This document shows, piece after piece, positions 1 to 64,000 of a stretch of 64,000 nucleotides of DNA. Made by a program: the position numbers and the translations under genes. Numbering within the stretch: position 1 is the first letter of the stretch; each line of letters starts with the position of its first letter. Location of the stretch: contig CALMUP010000009.1 in the NCBI GenBank assembly GCA_937872895.1, forward strand, positions 248,001 to 312,000, read 5' to 3'. Origin of the DNA: an uncultured Verrucomicrobiota bacterium. Lineage in GTDB: Bacteria; Verrucomicrobiota; Kiritimatiellia; CAIVKH01. The notes below the pieces were generated by a model. That model searched no databases and was not told where the DNA came from. It worked only from the letters and a program-made list of their open reading frames with translations.

Positions 1-882
1 GCATTCGATGCGATTTACCTCGGGGCGATCGGCCATGTGGACGTGAAGCCGGGCATCCTGGAGAAGGGTGTGCTGCTGAAGATTCGCTTCGAACTCGACC
101 AGTACATCAACCTGCGCCCGGTGAAACTGTATCCGGGCGTGGAGTGTCCGATCAAGAACAAGGGACCGAAAGAGATCGACTACTGCTGCGTGCGCGAGAA
201 CAGCGGGGGCTTGTACACCGGCGTGGGCGGCATTTCCCGCATCGGCACGAAGGACGAGGTGGCCACCCAGTCGATGGTGTACACCTACGATCAGGTGCAG
301 CGCTGCCTGCGCTTCGCCTTCGAGTATGCCCGCAAGTACGGCAAGAAGGCGCGGGGTGTCGGCCCGAACAACACGCTGGCGTTGATCGGCAAGACCAACG
401 TGCTCACCTATGTGTTCGACCTGTGGAACCGTGTGTTCAACGAGATGGGCGACAAGGAATTTCCGGATGTGAAGCGCGAGTATTACCACGTGGACGCGAC
501 CTGTCTGTACATGATCTCGAGCCCGGAGATGTTCGATGTGATGGTGACCGAGAACATGTTCGGCGATATCGTGACCGACCTCGCCGCGATCACCCAGGGC
601 GGCCTGGGCATTGCCTCCGGTGGCAACATCAATCCGGAAGGCGTGAGCATGTTCGAGCCGATTGGTGGCACCGCCCCGATGTGGACCGGTAAAAATGCGA
701 TCAACCCGCTGGCGGCGATTGGTGCGGGGGCGATGATGTTGAAGTACCTCGGCCAGGAGGCTGCGGGCAACAAGATCGAGGCGGCCATCGCCGCGACCAC
801 CCCGAAGATGAAGAGCCAGCTGGCGAACCAGATGGGCTTCACCACCACGCAGGTGGGCGATCTCGTGGCGGGCGCGGTTTGA
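1..882 (+). CDS. leuB: 3-isopropylmalate dehydrogenase (5' end cut off by window)
   Basis: This is the C-terminal 293 residues of an NAD-dependent beta-decarboxylating dehydrogenase; the reading frame is open from base 1, so the start lies upstream. The family includes LeuB (oxidative decarboxylation of 3-isopropylmalate in leucine synthesis), isocitrate dehydrogenase and tartrate dehydrogenase. Visible family motifs are VTENMFGDIVTDLAA, the metal/substrate-binding Asp-containing block, and FEPIGGTAP followed by NPLAAIGAGAMML, the adenine-binding region. LeuB is preferred because aspartate-semialdehyde dehydrogenase follows on the same strand, a pairing known from other bacteria, but isocitrate- or tartrate-type specificity cannot be excluded from the fragment. 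The gene ends in TGA and is followed by a 103-base spacer containing a dispersed repeat. Confidence 0.82.
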   Translation, partial: AFDAIYLGAIGHVDVKPGILEKGVLLKIRFELDQYINLRPVKLYPGVECPIKNKGPKEIDYCCVRENSGGLYTGVGGISRIGTKDEVATQSMVYTYDQVQRCLRFAFEYARKYGKKARGVGPNNTLALIGKTNVLTYVFDLWNRVFNEMGDKEFPDVKREYYHVDATCLYMISSPEMFDVMVTENMFGDIVTDLAAITQGGLGIASGGNINPEGVSMFEPIGGTAPMWTGKNAINPLAAIGAGAMMLKYLGQEAAGNKIEAAIAATTPKMKSQLANQMGFTTTQVGDLVAGAV

Positions 883-954
883 GGTGTCGGGTGTCGGGTT
901 TCTGGTGTCGGGAAAATACGGATTACCGAAACCTGAACACTGAAACCCGAAACC
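883..954. repeat. Dispersed GTGTCGGGTTTC-type repeat between leuB and asd
   Basis: The leuB-asd spacer begins with iterations of GGTGTCGGG and GGGTTTC. It ends with an approximate inverted copy (GAAACCCGAAACC at about 942-954). The same word, GGTGTCGGGTTTCGGGTGTC, occurs in the two long repeats at 24101-24203 and 24491-24600, so this is a dispersed intergenic repeat rather than a gene-specific site. No strong terminator with a T-tract is visible, so leuB and asd may be co-transcribed. Confidence 0.6.
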
Positions 955-985
955 AAAAGAGTTTGAATAGGCAAAGGTAAAGAAC

Positions 986-1990
986 ATGAAGCAATACAAC
1001 GTATGTGTCGTCGGAATCGGAGCGGTCGGGACGGAGATGGTGCGGTTATTGAAGGCCCGGAAGTTCCCGATGAAGAGCCTGACCATCCTGGCCCGCAGCG
1101 AGCGCATCGAGGAGATCGATGGCGAGAAGATCCAGGTCAAGGTGGCGGCACCGGAGGCGTTCGAGGGCATGGACTTCGCGTTCTTTGCCGGCACCGAAGG
1201 CGCGAAGGGTGCTTCGCAGACCCTCGGGTGGGAAGCGGTGAAGCGCGGGTGCGTGGTGATCGACAACGGCGATGACTTCCGCATGGACGAGCGTGTTCCG
1301 CTGGTGATCCCCGAGATCAATCCGCAGGCTCTGAAAAGCCACCAGGGCCTGATCGCGAATCCGAATTGCAGCACGATTATCGCGCTGATGCCACTGGCAC
1401 CCCTGCATCAGGCGGCGACGATCAAGCGGATCGTGGCCAGCACCTACCAGGCGGTGTCGGGCACCGGCGCCCCGGCGGTGAAGGAACTGGACCAGCAGGT
1501 GCGTGCATGGGCGGCCAACCAGCCATTGCCCCGCGAGGTCTATCCGCACCAGATCGCGTTCAACGTGTTGCCGTCGGTCGGTTCGTTCAAGGACGATTCG
1601 GGCGAAAGCACCGAGGAAATCAAGATGCGCAAGGAGACCCACAAGATCCTGGGCGACGACTCGATCCGGGTGGGCAACACCTGCGTGCGCGTGCCGGTGT
1701 TCAACGGCCACAGCATCTCCATCAACGTGGAATTCGAGAAGCCGCTCACCCCGGCCCAGGCCCGCGACCTGCTCGCGAAGGCCCGGGGCGTGAAGGTGGT
1801 CGATGATCCGAAAAACGCGGTGTACCCGATGCCGTTGCAGGCTTCGGGCAACTACGACGTGCTGGTCGGCCGGATCCGCAAGGACCAGAGCTGTGACAAC
1901 GGGCTGGTGTTGTGGTGCGCCGGCGACAACATCTGGAAGGGTGCGGCGCAGAACGCGATCCAGATCGCCGAGGAGCTGATCAAGGGTTGA
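986..1990 (+). CDS. asd: Aspartate-semialdehyde dehydrogenase
   Basis: 334 residues, the usual length. The enzyme reduces aspartyl phosphate to aspartate semialdehyde with NADPH in the lysine, threonine and methionine pathway (and diaminopimelate for the cell wall). The N-terminal nucleotide-binding loop is VVGIGAVGTEMV (residues 8-19). The catalytic Cys is C128 in NPNCSTI, followed by the conserved QAVSGTG block (154-160). The ATG start matches the conserved N-terminus. It follows leuB on the same strand, separated by a repeat-bearing spacer, and is followed by a good intrinsic terminator, so transcription of the pair probably ends there. Confidence 0.95.
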   Translation: MKQYNVCVVGIGAVGTEMVRLLKARKFPMKSLTILARSERIEEIDGEKIQVKVAAPEAFEGMDFAFFAGTEGAKGASQTLGWEAVKRGCVVIDNGDDFRMDERVPLVIPEINPQALKSHQGLIANPNCSTIIALMPLAPLHQAATIKRIVASTYQAVSGTGAPAVKELDQQVRAWAANQPLPREVYPHQIAFNVLPSVGSFKDDSGESTEEIKMRKETHKILGDDSIRVGNTCVRVPVFNGHSISINVEFEKPLTPAQARDLLAKARGVKVVDDPKNAVYPMPLQASGNYDVLVGRIRKDQSCDNGLVLWCAGDNIWKGAAQNAIQIAEELIKG

Positions 1991-2012
1991 TCTGACGCGG
2001 TGTAGGCATGGC

Positions 2013-2053
2013 AACGCCCGCCTTGATGGGAACATCGGGGCGGGCGTTTTCTT
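2013..2053 (+). terminator. Intrinsic terminator after asd
   Basis: A perfect 10-bp stem, AACGCCCGCC at 2013-2022 pairing with GGCGGGCGTT at 2039-2048, with a 16-base loop and a following T-rich stretch (TTTTCTTTTCC). It sits between convergent asd and the minus-strand epimerase gene. The T-tract is on the plus strand, so it mainly serves asd. Confidence 0.85.
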
Positions 2054-2083
2054 TTCCGGCTTCCGGTACGTGCTGGCGAAGGG

Positions 2084-3139
2084 CTAGAAGAACTTCTTGA
2101 TCAGGTGCAAGGCGCCCTGGGCCCACGGGGCGCGGTGGTTGATGCCGGTGCCGCCGGCGCTGAAGGTGTGCCGGTGATCGAGGTACCAGCGGTAATTGCG
2201 GAGCAGTGCATCGATGTTCGAGAACTTGGGCGCAAAGCCGAGCTTGGCCTTGGCCTTGTCGATCGAGACGAACGATTCCTTGCCGGCCGTTTCGTACACC
2301 CACTTATACACCGGGGACAATTTCAGCATCTCAAGGAAGCGAAGCGCCCAGATCGCCGGAGCTTCGGGAACGGGGATGATGCGCTTGCCGAAACCGGCGG
2401 CGTCCAGCACGGCCTGGAAATCGGTTTTCGGGGTGCCGAATTGTTCCGCGCCGATGTTGAAGGTGTCGCTGGTCACTGCCGGATCGAGGGTGGCGCATAG
2501 CCAGATCGCATCGCACAGGTCCTCAACGTCAAGGTACTGGTAGGGATTGTTGCCACTACCCAGCACGGGGAAATTGCGGCCATCGCTGGCCCATTCGTAC
2601 AGCAGGGCGAAGATGCCGAGGCGCTCCGGGCCGATGAAGGACTTGGGGCGGATGACGGGAACGCAGAGGCCCTTCGTACGGTAGTCCTCGCACATTTTTT
2701 CGGCGGTGACCTTGGCTTCTCCATACGGTCCGACGCCGTCGAGTTTGTCGGTCTCCAGCAAGGGGTGGTGATCCGGTATGCCATACACGGCGGTGGAGGA
2801 GATATGGATGAAGCGCGTCACTCCGGCGCGCTTCGATTCCTCGAGCATGATCCGGGTGCCTTCGATGTCGGTCGAGTAGATGTCCTGCGGTTTATACAGG
2901 GGCAGGGCGGCGGCGGCATGGACCACGATGTCCACGCCTTCGAGCGCCTTGCGCACATCGGCCACGTTGCGGATATCGCCCTGGATTTCCAGAACCTGGT
3001 TGCGCACATCCGGATAGTCGAACGGAACGATGTCGAGGGAGGTGACGGCCTGGCCCTTGGCGAGCAGGTAGCGGGCGAGGTTGATGCCCATGAAGCCGGC
3101 ACCGCCGGTGATCAGGTAACGTTGGGGCGAGGAGGGCAT
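2084..3139 (-). CDS. NAD-dependent epimerase/dehydratase (extended SDR)
   Basis: 351 residues of an extended short-chain dehydrogenase/reductase. The N-terminal Rossmann motif is TGGAGFMG (residues 11-18), followed by the acidic residue of the second strand ([11 protein letters not shown]). The catalytic motif is YGEAK (YxxxK) preceded by HISSTAVYG, as in NDP-sugar epimerases and related dehydrogenases. The substrate cannot be assigned; nucleotide sugars or hydroxysteroid-like substrates are the usual ones. It is the last gene of a minus-strand group with a 53-residue lipoprotein, a 43-residue membrane protein and a coiled-coil membrane protein upstream. This hints at an envelope role, but the 60-base gap before it could also hold its own promoter. 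Confidence 0.88.
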
Positions 3140-3199
3140 GGGGATGTTCTCCGGAGGGTGGTACCGGTTCCGCGGCGCAGGCGGGAAGCGGCGGGAAGG

Positions 3200-3361
3200 C
3201 TAATTGCTGAGGCCGGGAATCGCCGGGCTGCCTTCCCACGACTGCGGCATGTTCCACGGCATGTCGGAATCGCGGTCCGGGTCGGTCGTGGCGCACCCGG
3301 TCAGGGTGAACGCGGAGGCCAGCAGGGCCACCAGCATGATCAAGCGAAGGGCGGTGGTCAT
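3200..3361 (-). CDS. Small lipoprotein, 53 residues
   Basis: A short open frame with ATG start and TAG stop. The N-terminus has a positive residue (R6), a hydrophobic stretch and the lipobox LTGC (Cys at about residue 22), then a hydrophilic tail rich in Asp, Pro and Trp (TTDPDRDSDMPWNMPQSW). That is the architecture of a bacterial lipoprotein processed by signal peptidase II, leaving a mature chain of only about 32 residues. It starts 2 bases after the stop of the upstream 43-residue membrane protein, so the two are surely co-transcribed. I do not recognise the family. Support rests on the lipobox and tight spacing. Confidence 0.65.
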   Translation of the reverse strand: MTTALRLIMLVALLASAFTLTGCATTDPDRDSDMPWNMPQSWEGSPAIPGLSN

Positions 3362-3363
3362 GG

Positions 3364-3495
3364 TTATTGGGGCCAGACCGACGGGGCGGCGCTGTAGTAG
3401 GAAAGTTCGAGGTACTGCAACACAACCAGGCCGATCACGCAGAGGGTGGCCACCAGGGTTAATACGGTCAGAAGTTTAGAAGACAACGAAGTCAC
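3364..3495 (-). CDS. 43-residue single-pass membrane protein
   Basis: GTG-initiated frame overlapping the 3' end of the coiled-coil gene by 20 bases. The protein has a short polar N-terminus (TSLSSK), one hydrophobic helix (about residues 8-26, LLTVLTLVATLCVIGLVVL) and a short Tyr/Pro-rich tail ending in WPQ. No family is recognised. The overlap upstream, the 2-base gap to the lipoprotein gene and the clean transmembrane helix argue that it is a real small gene. The alternative TTG start three codons in would also preserve the helix. Confidence 0.55.
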   Translation of the reverse strand: MTSLSSKLLTVLTLVATLCVIGLVVLQYLELSYYSAAPSVWPQ

Positions 3496-4315
3496 CCTCC
3501 TTCACATTCGCTTGAGCCCAGTCCGATTGAATTTCGGCGATGGCCATCTTGCGGGAGATGCCACTGATGGTCACCTTGCCGATCAAGGTGTCCTTGCGGT
3601 GGATGAGCATCTCGGCGTTGGGTGTGACGCCATCATCGCTTCCGAGGTCGATCACCACGAAGTTCCAATCCTTGTTGACGAAAAGGATGCGGCCGGTCAG
3701 TCCGCGCGGTACCGCACGCACCGCGCCGGGAAGCTCGTTCTCGAGCTGACCGATGGTCTGTTCGAGGGTCATGATCTTGTCCTGCGCGTCACGCAGTTCG
3801 TCCTCGGAGGCGACGAGTTGGTTGTTCAGGTCGTCGATCTGGATCTGGAAATTGACCTTATCCTGTTCAAGGCCGTCGATGCGGGAATTTTGGGCGGCAA
3901 TCTGGTTGTTCTTTTCGGTGACGGCGGCGTTGAGTTGTTCCACCTGGACCTTGGCGCGGTCGAGATCGGCTTCGGTGCGGGCGAGCTGATCCTTGGTCAT
4001 GCTCAAGTCCTGGCGGGTGGTCTCGAGGTCCTGCTTGGTGTTCTGCAGGTCGTCGTACTGGACGAGTGCAGCGGCGGCAAGTTGGTTCAGCGGGGTCTGG
4101 ATGCGGGTCAACTGGTCGGAGTCTTCAGCGGCCAGCGAACTGACCTGGAACGAGTCATGGCGGATGTTCTTGGCGATGGAGCCGAGTGCCTGTTCCATCT
4201 TCTGGGCGCGGCCCTTCAGCACTTCGCGTTTGCCGAACAACTGGAAACCGAGAACAAGCGAACCGATGCAAAGCAGCAGCAGCAACACCACGATGGGTTT
4301 GAGGGCCTTGGCCAT
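3476..4315 (-). CDS. Membrane-anchored coiled-coil protein
   Basis: 279 residues. An N-terminal transmembrane helix (residues 8-28, PIVVLLLLLCIGSLVLGFQL) is followed by a long coiled coil (about 30-200) rich in Gln, Asp, Leu and Lys (for example TKQDLETTRQDLSMTKDQL). A C-terminal beta-rich domain of about 70 residues (GRILFVNKDWNFVVIDLG through the end) resembles the small beta domains that follow coiled coils in MreC-like or secretion proteins. Probably periplasmic, tethered to the inner membrane, and self-associating. It heads a minus-strand operon with two tiny membrane/lipoproteins and an SDR, which suggests a structural role at the envelope. Function unknown. Confidence 0.75.
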   Translation of the reverse strand: MAKALKPIVVLLLLLCIGSLVLGFQLFGKREVLKGRAQKMEQALGSIAKNIRHDSFQVSSLAAEDSDQLTRIQTPLNQLAAAALVQYDDLQNTKQDLETTRQDLSMTKDQLARTEADLDRAKVQVEQLNAAVTEKNNQIAAQNSRIDGLEQDKVNFQIQIDDLNNQLVASEDELRDAQDKIMTLEQTIGQLENELPGAVRAVPRGLTGRILFVNKDWNFVVIDLGSDDGVTPNAEMLIHRKDTLIGKVTISGISRKMAIAEIQSDWAQANVKEGDFVVF

Positions 4316-4466
4316 AACATTCTCCTGATTACAAAGTGCGGACTCTGTGGGCGATTATGATGCGCGCGGGCAGGGTGTCAAATCCAAATCCGGTTCAGCA
4401 TGAAACGTTTAGCATCACGGGTTTCGCGCTGGTTAAAACCGGGGTAAGCGGCTATACAGACCCCCG

Positions 4467-4910
4467 ATGAACCAACGCATCGGACAACGTGTCTATGTCC
4501 CCCCCGGGGGGCCTCCGCAGGGAATCGCCCCCAGCCGGGATGTTTACCGCCTGATGGGCGAGGAAAACATCTTCCGGATGTGCCATGACTTCTATGCGGA
4601 GATCGGTCGCTCCTCGATTCGGGACCTGTTTCCCGAGGATCTACCGGCGGCGTCGGAAAAGATCGCCGCCTTTCTCGTGGGTCTTCTTGGCGGGCCTCCG
4701 TTGTACCAGCAACGGTACGGTGATCCCATGATGCGGGCGCGACACCTGGCCTTTGCGATCAATGAGGCGGCTCGCCAGGAGTGGTTGCGGTGTTTCCGGG
4801 TGGTTTTGGCTGACGCACCGCAGAAGTACGGGTTTCCTGCCGAACACCTGGCCGGGTTTGACCGGTTTCTGGAGGGATTTTCGGCGTGGATGGTGAATCG
4901 CGCCTCGTGA
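4467..4910 (+). CDS. Truncated haemoglobin (group II-like globin)
   Basis: 147 residues with the group II truncated-globin pattern: GGPPLYQQRYGDPMMRARH (Tyr and Gln of the distal pocket region, then the proximal His in RARH) and the following INEAARQEWLRCF helix. Such proteins bind haem and handle O2, NO or peroxide. An N-terminal extension of about 25 residues rich in Pro and Gly precedes the globin fold. The gene overlaps the start of the Sua5 gene by 25 bases if the latter starts at 4886, so the two are co-transcribed. Confidence 0.88.
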   Translation: MNQRIGQRVYVPPGGPPQGIAPSRDVYRLMGEENIFRMCHDFYAEIGRSSIRDLFPEDLPAASEKIAAFLVGLLGGPPLYQQRYGDPMMRARHLAFAINEAARQEWLRCFRVVLADAPQKYGFPAEHLAGFDRFLEGFSAWMVNRAS

Positions 4911-5914
4911 ATACGGCACGACCAACCCGTTGTACGCGGTCGGTTCGCATTGCTGCGGAACAGGTGCGTGCCGGTGGCGTGGTGGCGTTTCCGACGGAAA
5001 CCGTTTATGGCTTGGGAGCCAATGCGTTGGATGGCCATGCGGTGCGGGCGATTTTCCGGGCCAAGGGGCGACCGGCGGATAACCCGTTGATCGTGCACAT
5101 CGCGGAGCCTTCCATGCTGGAGGGGGTGGCCCGTCGGGTGCCGGTCATGGCGCGCCGGTTGATGGATCGGTTCTGGCCGGGGCCGTTGACGGTGATTGTG
5201 CCGCGGCATGCCGCTATCCCGCTCGAGGTATCGGCCGGTCTCGACACGGTGGGCGTGCGGTGGCCGGCCCACCCCGTGGCGCAAGCTTTTCTGAAGGCAT
5301 GTGGTGTTCCCGTTGCCGCCCCCTCGGCGAACCGATCGGGTCGTCCTAGTCCGACGACCTGGAAAGCTGTGGTCGAGGAAATGAATGGCCGCATTCCGTG
5401 TATCCTCCAGGGTGGACCGGCGGAAGTCGGTCTCGAATCCACCGTGGTTGATTGCACCGGACGGCGCCCCGTGGTGCTGCGGCAAGGTGCCATCAGCCTT
5501 GAGCAGGTGCGATCGGTGGTGGCTTCGGCGGTGTTGGCGGACCGTTCCTCGGTGGACGATGTTCCGGTGCGTTCGCCGGGCATGAAGTACCGGCACTATG
5601 CGCCGAACGCCCGGGTGGTGTTGGTCCAACGTGCCGCGGAAATCCCGCCAGACATTTCGGCTTGCGCGTATATCGGGATCAGCGCCAGTGGACTCAGGGT
5701 TAAGCTGGATCGGAAAGCTCTAGTCCCGGGAGTTCCGGCGTATGCGCGCCGGTTGTTTCAGTTCTTCCGCGTTTGCGAGCGTGCCGGTGTTCAGGCGATC
5801 TATTGTCAGACCGTTTCCGAACGCGGGTTGGGTCGGGCGTTAATGGATCGACTTCGGCGGGCGGCGTCCGTTCACCCCACGCCGCCATCAGATGCAGGTA
5901 CAATTCGCGGCTGA
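4886..5914 (+). CDS. Threonylcarbamoyl-AMP synthase (Sua5/YrdC type)
   Basis: Makes threonylcarbamoyl-AMP from Thr, bicarbonate and ATP, the first step of t6A37 tRNA modification. The YrdC domain carries AFPTETVYGLGANA, KGRPADNPLIVHI and PSANRSGRPSPT. A C-terminal Sua5 domain follows (YARRLFQFFRVCE, RGLGRALMDRLRRAAS), so this is the long Sua5 form of about 340 residues rather than short TsaC. The start is GTG at 4886, supported by GGAGGG at 4871-4876. An in-frame GTG at 4907 would instead give a 4-base overlap with the globin stop. The last 215 bases are antisense to the coding end of the exonuclease gene on the other strand. Confidence 0.92.
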   Translation: MDGESRLVNTARPTRCTRSVRIAAEQVRAGGVVAFPTETVYGLGANALDGHAVRAIFRAKGRPADNPLIVHIAEPSMLEGVARRVPVMARRLMDRFWPGPLTVIVPRHAAIPLEVSAGLDTVGVRWPAHPVAQAFLKACGVPVAAPSANRSGRPSPTTWKAVVEEMNGRIPCILQGGPAEVGLESTVVDCTGRRPVVLRQGAISLEQVRSVVASAVLADRSSVDDVPVRSPGMKYRHYAPNARVVLVQRAAEIPPDISACAYIGISASGLRVKLDRKALVPGVPAYARRLFQFFRVCERAGVQAIYCQTVSERGLGRALMDRLRRAASVHPTPPSDAGTIRG

Positions 5915-6563
5915 CCCAGGCGTCGGTAGCGGCGTACACGATCTGCGAATGGGTCAGGCGAGGTTTGGCCCAGTTGGAACGCTGCTCCTTCTTGGAGATG
6001 CGGAAGCCAAGCGTTAAACCAGCCAGCGTGCGCAAGCCGGTTTGTTTGTAGCCAAGTTCCTTGGCGAGGTGACCGATTTCCAGAAAGCGGCGCGGCTTGA
6101 AGGCCCAGCAATCATTCAATTGCTTGATGTCATCCGAGATGGCCGCGCCAGCCTTGATAACCGCCTTGCTTTCCAGGATGTCGCGCAATGGACCGAGGCC
6201 GCCAAGTGCATGCAATTGAAAGATGAACACATCGGAGCGGGTCGCCAACTGGAGCAGGGCAGGAGGGTAGGAAACGCCGCGCTCAAAGGAGGGACGGGTC
6301 TCGGTATCGAAACCCAGCACATCCTCGGCCTCGAGCAGGGCCAGTGTGTGTTTGACCTGTTCGCGGTCATGAACCACATGGATCGGCCCCGTGTAAGCTT
6401 TTATGGGTAGCTTGTTTAAGTCGTCCTTGGAAATAGAGCGCCCAGCCTCGGCTTCGCGGGCTTCCACTTCGTTGGAATCGTTTGACTGGGCGATCATCAT
6501 GCTCGGGTTTGACGCTTCATGGGTACCCTTGTTCGGTTGCCCCGGCGGTGAAACATCATCCAT
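5700..6563 (-). CDS. 3'-5' exonuclease, RNase D-like DEDDy domain
   Basis: 287 residues. The DEDD exonuclease domain occupies about residues 55-225: motif I GFDTET (Asp, Glu), motif II AGAAISDDIKQL (Asp) and motif III YAATDAW (Tyr, Asp), all present. No HRDC domain follows, so it is a compact RNase D/KapD-like enzyme acting on RNA or DNA 3' ends. The tail beyond about residue 215 is basic and low-complexity (RVRKRSDNRSPEHRHARKRGR region). It is encoded antisense to the conserved C-terminus of Sua5; the overlap is 215 bases. The tail is probably a read-through extension after loss of an earlier stop. Confidence 0.85.
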   Translation of the reverse strand: MDDVSPPGQPNKGTHEASNPSMMIAQSNDSNEVEAREAEAGRSISKDDLNKLPIKAYTGPIHVVHDREQVKHTLALLEAEDVLGFDTETRPSFERGVSYPPALLQLATRSDVFIFQLHALGGLGPLRDILESKAVIKAGAAISDDIKQLNDCWAFKPRRFLEIGHLAKELGYKQTGLRTLAGLTLGFRISKKEQRSNWAKPRLTHSQIVYAATDAWVSRELYLHLMAAWGERTPPAEVDPLTPDPTRVRKRSDNRSPEHRHARKRGRTETTGAHTPELPGLELSDPA

Positions 6564-6693
6564 AAAATCGTTGCACTATGTTCGCCGGAAAAACCGCGAT
6601 GGTCAAGAGAGCGATCGGGTCGGCTAAATAATTGTCGTAAGAGTCTAAAATGCAGGAGTTTGCAACACGCTGTGGTCGGGTGATTGATGGCTT

Positions 6694-6711
6694 GACCTGA
6701 TCGGTCAGGTC
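6694..6711. promoter_or_regulatory. Perfect 7-bp inverted repeat, possible operator
   Basis: GACCTGA-TCGG-TCAGGTC lies in the 255-base gap between the end of the chromate transporter gene and the start of the exonuclease gene, both minus strand. It is upstream of the exonuclease gene, is not followed by a T-tract, and so looks more like a protein-binding palindrome than a terminator. No further evidence. Confidence 0.35.
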
Positions 6712-6818
6712 CACGGGAGTTTTCCTTCATAATCAGAGACACGGCTGGAGGTTGGCATGTGTCACTGGTTTGCGGCCATGGCGGGGCTTGAAACGGAGTG
6801 GTATCCGCAGGCCGGGAA

Positions 6819-8096
6819 TTACCGAAGTCCGGTGGCATGCAGGAGCAGGCCTGTAGCAGCGGCAACGGCGACGACGACCAGTGCATCCAAGCGGTAGCGG
6901 CGCATCGCGATCAGCAGGACGATCCCGAGGCTGATCGGAACCGGGTCCAGGTTCTGTGTGTCGGGATAAAGGGTATGCCAACCGAACCAGATCGACAAGT
7001 TGAGGATGATGCCCAGCACGGTTGCTGATATCGCCCGCATGATTCCTTGGAGCGCATCCAGCCTGCGGGTGTATTCTATCCAAGGTGCTCCTGTGAAGAT
7101 GAACAGGAAGCCGGGCACGAATACCATCCACGAGGTGATCACGGAGGCGGAGAGTGCGAGGGCCGCCGGTGACCCGGTGCCAACCTGTTGCCATCCACCG
7201 AGGAATCCTACGTATTGCAGGACGAGGATCAACGGCCCCGGAGTTGTTTCCGCGAGGGCGAGTCCATCCATCATCTGAGCTGCGGTCAACCATTGAGCGG
7301 ATTCCACAGCGTGCTGCGCCACATAGGGAAGCACCGAGTAGGCACCGCCAAACGTGATCAGCGCCGCTTTCGCGAAGAATCGTCCCTGTTGGCTCAGTAG
7401 ATGATCCGGGCCAAGGAGTGCGAGGGCCAGAAGCAACGGTGCAAGCCAGATGAGCACCCAGATCAAGGCCGTGCTCACAGTATGCACCATCGACGGCCGT
7501 GGTCCGGCGGGTTTATCGGCGCGGTCGGCGTATGACCCTGACCGGTAAAACACCAGTCCGATGATGCTGGCCAGAGCCATCAACCAGGGAAGTGGCATGG
7601 AGCCGATGAACAAGGCGGCAAAGGCGCCTCCGGCAATCACCCAGCTTCCGGTTGTCCTCAGCACCTTGCTCCCCATGCGGATCAGCGCACCAGCCACCAA
7701 GGCCAGCACGGCCGCTTTCAGACCGTAGAAAACCGCGCCCAGCCACGGCATCGAGCCTCCGACAACGTATGCGAACGAAATGGCCAGCATCAACAGCGCG
7801 CCGGGCAGGACAAACAGGGTGCCGGCGATGACGCCTCCACGTATGCCGTGCTGCAGCCAGCCGAGATAGATCGACAATTGTTGCGCCTCCGGACCGGGAA
7901 GCACCATGCAGTAGTTCAGGGCGTGAAGGAAACGCTCGTCATCGATCCACCGCCGTCGCTCGACGAGTTCGCGGTGCATCAGGGCGATCTGGCCCGCCGG
8001 CCCGCCAAAACTCAGCAGGCCGATCTTGACCCACACGGGCAGCGCTTCGCGCAGGGTAGGGTGGTGGAGTGGCGGGGATGATGCGGGTTTTTCCAT
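6819..8096 (-). CDS. chrA: Chromate transporter, ChrA family
   Basis: 425 residues, a bidomain CHR protein with two homologous halves of about six helices each. The first half has the family motif LLSFGGPAGQIALMHRELV and RRWIDDERFL, then LPGPEAQQLSIYLG. The second half repeats the theme with ITFGGAYSVLPYVAQ and LAETTPGPLILVLQYVGFLGG. ChrA proteins export chromate (or sulfate) across the inner membrane. Long-chain ChrA of this size usually acts alone. The gene stands by itself with no chrB regulator nearby. Confidence 0.93.
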   Translation of the reverse strand: MEKPASSPPLHHPTLREALPVWVKIGLLSFGGPAGQIALMHRELVERRRWIDDERFLHALNYCMVLPGPEAQQLSIYLGWLQHGIRGGVIAGTLFVLPGALLMLAISFAYVVGGSMPWLGAVFYGLKAAVLALVAGALIRMGSKVLRTTGSWVIAGGAFAALFIGSMPLPWLMALASIIGLVFYRSGSYADRADKPAGPRPSMVHTVSTALIWVLIWLAPLLLALALLGPDHLLSQQGRFFAKAALITFGGAYSVLPYVAQHAVESAQWLTAAQMMDGLALAETTPGPLILVLQYVGFLGGWQQVGTGSPAALALSASVITSWMVFVPGFLFIFTGAPWIEYTRRLDALQGIMRAISATVLGIILNLSIWFGWHTLYPDTQNLDPVPISLGIVLLIAMRRYRLDALVVVAVAAATGLLLHATGLR

Positions 8097-8154
8097 GCGC
8101 AGCTTTGCACGCTACCGGACGAGGCGCGGCAAGACAAATAAAATGACCGGATGG

Positions 8155-9450
8155 TCAGGGGGGCGTGATACGGATGCGGAATACCCGCACATCTTTGGAT
8201 GCATCCAGCGCGAAATGGACCGGCTCCGTATTGCTGGCCACGCGGATGTTGGCCAAGCCGGGCGATGCGCGCCATGCATTCCGTTTAACATCCGTCGCAT
8301 ACTCCACGGAATAGGCGCGCTCGGTGGATACGGGGGAGAAGGAGACCGTCAATTTGCCGGTGGTCGGATCCACGTTCAATTCCATGCGGAAGAACGACGC
8401 ATCGTCCCACGGATCCGTGCCGGTCAGGAACTCCTCGTGATCGGTCATGCCATCGCCATCGGAATCCACCGTCAGGTCCACGGCTGCGGCCGGATCGAGA
8501 TTGTTCTGGATCTCCCACCAATCGGGGATGCCGTTCTGGTTCGAATCCACTTCTTCCGGCACGATACCCAGGCTGTGGAAACCACCGGCGGAAATGGCCG
8601 ACAGGCTCGGGATCGTGCTCGAATCGTTGAACAGGGTCCGGCCTGAGCGACCGCCCCACGAAATCAACTGGCCATTTGCCTTCAATGCCAAGCTGTGATC
8701 CTGGCCGGCGGCGATCGACACCACGCCGTACCGGGCTTCGGCGGGAACATTGCATTGGCCCGAGGTATTGTCGCCCCAGGCGATCACTTCGCCCGCTTCC
8801 GTCAGCGCGAGGTTGTGGAAATAGCCGGCCGAGATCGCCTTGATGCCACTCATCGCCCGCTCCGGCACCACCGCCTGACCGAATGAGTTATCGCCCCAAA
8901 CCACCACCAGGCCGTCGTTGCGCAAGGCCATGCTGTGCAACGCGCCAGCGGAAATGGCAATGACCCGGTCCAGGCCCGAAGGGACATAGATCTGACCAAA
9001 CATCGCATCGCCCCAGGCATACACGCGGCCACCCTTGTGGAGCGCCAGGGAGTGCAGCAAACCGGCGGAAACCGCTCGGATGTTTTGCCGGCAACCATTC
9101 GGGACCGTGGTCTGCCCCGCCGAATTGTCACCCCAGGCAAATACCTGACCCGACTTGTTCACCGCCAGGCTGTGGTAACCACCGGCTGCAATTTCCTGGA
9201 TTTCGACACGGCACGTGGAGGGAACCTGTGCCTGCCCTTGCGAATCATCACCCCAGGCCACCACCTCACCCTGCTCGGTCAAGGCGAGCGAATGCATGTA
9301 CCCGGCGGCAACCGCCGTCATACCTTCGCTGCGTGCCGGTACTTCGGTCGAGTAACCAAACGAAACAATACGGCCACCTGCCGCGGCGTCGGCGGTGAAA
9401 AACCGCAACACCAACAGATAAACCGGTATAGCCTTTAGTAAACTCTTCAT
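8155..9450 (-). CDS. Secreted RCC1-repeat (beta-propeller) protein
   Basis: 431 residues from the chosen ATG, which gives a clear signal peptide (KSLLKAIPVYLLVLRF then AAAG). About six RCC1/ATS1-type repeats follow, each with a variant of AAGGYHSLAL...GQVFAWGDNSAGQ, predicted to fold as a seven-bladed propeller. After the repeats comes a spacer, DSNQNGIPDWWEIQNN, and a calcium-binding thrombospondin-3-like segment, DSDGDGMTDHEEF, then a C-terminal beta domain of about 90 residues. This layout is common in surface proteins of Verrucomicrobiota and relatives. An upstream start at 9501 would bury the signal peptide and is less likely. Partner unknown. Confidence 0.85.
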   Translation of the reverse strand: MKSLLKAIPVYLLVLRFFTADAAAGGRIVSFGYSTEVPARSEGMTAVAAGYMHSLALTEQGEVVAWGDDSQGQAQVPSTCRVEIQEIAAGGYHSLAVNKSGQVFAWGDNSAGQTTVPNGCRQNIRAVSAGLLHSLALHKGGRVYAWGDAMFGQIYVPSGLDRVIAISAGALHSMALRNDGLVVVWGDNSFGQAVVPERAMSGIKAISAGYFHNLALTEAGEVIAWGDNTSGQCNVPAEARYGVVSIAAGQDHSLALKANGQLISWGGRSGRTLFNDSSTIPSLSAISAGGFHSLGIVPEEVDSNQNGIPDWWEIQNNLDPAAAVDLTVDSDGDGMTDHEEFLTGTDPWDDASFFRMELNVDPTTGKLTVSFSPVSTERAYSVEYATDVKRNAWRASPGLANIRVASNTEPVHFALDASKDVRVFRIRITPP

Positions 9451-9909
9451 GTAGACAAATTGCCTTGAAAACAAAATAGGCAAAAAGCCGGGGGCAAGCA
9501 AGGAGAAAGTGTGAAAAAGTTGTTGGCTCTGGAGTGTGCAACTCCTTGATATAAGGTAGTTAGTAAATGGGCGTGATGGCCACCTGGTTCCGTCGTAGTC
9601 GTCGTTGGGTGCGCTATCGGGTGGCGCTCGCCCTATCGTTGCGTCGAATTGGCGACCTCGAAGGGGGCTTCACACCGCCGTCCCGAAGCAATCCTATGTC
9701 CCTGCATCCGGTCTCACGTTTCTGTGGTCGTTGGATCGATGCATCGATTCCGAGACGATGTGGTGTCTGTGGGCGTTGCCGATTGGCGCCGCGATGAAGC
9801 ACGTGTCTTGGTCCGATCCTTCGTTGCCTTTCCACGGCGGACTCGCTAGACTGCGCCGCTCGATTTACCTGAGTGACCGAGGCTGAAGGCCGATACCGAA
9901 GGACTGACT
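9451..9909. other. Intergenic region between RCC1 gene and aspS, no gene supported
   Basis: 459 bases between divergent genes. Short Arg/Ser-rich open frames exist but lack a credible ribosome-binding site or protein-like composition. It must carry the promoters for the RCC1 gene and aspS. A perfect 14-bp palindrome, ATCGATGCATCGAT, lies at 9735-9748, and GGAGT-GTGCA-ACTCC lies near 9532-9546. No tRNA-like fold was found by eye. Confidence 0.5.
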
Positions 9910-11700
<1,791 letters not shown>

Positions 11701-11847
11701 CCGCGCTGCCGTTGTCCAGTCCCTGGAAGGAGCCGAAACCCGGTTGTCCAGGGGTTGGAAACGCGGCGATGCCTCGGGCCTGGGTGCGCCGCAGGCGATC
11801 CGTGCTGTTCGCCAGGAACAGACGCATTGACGACGTCGGTAAAATGC

Positions 11848-11865
11848 CGTACGTAATAACGTACG
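11848..11865. promoter_or_regulatory. Palindrome upstream of toxin-antitoxin genes, probable autoregulatory operator
   Basis: A perfect 7-bp inverted repeat, CGTACGT-AATA-ACGTACG, ends 18 bases before the antitoxin ATG. YefM/Phd antitoxins bind palindromes overlapping their own promoters, and E. coli YefM sites also contain a GTAC core, so this is a good candidate operator. The position is seen directly; the binding is inferred. Confidence 0.6.
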
Positions 11866-11883
11866 CTACATGGAGACCCGTCA

Positions 11884-12126
11884 ATGACCTCAATTACGGC
11901 AACAGAGGCACGCAAACAACTCTACACCCTTCTGGATGATGTGGCCGCGTCGCATCACCCCGTTCAAATCACAGGGAAGCGATCCTCCGCCGTTCTGATT
12001 TCAGAGGATGATTGGCGGGCGATCCAGGAAACGTTGCACCTTCAATCCATTCCGGGAATGACCGAGTCGATCCGAAAAGGGCTTAAAGCTTCCATCGACA
12101 AATGCGCGAAGGAGCCTGGCTGGTGA
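11884..12126 (+). CDS. Antitoxin, Phd/YefM family
   Basis: 80 residues, the normal size. The N-terminal DNA-binding/dimer domain has the family pattern TSITATEARKQLYTLLDDV and the following HHPVQITGKRSSAVLISEDDW, then a charged C-terminal helix that would wrap the toxin. It neutralises the YoeB-like toxin encoded immediately downstream (4-base GTGA overlap) and probably represses the operon at the palindrome at 11848-11865. Confidence 0.92.
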   Translation: MTSITATEARKQLYTLLDDVAASHHPVQITGKRSSAVLISEDDWRAIQETLHLQSIPGMTESIRKGLKASIDKCAKEPGW

Positions 12127-12389
12127 AAAAATGGACCGTTGTATTTACGAAACAGGCCCAGAAAGACGCAAAGAAGATCGCACGATCAGGCCTCAGGCCA
12201 CAAGCAGAGAGACTTCTTGAAGTTTTGATCAACAATCCATTTCAGAATCCGCCCCCGTACGAAAAGCTCGTGGGAGATCTTGCCGGCGCTTGCTCGCGAA
12301 GGATCACTATACAGCACCGACTCGTCTATCAAGTCCTGGATGACAGTCGAACCGTGAAGGTAATCAGAATGTGGACGCATTACGAATAA
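12123..12389 (+). CDS. Toxin, YoeB family (RelE superfamily mRNA interferase)
   Basis: 88 residues from the GTG at 12123, which overlaps the antitoxin stop by four bases (GTGA), as in many TA pairs. YoeB toxins cleave mRNA in the ribosomal A site. Candidate catalytic residues are E47 (PPYEKL), R59/R60 (CSRRIT), H65/R66 (QHRLVY) and H86/Y87 at the very C-terminus (MWTHYE), matching the family pattern. An ATG at 12102 would add seven residues not seen in the family. All key residues are present, so the toxin looks intact. Confidence 0.92.
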   Translation: MKKWTVVFTKQAQKDAKKIARSGLRPQAERLLEVLINNPFQNPPPYEKLVGDLAGACSRRITIQHRLVYQVLDDSRTVKVIRMWTHYE

Positions 12390-12404
12390 TGCGGGCGAAC
12401 ATGT

Positions 12405-12441
12405 GCCTCCAGTACAGCCCCGAAGGCGGGGCGTACTGAGG
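12405..12441. terminator. Hairpin between convergent yoeB-like and wHTH genes
   Basis: An imperfect long stem: GCCTCCAGTAC (12405-12415) with GTACTGAGGC (12432-12441), plus an inner GCCCCG/CGGGGC stem and loop AAGG. It lies 16 bases after the toxin stop and between convergent genes. No T-tract follows, so its role as terminator is inferred from position and stability. Confidence 0.5.
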
Positions 12442-12485
12442 CTTGTCGATCCGCGGTTTCGGCGTGCCGCGCCGGGCGGCCGGAC

Positions 12486-12782
12486 CTACTGCACCAGCTT
12501 CAGGATATCCGACACCTGGCGGTGCGCTTCGATCGGATGCCGCAGCGGAAGTTTGCCGTTGATGCGGTAATGGTTGCGGCGTCCCACCTTCTCCCGCAGC
12601 AATACGCCCGACTCGGTCAGGTCGGCCACGATCTTCTGCACCGCGCGTTCGGTGATGCCCACCTTCAACGCCACCTCCCGCAACACCAGGTCGCCGTCCT
12701 TGTGCAGGCACAACAGCACGTGCGAGTGGTTGGTCAGGAAGGTCCACGAGGCCGTCGGCTCGACTTTTTTCGTGTGGGGCAT
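12486..12782 (-). CDS. Winged helix-turn-helix transcriptional regulator
   Basis: 98 residues from the internal ATG ([17 protein letters not shown]); an ATG 33 bases upstream would add eleven residues. The wHTH domain shows [19 protein letters not shown], helix-turn-helix [18 protein letters not shown] and the wing [11 protein letters not shown]. This is the single-domain ArsR/MarR-like type, with no visible metal-binding Cys. It is alone on the minus strand, so its targets are unknown. Confidence 0.8.
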
Positions 12783-12921
12783 GAAACGTTGTTCCTGGTG
12801 CGAAACCGCATTCACGTATTGCTATTCACAACACGCACTACCGGAACAAGATAATGAACCGGCCCCGATTGTCAATCGCGCTCCCGGAGCGGGATGGAAC
12901 GATCCGGGCTGATGGCCGGGT

Positions 12922-14409
12922 CTATTCCTCGTAGTCCTCGCCGTCGCCACCCGCGTCGTCGTAGGACTCTTCCCCGTCTCCGCCCTCGTCCTCGTAAAAC
13001 TCCTCCTCACCGCCGCCCTCATCCTCCATCGACTCATCTGAAGACGCATCCATCTCTTCGTCATACTCCTCGTAGCCGGCTTCATCCATGCCTTCGTCGC
13101 CTTCCGCTTCCATGTCCTCTTCGTAATCCGCGGCGGATTCCTCATCGAATTCCGGATCGCCCTCGGCCGCTTCGTCCATACCCTCCTCGAACGCCTCGTC
13201 CTCGTACACGTCCTCGACATCAACGAGGTAGAGGTCGCTCTCCTCGCCGGGATTTTCCTCCTGCCACTCGGCGATGACCTCCTCGTAGTCGAAATCCTCC
13301 ATCGACTCCCATTCCTCCGCCTCGGCCAACGCCGCGTACTGGAGGTAGGTATCGTCGGAGGTTTCTTCGTATTCGACGGTGGACTCCTCCCACCAGGTGA
13401 GCTCGACATCCGCGTAATCCTCGACCGAATACGGGTTGATCACGAACGTGACCCCGCGTCCCCCGTCGGTCACCGGCTTGTCGTCGTTGACCCAGGTTTC
13501 CTCCGGATTTTCCAATTCGACGGCCGGGACAAACACCCAGCTGTCGCCGGCATTGAATTCGGGGTTCATCAGGTAGTTGTAGGGCATGTAGCAATACCCC
13601 TTGTCGCCCCATTTCGGGCCCCACGAATTGCGCACGATAAACACCTGCTCCGCGTCAGAATAGCCCACGGCCGTCATGGCATGGCCGCCGTGCGAGGAGC
13701 GGCCGACGTCCTCGGGGCTGGGCATCGGGACCACGCCGCCACGCTGGTTGGCCTGGTCGAAGGATTCAAACAGCAGGCAACCGAACACGATGGGGTAGCC
13801 GGAGGCGAGGGCTTGTTTCCAGGCCTGCAGATCAAGCGGAACCCGGGCCATTTCCGTGATTTTGAACTGGGCGGCCTCCGCGTAGGCGTCGCGGTCGGGT
13901 TTCTTCAACAGCAAGGGTTTTTCAAACGGCCAGCTGACCTCCGAGCAGGCACCGAAATCCCGGAGCCCCTCCATGGCCAGTTGGATCACGCTGCCCGCAT
14001 CCTTGTCCTGGTCGCCGCTGCGCCAGCGCGCGTTGTAGTACAGGAACAACCGGCTCACATCGTAGTCCTGCTTGGTGGTGCGGCGGATCCAGTACTCGTA
14101 CGATCCGGCGAGGGCGTTGGCCACGCACGAACTCGTCTGTCCCTGGTCCTCGATCGCGGTCATCATGCCGCGCAGGTCGACCTTCTTGGGCAGCTTCGCG
14201 TTGGCGATTTTGTCGGATGCCTTGAATGTCTTCGCGTCCGGCGCCGCCTTCATCGCCACATACCCTTTGGCCGCGTAGGAGTTTCCCTTGTTGTCGGTGG
14301 AGGTGATCACCGCGTTCTTGTCGTCGTTCGCGGCGGCGTGGAACGGTGCGGTGAGGAGCAGGGCGACGCACGCCACGGCGTGGCCAGCCAGGGAGGCGAT
14401 GTGCTTCAT
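12922..14409 (-). CDS. Papain-like cysteine protease (C1A) with a long acidic tail
   Basis: 495 residues. The signal peptide is residues 1-27 (ASLAGHAVACVALLLT then HAAA). A C1A catalytic domain spans about 73-310: EDQGQTSSC (oxyanion Gln89, catalytic Cys95), HGGHAM (His243) and VRNSWGPKWGDKG (Asn261), so the active site is complete. The last 168 residues (328-495) contain 79 Asp/Glu and no Lys, Arg or His, with repeated Tyr, Gly and Met; this tail is not part of the protease fold. Secreted or periplasmic. The open frame continues upstream of the ATG, but those bases belong to the beta-barrel gene in another frame. The gene has its own 235-base upstream region. Confidence 0.88.
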   Translation of the reverse strand: MKHIASLAGHAVACVALLLTAPFHAAANDDKNAVITSTDNKGNSYAAKGYVAMKAAPDAKTFKASDKIANAKLPKKVDLRGMMTAIEDQGQTSSCVANALAGSYEYWIRRTTKQDYDVSRLFLYYNARWRSGDQDKDAGSVIQLAMEGLRDFGACSEVSWPFEKPLLLKKPDRDAYAEAAQFKITEMARVPLDLQAWKQALASGYPIVFGCLLFESFDQANQRGGVVPMPSPEDVGRSSHGGHAMTAVGYSDAEQVFIVRNSWGPKWGDKGYCYMPYNYLMNPEFNAGDSWVFVPAVELENPEETWVNDDKPVTDGGRGVTFVINPYSVEDYADVELTWWEESTVEYEETSDDTYLQYAALAEAEEWESMEDFDYEEVIAEWQEENPGEESDLYLVDVEDVYEDEAFEEGMDEAAEGDPEFDEESAADYEEDMEAEGDEGMDEAGYEEYDEEMDASSDESMEDEGGGEEEFYEDEGGDGEESYDDAGGDGEDYEE

Positions 14410-14600
14410 ACGGACAACTCCTGAAGGGTTGTTGAACTTGAATATAGTTATATCGATGATCGCGTTGACGGCAATATCCGATTCCATTTGTTGCGACCCG
14501 GTTTTGCACCGGCAAGGAATGGACCGCGTACCGGTCCGGTGCAGGCGTCGCCTCCCGTGCGCTGCCCGTCCGGGGCCCTGTGGGGACGATGGGCCACCGG

Positions 14601-14637
14601 GAGGAACCCCCGGGCCGTCCCGACCCGGGGCTTCCTC
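14601..14637. terminator. Strong hairpin downstream of the beta-barrel gene
   Basis: A 14-bp stem with one mismatch (GAGGAACCCCCGGG at 14601-14614 with CCCGGGGCTTCCTC at 14624-14637) and a 9-base loop, starting 7 bases beyond the stop of the minus-strand beta-barrel gene. There is no T-tract. A transcript-end hairpin is likely but not certain. Confidence 0.5.
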
Positions 14638-14644
14638 GCCAAGC

Positions 14645-15349
14645 CTAGTACGTCCAGGCGGCACCGAACGTGAAGCGCTGGGTGTCGATGTCGACCGTGT
14701 ACCCGGCGTCCTCCACCCAGAGGCCATCCCAGCTCCCCAGAAGGGTCCAGGTTTCGTTGACGGCATAGCTGACCCGCGCGCCGAAGCCGGGACCGCTGCC
14801 ATCGCCGAAGTTGTAGTATTTGCCGTACAGGCTCGTGTCCCAGCGGTCGAACAGGGTGGCCCCGACACCCGCTTCGCCCGAGAACCCGACGTCGTCGCCG
14901 TCCTCCCCCGTGCCTGCGCCGCCGAACGCCGGATTGGCTTCGAACTCGTCGAGCCCGTCGGCCCGGAAGTACTCGCCGCCGATGATGGCATAGCCGTAGA
15001 GGGCACCGGCATCGAGCGCCACCAGGTCGGCCACATAGCCCAGTCCCAGCGAGAGGTGCACGGTGTTGAAGTCCTCGTCATCGCCGTAGGTCATCCACTC
15101 GCCCATGCCCCGGGTGAACCATCCGCCACCCAGCGGTTGCGAAACCTCCACCTGGACGCCATACCCGCTCTCGTCGGAATCCTCGAAGGCGTCGTCGACC
15201 GGTCCGGTGATGGCCGGTCCCTCGAAGCTGTGCTGGCCGATCACCGCACGTCCCGAAAGATACCGGTCGCCGACCAGCCTTTCTGCCCGTGCCTCCCCGG
15301 CAAGAGCGAATCCCGTCACGATGGCCACCACGATGTTGCTGCTTTTCAT
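14645..15349 (-). CDS. Outer-membrane beta-barrel-like secreted protein
   Basis: 234 residues. The signal peptide (KSSNIVVAIVTGFALAGEARA) is followed by alternating Gly/aromatic strands typical of a small outer-membrane barrel: LSLGLGYVADLVALDAGALYG, SLYGKYYNFG, ARVSYAVNETWTLLGSW. It ends in Trp-Thr-Tyr, close to the aromatic C-terminal signature of barrel proteins. The loops are strongly acidic (DDAFEDSDESG, TGEDGDD). No specific family recognised. The start is the ATG giving the signal peptide; an upstream in-frame start at 15391 lies in non-coding-like sequence. Confidence 0.7.
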   Translation of the reverse strand: MKSSNIVVAIVTGFALAGEARAERLVGDRYLSGRAVIGQHSFEGPAITGPVDDAFEDSDESGYGVQVEVSQPLGGGWFTRGMGEWMTYGDDEDFNTVHLSLGLGYVADLVALDAGALYGYAIIGGEYFRADGLDEFEANPAFGGAGTGEDGDDVGFSGEAGVGATLFDRWDTSLYGKYYNFGDGSGPGFGARVSYAVNETWTLLGSWDGLWVEDAGYTVDIDTQRFTFGAAWTY

Positions 15350-15573
15350 GTCCTTGTCCCTTTCCTGTTGTTGCGTGTTGTGCGGCACCATGCTCGCACG
15401 GGGGACAATACGTGCCGTAACCGGCGATCATTACAACGCTTGCACGAACGGTACCGGTTTATGCACGAACGGGCCAGGGGGTGCACCGACGGGCCGTATT
15501 CGGGCGGTCAAGGACCGGCTCCGGGTGGGGTCTGGCTTTCGTAACGACGATGCTTTCGGGGACGATGCGGTGC

Positions 15574-16089
15574 CTAGGCACGATCAAGGCGATCGTCCAC
15601 GTTGGTCCGGATCACCACCGTACCGGCGATAAAGTCGTGGAGGGCGCGCCTCCGCTCGTTGGTGAGCATGGTCAGGACTTCCGCAACAAACCAGACCAGG
15701 GGAATGAGCGCCAGCAGCCAGAAGGCGGTGGATGCCGCCAGCGCCTCCCCCGAGGTCACGTCGCGCGGGGACGCGGCGGTCGTCAGGATGAGAAACGCCT
15801 GGTAGCCCGCCAGGCCGAGGGTCAGGAGGGCAGGGATGCCGTCGCGCAGCACGGCTTGCCGCGGCGTGATGGGCGCTTCCGTCCGGGCGTCCAGGACCCG
15901 CACCCGGGTGACCATCTTGCCGACCGTCTGGCCGAAGCGGGCATGCATGGAGATGGTGTAGAGCGGCCAGACCAGGCTTTGCGCCACCAGCACGATGACG
16001 GCCAGGCCCTGCGGGATGTCCTGCGCGAGCACGACGATCGCGACCAATTGCACCGGCCACAGCACGCAGGAGTCGACGAAACTCGCCAT
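15574..16089 (-). CDS. RDD family membrane protein
   Basis: 171 residues from the first ATG. RDD hallmarks are the opening FMASFVDSCVLW (R-F-x-A-x-x-x-D pattern when the preceding Arg codon is included) and TVGKMVTRVRVLDARTEAP, plus four hydrophobic segments. Function of the family is not firmly known; some members are ion antiporters. The same frame stays open for 61 codons upstream (to 16272) and would encode a further helix, ELFNLLFLLTISAITW, but contains no ATG, GTG or TTG. Either the annotated ATG is used or an ancestral start has been lost. Confidence 0.78.
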   Translation of the reverse strand: MASFVDSCVLWPVQLVAIVVLAQDIPQGLAVIVLVAQSLVWPLYTISMHARFGQTVGKMVTRVRVLDARTEAPITPRQAVLRDGIPALLTLGLAGYQAFLILTTAASPRDVTSGEALAASTAFWLLALIPLVWFVAEVLTMLTNERRRALHDFIAGTVVIRTNVDDRLDRA

Positions 16090-16320
16090 GAACCGCGGAC
16101 CGAAGGTGTGGTAACACGCGCGCGCGGGAAAGGTTCGGCGCCGGTAATACGCCCACGTGATCGCGGAGATCGTGAGGAGAAAAAGCAGGTTGAAGAGTTC
16201 GCGCGCGGTGTCGATGTGTATGGTTTCTGATGAGTCGGATCTCGGCAGGATCCGATCCGAAGCCCGATCCCGTCATCCACGATGGAGTACGCCCGGACGT
16301 CGCGAAGATGCCAGGGTTGG

Positions 16321-16584
16321 TTAGCCAATGTGCTCCCGGAGTTGCTGCTTCCTGTGCTCGCCGATGTCATTCCAGTGCTGGTCGGTCAGGGCGCCTTCAA
16401 ACGAGTAGAGGTAGTAGCACACCGCCAACGTTTCGCGGGGATACTTCTTCTTCAGCATGCGATGTGCGCCAGCCGCACCGACACGCCGCAAGTCGTTCTC
16501 GCAGGTGATACCGACCGCCTGTAGCCGCCCGGCGATTTTCCTGCCGATGTTCCGGAGTTCGGTGAGGTCTCTATTCGGTGACAT
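16321..16584 (-). CDS. TfoX/Sxy C-terminal domain protein
   Basis: 87 residues made up almost entirely of the TfoX_C fold (helix-hairpin-helix-like): LTELRNIGRKIAGRLQAVGI, RRVGAAGAHRMLKKKYP and ALTDQHWNDIG. In gamma-proteobacteria the full TfoX/Sxy regulates competence; isolated C-terminal domains are widespread and of unknown role. The gene overlaps the upstream VOC gene by 14 bases, so they form an operon. The start ATG was chosen because the frame upstream is antisense-like sequence inside the VOC gene. Confidence 0.85.
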   Translation of the reverse strand: MSPNRDLTELRNIGRKIAGRLQAVGITCENDLRRVGAAGAHRMLKKKYPRETLAVCYYLYSFEGALTDQHWNDIGEHRKQQLREHIG

Positions 16585-16987
16585 AGTCACTCCGGTACTC
16601 CTCGGTCGGTTCGAAGGACTGGACGATATCCAGGTGGATGCCGTTCGGGTCCCGGATGCAAAAGTGCCGCTGTCCCCAATCCTCGGACCGAAGCGGGAGT
16701 ACGATGGGCAGGGCCCGTGACACGGCGGTGGCGTACGCGGCATCCGCGTCATCGACTTCCAGGCTGAAGAGGGCGCCTTCGCCGGCGAAGGCCTTGTGGA
16801 AGATGGGCGGCTGCGTCGGCTGGTCCGGCAGCAGGAACCCGACCTGCACACCGGACGTTGTTGCGAGATGAAGGTACCAGTCGCCGGAGAAGACGACCGC
16901 GAAGCCGAGGTGCCCGGTATAAAAGGCCCTCGCCGCGTCGAGGTCGCCGACGATGAAAACGGGGAACGAGCTTTTCGGTTCGATCAT
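16571..16987 (-). CDS. VOC family (glyoxalase/bleomycin-resistance fold) protein
   Basis: 138 residues from an ATG preceded by GGAGG at good spacing. It shows the paired beta-alpha-beta modules of the vicinal oxygen chelate fold: FIVGDLDAARAFYTGHLGF in the first half and WGQRHFCIRDPNGIHLDIVQ in the second, including the terminal metal-binding Glu/Asp region. Substrate unknown; such single-domain proteins include lyases, dioxygenases and antibiotic-binding proteins. Co-transcribed with the TfoX_C gene downstream. Confidence 0.85.
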   Translation of the reverse strand: MIEPKSSFPVFIVGDLDAARAFYTGHLGFAVVFSGDWYLHLATTSGVQVGFLLPDQPTQPPIFHKAFAGEGALFSLEVDDADAAYATAVSRALPIVLPLRSEDWGQRHFCIRDPNGIHLDIVQSFEPTEEYRSDYVTE

Positions 16988-17053
16988 GGATCCTCCGGTC
17001 CGGTTGGGGAACGACAAGGCTGTGGGGCACGAAGTGTCCCCACGAGCCACATG

Positions 17054-17419
17054 TCAGCCCAACTTCGCACGAATTCCGAGATTTTCAGCGACTTTCATGA
17101 GGCGTTTATCTTTTGTCCATAGTTGGCATGAACTCATGGAGCATGAGGCCAGAAGATGAATGTCAATCAATCCCAATCCCTTGCCGAACAATCGATGCTT
17201 CTCAATGAAAAATAGAACTTCATCATCTGAAACCCGGTCAAGAGGCGGAAGTGCGTGGAGGAGGGCGATGATTTCCCTCCGTTGTCGCAGGTTGCCGCAT
17301 GATAGCTCTCCGATGATAAAAGGGTGACAAAGCACTTCACCATCGTTAAGCAGGTTTGTGAGTGCTCGACTTCCTTCACGCAAATGGTCGATCCAGATCG
17401 AGGTGTCGACGAGAATCAC
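17054..17419 (-). CDS. VapC-type PIN-domain toxin (ribonuclease)
   Basis: 121 residues. The PIN nuclease fold has its acidic residues in place: D5 (LVDTSIW), E38 (IIGELS), D86 (GLIDIHLL) and D104 (WTKDKRL). VapC toxins cut specific tRNA or rRNA sites in a Mg-dependent way. The start is GTG directly abutting the TAA of vapB, so the two are translated as a pair. All four acidic residues are present, so it is probably active when free of antitoxin. Confidence 0.92.
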   Translation of the reverse strand: MILVDTSIWIDHLREGSRALTNLLNDGEVLCHPFIIGELSCGNLRQRREIIALLHALPPLDRVSDDEVLFFIEKHRLFGKGLGLIDIHLLASCSMSSCQLWTKDKRLMKVAENLGIRAKLG

Positions 17420-17611
17420 TTACATGCTCCTGCGACGAGGAATAGGCGCTATCTTTTTCTCGGTGCCACCAAGTTTAGCCAATCTCGCGGCGCTTGCCCT
17501 GGCTATAAGGGCTTCGAGGCCTAAATGAACGAGGGCGGTTTTTTCTTTTACTCCCGTGAGCGCTGAAGCTCTCGACAGGATGTCATCTTTAAGGATTAAT
17601 GTAGTTCTCAT
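17420..17611 (-). CDS. VapB-type antitoxin
   Basis: 63 residues with the typical start RTTLILKDDILSRASALTG (ribbon-helix-helix DNA-binding segment), then KEKTALVHLGLEALIARASAARLAKLGG and a basic tail. It pairs with and blocks the PIN toxin encoded immediately downstream. It sits just after a TTGACA-bearing promoter and a large inverted repeat that covers its start codon, which suggests autorepression and a very short or absent leader. Confidence 0.88.
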   Translation of the reverse strand: MRTTLILKDDILSRASALTGVKEKTALVHLGLEALIARASAARLAKLGGTEKKIAPIPRRRSM

Positions 17612-17647
17612 GCATATCAATATGGTATAATTATATGCATTTGTCAA
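17610..17647 (-). promoter_or_regulatory. vapBC promoter with overlapping inverted-repeat operator
   Basis: On the minus strand, TTGACA (17642-17647) is followed after 17 bases by CATATT as a -10. Two perfect 8-bp arms, ATGCATAT (17610-17617) and ATATGCAT (17633-17640), lie 15 bases apart and flank the -10. The downstream arm overlaps the vapB start codon. VapB dimers usually bind such paired half-sites, so this is the likely autoregulatory operator. Confidence 0.65.
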
Positions 17648-18160
17648 GGGCGAACAATGTATTGAAAAGTTTCTTGTGATCCTGCGGTGTTTTGCGGGTG
17701 CGGTCACAACCTCCTGAAAGTCAATCGGTAGGATAGCGTTTTTTTTCGCGGGCGGCCAGGGGGTAGGCGGGGGGGGGGGGGTCGATGTTTCTTGCGAAAA
17801 TCGGCCTTGCACCTGCGACCTATGCATAGCCCATGTAGTCCCGAGCATAGGAGCATGCAATCGATCCGTTTTCCATGATACCGTTCCCTTCAGCGCTGTT
17901 ACCTGCCTCCAGGAAATGGCCGCGAAAGGAAGGGCCGGACCCGCCCGGAGCATGCCATTCGGGTCAGACCTTTACGATGCAAGGACGATGCTCGTGCATC
18001 GATGAAGGGTGTCCGGCTAGGTGGTGCGGTTATGTGTGTAGTCACGGGAGGGCTTGCGGCATCAGCGTGCGACAGCCGACCCTTCGTCGCTACCCTTCAT
18101 CGGATACCCTTCGTCGACCCGCTTCGTCCCCTCCAGCTAACCACACACGCCGCGCGTTGG
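17648..18160. other. 513-base gap with a G13 tract and short tandem repeats
   Basis: No gene is supported. Visible features are a run of 13 G at 17769-17781 and three near-copies of ACCCTTCRTCG spaced about 13-14 bases apart at 18079-18116. An inverted copy (CGATGAAGGGT) lies at 18000-18010. The gap separates the vapBC upstream region from the 3' end of the unrecognised gene at 18161. Confidence 0.6.
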
Positions 18161-19090
18161 TCACCCGGCGCTGGAGCTGGGTTCGGGGATGAGTTGGCCG
18201 AAGCCGCCGGCGTCGTTGCGTTTGAAGCCGGATTGCTTGAAGTCGATGGTGAAGACCGACTCGGGGAAGCGGAACAGGGCGAGCGCCGGATCGGTGAAGG
18301 CGCTGCCGTAGATCTGGAGAAAGCCGTCCTTGCGCAGGTCGCGGAAGTAGGCGCACAGGTCCTCGCGCGGCTTGTCGTTCGGCCCCGGCACGACGCAGAC
18401 GATCTGCTCGATCCCGTTTTTCCGCAAGGTCTCCGGCGCGGGCAGGATGGAGTCGTCGAGGTAGTAGCGGTTGTCGAATTCCCGGACCTTGGCCGGCCGC
18501 TCGCCGAGGCGGTTGCGGTCGCAGACCCACAGCGGCGGCGAGGCCGGGGTCAGGTATTTTCGCAGGTCCGAGACATGGGCGGCGTAGCGCAGCAACTGGG
18601 CGAGCACGATCTCGGTCTTGATGAGTCCAGCCTGGTGCGGCCAGTTGTCGAAGGTGCAAACCGGCTGGAATCCACCGGCGATGAAACGGACCGCGGCTGC
18701 GACCGACCGCGCGCCGGGGAGGTCGAGGATGACCCACGACCGCTGCTCCGCCCAGTCGCGCCCGAGCGGACGGTCCACCAGCGCGCCGCCGAGGTGGCCG
18801 TTGCCCTCGACCGATTTGACCATGTCCGGCGCGGTCGGGCCTATCTTGGACGCCAGCACCGTGTTCAACGCGGCGAACAGCGGTACACAGTGGTACGGCT
18901 CCCACGGACTGCCCGGCGGCGGACCCCAGACGGCAAAGAGTTTTTCCGTGTCGTTGTAGTCCTTCCACCAGGTCGAGTCCATGGCATCGCGGTCATTCGG
19001 ATTCCCGATGGCCAGTGAAACGCTGGTCGGTCGGTAGTTGAAGCGGAGACGTCCGATCAGGTTAAGCAGGTTCGACAACGGTTGCCACAT
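18161..19090 (-). CDS. Unrecognised protein of the DUF350/ATP-grasp cassette
   Basis: 309 residues from an ATG with GAGG six bases upstream; an ATG at 19102 would add four. No signal peptide, no membrane segment and no motif I can name. Conserved-looking blocks are SPWEPYHCVPLFAAL, FQPVCTFDNWPHQ, SPPLWVCDRNRLGE and FDNRYYLDDSILPAPETL, with many Trp, Asp and Arg, suggesting a soluble enzyme or ligand-binding protein. It overlaps the upstream ATP-grasp gene by 29 bases, so it is translationally tied to it. Context says it works with the ligase and the DUF350-like membrane protein; the function itself is not known to me. Confidence 0.75.
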   Translation of the reverse strand: MWQPLSNLLNLIGRLRFNYRPTSVSLAIGNPNDRDAMDSTWWKDYNDTEKLFAVWGPPPGSPWEPYHCVPLFAALNTVLASKIGPTAPDMVKSVEGNGHLGGALVDRPLGRDWAEQRSWVILDLPGARSVAAAVRFIAGGFQPVCTFDNWPHQAGLIKTEIVLAQLLRYAAHVSDLRKYLTPASPPLWVCDRNRLGERPAKVREFDNRYYLDDSILPAPETLRKNGIEQIVCVVPGPNDKPREDLCAYFRDLRKDGFLQIYGSAFTDPALALFRFPESVFTIDFKQSGFKRNDAGGFGQLIPEPSSSAG

Positions 19091-20246
19091 GGTAGGCCTC
19101 ATGGTTGATGAAAGGTTGGTGGGCGGCGCGGCTGTAGTAGCCGGCGAAGCGGTGGTTGACCAGGTACACGCCGAGGGACGGGTAGAAGGGCGTGCCGCCG
19201 TCCTGCAGCGGCTCGACGTCGAACCGCTCCTGGAGCAGCCATTCGCGGGCGTTCTTGCGGGCGAGGGTCAGGGTCTCGTTCCAGACCGATTCCTTGGCGA
19301 GGTTGCCCATGACCACGGTATCGCCCATGCGCCCGAAGGCGTTCTTCAGGACCCAGCGGCTGCGGTCGGCGATGGTGTCCACCTCCTCGAGGCGCAGGCT
19401 GGCCGGGGTGTGGGCGGCGATGAAGGCGCGGTCGTCGGCGTTGAGCAGGTCCGGGTCGTTCCACACGGTGTAGAGGCGTTTGGATTGGCGGATCAGGCGG
19501 CGCAGCGGGTTCATCATCGGCAGGCGCGGGGCGAGCCAACGCCAGGTGCCGAGGTTGGCCAGCCACTGGTACCACTCGCCGGGGTAGAAGCGGAAGGCGG
19601 CATCGACGCGGCGGCCGAAGCAGCGCGGTCCGCGCCAGCTCCGTTCCAGGTGGGCCGGGGCGGCGAGTTCGGTGGTGTGACCGGCTTCGTGCAGCCAGCG
19701 TTGGACGATCAACATGTGCTGGAGATCCTCGGCATAGCCGGTGGCGTAGAGCAGGGCGATGTGGGGGAGGTCGCGCAGGGCCTCGACCACCGCGGTGCGG
19801 AGGCGTCCCTCGAAGCGCAGGTGCGGCAGGGCGGGGCCGAGCAGTTCCGGGATACCGTCGGCCTCGTTGAAACCGCCGGGGACGTCCTCGTTGAACTCGG
19901 ACACCAGCCAGCGGCCATCGGGGGTGCAGAAGACATCGTAGCGGGCGAGTTGGAGCGGTGGGCCGGGTTCGGCGGGGAGCAGGGGGAGCAGCACGGCGGG
20001 GATGCCGAGACGGGTCAGCAGGTCGGGGCGTTCGAGCAGGGCGGATTCGAGGCGGCCGAGGATCGCGTCGAAGCGCAGGCACAGCGCGGTCACCTCGTCG
20101 TGTTCGGCGCGGGACAGTACGACCGAATCGGTCAGGACGAGACGGCGGCCGCAGGCATCGACATCCCATTTGTGGTAGCGGAAGCAGAGCGTATTCAGCA
20201 GGTCCGCGACGTCCGGTTCGGACAGCGGCCACCGTTCCGCCCTCAT
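19062..20246 (-). CDS. Glutathionylspermidine synthase-like ATP-grasp ligase
   Basis: 394 residues, the size of stand-alone GSP-synthase-like proteins such as E. coli YjfC/YgiC. Recognisable blocks are RYDVFCTPDGRWLVSEFNED (the acidic E-x-N-x-D substrate/metal site), GGFNEADGIPELL, and the ATP-grasp region RSRWVLKNAFGRMGDTVVMG corresponding to the KPxxGREG loop. The family forms amide bonds between a carboxylate and an amine using ATP. The start overlaps the stop of the DUF350-like gene by ATGA. No amidase domain is present. The substrate is unknown; a polyamine or peptide conjugate is possible. Confidence 0.82.
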   Translation of the reverse strand: MRAERWPLSEPDVADLLNTLCFRYHKWDVDACGRRLVLTDSVVLSRAEHDEVTALCLRFDAILGRLESALLERPDLLTRLGIPAVLLPLLPAEPGPPLQLARYDVFCTPDGRWLVSEFNEDVPGGFNEADGIPELLGPALPHLRFEGRLRTAVVEALRDLPHIALLYATGYAEDLQHMLIVQRWLHEAGHTTELAAPAHLERSWRGPRCFGRRVDAAFRFYPGEWYQWLANLGTWRWLAPRLPMMNPLRRLIRQSKRLYTVWNDPDLLNADDRAFIAAHTPASLRLEEVDTIADRSRWVLKNAFGRMGDTVVMGNLAKESVWNETLTLARKNAREWLLQERFDVEPLQDGGTPFYPSLGVYLVNHRFAGYYSRAAHQPFINHEAYHVATVVEPA

Positions 20247-21064
20247 ATCGTCCATCCCCAGGCGGGCAGCAGGTGCTGGTTCACGTAGGAGAAGCCGATG
20301 GTGGTGGCGATGTAGAGCACGGCCTCGACGACCGACATCGCTTTCGGGCGGGCGTTGGCGTTGCGGTTGAAAACGAGGCCGGCGATCTCGTGCACGACGA
20401 GCATGGCGGCGATCGCGCCGGTGGTGAGCAGGCCGCTGCGCCAGCCGTGGAAGTCGCCGGCGACCGATTCCATCAGGATCCAGCCGGTGCTCAACAGGTA
20501 GAGGGAAAAGCCGAGGGCTTCGCGCGGGTTGCGGACCTGGCGGATGCGGCGCACGGTGCCGCCGGTTTCGCGGAGCCGGTACAGCCAGGTGGCGATGCAC
20601 AGGCTGATCCAGCCGGCGAGGAAGAAGCCCATCGGGATCCACCAGCCGCCTTCGCCTTCGCCGTCGGGATCGGCTTCGCCCCACAGCGAGCCGCCGAAGA
20701 TCAGGCCGGTGGCGAGGATGAACGACGCGATGAGCAGGCCGGCGGCGGGGTTGTTGCGTTCCAGCGTGTCCACGGAATGCCGCATGCCGGTGCGACCGGC
20801 TCCGCCGAAGCCGAAGGCATGCAGCACGGCGAAGCCGAGCACGAGGTAGAACAGGCGGTAGATGCCGACCACGCTCGGGTCGGCGTGGGTATAGAGAACG
20901 TAGGTGATCCAGGCCATGGCGGCGAGCAGGCCGAGGCGCACGGTGCCTTCGGCCGAGGCGCGGCGGGACATGACCGGGTGGCGGGCGGTGAAGAGGTGCC
21001 CGATGACGCAGACCACGGAGATCAGCGAGGCGATGACCAGGACGGCGATTTCATCGGAGGACAT
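20243..21064 (-). CDS. DUF350-like multi-pass membrane protein
   Basis: 273 residues with about seven or eight hydrophobic helices. The stretch ERNNPAAGLLIASFILATGLIFGGS matches the pattern of the DUF350 (YjfL/UPF0719) family, where Asn-x-Ala-Ala precedes a Gly-rich helix. In E. coli the DUF350 gene yjfL lies near the GSP-synthase-like gene yjfC, and the same partnership is seen here with a 4-base overlap. A periplasmic or cytoplasmic acidic loop (GEADPDGEGEGG) lies mid-protein. Probably an inner-membrane partner of the ligase. Family assignment is from pattern and context and is not certain. Confidence 0.68.
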   Translation of the reverse strand: MSSDEIAVLVIASLISVVCVIGHLFTARHPVMSRRASAEGTVRLGLLAAMAWITYVLYTHADPSVVGIYRLFYLVLGFAVLHAFGFGGAGRTGMRHSVDTLERNNPAAGLLIASFILATGLIFGGSLWGEADPDGEGEGGWWIPMGFFLAGWISLCIATWLYRLRETGGTVRRIRQVRNPREALGFSLYLLSTGWILMESVAGDFHGWRSGLLTTGAIAAMLVVHEIAGLVFNRNANARPKAMSVVEAVLYIATTIGFSYVNQHLLPAWGWTI

Positions 21065-21107
21065 GGCGTGTCGGGCCTCGGATGATGGGTCGGGGATTCC
21101 GGTCGGG

Positions 21108-22088
21108 TCAGGCGGCGCTGGGGCCGGCGGCCGCGGTGGTGTAGGGGCCGAGGGCGCGGAACTTGTCGTAGCGTTTGGCCATCAGCGTGTCGGGGTCGAG
21201 TTTGCCGAGGCGCACGAGGTTCTTCACGATGCAGGCCTTCAGGGTCGCGGCCATCTTCTCGCGGTCGTTATGGGCTCCACCCACCGGTTCGGGCACGATT
21301 TCGTCGGCCAGGCCGGCGGCGAGCAGGTCGGGCGACGTCAGTTTCAGCGCCTCGGCGGCCTTGTCGGCGAACGAGCGGTTTTTCCAGAGGATGGCGGCGC
21401 AGCCTTCGGGGGAGATGACCGAGTAGTAGGCGTACTCGAGGACCATGACGTGGTCGCCGACGCCGATGCCGAGGGCGCCGCCGCTGCCACCTTCACCGAT
21501 GATGGTCGGGATGATGGGGACGGGGAAGGTGAACATTTCGCGGAGGTTTACGGCGATGGCTTCGGCGATGTGGCGTTCCTCGGATTCGATGCCGGGGTAG
21601 GCGCCGGGGGTGTCGATCAGGGTCACCACGGGCAGGCGGAATTTCGCGGCGAGTTTCATCAGGCGGAGGGCCTTTCGGTAGCCTTCGGGGTAGGCGCAGC
21701 CGAAATTGCATTCGAGGTTGCTCTTCGTGTCGCGGCCCTTCTGGGTGCCCATGATCACCACGCGGTGGCCATCAATCTCGGCGAAGCCGCCGATGATGGC
21801 GCGGTCGTCGCGGTGGATGCGGTCGCCGTGGAGTTCCTCGTAGTTCGTGGTCATCAGCTCGATGTAGTCGCGCGTGTAGGGGCGGAGCGGATGGCGGGCG
21901 ACCTGGACCTTCTGCCACGGGGTGAGGCCCTTGTAGATCTCGCGTTTCGTTTCCTCGATGCGCTGCTGCATCGCCTCGATCTCGGTCGAGACATCGATCT
22001 TCTGGGTCTCGCTGAAGGTCTGGAGCTCCTTCAGTTTCTTCTCGAGTTCGACGATCGGCTTCTCAAAGGGGAGTGTGTAGACGGGCAT
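21108..22088 (-). CDS. accA: Acetyl-CoA carboxylase carboxyltransferase subunit alpha
   Basis: 326 residues, the standard AccA length. The N-terminus PVYTLPFEKPIVELEKKLKEL is typical and fixes the start. The crotonase-like transferase core has GDRIHRDDRAIIGGFAEIDG, LIDTPGAYPGIESEERHIAEAIA and IIPTIIGEGGSGGALGIGVGD. With AccD it transfers carboxyl from biotin to acetyl-CoA, the first committed step of fatty acid synthesis. accD is not in this window. It lies between the L,D-transpeptidase gene (17 bases upstream) and the DUF350-like gene. Confidence 0.96.
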   Translation of the reverse strand: MPVYTLPFEKPIVELEKKLKELQTFSETQKIDVSTEIEAMQQRIEETKREIYKGLTPWQKVQVARHPLRPYTRDYIELMTTNYEELHGDRIHRDDRAIIGGFAEIDGHRVVIMGTQKGRDTKSNLECNFGCAYPEGYRKALRLMKLAAKFRLPVVTLIDTPGAYPGIESEERHIAEAIAVNLREMFTFPVPIIPTIIGEGGSGGALGIGVGDHVMVLEYAYYSVISPEGCAAILWKNRSFADKAAEALKLTSPDLLAAGLADEIVPEPVGGAHNDREKMAATLKACIVKNLVRLGKLDPDTLMAKRYDKFRALGPYTTAAAGPSAA

Positions 22089-22105
22089 GGGGTGGTTCCT
22101 CCGGA

Positions 22106-23191
22106 TCAGTCGCGGATCGACACGGGGGTGCCGAGTGGCAGCAGGTTGAAGAGCTGTTCGATTTCCTCGTTGTACATGCGGACGCAACCGGCACTGAGCT
22201 GGTGGCCGATGGTTTCGGGTTCCCAGGTGCCGTGCAGGCCGTAGCCCTTGACGTTAATGGAGAGCCAGTGGGTGCCGAGCAGGTTTTCCTTGTCGCCGAA
22301 CGGGATGGCCTTGCCGTCGGGGCGCCACCAGGTGGGCTGGGCGATGCGGTCGTTGATCACGAAGTCGCCAACCGGGGTCTTGTTGTACTCGCCGGTGCCG
22401 ACGCGGTAGCGCTTGAGGAAGTCGCCGTTCATCCAGAGGACGAGGTCGTTGGCGGACTTGCTGACGCTGACGCTGAACTTGCCGGTGAACACGCGCATGC
22501 GGTCGCCGACGCGGATGACCGAGCCCTTGATGTTGTTGCTGAGGCGGAGCAGCTCGACGGTGGTGCCGTGTTTCTTGGCAATTTTTTCCAGCGAGTCGCC
22601 GGGCTGGACGGTGTAGTCGATCTTCTCCGGCATCGGCCGCGGGGTCATGATCAGCTCGAGGCCAACGACGTTGAGGATCGCTTCCGCTTCGGCCTTCAGG
22701 GCGGGATCCTGGGTACCGTTCCAGACGGCGAGGGCGGCGGCGCGGGCGGCCAGCAGGTCACCGGCGGCCTGGGCGGCGCGGGCATCGGCCAGCGAGGCGG
22801 AGGTGCCGACCGGGAGTGGGGCCGGAGCAGCCGACGGGGTTGGGGCCGGAGCAGTGGCGGGAACCGCGGTCGGGGCGGGCGTTGCGGCGATCGATGTGGC
22901 GGGTGGAGGCGCGACCGGGGTCGCGGCCACCGGGGGCGGGGTGTGGGCGACCGGAGTGGGTGGAACCGGGGGCGGGGTTGTGGGTGCCGGTGCCGCGGGG
23001 GTGGCGGGATTGGCGGGCTCGGTCGCGGGAACCGGTTCGTTCGCGCTGGATTTCGCAGATTGTTTGCGCCCGGAGAAGAAGAGGACGACAGCGAAGACGA
23101 TCAGGGCGATGCTGACCAGTCCGACCAGATAGACCCACCAGGGGGTTGGGGGGCGGTGCACTACGGTTCGTTCCAAATCAAACTTGGTCAT
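22106..23191 (-). CDS. LysM and L,D-transpeptidase (YkuD) protein, membrane-anchored
   Basis: 361 residues. One N-terminal transmembrane helix (18-40) anchors the protein; an Ala/Pro-rich linker (about 50-125) spans the wall; a LysM domain (about 190-235, YTVQPGDSLEKIAKKHG) binds peptidoglycan; and a YkuD catalytic domain (238-361) carries HGTW (H320) and the active site IGHQLSAGCVRM (H330, C336, R338). L,D-transpeptidases make 3-3 cross-links or attach proteins to peptidoglycan. It lies 47 bases downstream of the kinase gene and 17 bases upstream of accA. Confidence 0.92.
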   Translation of the reverse strand: MTKFDLERTVVHRPPTPWWVYLVGLVSIALIVFAVVLFFSGRKQSAKSSANEPVPATEPANPATPAAPAPTTPPPVPPTPVAHTPPPVAATPVAPPPATSIAATPAPTAVPATAPAPTPSAAPAPLPVGTSASLADARAAQAAGDLLAARAAALAVWNGTQDPALKAEAEAILNVVGLELIMTPRPMPEKIDYTVQPGDSLEKIAKKHGTTVELLRLSNNIKGSVIRVGDRMRVFTGKFSVSVSKSANDLVLWMNGDFLKRYRVGTGEYNKTPVGDFVINDRIAQPTWWRPDGKAIPFGDKENLLGTHWLSINVKGYGLHGTWEPETIGHQLSAGCVRMYNEEIEQLFNLLPLGTPVSIRD

Positions 23192-23238
23192 GTTGTTGTA
23201 AAAAATGGGTCCGGTTCACGCCTGCGACCAGGGGGCGT

Positions 23239-24051
23239 TCAGCCGACCATGGTTTCAAAATCGCGGGTGACCAGCGCGATGGAAGGATAACGATCCTCGG
23301 TGCGCTTCGCAAGGCATTTGAGGACTACGGTTTCCATCTGGGCGGGGATGCGGATGTTGTGCAGGTTGATGCGGAGGGGGCGGGTGTTGGGGTCGATCTG
23401 GTTGCGGCGGGCGTCGTCGGGGGTGACGCCTTCGAACGGTTTGTGGCCGGTCAGGATTTCGTAGGCGGTGACGCCGAAGCTGAAGATGTCGGTCTGGTCA
23501 TCGACGGTGTTCCGGGTCAGGGTTTCCGGCGGGAGGTAGGCGACGGTGCCGGGGAGTGGCGAGAGTTTGACCGGTTTGGGTTTGCGTTCGAGGGCGAGGT
23601 CGAAATCGACCAGGACGATCAGACCATCGGCGCGGACGATCAGGTTTTCCGGTTTGAAGTCGAGATGCCAGAAGCCCATTGCATGGACATGGTTCAGGGC
23701 GGCGGCCATCTGCCGGAACATGGTCAGGATATTCTGGTAGAGCAGAGGGGCCTTGGTCTGGATCAGTTCGCGGAGGTTGCGGGATTCCATGTACTCCACG
23801 GCCATGAAGGGCTCGTCCTGGAACAGTCCCGCTTTGTGGAGGCGGACAATGTTGGGGTGGTGGAGTTTGGCGAGGATTTCCGCGCCGTGGAGGAAACTGG
23901 CGCGGATGCGCTTGTCGCGGACATAGTCGGGTTTCAGACGGCGCAAGACGACGCGATGCTGGCTCCGGTCGACGGCCACATAGAGGTGGGTCATGCCCCC
24001 GCTGGCCAGACGCCGGGTGATGGTGTATCCCGCAAACTCCTGTCCAATCAT
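23239..24051 (-). CDS. Serine/threonine protein kinase with atypical motifs
   Basis: 270 residues, essentially one Hanks-type kinase domain without a transmembrane or sensor domain. Present: the Gly-rich loop LASGGM, αC Glu58 (HGAEIL), the catalytic loop HLDFKPEN with D131, K133 and N136, and PPE near 'APE'. Unusual: the beta3 Lys position is Arg (VVLR, R37), HRD is HLD, and DFG is DFD (149-151). The catalytic Asp and metal Asp remain, so it may be active with altered chemistry, or serve as a scaffold. It heads an operon with an L,D-transpeptidase, which suggests envelope control. Confidence 0.88.
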   Translation of the reverse strand: MIGQEFAGYTITRRLASGGMTHLYVAVDRSQHRVVLRRLKPDYVRDKRIRASFLHGAEILAKLHHPNIVRLHKAGLFQDEPFMAVEYMESRNLRELIQTKAPLLYQNILTMFRQMAAALNHVHAMGFWHLDFKPENLIVRADGLIVLVDFDLALERKPKPVKLSPLPGTVAYLPPETLTRNTVDDQTDIFSFGVTAYEILTGHKPFEGVTPDDARRNQIDPNTRPLRINLHNIRIPAQMETVVLKCLAKRTEDRYPSIALVTRDFETMVG

Positions 24052-24100
24052 GGGTAGAGCCTAGTCCGCGACGAACATGATGTAAACAAAATCAGGGAGG

Positions 24101-24203
24101 GAGGAAGAATGGTTGATGGTTAATGGTTGATGGGGATGGGAGGGAGAATGGTTGATGGTGATGGGGGTGTCGGGTTTCGGGTGTCGGGGAAGCGGGGACA
24201 GAC
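24101..24203. repeat. Long intergenic repeat, copy 1
   Basis: About 103 bases made of GGTTGATGGT/TAATGGTTGATGG iterations followed by GGTGTCGGGTTTCGGGTGTC and GGGGACAGAC. It is nearly identical to the copy at 24491-24600 in the same orientation; the two flank a pair of 78-bp double-hairpin elements. A short relative lies at 883-954. Confidence 0.85.
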
Positions 24204-24239
24204 AAGAGGAAAAAGGGATTGATACCATTGCGCTCTGTC

Positions 24240-24317
24240 TGTAGGCGGGATCGCTGATCCCGCTGAGCTCACGCGGGATTCCGTATCGAAGCACCGCGAT
24301 CACCGATCGCGGCTACA
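24240..24317. repeat. 78-bp double-hairpin element, copy A
   Basis: Bounded by TGTAG (24240-24244) and CTACA (24313-24317), which are inverted repeats. Inside are two perfect hairpins: GCGGGATC-GCT-GATCCCGC (24245-24263) and CCGCGATC-ACC-GATCGCGG (24294-24312). The form resembles bacterial REP/BIME or small MITE-like elements. A second copy of identical length lies at 24400-24477. Confidence 0.85.
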
Positions 24318-24399
24318 GGAAGGCTGGAGGTGCAGATAGCTGAACAGCGCGGTGCCCTCACCGAGTCCGGAACGAGATTCGGCTCCATGGCCCTTCGCC

Positions 24400-24477
24400 T
24401 GTAGGCGGGATCGCTGATCCCGCTGAGGCTTATCGGGATCTCGCAACGAACGGCCGCGATCACCGATCGCGGCTACA
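24400..24477. repeat. 78-bp double-hairpin element, copy B
   Basis: Same length, same terminal TGTAG/CTACA and the same two hairpins (24405-24423 and 24454-24472) as copy A, 160 bases downstream in direct orientation. The 30 bases between the hairpins differ more than the hairpins, which implies the stems are what is conserved. Confidence 0.85.
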
Positions 24478-24490
24478 GGGTGGGCCTGGG

Positions 24491-24600
24491 GAGGAAGAAT
24501 GGTTGATGGTTAATGGTTGATGGGGATGGGAGGAAGAATGGGTGATGGTTGATGGGAATGGGGGTGTCGGGTTTCGGGTGTCGGGAAAGCGGGGACAGAC
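24491..24600. repeat. Long intergenic repeat, copy 2
   Basis: Near-identical direct repeat of 24101-24203 (small insertions and substitutions), again ending in GGGTTTCGGGTGTC and GGGGACAGAC. It ends 15 bases before the stop of the minus-strand deacetylase gene. Confidence 0.85.
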
Positions 24601-24615
24601 AACCAAGCGTTGTCG

Positions 24616-25290
24616 TTAACGACGAAGGGAAGCGGGCGGCGGGTTCAGGGCGGTGGTGATGTCGGACCAGGTGGCGTCGGGGGTGTGGGTGATGCGTTCG
24701 ATCTGGGCGTCGAAGGCGGACCACATGGGTTCGGTGGTGAGTTCGAAGGAGTGGCCCCAGAAGTAGAAGGTGTGGTGCGCGAGGCGGGCTTGCTCGAAGC
24801 GGGCCCAGAAGTCGGGGGCAAGGAAATGGCAGGAGGGGTGGAGGGCCATCGGGTCGGCGGGAGGGAAGGGTTGGTGCGCGATGACGGTGGTGCGGGCATA
24901 GGTATGGCCGGCGGCGCGGACGAGGTGCATGACGGTGTCGTTGTAGCGGCCGAACGGGTAGGCGAAGCCGTCGACGGGTTGGGCGAACTGTTGCTGGAGG
25001 GCGTCGCGGGCATCGGCGATTTCGCGGCGGGCGGTGTCGGGCGGGATCTGGTCGAGGTGCGGGTGGGTCAGGCTGTGGTTGGCGATGGTGAAGCCGTCGT
25101 ACACGGCGGCCAGTTCGTCGCGGGCGAAGCGGAGGACCTCGGTGCCGCGGTAGGTCCAGCCGTGGCCGCGGGTCGGGCCGTGCAGGCCGGGGTTCAGGTT
25201 GAACGTCGCCTTCGCGCCGTGGCGGCGAAGGATCTCGATCAGGCGGGCATCGGCGGTGACGCCATCATCCCAGCATTGTACGACCAGCAT
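24616..25290 (-). CDS. Polysaccharide deacetylase (NodB homology)
   Basis: 224 residues, carbohydrate esterase family 4 fold without a signal peptide. Motif 1 is QCWDDGVTADARL (Asp-Asp), motif 2 is NHSLTHPHL (the two metal-binding His), and motif 3 is YPFGRYN; the LHPSCHF/FYFWGHS region supplies later motifs. It removes N- or O-acetyl groups from polysaccharides or acts on related amides. The start LVVQCWDDG is preferred; the frame stays open upstream to 25458 through palindromic non-coding sequence. Stands alone among repeats. Confidence 0.88.
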   Translation of the reverse strand: MLVVQCWDDGVTADARLIEILRRHGAKATFNLNPGLHGPTRGHGWTYRGTEVLRFARDELAAVYDGFTIANHSLTHPHLDQIPPDTARREIADARDALQQQFAQPVDGFAYPFGRYNDTVMHLVRAAGHTYARTTVIAHQPFPPADPMALHPSCHFLAPDFWARFEQARLAHHTFYFWGHSFELTTEPMWSAFDAQIERITHTPDATWSDITTALNPPPASLRR

Positions 25291-25393
25291 CGGCGGGCGC
25301 TCCTTGGTGTAGGCTGTTGCGACGATACGGGATCGGTCCTGCCTGATGCAAGCGTGGTGGGCGATGAATGACGAGTGGTTGGTGGTGGATGAT

Positions 25394-25448
25394 ACCTGGA
25401 TTCTTCGGGTCATCCCGCTTGGGGCGGGATGACCCGAAGAATCCAGGT
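25394..25448. repeat. Perfect 25-bp inverted repeat (palindromic element)
   Basis: Arms 25394-25418 and 25424-25448 are perfectly complementary, beginning ACCTGGATTC and ending GAATCCAGGT, with a 5-base loop TTGGG. There is no T-tract, so it is not a standard terminator. It lies upstream of the deacetylase gene and resembles dispersed palindromic elements with a GGATGACCC/GGGTCATCC core. Confidence 0.8.
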
Positions 25449-25619
25449 GGTCACACATCGTCTCGCTTCGCTCGCCGATTAAACCATGACATCATCCGGA
25501 ATTGTTTCCTTCCATGTCCTGCGAAAGTTGGAATGTTCTGCTGATCCGAGTTATCGCGGTGTGGTTCAATTCGGTTCGGGATTGGTCGTCGTATTGTTCG
25601 ATGGCATGGGTGGGGGATA

Positions 25620-25651
25620 AAAAAAGCCCCGCCTTGAGGGCGGGGCTTTTT
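25620..25651 (-). terminator. Intrinsic terminator after glnN
   Basis: A perfect 8-bp GC stem, GCCCCGCC (25626-25633) with GGCGGGGC (25639-25646), a 5-base loop, flanked by A and T runs on both sides. It starts 20 bases past the stop of the minus-strand glnN and could act in both directions. Confidence 0.9.
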
Positions 25652-25671
25652 CATAGGGCAGGAGCCGCTGG

Positions 25672-27855
<2,184 letters not shown>

Positions 27856-27937
27856 GTTCTTTTCCTTATGTTGACGTACGTGTGTCCTTCGTTCCGCCTC
27901 CAGCCGGTCCGCTGAACCCAACCCGCGGTTCGACGGC

Positions 27938-27954
27938 AGCCAAGGCCCTGCCAA
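27938..27954 (-). promoter_or_regulatory. Candidate sigma-54 (-24/-12) promoter of glnN
   Basis: On the minus strand the sequence reads TTGGCAGGGCCTTGGCT. GG of the -24 and GC of the -12 elements have the required 10-base spacing, and most consensus positions of TTGGCAC-N5-TTGC match. The -12 GC lies about 84 bases upstream of the glnN ATG, leaving a leader near 70 bases. Sigma-54 control of glutamine synthetase is well known in other bacteria. Confidence 0.5.
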
Positions 27955-28032
27955 GCGCAAAACATCCAGCTCCGTTGATCACCGGATCCAACGGCGGCCA
28001 AATTTCTTCACGGTATGTTAGCAATCTCCATG

Positions 28033-28183
28033 CCAAAATTGTAGCGGGTTGGGGCCGGGTCCATTAAGTCGTTGGTCAATCGTGTGTAACAACGTCGATG
28101 GGCACTGGATAAAAATGTCGGCATTGGTGATGGTGCCGACAAAATTGTCGCTAGGTGGTTTGTGTGCATCCAAAATTGTAGCG
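28033..28183. repeat. Three direct copies of a CAAAATTGTMGCG word upstream of glnN
   Basis: CCAAAATTGTAGCG occurs twice exactly (28033-28046 and 28170-28183). A third version, CGACAA-AA-TTGTCG (28137-28150), is a palindrome. They lie 100-250 bases upstream of the candidate sigma-54 promoter, where enhancer sites would sit. They could equally be remnants of an insertion-sequence end with internal repeats. The rest of the 343-base glnN upstream region shows no gene. Confidence 0.6.
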
Positions 28184-28198
28184 CGATTGCACGTCGGC

Positions 28199-29719
28199 TT
28201 AGGGGATAACCTGAACCGAGACCATGACGGCGGAGAAGGCGGGCAGGGTGTTGCCGTGCAGGGTTCCGTACTCGACGGTGCCTTGCTGGAGGAGGTGGGC
28301 GCGGTCGAGGGTGCGGTCTTCGGGGCCGAGGTTGACGAGGCAGACGAGGTGCTGGTTGCGGTGGGAGCGGGTGAAGCCGACGACCGACCGGGCGGCGGGG
28401 GCGCATGCTTCGCCGGGGTTCCAGAGGGCGAAGGAGCCTTTGGCGAGGGCGGGGAACTTGCCGCGCAGTTTGATGAGTTGTTGAAAATAGGTGTAGAGGG
28501 CCTGGCGTTGGTCGAGGTCGCGGAGGAAGGAGTTGCCTTCGAATTCGACGGATTCCTGGGTGCGGACCTGCTCGCCGTGGACGAGGCGGCGGCGTTTGCC
28601 GATCGGGTTCATGCGGTCGTGGATGGGCGGCCGGTTGAGGGCGCCGAATTCCTCGCCGGTGAGGAGGAAGGGCAGGGTGTGGGGGGCCATGAAGATCAGG
28701 GCGTTGACGGCGCGCACGGCGCCTTCGCCGAACAGGTACATGCCGCGGCCTTCGTCGTGGTTGTCGGTGTAGCGGGCGACATAGGGGGCGTCTTCGCCGG
28801 GTTTGAGGCGCGACTCGTAGTTGACGAGGGCGGTTTCGAAGGCGGCGGCGATGCCGCCGGTGCGGAAGGCTTCGAAGCGGTCGCGGTAGTCGTGGTTGTT
28901 CTCGAGGCCGGACTCGGGGACGATGCGGGTGTGGTAGCCGTCCTCGGTGACGCCGTAGAGGTACTGGCAGTTCTTGTAGAAATCGTCGTCGTAGGCGGCG
29001 TTGATGCCGCGGTCGAAGAGGTCGAGGTTGTTGTTCAGGCCGTAGCACTCGGCGAGGAAGAGGAGCTGGCGGGAGGCGTGACGCTGCTTGAGCACGGGCA
29101 TGGCCTCGTTCCAGAAGGACTTGTCGTTGATGAAGTGGGCCATGTCGAGGCGGAAGCCGTCGATGCCGTCGGGTTGTCCCTTCTCGTCGGTGCCGAGGAA
29201 GCCGAGCCAGTAGTCGTAGATGTCGAGCATGGCCTGGCGGAGGCCGGGCTGGGTGTAGTCGAGTTTGGCGGTGTCGGACCAGTCGCAGTCGTAGAAGACC
29301 TCGCCGTTGTCGCGCTTGACGTAGTACTCGGGGTGTTCGGTGAGCCAGACGTTGTCGCGGCTGGTGTGGTTGGGGGTGATGTCGAAGATGACCTTGAAGC
29401 CGAGCTTGTGGGCGCGGCGGACGAGCACGGCCATATCGTCGAGGGTGCCGTATTCGGGTTCGATGGCGCGGAAGTTGCGGATCGAATAGGGGGAGCCGAT
29501 GCCCTTGCGGAAGGCGTGGCCGATCGGGTAGGGCGGCATGAAGTAGAGGACGTTGGCACCGAGTTTGCGGATGATGGGGAGGTTGCGGGTCACGTAGGCC
29601 AGCGGCGATTCCGTGACCGGTTTTTCCTTGGCCGCTTCAAACGCGTTGCGCGGTTCGCGGTAGGCGAGGGAGCGGAGGTTGATCTGGTAGATGACGGAGG
29701 AGGAAATCCAATTTTTCAT
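28199..29719 (-). CDS. Alpha-amylase family glycosidase (GH13)
   Basis: 506 residues from the ATG at NWISSSVIYQINLRSL; an upstream frame adds low-complexity sequence and is rejected. The (beta/alpha)8 barrel has the GH13 regions: DITPNHTS, GFRLDMAHF (nucleophile Asp), LAECYG (acid/base Glu) and YTDNHDEGR (transition-state Asp), so it looks catalytically complete. No signal peptide, so it acts in the cytoplasm, perhaps on maltodextrin, trehalose or glycogen-derived glucans. A C-terminal beta domain (about 430-506) is present. Exact specificity is not visible. Confidence 0.9.
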   Translation of the reverse strand: MKNWISSSVIYQINLRSLAYREPRNAFEAAKEKPVTESPLAYVTRNLPIIRKLGANVLYFMPPYPIGHAFRKGIGSPYSIRNFRAIEPEYGTLDDMAVLVRRAHKLGFKVIFDITPNHTSRDNVWLTEHPEYYVKRDNGEVFYDCDWSDTAKLDYTQPGLRQAMLDIYDYWLGFLGTDEKGQPDGIDGFRLDMAHFINDKSFWNEAMPVLKQRHASRQLLFLAECYGLNNNLDLFDRGINAAYDDDFYKNCQYLYGVTEDGYHTRIVPESGLENNHDYRDRFEAFRTGGIAAAFETALVNYESRLKPGEDAPYVARYTDNHDEGRGMYLFGEGAVRAVNALIFMAPHTLPFLLTGEEFGALNRPPIHDRMNPIGKRRRLVHGEQVRTQESVEFEGNSFLRDLDQRQALYTYFQQLIKLRGKFPALAKGSFALWNPGEACAPAARSVVGFTRSHRNQHLVCLVNLGPEDRTLDRAHLLQQGTVEYGTLHGNTLPAFSAVMVSVQVIP

Positions 29720-29788
29720 GGCTGATAGTGTGCCGGTGGCGGGGGGCGGAGGCAATCCACAAAATCGGGGGAAGACCAGAATGGAAAC

Positions 29789-29912
29789 ACCCGCTGCGCT
29801 AGAGGGCACCGAGGACTCAGAGGGGATGGAACTGAACATCCGACCATCCGAAAACATGGTATCAGGTGCTTTAAGTCCTCTGTGTTCTCCGTGCCCTCTA
29901 GCGGCAGCGGGT
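29789..29912. repeat. Imperfect 36-bp inverted repeat in amylase-moeA gap
   Basis: The left arm at 29789-29824 starts ACCCGCTGCGCTAGAGGGCA. The right arm at 29877-29912 is its near-complement, ending TGCCCTCTAGCGGCAGCGGGT, with about 52 bases between. The right arm includes CTCTGTGTTCTCCGTGCCC, a type of word dispersed in many bacterial genomes. It could form a long cruciform and may act as transcript end for moeA or a mobile-repeat pair. Confidence 0.7.
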
Positions 29913-29929
29913 GGTTGGTTTCCTTGCTT

Positions 29930-31114
29930 CTACCAGGCCCGGAAGGGGACGGGGCCGGGCTGGGCGGGGGCTGGCGGGCGTTCGACGAAGCCGTCGCTGG
30001 TGGCGAGGGCGGCGAGGTCGCCGGAGCCGTGGTAGGTGACGGGTTCGGCGGTAGCGGGATCGGTCAGGCGCACCGGGGTGAACAGGGTGAGGGTGGGGTG
30101 CGGGGCGACCGGGGTGGCGAGGGTCACGGTGCGGGGTGTTTCGACGGTGGCGCCGGACAGTTTTTGGAGATACGGGACGACGTAGCGGCGGAAGACGGTG
30201 AGGGTGGAGACGGGGTTGCCGGGGAGTCCGAAGACGGAGGCCGGGCCGCGGGTTCCGAACCACAGGGGTTTGCCGGGTTTCTGGGCGATGCCGTGGAGCA
30301 GGCGGGTGACCTGGTTCTGCTCGAGGGCGGCGGGGACATGGTCGAACTGTCCCTTGGAGACGCCGCCGGTCAGGAGGATCAGGTCGCTGATGGCGAGGGC
30401 ATGGGCGATGGCTTCGCGGGTGGCGTCGAGGTTGTCCGGCAGGTGACGGACGGCGACGGGTTCGATGCCGAGCAGGCGCAGGGCGGCGGCGAGGCCGGCG
30501 GCGTTGGAGGCGCGGTTTTGGCCTGGGGCGGGGGTGGTGGTTTCGACGGGGACGATTTCGCTGCCGGTGGAGAGGATGGTGACGCGCGGGGTGCGGGCGA
30601 CGCGGATCTGGGCGTGGCCGGTGGCGGCGAGGATGGCGATGCGCGGCGCGTCGAGGCGTTGGCCGGGTGACAGCAGCAGGTCGCCGGCGCGACGGTCGGA
30701 AGCGCGGGCGTGGACGAAGGCGCGGTCGGTGAAGCGGGCGTCGGGCGCGGCGGTGATGGTAGCGCCGGAGCGGGTGGCGTCCTCGACGGGCAGGATGCCG
30801 GCACCGGGCGGGACTTCGGCGCCGGTCATGATGGCGGCGCAGCCGTGGAGGGGGTCGTGCAGGGCGGGGGCGGGGGTACCGGCGGGGATGGTGGTTTCGA
30901 GGTGCCACTGGCGGATGCCGGATTGCCAGGCGGTGAAGGTGATGGCGAAACCGTCCATGGTCGCGCGGTCGATCGGCGGGTAGTCGCGGTCGGCATACAC
31001 GGGTTCCGCCAGGATACGTCCGGCGGCGTGATCGAGGGGTGCGGTTTCGTCGGCGCACGGCGGGACGTGGGCGAGGATGGAGGCGTAGGCCTGGTCGACG
31101 GAGGGCAGGGTCAC
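29930..31114 (-). CDS. moeA: Molybdopterin molybdenumtransferase
   Basis: 394 residues, normal MoeA length. It inserts molybdenum into adenylated molybdopterin. Motifs are YPPIDRATMDGFAITF near the N-terminus, the gephyrin-like core TGSEIVPVE and LLTGGVSKGQFDHVPAALE, and KPLWFGTRGPASVFGLPGNPVST. The start is GTG, 10 bases after the moaA stop, so it is the last gene of a long minus-strand run. MoaA upstream supports the pathway; other Mo-cofactor genes are not in the window. Confidence 0.95.
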   Translation of the reverse strand: MTLPSVDQAYASILAHVPPCADETAPLDHAAGRILAEPVYADRDYPPIDRATMDGFAITFTAWQSGIRQWHLETTIPAGTPAPALHDPLHGCAAIMTGAEVPPGAGILPVEDATRSGATITAAPDARFTDRAFVHARASDRRAGDLLLSPGQRLDAPRIAILAATGHAQIRVARTPRVTILSTGSEIVPVETTTPAPGQNRASNAAGLAAALRLLGIEPVAVRHLPDNLDATREAIAHALAISDLILLTGGVSKGQFDHVPAALEQNQVTRLLHGIAQKPGKPLWFGTRGPASVFGLPGNPVSTLTVFRRYVVPYLQKLSGATVETPRTVTLATPVAPHPTLTLFTPVRLTDPATAEPVTYHGSGDLAALATSDGFVERPPAPAQPGPVPFRAW

Positions 31115-31124
31115 GGGGAGTGCC

Positions 31125-32105
31125 TCATCCGCCGATTTCCGACATCAGGCGGTTGCGGGGGATGACCTGGTCGGCGAGGCCGTGGCCCCAGGGTTTGAAC
31201 CAGATGGATTCGCGGAGCAGGGCGAGCAGTTCGAGGTCGGTTGCGCCGCCGCGGAGCAGTGGGAGGAGCGGGAGTTCCTTGTCGCGGAGCAGGCAGAGGC
31301 GGAGCACGCCATCGGCGGTCAGGCGGGCGCGGTTGCAGCCGGCGCAGAAGGGTTGGGAGACGGAAGAGATGAAGCCGATTTCGCCGGGGGCGTCGCCGAG
31401 GCGGAAGCAGCGGGCTTCGCCGTCGAGGCGTCCGTCGTGTTGCGGGGTCAGCGGGCCGAGGGCGGCTTCGATGGTGCGGATCAGTTCCTGCTGGGTCACG
31501 ACGTGGGCGGATTGGAAGCCGGCGGTTTCGCCGAACGGCATCATCTCGATGTACCGGACCTGCCACGGGTGGGAGAGGGTCAGGCGGGCGAGGGAGACGA
31601 CGTCCTCGGTGTCGTTCAGGCCGCGCACCGGGACGGCGTTCAATTTGATCGGGAAGCCGAGGTCCTCGGCGACCATGATGCCCTGCCAGACGTCATCGAC
31701 CTGGCCCCAGCGGGTGATCTGGTTGAAGCGTTGGGGGTTCAGCGAGTCGATGCTGATATTCAGGCGGTCGAGTCCGGCTTCGCGCAGCGGGCGGGCGAGG
31801 TGTTTGAGCAGCACGCCGTTGGTGGTCATGGCGAGGTCGCGCAGGCCGGGCAGGGCGCGCAGGCCGCGCACGATGTCGACGATGCCGTCGCGCACGGTGG
31901 GTTCACCACCGGTGAGGCGGAACTTGGAGAAGCCGAGCTGGGTAAAGAGGTGGGCGATGCGGATGATCTCGTCGTTCTGCATCAATTCCTCACGCGGCCG
32001 GAAGGTCATGCGTTCGGTCATGCAGTAGCGGCAGCGCAGGTTGCACTGGTCGGTCAGCGAGATGCGGAGGTAGGTAATGGAACGACCGTATTGATCAAGC
32101 GCCAT
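31125..32105 (-). CDS. moaA: GTP 3',8-cyclase (radical SAM)
   Basis: 326 residues. The radical-SAM cluster motif is CNLRCRYC (residues 21-28) and the second, substrate-binding [4Fe-4S] cluster is CAGCNRARLTADGVLRLC. The C-terminus ends SEIGG; the Gly-Gly end is a MoaA hallmark needed for activity. It makes the cyclic pyranopterin precursor of molybdenum cofactor together with MoaC. It sits between a small lipoprotein gene (14-base gap) and moeA (10-base gap). Confidence 0.96.
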   Translation of the reverse strand: MALDQYGRSITYLRISLTDQCNLRCRYCMTERMTFRPREELMQNDEIIRIAHLFTQLGFSKFRLTGGEPTVRDGIVDIVRGLRALPGLRDLAMTTNGVLLKHLARPLREAGLDRLNISIDSLNPQRFNQITRWGQVDDVWQGIMVAEDLGFPIKLNAVPVRGLNDTEDVVSLARLTLSHPWQVRYIEMMPFGETAGFQSAHVVTQQELIRTIEAALGPLTPQHDGRLDGEARCFRLGDAPGEIGFISSVSQPFCAGCNRARLTADGVLRLCLLRDKELPLLPLLRGGATDLELLALLRESIWFKPWGHGLADQVIPRNRLMSEIGG

Positions 32106-32119
32106 GGACGACTCCGGAA

Positions 32120-32491
32120 TCAGGGCGTGCGGAAGAAGACCTCGACATCGAAGTTGTCGTCAAAGGGTTCGATGGCGACATCGAGTACGGTGAGGCGGCC
32201 TTCGATGATGTCGATGTCGTCGCGGTAGGTGCGGTCACCGCCCTGTTCGTCGAGGATGAGCCGGTACACACCGGGAGGAAGGTCGTAGGCCCGGTCATCG
32301 AAATCCTGGACGGTTTCGAACCGTTCGCTGTTGATGAAGACCTGGATGTCGGAGGCGGTGGTGTTGTTGATGAAGAGCGCGCCTTTGCCGGGGGCGGGTT
32401 TATGATCCGGATCATTGTCATCGCATCCGGAGATCAACAACAGGGCGAGTCCGGCGCAGAGGCAGGACGCGAGGATTCGCATGGGCTTCAT
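32120..32491 (-). CDS. Lipoprotein with small beta domain
   Basis: 123 residues. N-terminal lipoprotein signal RILASCLCAGLALLLISGC, with lipobox ISGC, then an acidic linker (DDNDPDHKPAPGKG). A compact beta domain of about 85 residues follows (ALFINNTTASDIQVFINSE, YDLPPGVYRLILDEQGG) that resembles PEGA/DUF4397-type immunoglobulin-like domains. Probably in the periplasm or on the outer membrane. It lies in the long minus-strand run between GT9 and moaA; nothing links it directly to Mo-cofactor synthesis. Confidence 0.75.
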   Translation of the reverse strand: MKPMRILASCLCAGLALLLISGCDDNDPDHKPAPGKGALFINNTTASDIQVFINSERFETVQDFDDRAYDLPPGVYRLILDEQGGDRTYRDDIDIIEGRLTVLDVAIEPFDDNFDVEVFFRTP

Positions 32492-32519
32492 TCCGTTACT
32501 ATAATCCACGGGGTGTGCT

Positions 32520-33458
32520 TTACAACTGTTTCCGCTGCGATGGCGGGAGCAGGGCTTCGAGCGCGGACCAGACGGTTTCGATGGCGAGGTGGTGGAGGTC
32601 GCCGCCGGGTGCGGTGAGCACGTGGACGCGGGGACCGCGGGGAGCCCAGAGTGAAGGGTTGGTCGGACCGAACAGGGCGAGGGTGGGGGTGCCGACGGTG
32701 GCGGCAAGGTGGGTGATGCCGGCGTCGTTGCCGAGGTAGGCGGAGGCGGAGGTCAGTTCGGCGGCGAGTTCGTCGAGAGGCGGATGATGGAGGCGGGTGA
32801 AGCCGGCGAGGGCGTGATCAAGGTCGGAGTACCGTTCGCGTTCGGCATCGCCGGTAATGAATACGGGGGTTAGCGGGGTTTCGGCGGCGAGGCGACGGGC
32901 GAGGGCGAGGTAGTGTGCGAGCGGCCAGCATTTCTTGGTGCCGCCGCTGCCGGGGTGCAGGGCGATCCAGGGTTTGTCGGCGGTGCGGCGGTGGTGTGCC
33001 GGGACGGTGAGCGGGGAGGCATGGTCGTCGGGGTAGATGGCGAGCGAAGTAAGCGGAGCGAGGAAGTGGTCGATGGCGTGGGTGGTGGTGACGAGGGGTG
33101 AGGCGGGGAGGTGGACCTTCACGCCGCAGCGTTTCAGGTTTCCGGCGAGGATCTGCTGGGGATCGTGGAGGTAGTTGATCACGGCGTCGAACGAGGCGAA
33201 GTAGGCCTGGTCCTCGTCGTGGATGCGGGCGTTTTCGGCGAAGTAGCGGGCGATGCGGGCTTCGTCGAGCGAGCGGGCGCGGTTGGCGAGGCTGAACCAG
33301 GTGGCGAGGCGGGCGACGTGCGGGTAGCCGATGACCTCGAGGTGGGCATCGGGCCAGCGTTGGCGCAGGGCGTGGAGGGCGGGGAGGGTGACGATGAAAT
33401 CGCCGACGGCGCCGCCGCGGAGGACGAGCAGGCGGGCGGGGCGGACGGGATCAGCCAT
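32520..33458 (-). CDS. Glycosyltransferase family 9 (heptosyltransferase-like)
   Basis: 312 residues, GT-B fold. N-terminal LLVLRGGAVGDFIVTLPAL is the GT9 signature; the C-terminal domain has IALHPGSGGTKKCWPL and YLGNDAGITHLAATVGTPTLALFGP, the donor-binding part. GT9 enzymes add heptose or related sugars to the LPS core. It overlaps the membrane-protein gene upstream by 8 bases. Acceptor and donor are unknown. Confidence 0.92.
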   Translation of the reverse strand: MADPVRPARLLVLRGGAVGDFIVTLPALHALRQRWPDAHLEVIGYPHVARLATWFSLANRARSLDEARIARYFAENARIHDEDQAYFASFDAVINYLHDPQQILAGNLKRCGVKVHLPASPLVTTTHAIDHFLAPLTSLAIYPDDHASPLTVPAHHRRTADKPWIALHPGSGGTKKCWPLAHYLALARRLAAETPLTPVFITGDAERERYSDLDHALAGFTRLHHPPLDELAAELTSASAYLGNDAGITHLAATVGTPTLALFGPTNPSLWAPRGPRVHVLTAPGGDLHHLAIETVWSALEALLPPSQRKQL

Positions 33459-34011
33459 GGGTCAGGCCGATGGCGAGCATCGCGGCGGCGAGGGCGGCCG
33501 TGAGCAGTCCGGTGGCGAGGCGAAGCGGCGGGCGGGCGGCGACGGATTCCGACCAGATGCGGAACTTGAACGGGCTGAGGGTCAGCCAGATGCCGATGCA
33601 GACGAACGCGTAGGCGGTGATGACCAGCACGAAGCGGTCGGGGGTGGTGATCCAGCGGGCGGCATCGACCAGCAGTACCGGGTACAGCATCAGCAGGCCG
33701 CCGAGGGCGCGGGCGGCGAGCAGGTCATCGAGGTACTGGACGATCAGGTAGTAGGTGACCGGGGTGATGATGTAGAGCAGGTTCTTGTATTTGCTGAAGC
33801 CGCCGAGGTTCATGTCGTTCACGAAGATGGCCGACCAGACCAGGGCGATGGCGGTGAGGATGAGGCCGAGGGTGCGGTGGCGGGGGAAGGCTTTTTCCGC
33901 GGCGGCGAGGGTGCGGGGGCGAAACAGGGCGAAGGCGGCGTATGCGGCGAAAAGAGCGCCGGTCAGCAGGTTCAGCCATGCATAATCCTGTTCGGTCACG
34001 GTCATGTTCAT
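33451..34011 (-). CDS. Multi-pass membrane protein, unknown function
   Basis: 186 residues with about six hydrophobic helices (LLTGALFAAYAAFALF, LGLILTAIALVWSAIF, LLYIITPVTYYLIVQYL and others). The ATG at 34011 overlaps the prmA stop by ATGA. Conserved-looking polar positions are few (NDMNLGGFSKYKN, DAARWITTPDRF). I do not recognise the family. Overlaps on both sides place it firmly in the operon between prmA and the GT9 gene. Confidence 0.72.
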   Translation of the reverse strand: MNMTVTEQDYAWLNLLTGALFAAYAAFALFRPRTLAAAEKAFPRHRTLGLILTAIALVWSAIFVNDMNLGGFSKYKNLLYIITPVTYYLIVQYLDDLLAARALGGLLMLYPVLLVDAARWITTPDRFVLVITAYAFVCIGIWLTLSPFKFRIWSESVAARPPLRLATGLLTAALAAAMLAIGLTHG

Positions 34012-34892
34012 TCCTTCCTGCGCCGGGCGAGGGCCAGACCGCCCCATTCGCCGTTGCCGTCGCGCACCATCTCGTCGAATCCCTGTGCGGCGTAGGCCAT
34101 GCTCACCTGGTCGAGCTCCGGATCGCGGATGCCGCTCAACACCAGGTAGCGGCCGCTGCAGGCGCAGACGGCGGGGGCGATCTGCAGAAGGATGGTTGTA
34201 TATACGTTGGCGCAGACGAGGTCAAACGATCCCTTGGGTGGTTGCTCGGTGATGTCGGCGACGGAGAGGGTGATCTTGCCGCGCAGGCGGTTCAGGGCGA
34301 CGTTCTCGCGGGCTTGTTCGAGGGCGATGGCGTCGTGGTCGAAGCCGATGACCTTTTCGGCGCCGAGCAGGCGGGCGGCGATGGCGAGGATGGCGCTGCC
34401 GGTGCCGATGTCGAGCATGGAGCGGACGCGGGCGCGTCCGGGGCGCTGAGGCACGAGGCGGTCGATCATCTCCAGGCAGAATCGGGTGGTGAAGTGTTCG
34501 CCGGTGCCGAAGCTCAGGCCGGGATCGAGCCAGATGGTTTTGCGTCCGCGCGGGGTGCGTCCGGCGGAGCCGCGTTCCCAGACGGGCACGATGCGCAGGT
34601 GGTCGCCGACCAGCGTGGTGTGGAAGTGGTGGCGCCAGAAGGTCTGCCAGTCGCGCGGGCTTTCCTGGCGGATGCCGTGGCCGAGCACGCCGCGTCGTTG
34701 GCCGAGCACCGAGGCGGCGATCTCGGCCTGGGCGGGTTGATCGAAATAGAGTTCGAGCCAGGCGCGGTCGTGGTTCGGGCGTTCGAGGTGGATGACCGAG
34801 GTGTTCCATTCCTCGCCGATGGCGGCGGCGAGGGCTTCGGCGTCCTGGCGGCGGACTTCGAGGGTCAGGATGTGGTGCGTGGTGAGGGGCAT
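34008..34892 (-). CDS. prmA: Ribosomal protein L11 methyltransferase-like protein
   Basis: 294 residues. The C-terminal Rossmann methyltransferase domain has LDPGLSFGTGEHFTTRFCLE, which is the PrmA substrate/SAM entry motif, then MLDIGTGSAILAIAARLLGAEKVIGFDHD (SAM motif I) and DLVCANVYT (the NPPY-like motif reads ANVYT, as in PrmA ANI/ANV). The N-terminal domain (about 1-90) corresponds to the L11-recognition domain. It trimethylates L11. ATGA overlap with the downstream membrane-protein gene. Confidence 0.9.
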   Translation of the reverse strand: MPLTTHHILTLEVRRQDAEALAAAIGEEWNTSVIHLERPNHDRAWLELYFDQPAQAEIAASVLGQRRGVLGHGIRQESPRDWQTFWRHHFHTTLVGDHLRIVPVWERGSAGRTPRGRKTIWLDPGLSFGTGEHFTTRFCLEMIDRLVPQRPGRARVRSMLDIGTGSAILAIAARLLGAEKVIGFDHDAIALEQARENVALNRLRGKITLSVADITEQPPKGSFDLVCANVYTTILLQIAPAVCACSGRYLVLSGIRDPELDQVSMAYAAQGFDEMVRDGNGEWGGLALARRRKE

Positions 34893-34899
34893 GGCGTCC

Positions 34900-37380
34900 T
34901 TACAGGGGCAGGTTGGCGGCGCTCCAGCGCGGATCGCGGAGGGGACCGGTCAGGCTAAGTTCGAGGATGTAGGTCAGGGGCAGGGTGACGATGCGGACGA
35001 CGGAGGCGATGGAGCCGTCGCGGAACGGGTGGACCTTGATGTCGAAGTCGAGGTTGTCGGTCCACGCATAGGAGCCTTCGGCCGATAGGGAGAGCATGCT
35101 GCCGGCGAGGCGGAGGTCTTTGGTGTGCACGGCGCCGTCGGCGAAGCGGAGGCTTGCCTCGAGCAGGTTCTGCTCGCTGAAGCCGAGGCCGGGATAGATC
35201 TTCTGGAGGAGGGTCGAGAGCCCGCCGAATAGCGGGATGCGGAGCAGGCGGCCTTCACGGATGGCGATGGTTCCGGTGCCGGTGAGGCTGGGCCAGCCAT
35301 CGGGTTCCGGGACGTGGCCGGCGATGTCGAGGGCGATCTGGATGCGGCCTTCGTGGCGGTTGGTGGGTTGGTCGGCGAGGGCGGCGATCAGGTGATCAAG
35401 GGCGATGTTGCTGGCAACCACGTCGGCATGGAAGCGGGAAACGGGATCGGCCAGGGTGACATCCACCCGACCGGTAACGACGCCCATGTAGATGGCTCCG
35501 GCGATATTGCGGATGGCGAGGGTCCCGGGGGTGCGATGGGCTTGGGCGGTCAATCGATCGAACGTGAACATCCGGTACCCTATGCCGCGGCCACCGAGGG
35601 TTACGGCGAGGTCGGTGGCCTGATCATCCTGTGCATCGATCAGGCCCTGGGCGCGCACGAGGATATCGTCGCTGAAGTGGTAGGGTTGGAAATGACGGGC
35701 GAGGTTCGTCCCGCCCATCGGGGCGATGCGTCCTGGGTTGGTGGTGATTTCGAGGTCGACACCATACCTGTCGCGGTTCAGGTCGAGGTGTAGGGATCCG
35801 CGGACGGCTCCGGTGGCGCAGGTTACCTGAAAGGGATCGAGGTTCACGTGGTTGTTCGAGTAGACCAGGCCGACGTTGAGGCCGGTAAACGGTACACCGC
35901 GAAAATGCCCGTTGGTGCCGGTTATGCGACCGGAGACGATCATGCGGTCGAGGTCATCGAGGGGGGTTTCGAAGCGGCCGGAGAAGGTGACGGGTGATTC
36001 CTCGATGGTGAAGAAGTGCGAGACGAGTCGCAGACCGCGGGGCAGTACTTCATCGAGTTGCCGCAATTCGAGGCCGATCGTACAGTCGCCGCCGGACGTT
36101 CGTTCGCGATAGTCGGTGATCATGGACCCTTCGAGGTAGCCTTTTCCTGAGCCGGTTCCGCCATCAATGCGAACAGTATCGACGATGAGCTGGTGGCTGG
36201 TCCGCTTGAGCGCAATGAAGGCGCGCTCTATCGGGAAGGTGTTCAGGCGTGCGTTGTTCACGCGCAGCCAGCCGCCCCAGTTGCGAGGGGCGTCGGTAAG
36301 TGGAGCCGGACCGATCCATGCTTCGGTTCGCATTTCGCCGTCGAGGATGAGGCCCCACGCGAGTGCCTTCTCGCGCCAAGGGAGGGGAAGGAACGGGATG
36401 GTGGCCGTAGTGGGCAGATCACTGTGGAGGTGGGCCTCGAAGATGCGGCTGGTGGTACAAAGTGATCCGGTGAGAAGCAACCGGTTGGTGCTTTGGTGGA
36501 TGGAGCATTCAGCGATGCGGAGTGTGGAATTGCTGAGGGCGAGATCCATGGTGATGCCGTCAAAGGGTACACCTATGTAGATGAACGGCGGGGCCTGGTA
36601 ACGGATGGATGCCTCGGTCCTGCTTGGCATGGTGTGGGCATCGTGGGTAAGAACGACATCAAGGGTGGGTGGCCAGGCATGCTCCATGGCGTCGAACCGT
36701 TCGCGAAGGGCCCCAAGCCAGGCGGGGGTTTCGTATACGGTGCGCTGGATGCGCTGCGCATGATCTGTCCAGCGGAGTGCCGGTTGCTCTCGGGAAGCGG
36801 TGGATGCGCCATGATTGATGCGGGCGTGCAGGCGAAGTGCGGTACCGAGATCGGTTGCTCCGTCAATGCGGAGCAAGGTGATGTCGGATCGGGGGATTAT
36901 GGAGCCGCTAAGCTGGTGCAGCGAGGGGGAGTGGACCGATGGCGTAGCTGCGTCAACGCCTGGTTGTGGAAGGGTCAGCGTACCGTCCGACCATCGAATC
37001 GAGGCGATGGTGGGGTGTCCTCGTAGCAGGTTCCGGTAGGATGGGCGTATGGAACAGGTGTTGACGCGGGCGATGGCATTGGAGAAGGCGATGTCATACA
37101 GGGCGATGTCGCGCAATACGATGCCGCGCGGGGGGCTCCAGGTGATACGGCCGACAGTGACGCGGTACGGTTCAACGTGCGGCTGCAGGCGAGGTGTCAG
37201 CCAATGGCCGGGGATGCCGATGGTCCAAGCAATGAAAACCAGTACGGCGAGAACCTTGGTGCCCAGCCAAAGGATATGAAGCAAGCGATGAATCCAGCGA
37301 GACCGACACAGGCGGCCAAGCAGGTTGGGGCCGCGTTCCGGGTTGATGAATCGGGGCGGGGTCACGCGACTGCGGGTCAT
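34900..37380 (-). CDS. AsmA-like large envelope protein
   Basis: 826 residues. One N-terminal helix (about 33-58, LHILWLGTKVLAVLVFIAWTIG) is followed by a long periplasmic beta-rich body with AsmA/DUF3971 features: repeated 'GxVxGRVDVTLADP' type strands and a C-terminal AsmA-like block (GTGTIAIREGRLLRIPLFGG, LSAEGSYAWTDNLDFDIKVHP). AsmA/TamB-type proteins form periplasm-spanning lipid-transfer bridges to the outer membrane. Its ATG overlaps the DUF4340 stop (ATGA). Next gene prmA follows after 7 bases. Confidence 0.82.
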   Translation of the reverse strand: MTRSRVTPPRFINPERGPNLLGRLCRSRWIHRLLHILWLGTKVLAVLVFIAWTIGIPGHWLTPRLQPHVEPYRVTVGRITWSPPRGIVLRDIALYDIAFSNAIARVNTCSIRPSYRNLLRGHPTIASIRWSDGTLTLPQPGVDAATPSVHSPSLHQLSGSIIPRSDITLLRIDGATDLGTALRLHARINHGASTASREQPALRWTDHAQRIQRTVYETPAWLGALRERFDAMEHAWPPTLDVVLTHDAHTMPSRTEASIRYQAPPFIYIGVPFDGITMDLALSNSTLRIAECSIHQSTNRLLLTGSLCTTSRIFEAHLHSDLPTTATIPFLPLPWREKALAWGLILDGEMRTEAWIGPAPLTDAPRNWGGWLRVNNARLNTFPIERAFIALKRTSHQLIVDTVRIDGGTGSGKGYLEGSMITDYRERTSGGDCTIGLELRQLDEVLPRGLRLVSHFFTIEESPVTFSGRFETPLDDLDRMIVSGRITGTNGHFRGVPFTGLNVGLVYSNNHVNLDPFQVTCATGAVRGSLHLDLNRDRYGVDLEITTNPGRIAPMGGTNLARHFQPYHFSDDILVRAQGLIDAQDDQATDLAVTLGGRGIGYRMFTFDRLTAQAHRTPGTLAIRNIAGAIYMGVVTGRVDVTLADPVSRFHADVVASNIALDHLIAALADQPTNRHEGRIQIALDIAGHVPEPDGWPSLTGTGTIAIREGRLLRIPLFGGLSTLLQKIYPGLGFSEQNLLEASLRFADGAVHTKDLRLAGSMLSLSAEGSYAWTDNLDFDIKVHPFRDGSIASVVRIVTLPLTYILELSLTGPLRDPRWSAANLPL

Positions 37381-39218
37381 GGTGACTCCGATGGCGTGGT
37401 GACCGGGGCGAGCGGATTGGCCACGGGTTTCATCAAACGCTCAACCCGGTCATCGGGCAGGGTAAACACGGTGTCGCTGCCCTGGAGGAGGGCAAAGGTT
37501 TCGCCGTGCTCCGAGTGACCGAAGGCGAGTACGCGGTTGATTGAATCACCGCTGGTCATGCTCAGGATGAGTTGCCGCTCGGGTGACTCGAGTCCATAGG
37601 CGGCCAGATCGCGCGGATCCTCCGCGACGAATCGGGTGGCCCGCAACCTGGATACCGAGTCGATCACGGTATCGATGGCATCGGTATCAGGAACCTCCCG
37701 CGTGGAAAGGGCCCGGAACAAGGCATTGGTGCGCTCCACGGAAATTTCATGGGTGCCGATGCGTTGTGTGATCCTGCGTATCTGGGAGCCATCGATGGCA
37801 AGGATCCGGGTTTCGCGGAAGGTCATCGGGTTGACCGAGATTTCTTGCGCGAGTGCAGCATTGACTTCGAGCAGCGAGGGGAACGGAGAGGCCGTAACCA
37901 GCAGTTGCCCGGCGGGAGATTCCGCTGCCAGGGTGATGAGAACGTCGTTGTCCGTGGTGACGGACGATGCGTTGGTGGCGTTGCCGGAAGCGACGAGTGG
38001 GCGAGGTGAACGAGCGAACAGGATACTTCTGCGTTCGATGGGGGTGGCGGCGGACGTCTCCGGCGAGAAAGGTGGATCCAGAAACCGGATGGCCCGTGCA
38101 CCGGTCCATGCACCGAGAAGTTGCTGGACCCTGCGGTCATCGGCGGCCAGTTTTTTCGGTGAGACCACCTCCCAGACGAGTTGGGTTGTGCGTTGCAGCA
38201 CCAGGATGCGGTCGCCGTCGGTCATCTGGATGTGGTTGATGGCGGCGGCCGGTATGGTCATCACCCTCGGATCGCGGAATTCGCCGGGATCATGGCGCAA
38301 CCATTCGACCGCAGCCTGATCAATGGTAAAGACCGCTTCCTGGCCAACGACCATGGCATAGTAGGCCTGGTTGTTTGCATCGGCAGGACGGCCCACCTTG
38401 AGGATATGCGGAAGCGATTTCGGGTCGGTGGATAGGGCAACCTGGATGAAGGGCTCCTCGAATCCGTACAGCGAGGCTGCCGCGACCGAGTCGGCGACAA
38501 ATTCGACGATCCGGAATTCATACAGGCGATCGAGCCATTGCCGGATTTCCGCATTGGCGCCGCGCGAGGGTGCCGGCCGTTCGATAATCCATTGTTCATC
38601 CTCGATGCGTGTGGCATGGAACGTTCGATCGCGCGCATCAATCTCGATGCGGCGTATGCGTCCAGGCTGGCTGGGGAAAAGGCGTCGATCGCGCAAGTCG
38701 CGTTGACCTCCGGGCAGGGCGGCGATCAAGTCACGGCCGGTAACGAGTATGTCACGCTGGCCCTCCAGCATCAGGTACACCTGGTCGCCGCCGGGTGCAT
38801 CGCGACCGATGAGCAGGGTCATGCTTCGATCGGGGAATTCCATCGTAACGTGGGCTCGTGGTGGGGCGAAACCATACTCCGCGGGATCCAATCCGAGGGT
38901 GCGTTGTTCCTCCTCGGTAATGATTTCGCTGCGGCGCAGGGCCGCCATCGTGTCCAGCAGGCGCAGGATGGCGTTGCCATCGGCAGGACCGCGCGATGGA
39001 CTGGTCATGCGCCATGCTCCGTTTGTCTGCTCAAGCGTGAACATTCCAGCCGGGGTGATGATGCGGATGTTGGTGACCAGGTCCGGTTCGAAACGGAGGG
39101 CCAACCGGGTGTTCGCGCGGCGTTGCTCCTGGGATTCCCGGTTGCGCTCTCCAACCTGGATGTAGATGCCAAGGGTTGCCACGGCGGCCAGCAGAATGAA
39201 GGTGGTGCGGCCGTGCAT
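37377..39218 (-). CDS. DUF4340 domain protein
   Basis: 613 residues. An N-terminal helix (FILLAAVATLGIYIQVG) anchors the protein; the rest is periplasmic and beta-rich, built of DUF4340 units: NIRIITPAGMFTLEQTNGAWRMTSP early, then LGLDPAEYGFAPPRAHVTMEF, and two later similar units. DUF4340 genes commonly follow GldF/GldG-like ABC genes, as here (3-base gap after the GldG-like gene). Likely an extracytoplasmic partner of that transporter. Role unknown; possibly lipid or lipoprotein handling. Confidence 0.85.
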   Translation of the reverse strand: MHGRTTFILLAAVATLGIYIQVGERNRESQEQRRANTRLALRFEPDLVTNIRIITPAGMFTLEQTNGAWRMTSPSRGPADGNAILRLLDTMAALRRSEIITEEEQRTLGLDPAEYGFAPPRAHVTMEFPDRSMTLLIGRDAPGGDQVYLMLEGQRDILVTGRDLIAALPGGQRDLRDRRLFPSQPGRIRRIEIDARDRTFHATRIEDEQWIIERPAPSRGANAEIRQWLDRLYEFRIVEFVADSVAAASLYGFEEPFIQVALSTDPKSLPHILKVGRPADANNQAYYAMVVGQEAVFTIDQAAVEWLRHDPGEFRDPRVMTIPAAAINHIQMTDGDRILVLQRTTQLVWEVVSPKKLAADDRRVQQLLGAWTGARAIRFLDPPFSPETSAATPIERRSILFARSPRPLVASGNATNASSVTTDNDVLITLAAESPAGQLLVTASPFPSLLEVNAALAQEISVNPMTFRETRILAIDGSQIRRITQRIGTHEISVERTNALFRALSTREVPDTDAIDTVIDSVSRLRATRFVAEDPRDLAAYGLESPERQLILSMTSGDSINRVLAFGHSEHGETFALLQGSDTVFTLPDDRVERLMKPVANPLAPVTTPSESP

Positions 39219-39221
39219 GGT

Positions 39222-40730
39222 TCAGCGCCTCCTCCGCCACCATACGGCCAGGCCGGTTGCTGCGGATAGCGCGGGGATTGCCACGACAATGATCCAGAAC
39301 AGGGCGGTCAGCCGATCCCGGCTGATCATCAGGCGGGCCTCCTCCACCGGGCGGGCGGAAATGGCCAACAGGTTGTCGCGTTCGAGGATCCAGTTCAGGG
39401 CATTCATGAACAGGTCGCCGTTGCCACCGCTCACGCCGGTGTTGGAGATGAAGTCGACATCACCAAATACCACCGCGCGCATCGGGGCGATGGCGACAGC
39501 CGAGGTGGCGGGGGAACCCCGTTCCACGGCGACGGCGATGGGCACGGGACCGCGACGGTCGCGGTTGGCATCGAACACGTGCGGTTGGCGATTGATGTCG
39601 GTTTCTGCCCAGGCATTGGGTGATGACAAGGCGAGTGCGGAGGGCCGGGCTTGATCACCACCGCGCGGGCGGAGGGGATCCTCCGGCTTGAGGGGCAGGG
39701 CACGTGGCCAGTAGAAGACGGTGGTAATGCCGGCGAGCGGGGTCACAATGGGATGATCGCCGTACTGATCCACCAGCAGGTCGAATCCGGACAGGGTGCG
39801 CGACGGATCGACGACCAGGCTGTCGATGCTTTCGATACCCCATGATTCGAGCAACGGGGCGAAACCAGCGTCGGATTCCGAATTCAGCATGAGGATCATG
39901 CGTCCGGCCTTTTCGAGGTAGGCGCGTACGCGCTCGAACTCTCCGTCGGCATAGCGGCGGGTCGGGCCGGCGATGATCAGGGCGGAGGCATCCTCGGGGA
40001 TGCTGGACTGGCGCGTGAAGCTGAAGGGCTGGAGGTCGATGTCGTCTCGACGGATCTCCGCTCCCATCCGCGATAGGCCGACATACTCATCGCGTTCATT
40101 GAAGTCGCGTTCGCCGTGGCCCTCGATGAAGTACACGCGTGGTCGCTCGGCGCGGGTGATGGCAAGCAGGGATGAGGAGATGACCATTTCGCCGCGGAAC
40201 GCGGTTTTGCGCGGGGGCGCTCCCTGCAGCAACGGTTGGTAATCCATCTCCATCAATTCATCCGCGTGGATGACCCTGGTCCGGTCGCCGTATTCGAGGA
40301 TTACGACATTGGGTCCGGGCAGGTTGAACCGGGTCATCAGTGCTTCCGCGCGGGCGAGGTTGCGGTCGGGGTCGATGCGTTCGACGACGATCCGGTTGCC
40401 GGAGGCGTATTCGTACTCACGCAGCAACTGGATGAGATCATCGTACAAGTGGAGGTAGATTTCATGGCCGGCCTGGATAAACACGGTGATGCGGACCCGG
40501 TCATCGAGGCTGGCCAGCAGGGCGAGGGTCTTGTCGGAAAGGGCATAAAACCGTTCGCGGCTCAGGTCTGTGCGCGCGTAGTTCCGGGAGGACAGGTAGT
40601 TCACCATGACCATCAGGATGAACATCAGGGCAATGGCCGCGGTGCTGTTCAGGCCGGCGAGCAGGTGCCGGCGACGGCGCGCCCGCAACCGTTTGTCGGT
40701 GGAGGGCCCGATGGGGTCCGCCGCTCTCAT
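39222..40730 (-). CDS. GldG-like ABC-transporter auxiliary protein
   Basis: 502 residues. Two helices flank a large extracytoplasmic domain: N-terminal (about 25-46, AAIALMFILMVMVNYLSS) and C-terminal (LTALFWIIVVAIPALSAATGL). The family motif is TDLSRERFYALSDKTLALLASL, then a ThuA/glutamine-amidotransferase-like fold in RVYFIEGHGERDF and SALIIAGPTR. This is the GldG/ABC_transp_aux type seen in gliding machinery of Bacteroidota, but also widely in non-gliding PVC bacteria. It overlaps the permease gene by ATGA. Confidence 0.88.
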   Translation of the reverse strand: MRAADPIGPSTDKRLRARRRRHLLAGLNSTAAIALMFILMVMVNYLSSRNYARTDLSRERFYALSDKTLALLASLDDRVRITVFIQAGHEIYLHLYDDLIQLLREYEYASGNRIVVERIDPDRNLARAEALMTRFNLPGPNVVILEYGDRTRVIHADELMEMDYQPLLQGAPPRKTAFRGEMVISSSLLAITRAERPRVYFIEGHGERDFNERDEYVGLSRMGAEIRRDDIDLQPFSFTRQSSIPEDASALIIAGPTRRYADGEFERVRAYLEKAGRMILMLNSESDAGFAPLLESWGIESIDSLVVDPSRTLSGFDLLVDQYGDHPIVTPLAGITTVFYWPRALPLKPEDPLRPRGGDQARPSALALSSPNAWAETDINRQPHVFDANRDRRGPVPIAVAVERGSPATSAVAIAPMRAVVFGDVDFISNTGVSGGNGDLFMNALNWILERDNLLAISARPVEEARLMISRDRLTALFWIIVVAIPALSAATGLAVWWRRRR

Positions 40731-41473
40731 TTCCAGTGCCTCGATTCGAGGATGCGCGTAGCGCTGAACAGGAAGAAGTACGTTGCCCCGAGGTAGAACA
40801 CCACGGCCCGGGAGTCGATTGCGCCTCGCGAGAATTCGATCATGTGACGGTGGGGCGAAAGATAATCGGCTACGGCCACCGCTGCGGGATGGAAGGAAAT
40901 GAACTCGAGAAACCCGGAGAAGAAGAACAGGATCATCAGGGCGAAGCAGGTGATCGCGGCAATGATCTGGTTGGAGGTGGTGAGCGAGCAGACCAGGCCG
41001 ATGGCGAGAAACAGGGCCCCGGTGAGGGCCGCCCCGATGTAGCCGCCGGCCACGGCACCCGGATCAAAGGGTGGAATCTCCGCGCTGAGCCCGTGGAGTA
41101 CAGCAAGAAAGAGCAGGGTGGGCATCCACATCACCAGATAGAAGCTGTACACGCCGGCGAATTTCGCGCCGACCACGGCGGCATCGGATACGGGCGCGGT
41201 GAGCAACGTCTCCAAAGTGCCGGTGCGCCGTTCCTCGGCGAAAAGCCTCATGGTCAGCAGGGGGACGACGACCATCTGGGTCATCCAATAGAAGGGCGAA
41301 CCGAACATCAGGTTCATTACGCCGATTCCGGGAACCCCGTCGGCCAGCACTGAAGCAAGAAAGTAGAACGTCATCCCCATGACAAGGAGGAAGAAGGTCA
41401 TACTGGCGTAGGCGACCGGCGAATAAAAATACCCGGTCATTTCCCGCCGCCACAGAACGAGGAAGGCGTTCAT
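40727..41473 (-). CDS. ABC-2 type permease (GldF-like)
   Basis: 248 residues, six helices. N-terminal FLVLWRREMTGYFYSPVAY and the mid-region LLTMRLFAEERRTGTLETLLTAPVS are diagnostic of the ABC-2/GldF permease family. It forms the membrane channel with the ATPase encoded just upstream (4-base overlap 41470-41473) and the GldG-like protein downstream. The start ATG is the one that gives this overlap; the frame upstream is antisense-like. Confidence 0.92.
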   Translation of the reverse strand: MNAFLVLWRREMTGYFYSPVAYASMTFFLLVMGMTFYFLASVLADGVPGIGVMNLMFGSPFYWMTQMVVVPLLTMRLFAEERRTGTLETLLTAPVSDAAVVGAKFAGVYSFYLVMWMPTLLFLAVLHGLSAEIPPFDPGAVAGGYIGAALTGALFLAIGLVCSLTTSNQIIAAITCFALMILFFFSGFLEFISFHPAAVAVADYLSPHRHMIEFSRGAIDSRAVVFYLGATYFFLFSATRILESRHWK

Positions 41474-42426
41474 GACCCGGGCTCCCGGAGTGCCGCTGGT
41501 GCGTCGTTGGTAAGTGAAACGAACAGATCCTCCAGCGTGCCGGCCTCGAGATGGAGGTCGCGCAGCAGCCAGCCGCGCGAGGCGATCCAGGTAAACAGGC
41601 GGCTGCGTGGGTCCTGTGCACGGGGGCAGTGGAAGCTGAGGCGCAACCATTCGCCATCGGTCTCGATCGCGAGATCCGTGAGGTCGGGCCAGGTGCCGAG
41701 TTCAGCGGCCAGCAGATCGCGCGGGGCTTTGATTTCGGCGGTAATGCGGGCCATGCCCTTCATGTGCCGGAGCAGTCGATCCGTGGCGTCGGCGGCGACG
41801 ATGCGGCCCTGCTTGATAATCAGAACACGGCGACAGGTGGCCTCCACCTCGGAAAGGATGTGGGTGGATAACAGGATCGTGTGGCGGCGCCCGAGTTCAT
41901 GGATGAGTTGCCGGACCTGGCGGATCTGGTTCGGGTCGAGGCCGATGGTCGGTTCATCGAGGATGAGGAGTTCCGGATCGTGCACGAGCGTCTCGGCAAG
42001 ACCGACGCGTTGCCGGTAGCCCTTCGAGAGTTGTCCGATGATTCGGCCGCCGCTGTCGGTGAGGCCGCACAGCTCCTTTACCTCGGCGATCCGTTCCCTG
42101 CGACGAGGGCGGGGTACACCCTTCAGCGCGGCGCGGAATCGGAGGTACTCGTCCACACGCATGTCCGGATAGAGCGGGCAGTTCTCGGGCAGGTAGCCGA
42201 TACGCTTCCGAACTTCCAGCGGATGCCGGGCAACATCGAATCCGGCAACTTTGACGACACCCGCGCTGGCCGGCAGGTAGCCGGCCAGAATGCGCATGGT
42301 CGTGGTTTTACCCGAACCGTTGGGGCCGAGGAAGCCGACCACCTCGCTGTGACCGACCTCGAATGACAGGTCGTTCACGGCGACCCGGCCCGGAAAGGTC
42401 TTGGTGAGGTGGGAAACGGTGATCAT
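41470..42426 (-). CDS. ABC transporter ATP-binding protein (GldA-like)
   Basis: 318 residues. Walker A GPNGSGKTT, signature LSKGYRQRVGLAE, Walker B LLILDEPTIGLD and the switch His in LLSTHILSE. The C-terminal 90 residues form an extra domain, as in GldA-like ATPases. Powers the GldF/GldG-type transporter encoded by the next two genes. It follows the HtrA gene by 9 bases. Confidence 0.93.
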   Translation of the reverse strand: MITVSHLTKTFPGRVAVNDLSFEVGHSEVVGFLGPNGSGKTTTMRILAGYLPASAGVVKVAGFDVARHPLEVRKRIGYLPENCPLYPDMRVDEYLRFRAALKGVPRPRRRERIAEVKELCGLTDSGGRIIGQLSKGYRQRVGLAETLVHDPELLILDEPTIGLDPNQIRQVRQLIHELGRRHTILLSTHILSEVEATCRRVLIIKQGRIVAADATDRLLRHMKGMARITAEIKAPRDLLAAELGTWPDLTDLAIETDGEWLRLSFHCPRAQDPRSRLFTWIASRGWLLRDLHLEAGTLEDLFVSLTNDAPAALREPGS

Positions 42427-42435
42427 GCGGCTCGG

Positions 42436-43794
42436 TTACTGGGCGATGATATTAAGGGCGGTGGTCTGGGCGAGCATGAACGTGTCGTGCTCGACAAAGC
42501 TGATGACTTCGACTCTGACCGGGTCGCCCCGGTTCACCCGCTCCAGCGCCATGCCGACGTCCGCGATGGATTGCAATTCCTTCTCATTGATGGAGGAGAT
42601 CATCATGTTCTTGCGCAATCCGGCCCGGAATGCGGGGCTGTCCTCGACGACATCCTTCACAATCAGGCAAGACCGGTAGTGCGCGGTACGTTCGGCGGCT
42701 TTTGCGCTGCAATCAAACACCAGGCCGAGCAGGTCCTTGGCCAGTATTTCACCGGAGGGCTTGGGCGCGGCCGTGATGGCAAGGTTTACCGCGCGTTGTT
42801 CGCCGGACAACTGGAACACCATGGATACCCGTTCGCCGATCTCGTACTCGAGCAGTCGGCGGTTGAGTTCGTACAGGTTGTTGGCGGGTTCACCCTGAAG
42901 GGAAGCGAGGATGTCGCCGTTGCGCAGCCCCTGAGCGTAGGCCTCGCTCTGGCGGTCAATGCGGCGGATCAGGATCCTGCCATCCAGCTCCTCAAGATCA
43001 AATCCGGGCCATCGGTCATGGATCAACCGGGGGGTCAGCCAGCGGGTAAGCAGGTTCTTCGCACGTTTGACCGGCATGGCGAATCCGATGTTCTGGGCAT
43101 CCTGGTAGATGGCCACATTGATGCCGATGAGTTCGCCGTCGGTGTTGACCAGCGGACCTCCGGAGTTGCCTGGATTCACGGCGGCATCGGTCTGAAGAAT
43201 GTCCCGATACAGGATCTGCCCGTTGTAACGCGCTTCGCGGTTCTTCGCGGAAAGTACCCCGACCGTGACGGTGTGGGCGAGTCCGAAGGGGTTGCCCAGG
43301 GTAATGACCGTTTCGCCGAGAAACAAATCATCGTCATCGGCGAAGGTGACTGCCGGCAAAGGGCTGTCGGGATCGATCTTGATCAGGGCCAGGTCGTTGA
43401 TCTCGTCGCCGGCGAGCACGCGCGCCTCGTAGGTCGATTCATCGGAAAGCATGACCCGGATGCGTGATGCCCGCTCGATGACGTGGTAGTTGGTGAGGAT
43501 GAATCCGTCAGGGCTGATAATCACCCCGGACCCTAGCGAATGTTTGGTCTGGTACGAGGGCGGAGCGGGCGGCGAGCCGAAGAAGTCACGGAAAAACAGG
43601 TCGAGCATATCACCGCGGTACCGCATGCGCGGGTCCGAATAGACACGGCGTACCAGCCGCTCGGTTCCGATGTTCACGACCGAGGGCATGACCTTTTCCA
43701 CCGCCTCCACTACCGGAGTGCGCCGAGTGGTTGTCGCCGACGCCGTGGCCAGCATCGTTGCGGTAACAAATATAATAATTGCAAATTTCATCAT
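42436..43794 (-). CDS. HtrA/DegP-type serine protease with PDZ domains
   Basis: 452 residues from the ATG giving the signal peptide (KFAIIIFVTATMLATASA). The trypsin-like domain is about 28-250 with triad H104 (TNYHVI), D134 (NDLALIKID) and S211 (NPGNSGGPLV). Two PDZ domains follow (about 265-360 and 370-450; LIVKDVVEDSPAFRAGL). Periplasmic protein quality control. It heads the long minus-strand run; the 193 bases upstream, shared with a divergent PGPGW gene, hold a clear palindrome. Confidence 0.93.
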   Translation of the reverse strand: MMKFAIIIFVTATMLATASATTTRRTPVVEAVEKVMPSVVNIGTERLVRRVYSDPRMRYRGDMLDLFFRDFFGSPPAPPSYQTKHSLGSGVIISPDGFILTNYHVIERASRIRVMLSDESTYEARVLAGDEINDLALIKIDPDSPLPAVTFADDDDLFLGETVITLGNPFGLAHTVTVGVLSAKNREARYNGQILYRDILQTDAAVNPGNSGGPLVNTDGELIGINVAIYQDAQNIGFAMPVKRAKNLLTRWLTPRLIHDRWPGFDLEELDGRILIRRIDRQSEAYAQGLRNGDILASLQGEPANNLYELNRRLLEYEIGERVSMVFQLSGEQRAVNLAITAAPKPSGEILAKDLLGLVFDCSAKAAERTAHYRSCLIVKDVVEDSPAFRAGLRKNMMISSINEKELQSIADVGMALERVNRGDPVRVEVISFVEHDTFMLAQTTALNIIAQ

Positions 43795-43961
43795 GTAAAC
43801 GTGTTGCGTGATGGATCGGCAGGAGGCATCTACATCAGGCCGAACATCAACCCCGGCATTATCGACGCTCATGGCATGGAGTCAAGCGGCCATCCGGTTC
43901 GAACCGCACCGACCGGTTGGAGGTCAAACCATTCCCGTCATTGGAATACGGTTGCACAGCC

Positions 43962-43980
43962 GTGTCCAATGTATGGACAC
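43962..43980. promoter_or_regulatory. Inverted repeat between htrA-like and PGPGW genes
   Basis: GTGTCCA-ATGTA-TGGACAC, a perfect 7-bp inverted repeat with a 5-base spacer, in the divergent intergenic region. It ends 7 bases before the preferred ATG of the PGPGW gene; another in-frame ATG at 43973 lies inside it. Size and symmetry suit a dimeric repressor. Confidence 0.5.
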
Positions 43981-43987
43981 TGGAATC

Positions 43988-44416
43988 ATGGAATCGTTCT
44001 GGCAGGCACACGCAGGGTGGATCGGATGGCTGACCGTCATCTCGATGGTGCTGTTTGTCGCGACCCTGGTGGCGCTGCCCCCGGTGATCGCTCGTATCCC
44101 GGCGGACTACTTTGTTCGCCGCCGCCGCGCTCGTCTGTTGCGACAAGGGCCGAAGCGTTGGCTCGGGTACCTGGTCCTCGTTGGAAAAAACCTGGCGGGA
44201 GGTCTATTGGTCCTGGCGGGATTGGCCATGCTGGTCCTTCCTGGTCAGGGTGTGGTGACGATCCTCGCCGGCTTGCTGCTGCTCGACTTTCCGGGAAAAT
44301 TCCGGTTGGAGCGGAGGCTGGTCCGCCAGCCCGCGGTCATGAAGGCGTTGAATTGGATCCGGCGACAGCGTGGCCAACTCCCTTTGATACCACCTCCCGT
44401 CCGAAGATCCCCATGA
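43988..44416 (+). CDS. PGPGW-family membrane protein
   Basis: 142 residues. Two membrane regions: GWIGWLTVISMVLFVATLVALP near the N-terminus and GLLVLAGLAMLVLPGQGVVTILAGLLLLDFPG, whose PGQG matches the PGPGW transmembrane family. A basic segment (RRRRARLLRQGPKRW) lies between and a basic tail follows. Function unknown; inner membrane. The ATG at 43988 is preferred because the alternative at 43973 lies inside a palindrome. The DUF481 gene follows after 48 bases. Confidence 0.75.
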   Translation: MESFWQAHAGWIGWLTVISMVLFVATLVALPPVIARIPADYFVRRRRARLLRQGPKRWLGYLVLVGKNLAGGLLVLAGLAMLVLPGQGVVTILAGLLLLDFPGKFRLERRLVRQPAVMKALNWIRRQRGQLPLIPPPVRRSP

Positions 44417-44464
44417 ACTGCTTCTCGCTTGCCTTGTCCGGTATCCACTGGTAGTGCTCGCCGG

Positions 44465-45505
44465 ATGAACCAGAAAGCGGTGATCCTACTCGTGTTGTTG
44501 GGTGTGATCGGTTTTGCCAGGGCGGATGAACCGGACGGCGAAACCTCGCCGGTGGTTGAGGTGGTGAATCCGTCATCTGGCAGCGATCCGATGCAAGACG
44601 TGAATGATCCAGCACCCGAAGCGCCGGCAGCACCAGGCGATGAAGCCTCGACCCCACCAGCCAGTTCAGCGCCCGCTCCATCCTTGCCCGGTGCGGATGA
44701 TGCGGAATCCGGCGAGGACGTGACCGCTCCCGGTGAACCGGCCAAACCCAAGACGCCTCGAATCGATCCGCAACTACGCTCGTACTACTTGCGCGGGAGC
44801 AAGCTGGGGAGTCCGTCCGGTCCGAATACCTTGAAGAAACCCAAGCAGTCCAAGCGCAGCGGATCGTGGAAGTCGGAAGTTGAATTAGGCGCTACGGGAT
44901 ACCGAGGCAACAACGATTCCGAGCTGCTGCTGGTGCGCGCTAAAACGGAGCGCAAGAAGGATGAGGAAACCATCCGGCTCGGCGTCCGCGCCTCCGTCGG
45001 CAACAAGGATGGTGAACGGGACCGCGAGAACGGCGAAGCGGAAGCCGCATACCGCGATGTCATTCGCGATCGCTGGTACTATACGGCGGAAATCCGCTAC
45101 TTCACCGATGCGATTGCCGATGTTGACTACCAATTCGTATCCGTGCTCTCACCCGGCTATGATGCCATCAAGACCGATACTGCTCACCTCGCGCTGGAAG
45201 TTGGTCCCGCCTACATCGCCGAGAAAAAAGGCGGAGAGGAAAAGAACTTCGCCGCCGCCCGGATCGCCGTGATGATGGATAAGTTGATCGATGAACGCGT
45301 CCTGGTCTGGGAGCGTTTCGAGTACCTGCCCGCGCTGGAGGATACCGGGGTGTACCTCATCCTCGCCGAGGTCGGTGTCGAGACGGCGCTGACCGATTGG
45401 TTCCGGTTGCGGACGGTCCTCCAGCAGCGTTACGACAGCACGCCGGCCGAAGACAAGGACAAGCAGGATCTCTTCCTATCCGCCTCGCTGGTCGCGGTGT
45501 TTTAA
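44465..45505 (+). CDS. DUF481 outer-membrane protein
   Basis: 346 residues. The signal peptide (NQKAVILLVLLGVIGFARA) is followed by a disordered Pro/Ala/Glu-rich stretch (about 25-100) and a DUF481/YdiY-type beta-barrel domain (about 130-346) with strands such as VELGATGYRGNNDSELLLVRAK, YYTAEIRYFTDAIADVDY and RTVLQQRYDSTPAEDKDKQDL. Predicted outer-membrane barrel; YdiY of E. coli is acid-inducible but its function is unknown. The 3' end overlaps the convergent uronate isomerase gene by 4 bases. Confidence 0.85.
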   Translation: MNQKAVILLVLLGVIGFARADEPDGETSPVVEVVNPSSGSDPMQDVNDPAPEAPAAPGDEASTPPASSAPAPSLPGADDAESGEDVTAPGEPAKPKTPRIDPQLRSYYLRGSKLGSPSGPNTLKKPKQSKRSGSWKSEVELGATGYRGNNDSELLLVRAKTERKKDEETIRLGVRASVGNKDGERDRENGEAEAAYRDVIRDRWYYTAEIRYFTDAIADVDYQFVSVLSPGYDAIKTDTAHLALEVGPAYIAEKKGGEEKNFAAARIAVMMDKLIDERVLVWERFEYLPALEDTGVYLILAEVGVETALTDWFRLRTVLQQRYDSTPAEDKDKQDLFLSASLVAVF

Positions 45506-46965
45506 GCGGACTCGCGCACGGGCTGATTTTCCGATGGAAACGTGAAGTAGGATGCTGCGTTGTCGTGGGCGATCCGCCGCACGATCATGCCGATGTGTGC
45601 CGGATCGTTGGGAATCAGCCCCTGCGCCATGGCCGTGCCGAAGAGGTCGCAGACGATGCGGCGGAAGTATTCGTGGCGGCTGTAGGAGAGGAACGATCGC
45701 GAGTCGGTGATCATGCCGACGAACCGGCTGATCAATCCGAGGTTGGCCAACGCCTTCATCTGGCGCTCCATGCCGTCCTTCTGGTCGAGGAACCACCAGC
45801 CGCTCCCGTACTGGATCTTCCCGGCGGTGGAACCGTCCTGGAAATTGCCGATCATCGCGGCAAACAACTCGTTGTCGGCCGGATTCAGGTTGTAGAGGAT
45901 GGTTCGCGGCAGTTGATCGGTCTGGTCGAGACGGTCGAGCAGTCGGGCCAGGCCGCGGGCCATCGCACGGTCGCCGATCGTGTCGCAACCCGCATCCGCA
46001 CCCAGCCGTGCTGCCATCCGGGTGTTGACGTTGCGCAGGGCCCCGAGGTGGAGCTGCTGGGTCCAGCCGCGTTTCGCGTAGGCCCGTCCGAGGTGCAGGA
46101 GCAAACCCGCGCGGAACCGATCGGCCTCCTCCGGCGTGACGGCCTTGCCGGCAAGCGCGCGCTTGAACACCCGCAGGCAAACCGCTTCGCCGGGCTCGCC
46201 GTCCGGCGGCGCTTCCAGGGCGTGGTCGGATGCGCGGCAGCCAAGCGCGTGGAAGGCGTCGATGCGGCGATCGTGTGCACGCAGGAAATCGTCCCAGGTC
46301 CGGATATCCATGTCCGCGGCGCTGCCCAGCTCCCGCACGTAGGCCGTGAACACCGCAGGCCGGTCCACCGCGAGGCCCCGGTCGGGCCGGAAGGTCGGTA
46401 CGACCACGGCCGGGCAGCTTTTCGCGCGGCAGATCTGGCGGTGCCAGCGCAAATCATCGGCAGGATCATCGGTGGTCCCGATCAACGCCACGTTCCAGTT
46501 CTTCAGGATGCCGTGCACGGAGAATGCGGGTGTGGCCAGCAGGCGCTCGGTTTTCCTCCAGATCGATGCGGCGGTTCCGGGATGCAGCCACGAACGGATG
46601 CCGAAGGGCCGCTTCAATTCGAGGTGCGTCCAGTGGTAGAGCGGATTCATCACCGTCATCGGGACGGTAGCGGCCCAGGCATCGTACTTTGCTCGCGCCG
46701 TGGCGTTCCCGGTAATCAGGCTCTCGTCGATCCCGTTTGCCCGCATCGCCCGCCACTTGTAATGGTCGCCGGCCAGCCAGAGGTCGGTCAGGTTCTCGAA
46801 GCGCCGGTTCTCGGCCAGTTCGCGCGGGGGGAGGTGGCAGTGGTAGTCGATGATCGGAAGATCCGCCGCCACCGCATGGTAGAGCTGGCGCGCTTGCGGG
46901 GTGGTGAGCAGGAAGTCCGGATCAAAGATGCCCGGCGCGGCGCGTGTAATTGTTTTACGCTTCAT
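45502..46965 (-). CDS. uxaC: Uronate isomerase
   Basis: 487 residues. It interconverts D-glucuronate and D-fructuronate (and galacturonate/tagaturonate). Amidohydrolase-like fold with IIDYHCHLPPRELAENRRFENLTDLWLAGDHYKWRAM, the diagnostic N-terminal block with metal-binding His-x-His, and later RSFLSYSRHEYFRRI. Start KRKTITRAAPG. It is the last gene of an operon with a fructuronate-reductase-type SDR, a LacI regulator and a gluconokinase (11-base overlap with gluconokinase). Confidence 0.95.
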   Translation of the reverse strand: MKRKTITRAAPGIFDPDFLLTTPQARQLYHAVAADLPIIDYHCHLPPRELAENRRFENLTDLWLAGDHYKWRAMRANGIDESLITGNATARAKYDAWAATVPMTVMNPLYHWTHLELKRPFGIRSWLHPGTAASIWRKTERLLATPAFSVHGILKNWNVALIGTTDDPADDLRWHRQICRAKSCPAVVVPTFRPDRGLAVDRPAVFTAYVRELGSAADMDIRTWDDFLRAHDRRIDAFHALGCRASDHALEAPPDGEPGEAVCLRVFKRALAGKAVTPEEADRFRAGLLLHLGRAYAKRGWTQQLHLGALRNVNTRMAARLGADAGCDTIGDRAMARGLARLLDRLDQTDQLPRTILYNLNPADNELFAAMIGNFQDGSTAGKIQYGSGWWFLDQKDGMERQMKALANLGLISRFVGMITDSRSFLSYSRHEYFRRIVCDLFGTAMAQGLIPNDPAHIGMIVRRIAHDNAASYFTFPSENQPVRESA

Positions 46966-47461
46966 GCATGCTCCTGATGGCGCGATCCACCAATTCATCC
47001 ACCGGCCCCTCGCAGGGCAGAACGATGGCATCGACCGGTTCCTCCAGCGTCCTTAACTGGCTGTCCAGCATGTTCGCCTTCATGAAGTGATCGCTGCGTT
47101 TGGCGAAATTCCGTAACAAGGCCTCCCGCTCCCCCTTGAGGTAGATCCAGGTGATTCCGGGAAGCCCGAGGCCCAGCCGGTCGCGGTACGCCTGGCGCAG
47201 CGCCGAACAGGAGAGGATCACGGGCTCACCGCGTCGCACCGACTCGGCAAGTTCCACGCGCAAGGTTTCCAGCCACGGCCAGCGGTCCTCGTCGTTCAAG
47301 GGAGTCCCCTGGCTCATCTTCGCGATGTTCGCCGGGGGATGGTACTCGTCGCCCTCGATGAAACGCGCGCGCATGCGCAGGGCGAGGGCCCGGCCAATGG
47401 TTGATTTGCCGCTGCCGCTGACGCCCATGACCACGATGGGGTGCATCTTGCCTGGATTCAC
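46955..47461 (-). CDS. gntK: Gluconokinase (GntK type)
   Basis: 168 residues, the usual length. Phosphorylates D-gluconate to 6-phosphogluconate. P-loop GVSGSGKST, then the GntK-specific FIEGDEYHPPANIAKMSQGTPLNDEDRWPWL and LSCSALRQAYRDRL. The GTG start overlaps the lacI stop by GTGA. Its presence in a uronate operon is unexpected for the classical pathway, where 2-keto-3-deoxygluconate rather than gluconate is phosphorylated; see the finding on this locus. Confidence 0.95.
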   Translation of the reverse strand: MNPGKMHPIVVMGVSGSGKSTIGRALALRMRARFIEGDEYHPPANIAKMSQGTPLNDEDRWPWLETLRVELAESVRRGEPVILSCSALRQAYRDRLGLGLPGITWIYLKGEREALLRNFAKRSDHFMKANMLDSQLRTLEEPVDAIVLPCEGPVDELVDRAIRSMHEA

Positions 47462-48462
47462 GTGGGCGCCTTTCCGGTGCTGCCACGTACCACCAGTTCC
47501 ATGGCAAACTGCCGCGTTCGGGGTAGGGGGCGACGGCCGATCAGGGCTTCGAGCGCATATTCCGTGAAAGCCTCGACGGGTTGGTGAAGTGTGGTGAGCG
47601 GCGGTGTGCAGATGCGGGAAAGCAGCAGGTCGTCAAACCCGGTCACCGAGACATCCTCCGGCGTCCGGGAACCATGGTCACGCAATGCGCTGATCACCCC
47701 AAGCGCCACCGTGTCGCTGGAGCAGATGATGGCGGTTGGTTGTTTCGCACCCGACTGGCGCAACAGTTGGCGTCCGCCCTCCAGGCCCGCTTTCAACACT
47801 TCATCCGATCCGAGCGTGACATGCCGCGAGGCTACGCGCAGTCCATGCGTCGCGGTCAGGCTGCGCACCAGGTCCATCCGATGGCGGTGAACCTTCTGGT
47901 CCGCGCCGACCAGGCCAATGTTCCGATGTCCAAGCGCGGCGAGATGCTTGAGCAGCAGGTTGAATCCGGCCTCCTCGTTCGATCCAACCTGGGTAAACGC
48001 CGATCGCGGGGAGACGGCCCCGATCCGCACCACAGGGATTCCGCGGCGGGACACCTCGTCATACTCGGACTCGTTCCCGCCACCGATCAGCAACAGGCCG
48101 GAAAGCTCCTGTTCAAGCAACCGGGAAAGGTCCCTCTGGTGGATGCGTCTCCGTTCGAATCCCGCCACGGTCAGGGCATACCCGCGTTCATGGCCAAGAC
48201 GGATCACGCTCGCCAACACCTGGGAGAAGAACGGATCGGCGATGTCGGCCGCGACGACACCCAGCAGGGGACCACCCTCGCCGCGCAGCCGCCGCGCCGC
48301 CGCGCTCGGCAGGTAGCCCAGCTTCGCCGCCACTTCCCGGATCCGTGTAACCGTCGCCGGGGCGCATCCGATCTCCTCGGCCTTCCCCGACAAGGCACGG
48401 GAAACCAGCGATGCCGACAAGCCGAGTTTCCTCGCGATCGTCTTCTGGGTGACGCGGACCAT
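47458..48462 (-). CDS. LacI-family transcriptional regulator
   Basis: 334 residues. N-terminal helix-turn-helix VTQKTIARKLGLSASLVSRALSG, hinge helix AARRLRG, then a periplasmic-binding-protein-like effector domain (LLGVVAADIADPFFSQVL and SVTGFDDLLLSRICTPPLTTL). The gene sits inside the uronate operon, 2 bases after the SDR gene. It probably represses the two divergent arms at the palindrome at 49324-49337, with a uronate-pathway intermediate as inducer (inferred). Confidence 0.94.
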   Translation of the reverse strand: MVRVTQKTIARKLGLSASLVSRALSGKAEEIGCAPATVTRIREVAAKLGYLPSAAARRLRGEGGPLLGVVAADIADPFFSQVLASVIRLGHERGYALTVAGFERRRIHQRDLSRLLEQELSGLLLIGGGNESEYDEVSRRGIPVVRIGAVSPRSAFTQVGSNEEAGFNLLLKHLAALGHRNIGLVGADQKVHRHRMDLVRSLTATHGLRVASRHVTLGSDEVLKAGLEGGRQLLRQSGAKQPTAIICSSDTVALGVISALRDHGSRTPEDVSVTGFDDLLLSRICTPPLTTLHQPVEAFTEYALEALIGRRPLPRTRQFAMELVVRGSTGKAPT

Positions 48463-48464
48463 GT

Positions 48465-49286
48465 CTATACTCCGGAAAAGGCCGAGAAGCCCCCGTCCAC
48501 CACCACCACCGTGCCGGTCACGAACGCCGCCGCCGGCGAAACCAGCCACAACAGCGCGCCCAGCAGGTCGTCCGGTGTGCCGAACCGGCCAGCCGGCGTG
48601 TGGGCAAGGATGTCACCCCCTCGCTTCGACAATGCGCCCGTTTCGCGGTCCCGCAGCAGGAAACGGTTCTGCTCGGTCTCGATGAATCCCGGGCAAAGCC
48701 CGTTCACCCGGATCCCCGCGCCGTACTGCTGCGCCAGGTGCACGGCCAGCCACTGGGTGACATTGTCCAGGGCCGCCTTGGCCGCACCGTAGGTCGCCAC
48801 GCGGGTGAGGGGGCGGATCGCACTCGCCGACGAGATGTTCACGATCACCCCGCTTTTTGCCTCCGCCATCGGTCGCCCGAACACCTGGCTCGGCAGGATC
48901 GCGCCGAGCAGGTTCAGGTCGAACACCGCGCGCATCGCATCCGGGGACAGGTCGAAGAAACTCCGCGTGTCCGAAGTCGTCGCCTCCGGCTGGTTGCCGC
49001 CCGCCCCGTTCACCAGGATGTCCACCCGGCCAAATGCCTGAAGAACCGCATCCCTGGCCCGTTCCAGGTCGGCCGTCTGAAGGACATTCGCCTCGACCGG
49101 CAAGGCCTCGCCGCCTGCCGCGACGATCTCCTGCGCCAGCAGCTCCGCCTTCGCGCCGGTCCGGTTCAGCAGCGCCACCCGCACGCCCTCGGCCGCCAAA
49201 GCCTTCGCCATCGCACGGATCAGCACGCCGCCCGCACCGGTCAACACGGCCACCCGGCCGCTCAGGTCGAATCCAGGATGTTTCAT
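48465..49286 (-). CDS. SDR oxidoreductase, D-fructuronate reductase (mannonate oxidoreductase) type
   Basis: 273 residues, classical SDR. Cofactor motif TGAGGVLIRAMAKALA, NGAGGNQPEAT, catalytic Ser (NISSASA) and YGAAK. The long NQPEATTSDTRSFFDLSPD segment and C-terminal WLVSPAAAFVTGTVVVVDGGFSAFSG match SDRs that reduce D-fructuronate to D-mannonate (the SDR-type UxuB). The neighbour UxaC makes fructuronate, which supports this. First gene of the minus-strand operon; a KduD-like activity is the main alternative. Confidence 0.85.
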   Translation of the reverse strand: MKHPGFDLSGRVAVLTGAGGVLIRAMAKALAAEGVRVALLNRTGAKAELLAQEIVAAGGEALPVEANVLQTADLERARDAVLQAFGRVDILVNGAGGNQPEATTSDTRSFFDLSPDAMRAVFDLNLLGAILPSQVFGRPMAEAKSGVIVNISSASAIRPLTRVATYGAAKAALDNVTQWLAVHLAQQYGAGIRVNGLCPGFIETEQNRFLLRDRETGALSKRGGDILAHTPAGRFGTPDDLLGALLWLVSPAAAFVTGTVVVVDGGFSAFSGV

Positions 49287-49323
49287 GAAGGACACCCTAG
49301 TCCGGCCGGGGCAGGAAAGCAAG

Positions 49324-49337
49324 CTCACACGTATGAG
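49324..49337. promoter_or_regulatory. Candidate LacI-family operator between divergent uronate arms
   Basis: CTCACACGTATGAG is a 14-bp palindrome with one mismatched pair (CTCA-n-ACGT-n-TGAG) and the central CG typical of LacI-family operators. It lies 38 bases upstream of the SDR start and 46 bases upstream of the LarA-like start, so one site could control both arms. Confidence 0.55.
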
Positions 49338-49382
49338 ATAGTATGTTCTTGCAATCATGGCGTTTTTTCGCACAGTGGCGGG

Positions 49383-50615
49383 ATGGAGATCGACATCCAG
49401 CGAATCTGCGCCGATGCCGTGTCCGGCTGGACCATCCGCGGCCGGCGTATCCTGCTGGTTGTTCCGGACCGCACCCGCACCTGTCCGCTGGCCGCCTTGT
49501 TCCGCGTCATGCACAACCTGCTTGCGCCCGAGGCCGCGTGCGTGGATGTGATGATCGCCCTGGGCACCCATGCCCCGCTGCCGGAGGAGGCCATCCTGGC
49601 GCACCTCGGCATCACCCCGGAGGAGCGGGCCGGCATGTTCCGCCGCGTGAAGCTGATGAACCATGCCTGGAGCGACCCGGCGCAACTGACCTCGGTCGGC
49701 GCAATTCCCGCCGCCGAGATCGCCGCGTTGTCGGGAGATCGGTTCAGCATGGAGGTCGAGGTTCGGGTGAACCGGGCGGTGCGCGACTACGACCTGCTGG
49801 TCGTGCTGGGTCCGGTGTTTCCCCACGAGGTGGCGGGATTCAGCGGCGGCAACAAGTATTTCTTCCCGGGGATCAGCGGCCCGGAGGTGCTCAACTTCTT
49901 CCATTGGCTCGGGGCGGTGATCACCAACCCGCGCATCATCGGCCACGCCCGCACCCCGGTCCGGGCGGTGATCGACCGTGCGGCCGCGATGATTCCCGCC
50001 GAACGCAAGGCGGTTTGCATGGTGGTGGACGGTCACATCCTGGCCGGGCTCTACGCGGGGGAGGTGGATGAGGCCTGGAGCCGCGCCGCCGCGCATTCCG
50101 CCCGCCTCCATGTGCGCGAGGTGGCCCGCCCGTTCCACACCGTGTTCGCCGTCTGTCCGCCGATGTACGACGAGTTGTGGACCGCCGGCAAGTGCATGTA
50201 CAAGTCGGAGCCGGCGGTGGCCGATGGAGGCCGGGTGATCATTTATGCCCCGCACCTGCACGAGGTCTGCCAGGCTCACGGGGAGGCCATCTTCCGGATC
50301 GGTTACCACACCCGCGACTACTTCCTGAAGCAGTGGGACCGCTTCCACCACGAACCGTGGGGCGTGCTGGCGCACTCCACCCACGTGAAGGGGATCGGAA
50401 CCTACGAGAACGGCGTCGAGCAGCCGCGGGTCGAGGTCATCCTCGCCTCGCGTATCAGCGCGGTGGATTGCCGCCGCCTGAACCTCGGCTACCTCGATCC
50501 GGACGCCCTGCGCCCCGATGACTACCGCAACCGGGAATCCGAGGGCATCCTGTTCATCCCCAGGGCCGGCGAACTGTTGTACCGAGCCCCCGCCTTTTCC
50601 GAAACCCCACCCTGA
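49383..50615 (+). CDS. LarA-family nickel-pincer racemase/epimerase
   Basis: 410 residues. LarA-type enzymes use a covalent nickel-pincer nucleotide to racemise or epimerise the C2 of alpha-hydroxy acids. Key residues are present with the same spacing as Lactobacillus LarA: H63 (ALGTHAP; LarA His108), H148 (VFPHEVAGFSGG; His174), K158 (GGNKYFFPG; Lys184, cofactor attachment) and H174 (NFFHW; Ni ligand His200). The N-terminal PDRTRTCP corresponds to the DxTRxxP motif. It is divergent from the uronate operon and 18 bases upstream of an SGNH hydrolase. Proposed substrate is mannonate/gluconate. The larB, larC and larE maturation genes are not in this window. Confidence 0.85.
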   Translation: MEIDIQRICADAVSGWTIRGRRILLVVPDRTRTCPLAALFRVMHNLLAPEAACVDVMIALGTHAPLPEEAILAHLGITPEERAGMFRRVKLMNHAWSDPAQLTSVGAIPAAEIAALSGDRFSMEVEVRVNRAVRDYDLLVVLGPVFPHEVAGFSGGNKYFFPGISGPEVLNFFHWLGAVITNPRIIGHARTPVRAVIDRAAAMIPAERKAVCMVVDGHILAGLYAGEVDEAWSRAAAHSARLHVREVARPFHTVFAVCPPMYDELWTAGKCMYKSEPAVADGGRVIIYAPHLHEVCQAHGEAIFRIGYHTRDYFLKQWDRFHHEPWGVLAHSTHVKGIGTYENGVEQPRVEVILASRISAVDCRRLNLGYLDPDALRPDDYRNRESEGILFIPRAGELLYRAPAFSETPP

Positions 50616-50633
50616 TCAGCAAGGAAACCACCC

Positions 50634-51260
50634 ATGATCCAGCTAGCTCCCGGCTCCCGAATCCTGTTCCAGGGCGACAGCATCACCGATGCCGGACGCG
50701 AGTATTCGGATCCGGCGAGCCTCGGCCGCGGTTATGTCCTGATGACCGCCGGGCAGCTGGCCCTGCGGCGGCCCGACCTGAACCCGGCCTGCATCAACCG
50801 CGGCATCTCCGGAAATCGCAGCGGTGACCTCGTCGCCCGCTGGACCGTGGACGCCATCAACCTGCGTCCCGACGTGGTTTCGCTGCTGATCGGCGTCAAC
50901 GACACCTGGCGGCGGTTCGACCGCAACGATCCGACCCCCGTGGAGCACTACATCGATCACGTCCGAACCCTGCTGCTGCGGTTGCGCGCGGAAACCTCCG
51001 CGCGGGTCGTGGTGCTCGAGCCGTTCCTGCTGCCGTGCGGCCATGTCACCCCGGAATGGCGCAGCGATCTCGATCCGAAGCGTTCCGCCGCCCGCGCCCT
51101 CGCGGAGGAATACCAGGCGGATTTCATCCCGCTCGACGACCTGTTCCGCGCACGGCTGGCCGAAACTCCCGCCGCCCACTGGGCCGGCGATGGCGTTCAC
51201 CCGACCCCGGCCGGCCACGCCCTGATCGCCGACGCGCTGGTCCGGCACCTGGTCGGGTAG
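50634..51260 (+). CDS. SGNH/GDSL hydrolase (probable carbohydrate esterase)
   Basis: 208 residues, no signal peptide. Block I FQGDSITDAG (Ser nucleophile), block II NRGISGN (Gly), block III IGVNDTW (Asn) and block V DGVHPTPAGH (Asp-x-x-His) are all present. Such enzymes remove acetyl or other acyl groups from sugars. Co-transcribed with the LarA-like gene (18-base gap), so it probably acts on an acylated sugar acid or oligosaccharide from the same pathway. It converges with the ABC exporter gene. Confidence 0.88.
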   Translation: MIQLAPGSRILFQGDSITDAGREYSDPASLGRGYVLMTAGQLALRRPDLNPACINRGISGNRSGDLVARWTVDAINLRPDVVSLLIGVNDTWRRFDRNDPTPVEHYIDHVRTLLLRLRAETSARVVVLEPFLLPCGHVTPEWRSDLDPKRSAARALAEEYQADFIPLDDLFRARLAETPAAHWAGDGVHPTPAGHALIADALVRHLVG

Positions 51261-51384
51261 TGGGCGGGCATTCATCCGTCCGGTCCGATGGCGGGCATGC
51301 CGTGCCGCCACCCAATCCCGCCCTGACCATGGACCGCGGGCGGCATCGTCGACCGGATGCCGTCGCGGCTTCTTCGCGTGTGGC

Positions 51385-53208
51385 TCAATCCCTCAACTGC
51401 TGTCCGTGCACCATGTCCCGGAAACGGCCGGGTTTCGCGACCAGTTCCGCGTAGCTGCCGTCCTGGCAAATCCGACCCTGGTCGATCACCAGGATCCGGT
51501 CGCACGTCTTCACCGTGGCGAGACGGTGGGCGATGAAGATCGCGGTGCGGCCGGCACACTCCGACTCCAGGCTGGCCTGGATCAGGTGCTCGCTGGTCGT
51601 GTCGAGGGCGCTGGTCGCCTCGTCAAAGACCAGGATGCCGGGCGAGGCGAGCAGCACCCGCGCGATCGCCAGGCGCTGCCGCTGCCCGCCGCTCAAGGTG
51701 GAGCCGCCTTCCCCCACGACCTCGTCGAGGCCGCGCGGAAGTTTCTCGATGAACTCCCACGCGTGGGCGCGTTCGCAGGCGCGGCGGATCATGTCGTCGG
51801 TCGCCTCCGGTTTCGCCACACGGATGTTGTCGCGGATGGTCGTGCGGAAGATGAACGGATCCTGCGGCACGATGCCGATGTGCCGCCGCAGGTCGCTGCC
51901 GCGCAAGCGGCGCAGGTCGATCCCGCCAATCTCCACCGAACCGCGCTGCGGGTCGTACAGCCGCATCAGCAACTGCACCACGGTGCTCTTGCCCGCGCCG
52001 GAAGGACCAACCAGTGCGATGCGTTGTCCCTGCGGAATGGTCAGCGACAAGGCGGGGATGACCGGCTCGCGCGCGGGATCGTAGGCGAACACCACCTCGC
52101 GGAACACGATATCACCTTCGGCCGGAACGTCCGCGACCTCTTCCGGTCCGGGGTCCGGTGTGGAACTGGATGTCTTCAGCACCCGCCCGATCCGCTCCAG
52201 GGAGGCCTGTGCCCCGCCCAGCAGCGCGACCGAGGTGAACAGCGCGGAGAACTGCGCCATCACCGCCCCGAATGCGTTCAGGTAGGCGGCGATCACGCCT
52301 TCATCGGCGTGCCCGGTCAGGTAGCGCCAGCCCGCCGCCGCGATCAGTACCGCGTAGCCGATGTAGGTCGAAGCCTCGTGCTTCATGTGATGGACATGCG
52401 ACTGGATGTCGCGGTGATAGCTCTGGCGGCTCATCTTCATCGCCTCGCGTTCGAACTCCGCCGCCACCGAGTCCTCCATCGCATACAGCTTCACCGCGTG
52501 CGAGCCGCGCAGCAGGTCGGCGGCATGGCCGGCCACATCGCCTTCCACGACCTGGTAATCCAGGTTAAGCACCCGGATCCTGCGGCGCGCATGTTGCATG
52601 ATTCCCACATTGACCAGGGCGGTCACCAGCAGCACCGCGGTCAGCACCGGATCCCACAGGCCCAGCAACGCAATCGTCGAGATCAGCGTGAACACCGCGC
52701 CGGGCACGAACATCGAGGCATGCTGGTAGAACTGCATCATCGTGGCCAGCGGCGAGCCGAACAGGTAGTTGAACAATTCACCGGATGAATGGCGGCCATG
52801 GAACCGCAGGCAAAGGTGATTCACATGGCGGAAGAAGGTTGAGCGCAACGTGAACACCACCCGCTCCCGCACATGGGTGAACAGGCGGTACCCGGCGTGC
52901 CACATCAGCATCCGTCCGAACACCGTCACCAGCAGGAACGCGACCGACAACACGGCCAGGCGGCGCAGCTTCTCCCCGATATCCAGATCGGCCGGCTTCA
53001 GGATGTCGCTGATCAGCCACTTCGGCGTCAGGTTCTGCGCCGCCACCGCGAGGCCGTGCAGCGCATTCAGCGCGACGGCCAGCAGGAACAGCGGCAGCCA
53101 GGGCGCGAACAGGGGCCGGAGCAGGGCGGCGGCCCCCGGCTGGTCGGTGTGGGCCAGGGCCGCCTCCAGGCCGGCCTCGGCGGCCCGAATGCGTGGATGG
53201 TCATGCAT
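51385..53208 (-). CDS. ABC exporter, fused permease and ATPase
   Basis: 607 residues. Transmembrane domain about 30-320 (six helices; LFLLAVALNALHGLAVA onward) and nucleotide-binding domain about 360-600: Walker A GPSGAGKST, Q-loop VPQDPF, signature [13 protein letters not shown], Walker B ILVFDEATSALD and IAHRLATVK. This is the MsbA/lipid or peptide exporter architecture. It stands alone on the minus strand, divergent from the GxGYxYP-family gene with a 242-base gap between. Substrate unknown. Confidence 0.93.
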   Translation of the reverse strand: MHDHPRIRAAEAGLEAALAHTDQPGAAALLRPLFAPWLPLFLLAVALNALHGLAVAAQNLTPKWLISDILKPADLDIGEKLRRLAVLSVAFLLVTVFGRMLMWHAGYRLFTHVRERVVFTLRSTFFRHVNHLCLRFHGRHSSGELFNYLFGSPLATMMQFYQHASMFVPGAVFTLISTIALLGLWDPVLTAVLLVTALVNVGIMQHARRRIRVLNLDYQVVEGDVAGHAADLLRGSHAVKLYAMEDSVAAEFEREAMKMSRQSYHRDIQSHVHHMKHEASTYIGYAVLIAAAGWRYLTGHADEGVIAAYLNAFGAVMAQFSALFTSVALLGGAQASLERIGRVLKTSSSTPDPGPEEVADVPAEGDIVFREVVFAYDPAREPVIPALSLTIPQGQRIALVGPSGAGKSTVVQLLMRLYDPQRGSVEIGGIDLRRLRGSDLRRHIGIVPQDPFIFRTTIRDNIRVAKPEATDDMIRRACERAHAWEFIEKLPRGLDEVVGEGGSTLSGGQRQRLAIARVLLASPGILVFDEATSALDTTSEHLIQASLESECAGRTAIFIAHRLATVKTCDRILVIDQGRICQDGSYAELVAKPGRFRDMVHGQQLRD

Positions 53209-53450
53209 GTGCTGATCCAACCTAGCCGAACCGCCTCGAAGAACAACCGGCGATATCCACGCTTTCCGCGCTTTCCGGTATGTTTTGGTGCGGGACTCTC
53301 GTGCACGGAAAATACCCGATAATGGACGAAAACGCGCATGATCGTGCACATCCCCGCTGGCCTTCCCCGGGTGTCTCGCGTATCTACTGGAAGGGTGGAC
53401 CGGACTTCGCGGGGGACGCGCGCGGGCATCCACGGACAGGAGAACGAACT

Positions 53451-55814
53451 GTGGCAATCGATATGGCAGTGTCGCCGAAACCGGTGGCCGGGGTGGGGCA
53501 GCAAGCCCTGGTGCTCGATGTCGAGTCGTTTCCCGATGCGGTCCTCGTCAGCGTGGTCTGCTTGCAGGGCCTGGCCAATCGCACCGGCCCCCGGGTGTTC
53601 CTGACCTTGCGCCGCCGCCAGTGCCACTCCTCCTTCGAGACCAATCCGCTTAGCGCCGACGGCGCGGCGCGCCTGGCCGCCGATACGTTGGCCCGCTACC
53701 GGTCGGCGCCGGAGTTCTGGCAGGACTACTATGCACAGGCCCGCGGTTGCCGGTTTGACACGCTGGCCGGCCCGATGGCCCTGCTGGACGCCTTGGGCGA
53801 CCAGGTGCGCGGTGTGGTGCGGTTCCGTCTGGCCAACCGGTGTGAACTCGCGCTTGCCGTCACACTGGCCGGCGTCGAGGATGCCGTGGCGGTTCCCGAC
53901 GAGTCGCCGTTGCTGGAGGCCTTCCTCGCCCGGCTTCCCGTTGTCGCCGATATCCGCGACCGGTTCTCGTCGCGCCTCGAGGCTTCCTCCTGGGCGTTCG
54001 AGCACCTGATGCCCCGTTGCTCGCGGACCGCGGTTTTTTCGCAAAACGATACGAACGACCAGAAGGATCCGGATATCTTCTCGCTCGACCTCGCCGTGGC
54101 CGGCCGCATGTTCGTGTTCAACCTCGACTTCTGGGAGGCCCGCGCGCCTGCGCATTTCGCCCTGATCCGCCGCATCCTCGGCGCGCTCGAACCGATGAGC
54201 CCGATGTACGGGTGGGGTACCAGCGAGGCGGCCATGATGGTCGCGATGGGACCCTCGGGCACCTTCCTGATTTGCACCGGTTGCCCGAACCTTTCCTTCC
54301 ATGAGAAGATCAGCGCCTCCTCCTGGCCCTTGCGCAAGCGGCGTCGTTTCGATCCTTCGTCGGTGACGCTGCAGCGCCGTGCCTATGTCACCTTCATGGT
54401 GAACGAGGGCGACACGTTGAAGTGGATGGGCTCGGTCATGGGGGCTGGCCGCTGGCTGGAGCAGGGGCGCGGCCAACTGCCGGTGAACTGGGGGATCTCC
54501 CCGTTCATCAACGAGCGGTATCCCGGCCTGATGGAATACTTCTACCGCACCAGCACCGAACAGGACGTGTTCGTGTCGTCCATCTCGGGCTACGGCTATT
54601 ACGGGCTCAAGCACTCCGCGAAGGCCATGGCCCTGGCCGACCGCGAGGCCGCCCTTCTGGCCGACAGCGATGTCCGCGTCGGCAGCATCTACGCGGTTCA
54701 CGGCATGCTCGATGCAACCAACGGCATGCTCGATCCCGAGACCGAGGCCTGGTTGATGCGCCGCGGTGCTGACGGGTACCTCTTCGAGGCGGCCCAGCAG
54801 CCGGGTCTCTGGATGACCCGGGCCGGCCAGCCGGTGATCGGTGCCGACTGGTCCTTGTTCTATTGGAAGTACCGCATTCCCGGCGAAGGCGCCGCCCAGC
54901 TCAAGGCCGTGGCCGCACGCATCGAGGAAATCGCCGCGCAACAGGGATCCCCCGCATTCATTCCGGTGTATGGAGGCTCTCCCGCCGACTTCGTCCGGAT
55001 CGCCGGCCACCTCGACCCGGCTAGGTTCTCCGTGGTCGGTCTCGATGAAATGGTCGCGCTCGCCCGGCAGGCCTATCCGCTGCAGAAACCACCTGCCGCT
55101 CCTCCACCGCCCGTCCCGCCCCGGCGCTTTTTGGGCACCACACTCGTCGCGCCCAAAGGTCCGCCGGAAATGTCCGACCCGGTCGAGATCGACCTCGCCG
55201 CCTTCGGCATGGGTCGCATGCGCGCCCGCATCGCCTTCGGGTGGGATCCGCAGCGGCTCCACCTGCTGATTGAGGAAACCGCCGGTCCGGGCAAGGCCTG
55301 CGAAGCGTGCAGCCACGCCGGCTATACCGCCGGTGAATTCGATCTCGCCGACGGGATCGGCTTGTGGTTCGACTTCAACGGCGACGGCACCCGCGAACGC
55401 GGTGACTTCACCCTCTGGCTTGGTTTCAGTTCAAAGACCACCGACACCCTGTGGGCCTGCATGATCAACGACCGCGTGCTGAGCAGTTCGTTTCCCCGGA
55501 TTTCCGCCCTGGCCTCCAGCCGCCGCGGCCTGCGCCGCATCGAAGCCTCGGTTTCGTGGCGTGAACTCCAGGCTTGGCTTGATCCCGTGCACCAACCACC
55601 CGGCGGCCTGCTTTCGTCCATTATTCCAGGATTCAGCTTCGGTTGCCAACCCATGCTGATGGAAGGCTGGGCCGGCCGGGCTTTCCGCAACGGCCGCTCG
55701 AATCGTCGGCAAAACGCCACGGCGGCCGTTCTCTCGGATGACCGGTCCGTGCCTGCGCTTCCGATGCCCGACGGATTCGATTCCGACTCGTTGCACATCT
55801 CCCTGGCCGGTTGA
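53451..55814 (+). CDS. GxGYxYP-family protein with C-terminal sugar-binding-like domain
   Basis: 787 residues from GTG at 53451, which has AGGAG eight bases upstream; an ATG at 53463 is the alternative. Family features are GLANRTGPRVFLTL near the start, MVNEGDTLKWMGSV and PVNWGISPFINERYP, then the signature region QDVFVSSISGYGYYGLKH, where the canonical GxGYxYP is degenerate (GYGYYG). The last 220 residues (about 560-787) look like a CBM9-type beta-sandwich (IGLWFDFNGDGTRERGDFTLW). GxGYxYP proteins are putative glycoside hydrolases. No signal peptide visible, which is odd for such a domain mix. Confidence 0.78.
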   Translation: MAIDMAVSPKPVAGVGQQALVLDVESFPDAVLVSVVCLQGLANRTGPRVFLTLRRRQCHSSFETNPLSADGAARLAADTLARYRSAPEFWQDYYAQARGCRFDTLAGPMALLDALGDQVRGVVRFRLANRCELALAVTLAGVEDAVAVPDESPLLEAFLARLPVVADIRDRFSSRLEASSWAFEHLMPRCSRTAVFSQNDTNDQKDPDIFSLDLAVAGRMFVFNLDFWEARAPAHFALIRRILGALEPMSPMYGWGTSEAAMMVAMGPSGTFLICTGCPNLSFHEKISASSWPLRKRRRFDPSSVTLQRRAYVTFMVNEGDTLKWMGSVMGAGRWLEQGRGQLPVNWGISPFINERYPGLMEYFYRTSTEQDVFVSSISGYGYYGLKHSAKAMALADREAALLADSDVRVGSIYAVHGMLDATNGMLDPETEAWLMRRGADGYLFEAAQQPGLWMTRAGQPVIGADWSLFYWKYRIPGEGAAQLKAVAARIEEIAAQQGSPAFIPVYGGSPADFVRIAGHLDPARFSVVGLDEMVALARQAYPLQKPPAAPPPPVPPRRFLGTTLVAPKGPPEMSDPVEIDLAAFGMGRMRARIAFGWDPQRLHLLIEETAGPGKACEACSHAGYTAGEFDLADGIGLWFDFNGDGTRERGDFTLWLGFSSKTTDTLWACMINDRVLSSSFPRISALASSRRGLRRIEASVSWRELQAWLDPVHQPPGGLLSSIIPGFSFGCQPMLMEGWAGRAFRNGRSNRRQNATAAVLSDDRSVPALPMPDGFDSDSLHISLAG

Positions 55815-55961
55815 ACCCTAGGATGGCTCTAAACGGCACGCGCCGTGTACGAAAATGCTGCGTCATTCCCTGATGATTTGTTGCGCGTTTGTGTACGATT
55901 ATGCCGGTAGGGGCTCTGCCATTGGTAGGGTGGGGTAGTGATGTCGGAGGAGAGTCGGATT

Positions 55962-58900
55962 ATGACGTATTCATCTGCTCGGCGTTGGAATGGATCTCGA
56001 TGGAACGCAGGCAACGCCTGCGTCGTCGCTTGGCTTATGCTTGTGGCCCCCTCGCTTGCGGCTTCCCTCGTGTGGACCGGCGGGGTGGCGGGCGTCTGGC
56101 AGAACGGTGCGGCGGGTTGGTTGAACGGCGGAAGTCCCGCCAACTGGAACAACGCCACCCCGGATGATGCGGTGTTCGGTGGCTTGGGCACGGGTACCGT
56201 CACCGTGGATGCCGGCGGCGTGACCGCAGGTACCGTATCGGTGACCCAGGGCGTCTACACGGTGGCCGGATCCGGCGTACTGACGCTTTCGGGGGGAGCC
56301 TGGTTGGTCGGTCCCGCCGTGACGACCACCGTCAGCGCCGCCCTCGGCGGTTCGGCCGGACTCGCGAAAACCGGCTCCGGTGAATTGTCCTTGTCCGGCA
56401 CCAACAAGAACTACACCGGCCTGACTTCGATCAGCGGCGGCGTGATCCGCATCACCGCAACCGGCTCCGGCAGCCTCGGCACGACCGCCACCAACGGCGT
56501 TTCGCTGAACGGCGGTGCGCTGCATGCGTTGTTCGCCGCGAACGTCAATGTCAGCAATTTCATCGCGGTCGGAGCATCCGGCGGTGAGTTGCGCAACCTC
56601 GGCAACGATTCCCAGCGCTGGCAGATGATCGCCAACCGCATCACCGGATCCGGGACGCTCACCCTGTCGTTCGGCGGCAACAATACCCGCTTTACCATGG
56701 CGAGCTCGCAGACCGGCTTCACCGGGCGGTGGATCGTCGACAGCGGCGGCAACCAGAACCGCTTCGTGGACCTGAGCAACAGCGGGGCCTTCGGGGGTTC
56801 GGCCGGTGATGACGCCATCACCTTCCAGAACAGCGGTGCCGTGCTGTTCCGCAACAATGTCAACCTCGGCAGCACCACCCAGGGCATTACCCTCGGCTCC
56901 GGCCAGACCAAGATCGAAATCGCCGGCACCTCCACCGGCACCGTCGCCGGCAAGATCAGCGGCCCCGCCACCAACAGCGTCCAGTTCTACCTCGGCAACG
57001 CCAGCAGCGCGATGCTGCTGGCCAACACGAACAACAACTGGGCCGGTGAAACCACCCTCAACGCCGCCGCCGGTTTCGGAACCCTGCGCCTCGGTGCGGC
57101 CGGGGTGGTCCCCGACACCGGAGGTGTGGTTCATGTGACCTCCGCCGCCCGTCTCGACCTGAACGGTTTCACCGAGCGGATCGGCGGACTGGGTGGCGCT
57201 GGCCGGATCGACAACATGCTCGCCGGCTCCTCCGCCACCCTGATCGTCGGCGCGAACAACGGCAGCACCAACTTCACCGGCAGCATGACCAACTCCGGCG
57301 CCGGGGCCACCCTGAACATCGCCAAGGTGGGGTCGGGTACCTGGACCCTACAATCGACCAACCTCTATTATGGCGGGACTCTTTCGATAAGCGGTGGCGT
57401 GGTGGTGCTGACGACGACCACCAATGGATCCCTGGGCGCGACCACCACCAATGCCGTGGTGATCAACGGCGCCGGACTGCATGGCAGCTTTTCCAACACC
57501 GCCTTTTTCTTCAACCCGGTGGTGATCGGTGCCGCCGGCGCCGAATTGCGCAACCTCGGCGACGACACCCAGCGCTGGTTGTTTTACCCGCCGGTCGGCG
57601 GCCTTACCGGCTCCGGCATCGTCACCATGTCGTTCGGCTCCGCGGTCACCCGGTTCATCGTCACCAACAACCAACCGTCCTTCACCGGCAAGTTCGTCAT
57701 CAACAGCGCCGGCAATGTGGACAAGTTGGTTGACGTCTACCACGGCGGCGCCTTCGGCGGCGGCACCGGCGACGATGTGCTGACCCTAGTCAGCAACGGT
57801 TCGGTGATCCTGCGCCAGAACGTCAGCCTCGGCGGTCCCGGTCAGGGCATCACCCTCGGTTCCGGAACCTCCTTCATCGAGGGCGCGGGCAATGCGACCT
57901 CGGTCATCGCCGGCAAACTTTCCGGATCCGTCAGCAACGGCCTGACCCTCTACCTCGAGAACGCCGGCACGGTGCTGATCGTCAGCAACACCGCGAACAG
58001 CTGGCTCGGTTCCACCACGCTCGCCAATACCGGCACGCTGCGCATCGGCGCCTCCGGCGTCATCCCGAATGCCGGCAACAGCTGGACCTTGCAGCCGGCG
58101 GTGACCATCGACCTGAACGGCCAGTCGGAAACCTTCGGCGGCATCACCGGCAGCGGTGCCATCGACAACCGGCTCCCCAGCACCTCCGCCATGATCGGCA
58201 TCGGGGCGAACAACGCCAGCACGACCTTCTCCGGAACCTTCTCGAACTCCGGTTCCTCCGCCTCGCTCTCCGTCGCGAAGGTCGGCAGCGGTACCCTGAC
58301 CCTCAGCAGTTCGGCCCACGCGCACAGCGGATCGACCATCGTTTCATCCGGGGTGCTGCTGGTCACCGGAACCCTGCCAGCCGCCGGACTCGCCGAAGTC
58401 GCCGCCGGCACCCTCGCCGCGAATTCCTCCATCGGCAACCTGCGCGTGCGCGGCGGCCGCATCTCCCCCAACAACACCGGCATCGGGAACATCGCCGCCG
58501 CCTCGGTGAACTTCACCGGCGGCACCTACCGGGTGGATATCAACGCCGCCTCCGGCACCCCCGGCGTGAACTGGGACCTGATCACCGTGGCCGGCGGAAC
58601 CGGTTCGGTCACGAACGACACCGCCGCGGCCAACCCGTTCAAGATCGAACTCGTGCAGAGCAGCAGCACCCTCACCGGCTTCGACGGGCTCAGCCCGCTG
58701 AGCTGGCAGATCGTCGATGCCGGCACCCAGACCGGCTTCGCCTCGAACAAGTTCACCGTCGAAACCGCCCTGTTCAATCCACCGCAGAAGAACTACGGCT
58801 CCTTCGCCGTCCGCTCCTCCGGCGGCGATCTCTTCCTCGATTTCAACCCCTACACGAACGAGGTCGACCTCGGCGTCACCCTCGTCGCCTCGACCAACTT

Positions 58901-59330
58901 CGCCCTCTCCGGAAATCCCGTTTCCTACACCATCACCATCACCAACAACTCCGCCTCCGTGGCCGGCCTTTTCGCCGTCACCAGCTCGATCACCGCGAAC
59001 CTCCAGTTCACCGGCACCAACAGCCCCGGCGGCGTCACCAACGGCGTGAACCTGGTCTGGCAACTCGGGGGCCTCGCCGGCGGCGCCTCGACCACCCTCG
59101 TCCTGAACGCCATGCCGATCTACACCGGCTCGACCCAGGAACTGGCCAACACCATCAACGTCTCCGTCTCGCCCCGCTTCGGCGACCCGGTCGCCGGCAA
59201 CAACACCGCGTCCGCCGGCCTGAACTCGGTCGGCATCCCGCTGCTGACCGACCTCGCCCTGCTGCTCCTCGCCGGCGTGATCGCCTGGCTGGTCTGGCGT
59301 CGCCACCTCCAACCCGCCAACGCCCGCTGA
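55962..59330 (+). CDS. Secreted autotransporter-associated beta-strand repeat protein with sorting tail
   Basis: 1122 residues from the ATG preceded by GGAGGAGAG. The signal peptide region has VVAWLMLVAPSLAA. The body is a long right-handed beta-helix made of 'autotransporter-associated beta-strand' repeats (AKTGSGELSLSGTNKNYTGLT, AKVGSGTWTLQS, AKVGSGTLTLSS). Two homologous units of about 318 residues follow each other (see finding). A late domain (about 945-1080) resembles a DUF11/CARDB-like module. The C-terminus, SVGIPLLTDLALLLLAGV then WLVWRRH, is an IPTL/PEP-CTERM-like sorting signal: Pro motif, helix, basic tail. Cell-surface protein, probably processed by an exosortase-type enzyme. Confidence 0.88.
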   Translation: MTYSSARRWNGSRWNAGNACVVAWLMLVAPSLAASLVWTGGVAGVWQNGAAGWLNGGSPANWNNATPDDAVFGGLGTGTVTVDAGGVTAGTVSVTQGVYTVAGSGVLTLSGGAWLVGPAVTTTVSAALGGSAGLAKTGSGELSLSGTNKNYTGLTSISGGVIRITATGSGSLGTTATNGVSLNGGALHALFAANVNVSNFIAVGASGGELRNLGNDSQRWQMIANRITGSGTLTLSFGGNNTRFTMASSQTGFTGRWIVDSGGNQNRFVDLSNSGAFGGSAGDDAITFQNSGAVLFRNNVNLGSTTQGITLGSGQTKIEIAGTSTGTVAGKISGPATNSVQFYLGNASSAMLLANTNNNWAGETTLNAAAGFGTLRLGAAGVVPDTGGVVHVTSAARLDLNGFTERIGGLGGAGRIDNMLAGSSATLIVGANNGSTNFTGSMTNSGAGATLNIAKVGSGTWTLQSTNLYYGGTLSISGGVVVLTTTTNGSLGATTTNAVVINGAGLHGSFSNTAFFFNPVVIGAAGAELRNLGDDTQRWLFYPPVGGLTGSGIVTMSFGSAVTRFIVTNNQPSFTGKFVINSAGNVDKLVDVYHGGAFGGGTGDDVLTLVSNGSVILRQNVSLGGPGQGITLGSGTSFIEGAGNATSVIAGKLSGSVSNGLTLYLENAGTVLIVSNTANSWLGSTTLANTGTLRIGASGVIPNAGNSWTLQPAVTIDLNGQSETFGGITGSGAIDNRLPSTSAMIGIGANNASTTFSGTFSNSGSSASLSVAKVGSGTLTLSSSAHAHSGSTIVSSGVLLVTGTLPAAGLAEVAAGTLAANSSIGNLRVRGGRISPNNTGIGNIAAASVNFTGGTYRVDINAASGTPGVNWDLITVAGGTGSVTNDTAAANPFKIELVQSSSTLTGFDGLSPLSWQIVDAGTQTGFASNKFTVETALFNPPQKNYGSFAVRSSGGDLFLDFNPYTNEVDLGVTLVASTNFALSGNPVSYTITITNNSASVAGLFAVTSSITANLQFTGTNSPGGVTNGVNLVWQLGGLAGGASTTLVLNAMPIYTGSTQELANTINVSVSPRFGDPVAGNNTASAGLNSVGIPLLTDLALLLLAGVIAWLVWRRHLQPANAR

Positions 59331-59374
59331 TCCGTCCGGCTCGGAACGGGTGCGCTGCACCAAAAGATACTCCG

Positions 59375-59397
59375 ATAGCACGGCAGGGTGCTATTTA
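59375..59397 (+). terminator. Possible terminator after the beta-strand repeat gene
   Basis: A 7-bp perfect stem, ATAGCAC (59375-59381) with GTGCTAT (59388-59394), a 6-base loop GGCAGG and a short T-containing tail (TTTAAT). Located 45 bases past the stop codon and before the next operon's promoter. Confidence 0.5.
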
Positions 59398-59411
59398 ATG
59401 CACATCCGGTT

Positions 59412-59441
59412 TTGCCTTCCCCGGCCCGCCCCCGCTACGAT
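59412..59441 (+). promoter_or_regulatory. Candidate sigma-70 promoter of the sugar-uptake operon
   Basis: TTGCCT (59412-59417) and TACGAT (59436-59441) are spaced by 18 bases, about 40 bases upstream of the ugpC-like ATG; GGAGGA at 59472-59477 is its ribosome-binding site. Four of six bases match at each box. Confidence 0.45.
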
Positions 59442-59482
59442 GGCGCCATGAACCAGGGTGTCCGCATGTCCGGAGGAGCAGC

Positions 59483-60598
59483 ATGGCCCGCGTAATCATC
59501 GAGCATGTGCACAAGGTGTATCCCGGCGGGGTGGTGGCGGTGAAGGATGCGAACCTGGTCATCGAGGACCGGGAATTCGTCGTGCTGGTGGGTCCGTCGG
59601 GGTGCGGCAAGTCGACGACGCTGCGCATGGTGGCGGGGCTGGAGGAGATTTCGTCGGGGAGCATCTACATCGACGGCAAGCGGGTGAACGACGTGCCGCC
59701 GAAGGACCGCGACATCGCGATGGTGTTCCAGAACTACGCGTTGTATCCGCACATGACGGTGGCGGAGAACATGGCCTTCGGGTTGAAGTTGCGCCGGTTC
59801 CCGAAGGACGAGATCCAACGCCGGGTGCGCGAGGCGGCGGAGATCCTGAGCATCGAGAGCTACCTGGACCGCAAGCCGAAGGCGTTATCGGGCGGGCAGC
59901 GGCAGCGGGTGGCGGTGGGCCGGGCGATCGTGCGCAAGCCGAAGGCCTTCCTGTTCGACGAGCCGTTGTCGAACCTCGACGCGAAGATGCGGGTGCAGAT
60001 GCGGATGGAGATCAGCAAGCTGCACACGCGGTTGTCGTCGACGATGATCTACGTGACCCACGACCAGGTCGAGGCGATGACCATGGGCGACCGCATCGTG
60101 GTCATGAAGGACGGGGTCATCCAGCAGGTGGCGGCCCCGCTTGACCTGTACAACCAGCCGGCCAACCAGTTCGTCGCCGGCTTCATCGGCTCGCCCCCGA
60201 TGAACTTCATGACCGGTCGCATCGAAGCCCTCTCCGGGGCGCTGCATTTCGTGGCCGAGGGGGTCAGTCTGCGGGTGGATGAGGCGGTGTCGCCGCGCCT
60301 GGCCGACCGGATCGGGTCGTCCATCGTGCTCGGCATCCGGCCCGAGGACCTGAGCGACCACCTGTTGTCGGGAGGGGGCGCACCCGGCTCGCGCATCGAG
60401 GCCCGCGTGGAGGTGGTCGAGCCGATGGGGGCCGAGGTGTACCTGCACCTGCATGCCGGACCCCACGCGCTGGTCGCGCGCGTCGGTCCCGCCATGGTCG
60501 CCGAGGTCAACCAGATCCTGACCCTGAATGCGGCCATGAAACGTGCCCATTACTTCGATGCCGCCACCGGCGCGACCATCGCCGGAGGTGCCCGGTGA
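59483..60598 (+). CDS. Sugar ABC transporter ATP-binding protein (UgpC/MalK type)
   Basis: 371 residues. Walker [11 protein letters not shown]-loop [20 protein letters not shown], signature [16 protein letters not shown], Walker [15 protein letters not shown] and switch [14 protein letters not shown]. The C-terminal regulatory TOBE domain starts near 235. This is the CUT1-family ATPase for oligosaccharide import, working with the binding protein and permease encoded at the end of the window. It is unusual that the ATPase comes first in the operon. It overlaps the ROK gene by GTGA. Confidence 0.95.
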
Positions 60599-61581
60599 AA
60601 TACTACCTTGGCATCGATCTCGGCGGCACCAAGACCAGCGTAAGCGTAGGCCGCGATGACGGTTCGTTGATCGTTTCACATCGCATGCCCACCAATGCCG
60701 ACACCTCGCCGGAAGATTGGCGTCGACGCCTCGACGGACTGATTACAGCCGTGCTGGCGGAATCCGGTACATCTCGCGATGACATAGTTTCCGTCGGTCT
60801 CGCCGTTCCCGGTCCGATGCGAGTCGCTTCCGGTACCGTGCTGCAGCCGCCGAACATGCCGGGCTGGCGCGATGTGCCGGTGCGCAGTTGGATTGAAGCG
60901 ATGACCGGCCGTCCGGTGGTGATCAATAACGATGCCAATGCCGCGGCCCTCGCCGAATACCGCTTCGGTGAATACCGCGGTACGAAGGATCTGGTTTACG
61001 TGACCATGAGCACCGGCATCGGAGCCGGCATCATCAGCGGCGGCCACCTGCTGCAGGGCGCCGACGACCTCGCCGGCGAAGTGGGGCACATGGTCGTGCG
61101 CACCGATGGCCCCTCCTGCTCCTGCGGCCAGCAGGGCTGCTGGGAAATGTACTGCGGTGGCCGCAACGTGGCCCTGCAGGTCCAGGAAAACCTGCGCACC
61201 CGGCAGGTGGACTCGGTCATCGTCGAGGAAGCCGGCGGCGACCTGGGCCGGATCGATTTCGCCTGCATCGAGCGCGCCATCCGCCGCAACGACACCGTGG
61301 CCCTCCAGGTCTGGAAGTCGTTCCTCGACCACCTCGCGCACGGCATCGGCATCCTCGCCATGTGCTTCAATCCGAGGGTGATCCTGCTCGGCACGATCGC
61401 CGTCCACATGCGCGACCTGATCTGGCCGAACCTCGACCTCCAGATCCGCCGCTATGCCTGGCGGCAGACCTGCCGCAACCTCGTCGTCCGCCCGACCCGC
61501 ATCGGCCACGCCATCGGCGACCTCGGCGCCCTCGCGCTCGCCCTGCAGGTCCAGCCGCATCCCGAATCCCAGGCCGCCTGA
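60595..61581 (+). CDS. ROK-family sugar kinase
   Basis: 328 residues, no N-terminal helix-turn-helix, so a kinase rather than a repressor. ATP motif [13 protein letters not shown] at the start, catalytic [15 protein letters not shown] (Asp in the NDANA loop), and the ROK zinc motif [15 protein letters not shown] with the Cys cluster intact. It probably phosphorylates glucose, mannose or an N-acetyl sugar released by the GH130 enzyme downstream. The GTG start overlaps the ATPase stop by 4 bases. Confidence 0.92.
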
Positions 61582-61625
61582 TCCCGACATGAACCCGATT
61601 CAACCCTCCATGGAGTCCTGAACGC

Positions 61626-62561
61626 ATGAAGCGCACCGCCCGATCAAAACCCTTCAAGCTGAAACGCCATCCCGCGAACCCGATCCTGCTGCCCGACGCC
61701 ACCAGCCCGTGGGAAAGCCTGAACGTGTTCAACGCGTCGGTGATCCGGCACCGGGGCCTGTTCCACATGCACTACCGCGCGCAGGGAGTGGACTTCATCA
61801 GCCGTATCGGCTACGCGGTAAGCACCGACGGCGTGCACTGGAATCGCCTGCGGCAACCGGTGATGGTCCCCGAGACCGAATTCGAGATCCGCGGCGTCGA
61901 GGATCCGCGCGTGACCGAGATCGATGGCACCTTCTACATGGCCTATTGCGGCTATGCCCCGTACAGCGGCAAGGGCGTGGAGTATTGCGGGAGCATCTAC
62001 CCGATGTGGGCGAAAAGCGAGAACCTCATCACCTGGGAACGGATCGGCCCCATGGTGCAGGGGGAGGACAACAAGGACCACATGCTGTTCCCGCGGAAGA
62101 TCAACGGCAGGTTCTGCGCCTTCCACCGCCGTCGCCCGAATGTCTGGATCGCCTACTCGAAGGACATGAAAACCTGGCGGGAGGCGGACATGAAGGTGGT
62201 CTGCTCCTCGCGCCCCGAGATCGAGTGGGAAGGCAAGTATGTCGGCATGAACGGCGTGCCGATCGAGACGAAAGAGGGCTGGTTGGCCTTCTACCACGCC
62301 GCCGACACGAAGCACGTCTACCGCATCGGCGTGATGCTGCTCGACCTGAAGGACCCCTCGAAGGTCATCGCCCGCCCGAAGGCTCCCATCCTGTGGCCCG
62401 AGGAGATGTGGGAGATCCGCGGCGATGTGCCGAACGTGGTGTTCAGCTCCACGAACATCCTCGTCGGCGACGAGGTGTGGGTGTACTATGGGGGAGGCGA
62501 CCACGTCATCGGACTGGCCACCGCGAAACTGAAGGACCTGCTGGACTTCGTGAAGAGCTGA
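61626..62561 (+). CDS. GH130 family beta-mannoside phosphorylase-type enzyme
   Basis: 311 residues, five-bladed propeller of GH130. Diagnostic segments are [52 protein letters not shown] (catalytic Asp) and [25 protein letters not shown]130 enzymes phosphorolyse beta-1,2- or beta-1,4-mannosidic bonds (mannose 1-phosphate product) or hydrolyse mannosides. No signal peptide, so it acts in the cytoplasm on imported mannosides. Sits between the ROK kinase and the substrate-binding lipoprotein. Confidence 0.92.
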
Positions 62562-62568
62562 CCCGCAC

Positions 62569-63867
62569 ATGACCGTCCTCCGCTCCATCCTCGCCGCCTG
62601 TGCGCTGGCCGCCGTCCTCGCCGGATGCGGTCCGCGCCCGGTGGACGATGGGCGCACCGAGGTCCGCTGGATGGTCCCGGTCCGCTGGGACCGCCCGTTC
62701 ATCGAGGACTTTGTGCGACGCTTCGAGGCCGACCACCCCGATATCCGCGTGAAGGTCCTCTGGGTCCCGGCCACCCAGTACCAGACCAAGTTCAAGACCC
62801 TCGCCGCCGCCGGCCAAGCCCCCGACCTCGTGGAATGCGGCGATGTCTGGATCGCCTACATGCTCCCGTTCATGTACGACGTGACTGAACTGGTGGAACG
62901 CGACCGCGCGGAGATCGGCCTCGATGACTTCTTCCCCGAGGTGCTCTCCGCCTGCCAGCACGAGGGCCGCTATTACTTCCTCGCCGCCGGCATGAACGTC
63001 TCGCTGCTCTACTACAACAAGTCCCTGTTCGACCGCGCCGGCGTGGCCTATCCGACCGACCAGTGGACCTGGGACGATTACATCGCCGCCGGCAACAAGA
63101 TCATGGAGCTGCCCGATGCTGGCCGCGGCGGGGTCTGGGGCGGTGACGTGGAGACCGGCTGGTGGGGCGAATGGCTGATCTTCGTGCGCCAGGCCGGAGG
63201 CACCATCTTCAACGAGGACCTGACCCGTTGCGTGCTCGACTCCCCCGAAGCCATCGCAGGCCTCGCCATGTACCATGACCGCATCTTCAAGCATGGCTTC
63301 GCCCCCGCACCCGGCTACGGCCCCGATAACCAGTTCGCCTCCGGCAAGGTCGGCATGTGGTACGGCGGACACACCGAGAAGTGGAAGACCTACAACGCCA
63401 TTCCCGGACTCGACTGGGATGTGCAGGTCCTGCCCATCGGCCCGAATGGACGCGAGGGCGGCGAGATTGCCATCCGCGCCTACGGCATCACCCGGACCAG
63501 CCGGAACCCCGAGGCCGCCTGGACACTGATGAAGTACATGGTCGCCCCGGAACACATCCGCGAGAACGTCCAGCGCGGCGGCCTGTCTGTCCGCCGCTCC
63601 GTGGCCGAGGAATTCCTGCGCCGCACCGACGGCCAGACCCGCCCGCACAACATGGCCGCCGTCTACCAACAGATCCGCTATGCGCTCCCGCTGCCCCGCT
63701 CGACCGACTACATCGAGTTGTCCTTGAACATCATCCAGCCGGAAATCGACCGGATGATCCGCGGCGACCTGACCCCCGAGCAAGCCGCCGCGAACGCCAC
63801 CCGCGCCGCCAACCGCTTCCTCGACGTCGTCGGATCCCGCCGCCACCTCGGAGATGCGAAACCATGA
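62569..63867 (+). CDS. Sugar ABC transporter substrate-binding lipoprotein
   Basis: 432 residues. Lipoprotein signal with lipobox LAGC (LRSILAACALAAVLAGC). The mature part is a family-1 extracellular solute-binding protein: VRWMVPVRWDRPFIEDFVRRF, PDLVECGDVWIAYML, PTDQWTWDDYIAAGNKI and a Trp-rich sugar site. Binds oligosaccharides for the CUT1 transporter. It is followed by the permease gene with an ATGA overlap. Confidence 0.93.
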   Translation: MTVLRSILAACALAAVLAGCGPRPVDDGRTEVRWMVPVRWDRPFIEDFVRRFEADHPDIRVKVLWVPATQYQTKFKTLAAAGQAPDLVECGDVWIAYMLPFMYDVTELVERDRAEIGLDDFFPEVLSACQHEGRYYFLAAGMNVSLLYYNKSLFDRAGVAYPTDQWTWDDYIAAGNKIMELPDAGRGGVWGGDVETGWWGEWLIFVRQAGGTIFNEDLTRCVLDSPEAIAGLAMYHDRIFKHGFAPAPGYGPDNQFASGKVGMWYGGHTEKWKTYNAIPGLDWDVQVLPIGPNGREGGEIAIRAYGITRTSRNPEAAWTLMKYMVAPEHIRENVQRGGLSVRRSVAEEFLRRTDGQTRPHNMAAVYQQIRYALPLPRSTDYIELSLNIIQPEIDRMIRGDLTPEQAAANATRAANRFLDVVGSRRHLGDAKP

Positions 63868-64000
63868 AGCTGCACCGGGAACGCCTGCGCGAAGGCATCT
63901 GGTTTTTCCTGATGGCCGGTCCGGCCCTGCTCGGATTCCTGTTCCTCGTGCTCGGCCCCATGCTTTATTCGTTCTACCTGAGCTTCACGTCGTACAATGT
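63864..64000 (+). CDS. Sugar ABC transporter permease (3' end beyond window)
   Basis: The first 45 residues are visible: KLHRERLREGIWFFLMAGPA, then a hydrophobic helix, LLGFLFLVLGPMLYSFYLSF, and TSYN. This matches the MalF/UgpA/LacF N-terminus, where the first helix ends in a Pro and a YSFYLSFT-like segment. The start ATG overlaps the stop of the binding-protein gene by 4 bases. Incomplete at the window edge. Confidence 0.88.
   Translation, partial: MKLHRERLREGIWFFLMAGPALLGFLFLVLGPMLYSFYLSFTSYN

Follow-up and report, generated by a model that had tools for sequence, protein, structure and literature searches.

A DUF350–ligase cassette with a new partner family whose GGFG C-terminal tail recurs on unrelated neighbours of GSP_synth ligases

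We analysed a 64,000-nucleotide stretch of DNA from an uncultured Verrucomicrobiota bacterium (contig CALMUP010000009.1; hereafter the window), in which three overlapping genes occupy positions 18161–21064 of the minus strand, as the initial annotation had described. They encode a DUF350-family membrane protein of 273 aa (20243..21064), a glutathionylspermidine-synthase-like ATP-grasp ligase of 394 aa (19062..20246) and a 309 aa protein, here called X (18161..19090), which comprises an alpha/beta body and a C-terminal tail. The DUF350 and ligase genes share 4 nt (ATGA, 20243–20246) and the ligase and X genes share 29 nt (19062–19090), taking as the start of X the ATG at 19090 that aligns with its relatives (MWQ...). 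The longest open reading frame for X starts at 19102 (313 aa), and X residue numbers below follow that start. Four to five phyla contain the three genes in this order (DUF350-ligase-X), which is more than chance would produce. Upstream of the cassette lie a kinase, an L,D-transpeptidase and accA, and downstream lie VapBC-type genes. The three upstream genes are present as annotated, but the envelope role that had been read from them is weakly founded because they are retained solely in the nearest relative (locus L002), other phyla having different neighbours. In a Gemmatimonadota locus (L006) the upstream gene codes for an M48 peptidase, comparable long genes being present in L008 and L010; L007 has a gene of an outer-membrane efflux family. 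No PspA, DUF2170 or DUF2491 gene of the kind that marks yjf/PspA-type operons is found beside the window ligase; the window contains zero matches to Rfam RNA elements, and promoters and terminators within it are not above chance level.

The first gene product matches PF03994 at 35.6 bits (cut-off 26) in three stretches, bearing out its assignment as DUF350-like, and this suggests a location at the membrane. Most X-type loci have a homologue immediately ahead of the ligase, as do nearly all of those where the contig reaches that far. The ligase matches PF03738 (GSP_synth) at 42.3 bits (cut-off 29.3) over residues 19–390, a span that leaves no room for an amidase domain; the N-terminal amidase that defines the bifunctional enzyme GspSA is absent, again as annotated, and all 394 residues make up the synthetase domain. 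An AF2 model of the ligase (pLDDT 93.5, pTM 0.92) finds its best Foldseek matches in YjfC (PDB: 7uk6; E 9.8e-19) and YgiC (7uk8; 3.4e-17, and also 7uka), with GspSA (2io7; 3.7e-16) ranking below these. As modelled, the enzyme has an ATP-grasp fold of the YgiC/YjfC/GspSA type. A profile built from 28 ligases, YgiC itself among them, also matches YgiC (7uk8), YjfC (7uk6), trypanothione synthetase and GspSA when searched against the PDB.

Alignment with GspSA places R316, D318, E330 and N332 of that enzyme at R102, D104, E117 and N119 of the window ligase, and K498, K533 and R598 at K256, K301 and R373. The equivalent of D334 is D121, which completes a catalytic stretch, R102-x-D104 ... E117-x-N119-x-D121 (19884..19943, minus strand), that all 12 aligned ligases share without change. 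E173/D174 stand at the place of the acidic pair E391/E392, and D610 has no retained counterpart. The aligned GspSA residues have ATP/Mg-binding, transition-state and spermidine-binding roles in that enzyme. The window ligase probably joins an amine to protein ends. It is about 18% identical to YgiC and lies on a separate branch of the ligase tree. In that tree, 26 loci form an X side (support 93/83), opposite a DUF1190/RGGFG side supported at 100/99.

The third protein was unrecognised in the initial annotation and remains without a family: searches of Pfam, NCBIfam, PADLOC and PDB sequences return nothing above noise. Its AF2 model (mean pLDDT 84.8, pTM 0.82) shows a confident alpha/beta body followed by a disordered tail. 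No PDB entry matches this model at a Foldseek E value of 0.001 or better, and the best VIA-align hit (Dot1L, Z 3.5) is tied with unrelated rows, so that we read it as a common alpha/beta arrangement. Assignment as a defence protein was rejected, PADLOC giving no match, as was descent from a common ancestor with DUF1190 proteins, there being no Pfam match and an hhalign probability of 0.2% once the tails are removed; the comparison with DUF2491 (YjfK) was made through the Pfam scan. By eye, the N-terminus of X (MWQPLSNLLNLIGRLRF) contains no lipobox Cys. The body carries six invariant polar residues, D195, R198, D210, N211, R212 and D248, and the blocks FDNWPHQ, WVCDRNRLGE and FDNRYYLDDS, singled out at the outset, are among its conserved parts, surpassed by a C-terminal GGFG tail that had gone unremarked.

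Scanning a single genome from each species recovered 13 relatives of X (36–71% identity) in Verrucomicrobia, Planctomycetes, Gemmatimonadetes, a 'Deltaproteobacterium' (Myxococcota) and one MAG labelled Trueperaceae. The ligase gene is directly upstream of X, mostly overlapping it, in all of them except L004, where the two genes are unlinked within the same genome, and L013, where just the end of a ligase gene is present. Among 195 genomes of the window's own phylum, X occurs in three and the ligase in eight, X always lying immediately downstream. X is found in 17 of 244 Planctomycete genomes, of which 13 have a PF03738 match, three more have a ligase adjoining X that Pfam had missed, and one has a 59-codon tail remnant only. 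Conversely, within the X side of the ligase tree only one small subgroup (L044–L046) goes without X. X adjoins the ligase wherever the contig permits, save for a single case each of an unlinked pair, a truncated ligase and a tail remnant. This survey upholds the suggestion that the third protein might be a new component: X is a new, obligate-looking component of the ligase cassette.

The best-conserved part of X is its C-terminus (18164..18220, minus strand; RNDAGGFGQLIPEPSSSAG), for which near relatives follow the pattern R-x-x-x-GGFG-x-x-(I/V)P-(E/D)-P-S-S-S-x-G. In an alignment first of 14 and then of 22 proteins (the window protein and 21 relatives), GGFG and P306 are invariant in 22/22, and the most conserved stretch of eight residues is RNDAGGFG, with a mean column entropy of 0.60 bits against 1.83 overall; outside the tail the proteins are only about 25% identical. 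The last two dozen residues mostly have AF2 pLDDT values below 60 and are predicted to be disordered. A segment that is predicted to be disordered and yet changes less in evolution than the fold that carries it is what would be expected of a recognition or modification tail. At the DNA level, the pattern GGFG-x-x-hydrophobic-P-E has a single occurrence in the entire genome of the window, within X, and no other protein carries it.

The same kind of tail is found on ligase neighbours that are unrelated to X. The window's phylum has five further GSP_synth loci, and at each of them a protein unrelated to X touches the ligase and ends in RGGFG plus 8–12 small residues, and E. coli YgiB and YjfM (SRGGYGRSSSARGHWGG) have ends of this kind, with RGGFG or RGGYG and a Ser/Gly-rich tail ending in Gly. 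Further tail-bearing partners occur in Gemmatimonadota and at plasmid-borne loci of Vibrio, Sulfitobacter, Pseudomonas, Asticcacaulis, Acinetobacter, Indioceanicola and Arthrobacter. Altogether, at 37 of 51 ligase loci the ligase gene is touched by a same-strand ORF in which GG[FYW]G lies no more than 45 residues from the C-terminus. Counted by ORF, this is 37/160 touching ORFs against 9/2337 others (Fisher p ~7e-38), a p-value that is a guide and not a measure since it treats related loci as independent and its background includes ORFs that are not genes. The nine background ORFs include one X protein, which escaped the adjacency rule. Twelve of the 51 loci are the window or come from the X search and are circular for this enrichment; a touching gene whose product ends in GG[FYW]G plus 7–25 Ser/Gly-rich residues is present at 25 of the 39 loci that were recovered through the ligase alone. 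Near misses, which strengthen the pattern, include a Rhizobium DUF1190 protein ending RQGFGGRSSFSFGG and a Trichormus ligase neighbour ending SGFGSFRSGGSSS. In one Planctomycete branch (L041–L043, L047 and L048) the downstream gene encodes a long X relative, mostly with GG[ST]W and a Ser/Gly tail, and five of the 39 loci (L044–L046, L059 and L061) have no recognisable tail neighbour.

With the tails removed, partner bodies fall into five phmmer clusters, only one of which, DUF1190, has a Pfam name, although a Verrucomicrobial partner (L023) gives a sub-threshold DUF1190 match. By hhalign, the bodies of X and of the DUF1190, Verrucomicrobial and Gemmatimonadota partners show no relation (probability at most 2.1%), so that the partners have the tail in common and not the body. 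The presence of one tail on unrelated bodies beside one enzyme argues that the tail is what the ligase sees. Columns invariant among nine DUF1190 proteins are the lipobox Leu and Cys, R-G-x-G and the last Gly. Of all 37 tails, 28 end in Gly, seven in Ser, one in Thr and one in His, where Gly ends 13% of ORFs at large. Eighteen of the 37 contain no Asp or Glu after GGFG, which eliminates side-chain attachment as a general rule and leaves the C-terminal carboxylate as the only one common to all. In glutathione, too, the carboxylate activated by GspSA is that of the C-terminal Gly.

We consider it reasonably probable that the cassette is a system for amidating protein C-termini, in which X would be the substrate of the ligase, its tail docking in the enzyme and its C-terminal carboxylate becoming joined to an amine. 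The ligase would spend ATP to activate the carboxylate at a protein's C-terminus and then join it to an amine, as E. coli GspSA does with glutathione and YgiC/YjfC with peptides and spermidine; X would be a dedicated substrate, with the GGFG core of its disordered tail as the docking element and its terminal Gly as the residue that receives the amine, and the DUF350 protein would probably tie ligase and X to the membrane. Modification of X by the ligase is what we infer from the tail, the linkage and the aligned residues, with the tail as putative substrate, the C-terminal carboxylate as predicted site and a polyamine-like amine as candidate donor. Several points stand against this explanation. 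The final residue is not Gly in all tails and D610 of GspSA is not retained; to these are added the missing PF02675 family described below, the five loci of 39 that have no tail neighbour and the Planctomycete branch whose tails mostly carry GG[ST]W. A broader proposal, which we hold to be somewhat less likely than not, is that the short GG[FYW]G tail on unrelated proteins of many phyla would be a widespread code by which GSP_synth ligases tag proteins for C-terminal amine ligation. X would then be a new family of substrates, apparently located in the cytoplasm, and the amine used in Planctomycetes, Verrucomicrobia and their relatives would not be spermidine.

The tail might serve for docking or scaffolding only, with the ligase making a free small amine conjugate and X being a pathway enzyme or regulator that is held beside the ligase or the DUF350 protein. 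GspSA itself yields a free metabolite, and the well-folded body of X, in which D195, R198, D210, N211, R212 and D248 resemble an active or binding site, would suit such a role. We nevertheless regard it as unlikely, given that the tail is also found on DUF1190 and other partners that have no X body, so that the body cannot be the common function, and that mere docking would not require a small last residue, which in the DUF1190 set is an invariant Gly. It is still far less probable, to the point of being hard to credit, that the tail is coincidental low complexity with no meaning for the ligase. The motif is short, Gly/Ser/Phe-rich ends are common, many proteins have RGG- or FG-rich ends and the background ORFs include many non-genes; against this are set the enrichment of 37/160 over 9/2337, the invariance of GGFG in proteins otherwise about 25% identical, and the single occurrence of the longer motif, in X, across the window's whole genome.

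The identity of the amine separates the favoured explanation, C-terminal amidation of X with a polyamine-like donor, from a variant of it. AdoMet decarboxylase (PF02675) is found in none of 14 X-carrying genomes (the window's and 13 more), so the usual spermidine route is missing from them; the family is present in two Gemmatimonadota genomes that carry the other ligase type. In the window's genome the sole spermine-synthase-like match is a large membrane-fused protein, and a candidate nspC was discarded as a below-cut-off match that resembles diaminopimelate decarboxylase. Judged from gene content, spermidine from the common route is probably not the donor, which may instead be a polyamine that is imported or made in another way, another diamine or an amino acid. 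The C-terminus of X might then receive an amino acid or peptide instead of a polyamine, or be cross-linked to another amine-bearing molecule, a variant that shares its core with the favoured explanation and does not exclude it. The absence of PF02675 from all 14 genomes speaks for this, as does the extension of peptide C-termini by the related ATP-grasp-derived peptide aminoacyl-tRNA ligases, or PEARLs (PMC11117183). The retention of the acidic pair E391/E392 of GspSA speaks against it, as does the use of spermidine by the closest characterised enzymes (PMC12568646), and on balance we find the variant less likely than not.

The literature searched does not establish what YgiC, YjfC and related GSP-synthase-like ligases that have no amidase domain act on in nature. 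The tail on unrelated neighbours names a candidate substrate in most ligase-carrying genomes and narrows the predicted attachment site to a single residue, and the question can be tested in E. coli as well as with the genes of the window. If the proposal is true, bacteria would possess a dedicated C-terminal amine modification of proteins with its own recognition tail, a form of marking that has rarely been described in them. A literature search, whose reach did not extend to Pederick et al., 2023 or Sui 2012, found no report of GGFG in connection with GSP_synth ligases. Should Pederick et al., 2023 already have used DUF1190 C-termini as substrate, the mechanism would be stronger and the novelty would be confined to X and the spread of the tail.

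Among known systems, the closest are ygiBC (the DUF1190 lipoprotein YgiB with YgiC) and yjfIJKLMC of E. coli. The initial annotation had pointed to the yjf cluster as one in which DUF350 and ligase genes are neighbours, which stands, and had called its function unresolved, which no longer wholly applies as RefSeq names both YgiC and YjfC 'peptide--spermidine ligase'. This annotation follows Pederick et al., 2023, which PMC12568646 cites for bacterial peptidylpolyamine synthetases. Like the window cassette, both systems contain an amidase-less GSP_synth ligase and a touching partner with GG[FY]G and a Ser/Gly-rich tail ending in Gly, and yjf also has DUF350; the window differs in that its partner is not DUF1190, the bodies being non-homologous, and has no lipobox. 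By sequence comparison, X resembles the DUF1190 partners YgiB and YjfM only in having a GG[FYW]G tail that ends in Gly beside a GSP_synth ligase. With GspSA (PDB: 2io7–2iob, 3o98) the window ligase has the synthetase fold and the ATP/Mg residues in common, and it differs in its missing amidase domain and in the proposed substrate, a protein tail instead of glutathione. Ligase and DUF350 are likewise common to the third PspA-linked group of Ravi et al., 2024 (PMC11237479), which comprises an ATP-grasp ligase, DUF350, DUF1190, DUF2491, a K+ channel and CesT/Tir-PspA; in the portion of that paper available, X is not among the named partners and a C-terminal tail goes unmentioned. The same portion places ligase-DUF350-DUF1190 operons with PspA and envelope stress, and by analogy a membrane-stress role would be a fair guess for the cassette. 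PEARLs (PMC11117183) also perform an ATP-dependent condensation at a peptide C-terminus, but they belong to a different family and depend on tRNA, so the likeness is one of mechanism only. What the window holds is a ligase–partner pair of the ygiBC/yjfMC type, with X as a new partner family.

Directly 3′ of the gene for X, the 309-residue proposed substrate of the ligase, the window carries a VapBC-type toxin–antitoxin pair on the minus strand (17054–17953), comprising a PIN-domain gene (17054–17419) and a VapB antitoxin gene (17420–17953). The minus-strand gene at 12922–14424 encodes a papain-family cysteine protease whose C-terminus is extended by a long and very acidic stretch. Upstream of the kinase gene, the intergenic region at 24099–24578 contains direct repeats in which GATGGTTAATGG-like units are abundant; one pair consists of two 95-nt copies (81% identical) and the other of two 90-nt copies (86% identical).

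In other genomes, the long version of X in Planctomycetes is directly followed by a further conserved gene (L043, 4530–5078, minus strand; also in L041, L042, L047 and L048), the product of which is about 180 residues or more and has no Pfam match. A small subgroup of Planctomycete ligases (L044, L045 and L046) has neither X nor a GGFG protein as a neighbour; at their own C-termini, these ligase ORFs have in common a conserved extension, RRGGGVVPVLELGGRSKTGPIEAARPRRRRTTG. A 59-codon frame in another Planctomycete genome (L071, 7182–7358, plus strand) encodes the X tail alone (KPSMFKLGWYRFLAAMGLKRNSTGGFGGRIPEPSQSSGFG), with neither the X body nor a ligase found within 14.5 kb; this frame is either a remnant or a stand-alone tail peptide. 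The RGGFG-tailed partner on an Arthrobacter plasmid (L057, 4368–4874, plus strand) is annotated as a tRNA-dihydrouridine synthase, a label that has no Pfam support and is probably a misannotation. Finally, in locus L007 the cassette has a gene of the outer-membrane efflux (OEP) type upstream of it (279–2771, plus strand), an arrangement reminiscent of E. coli tolC-ygiBC.
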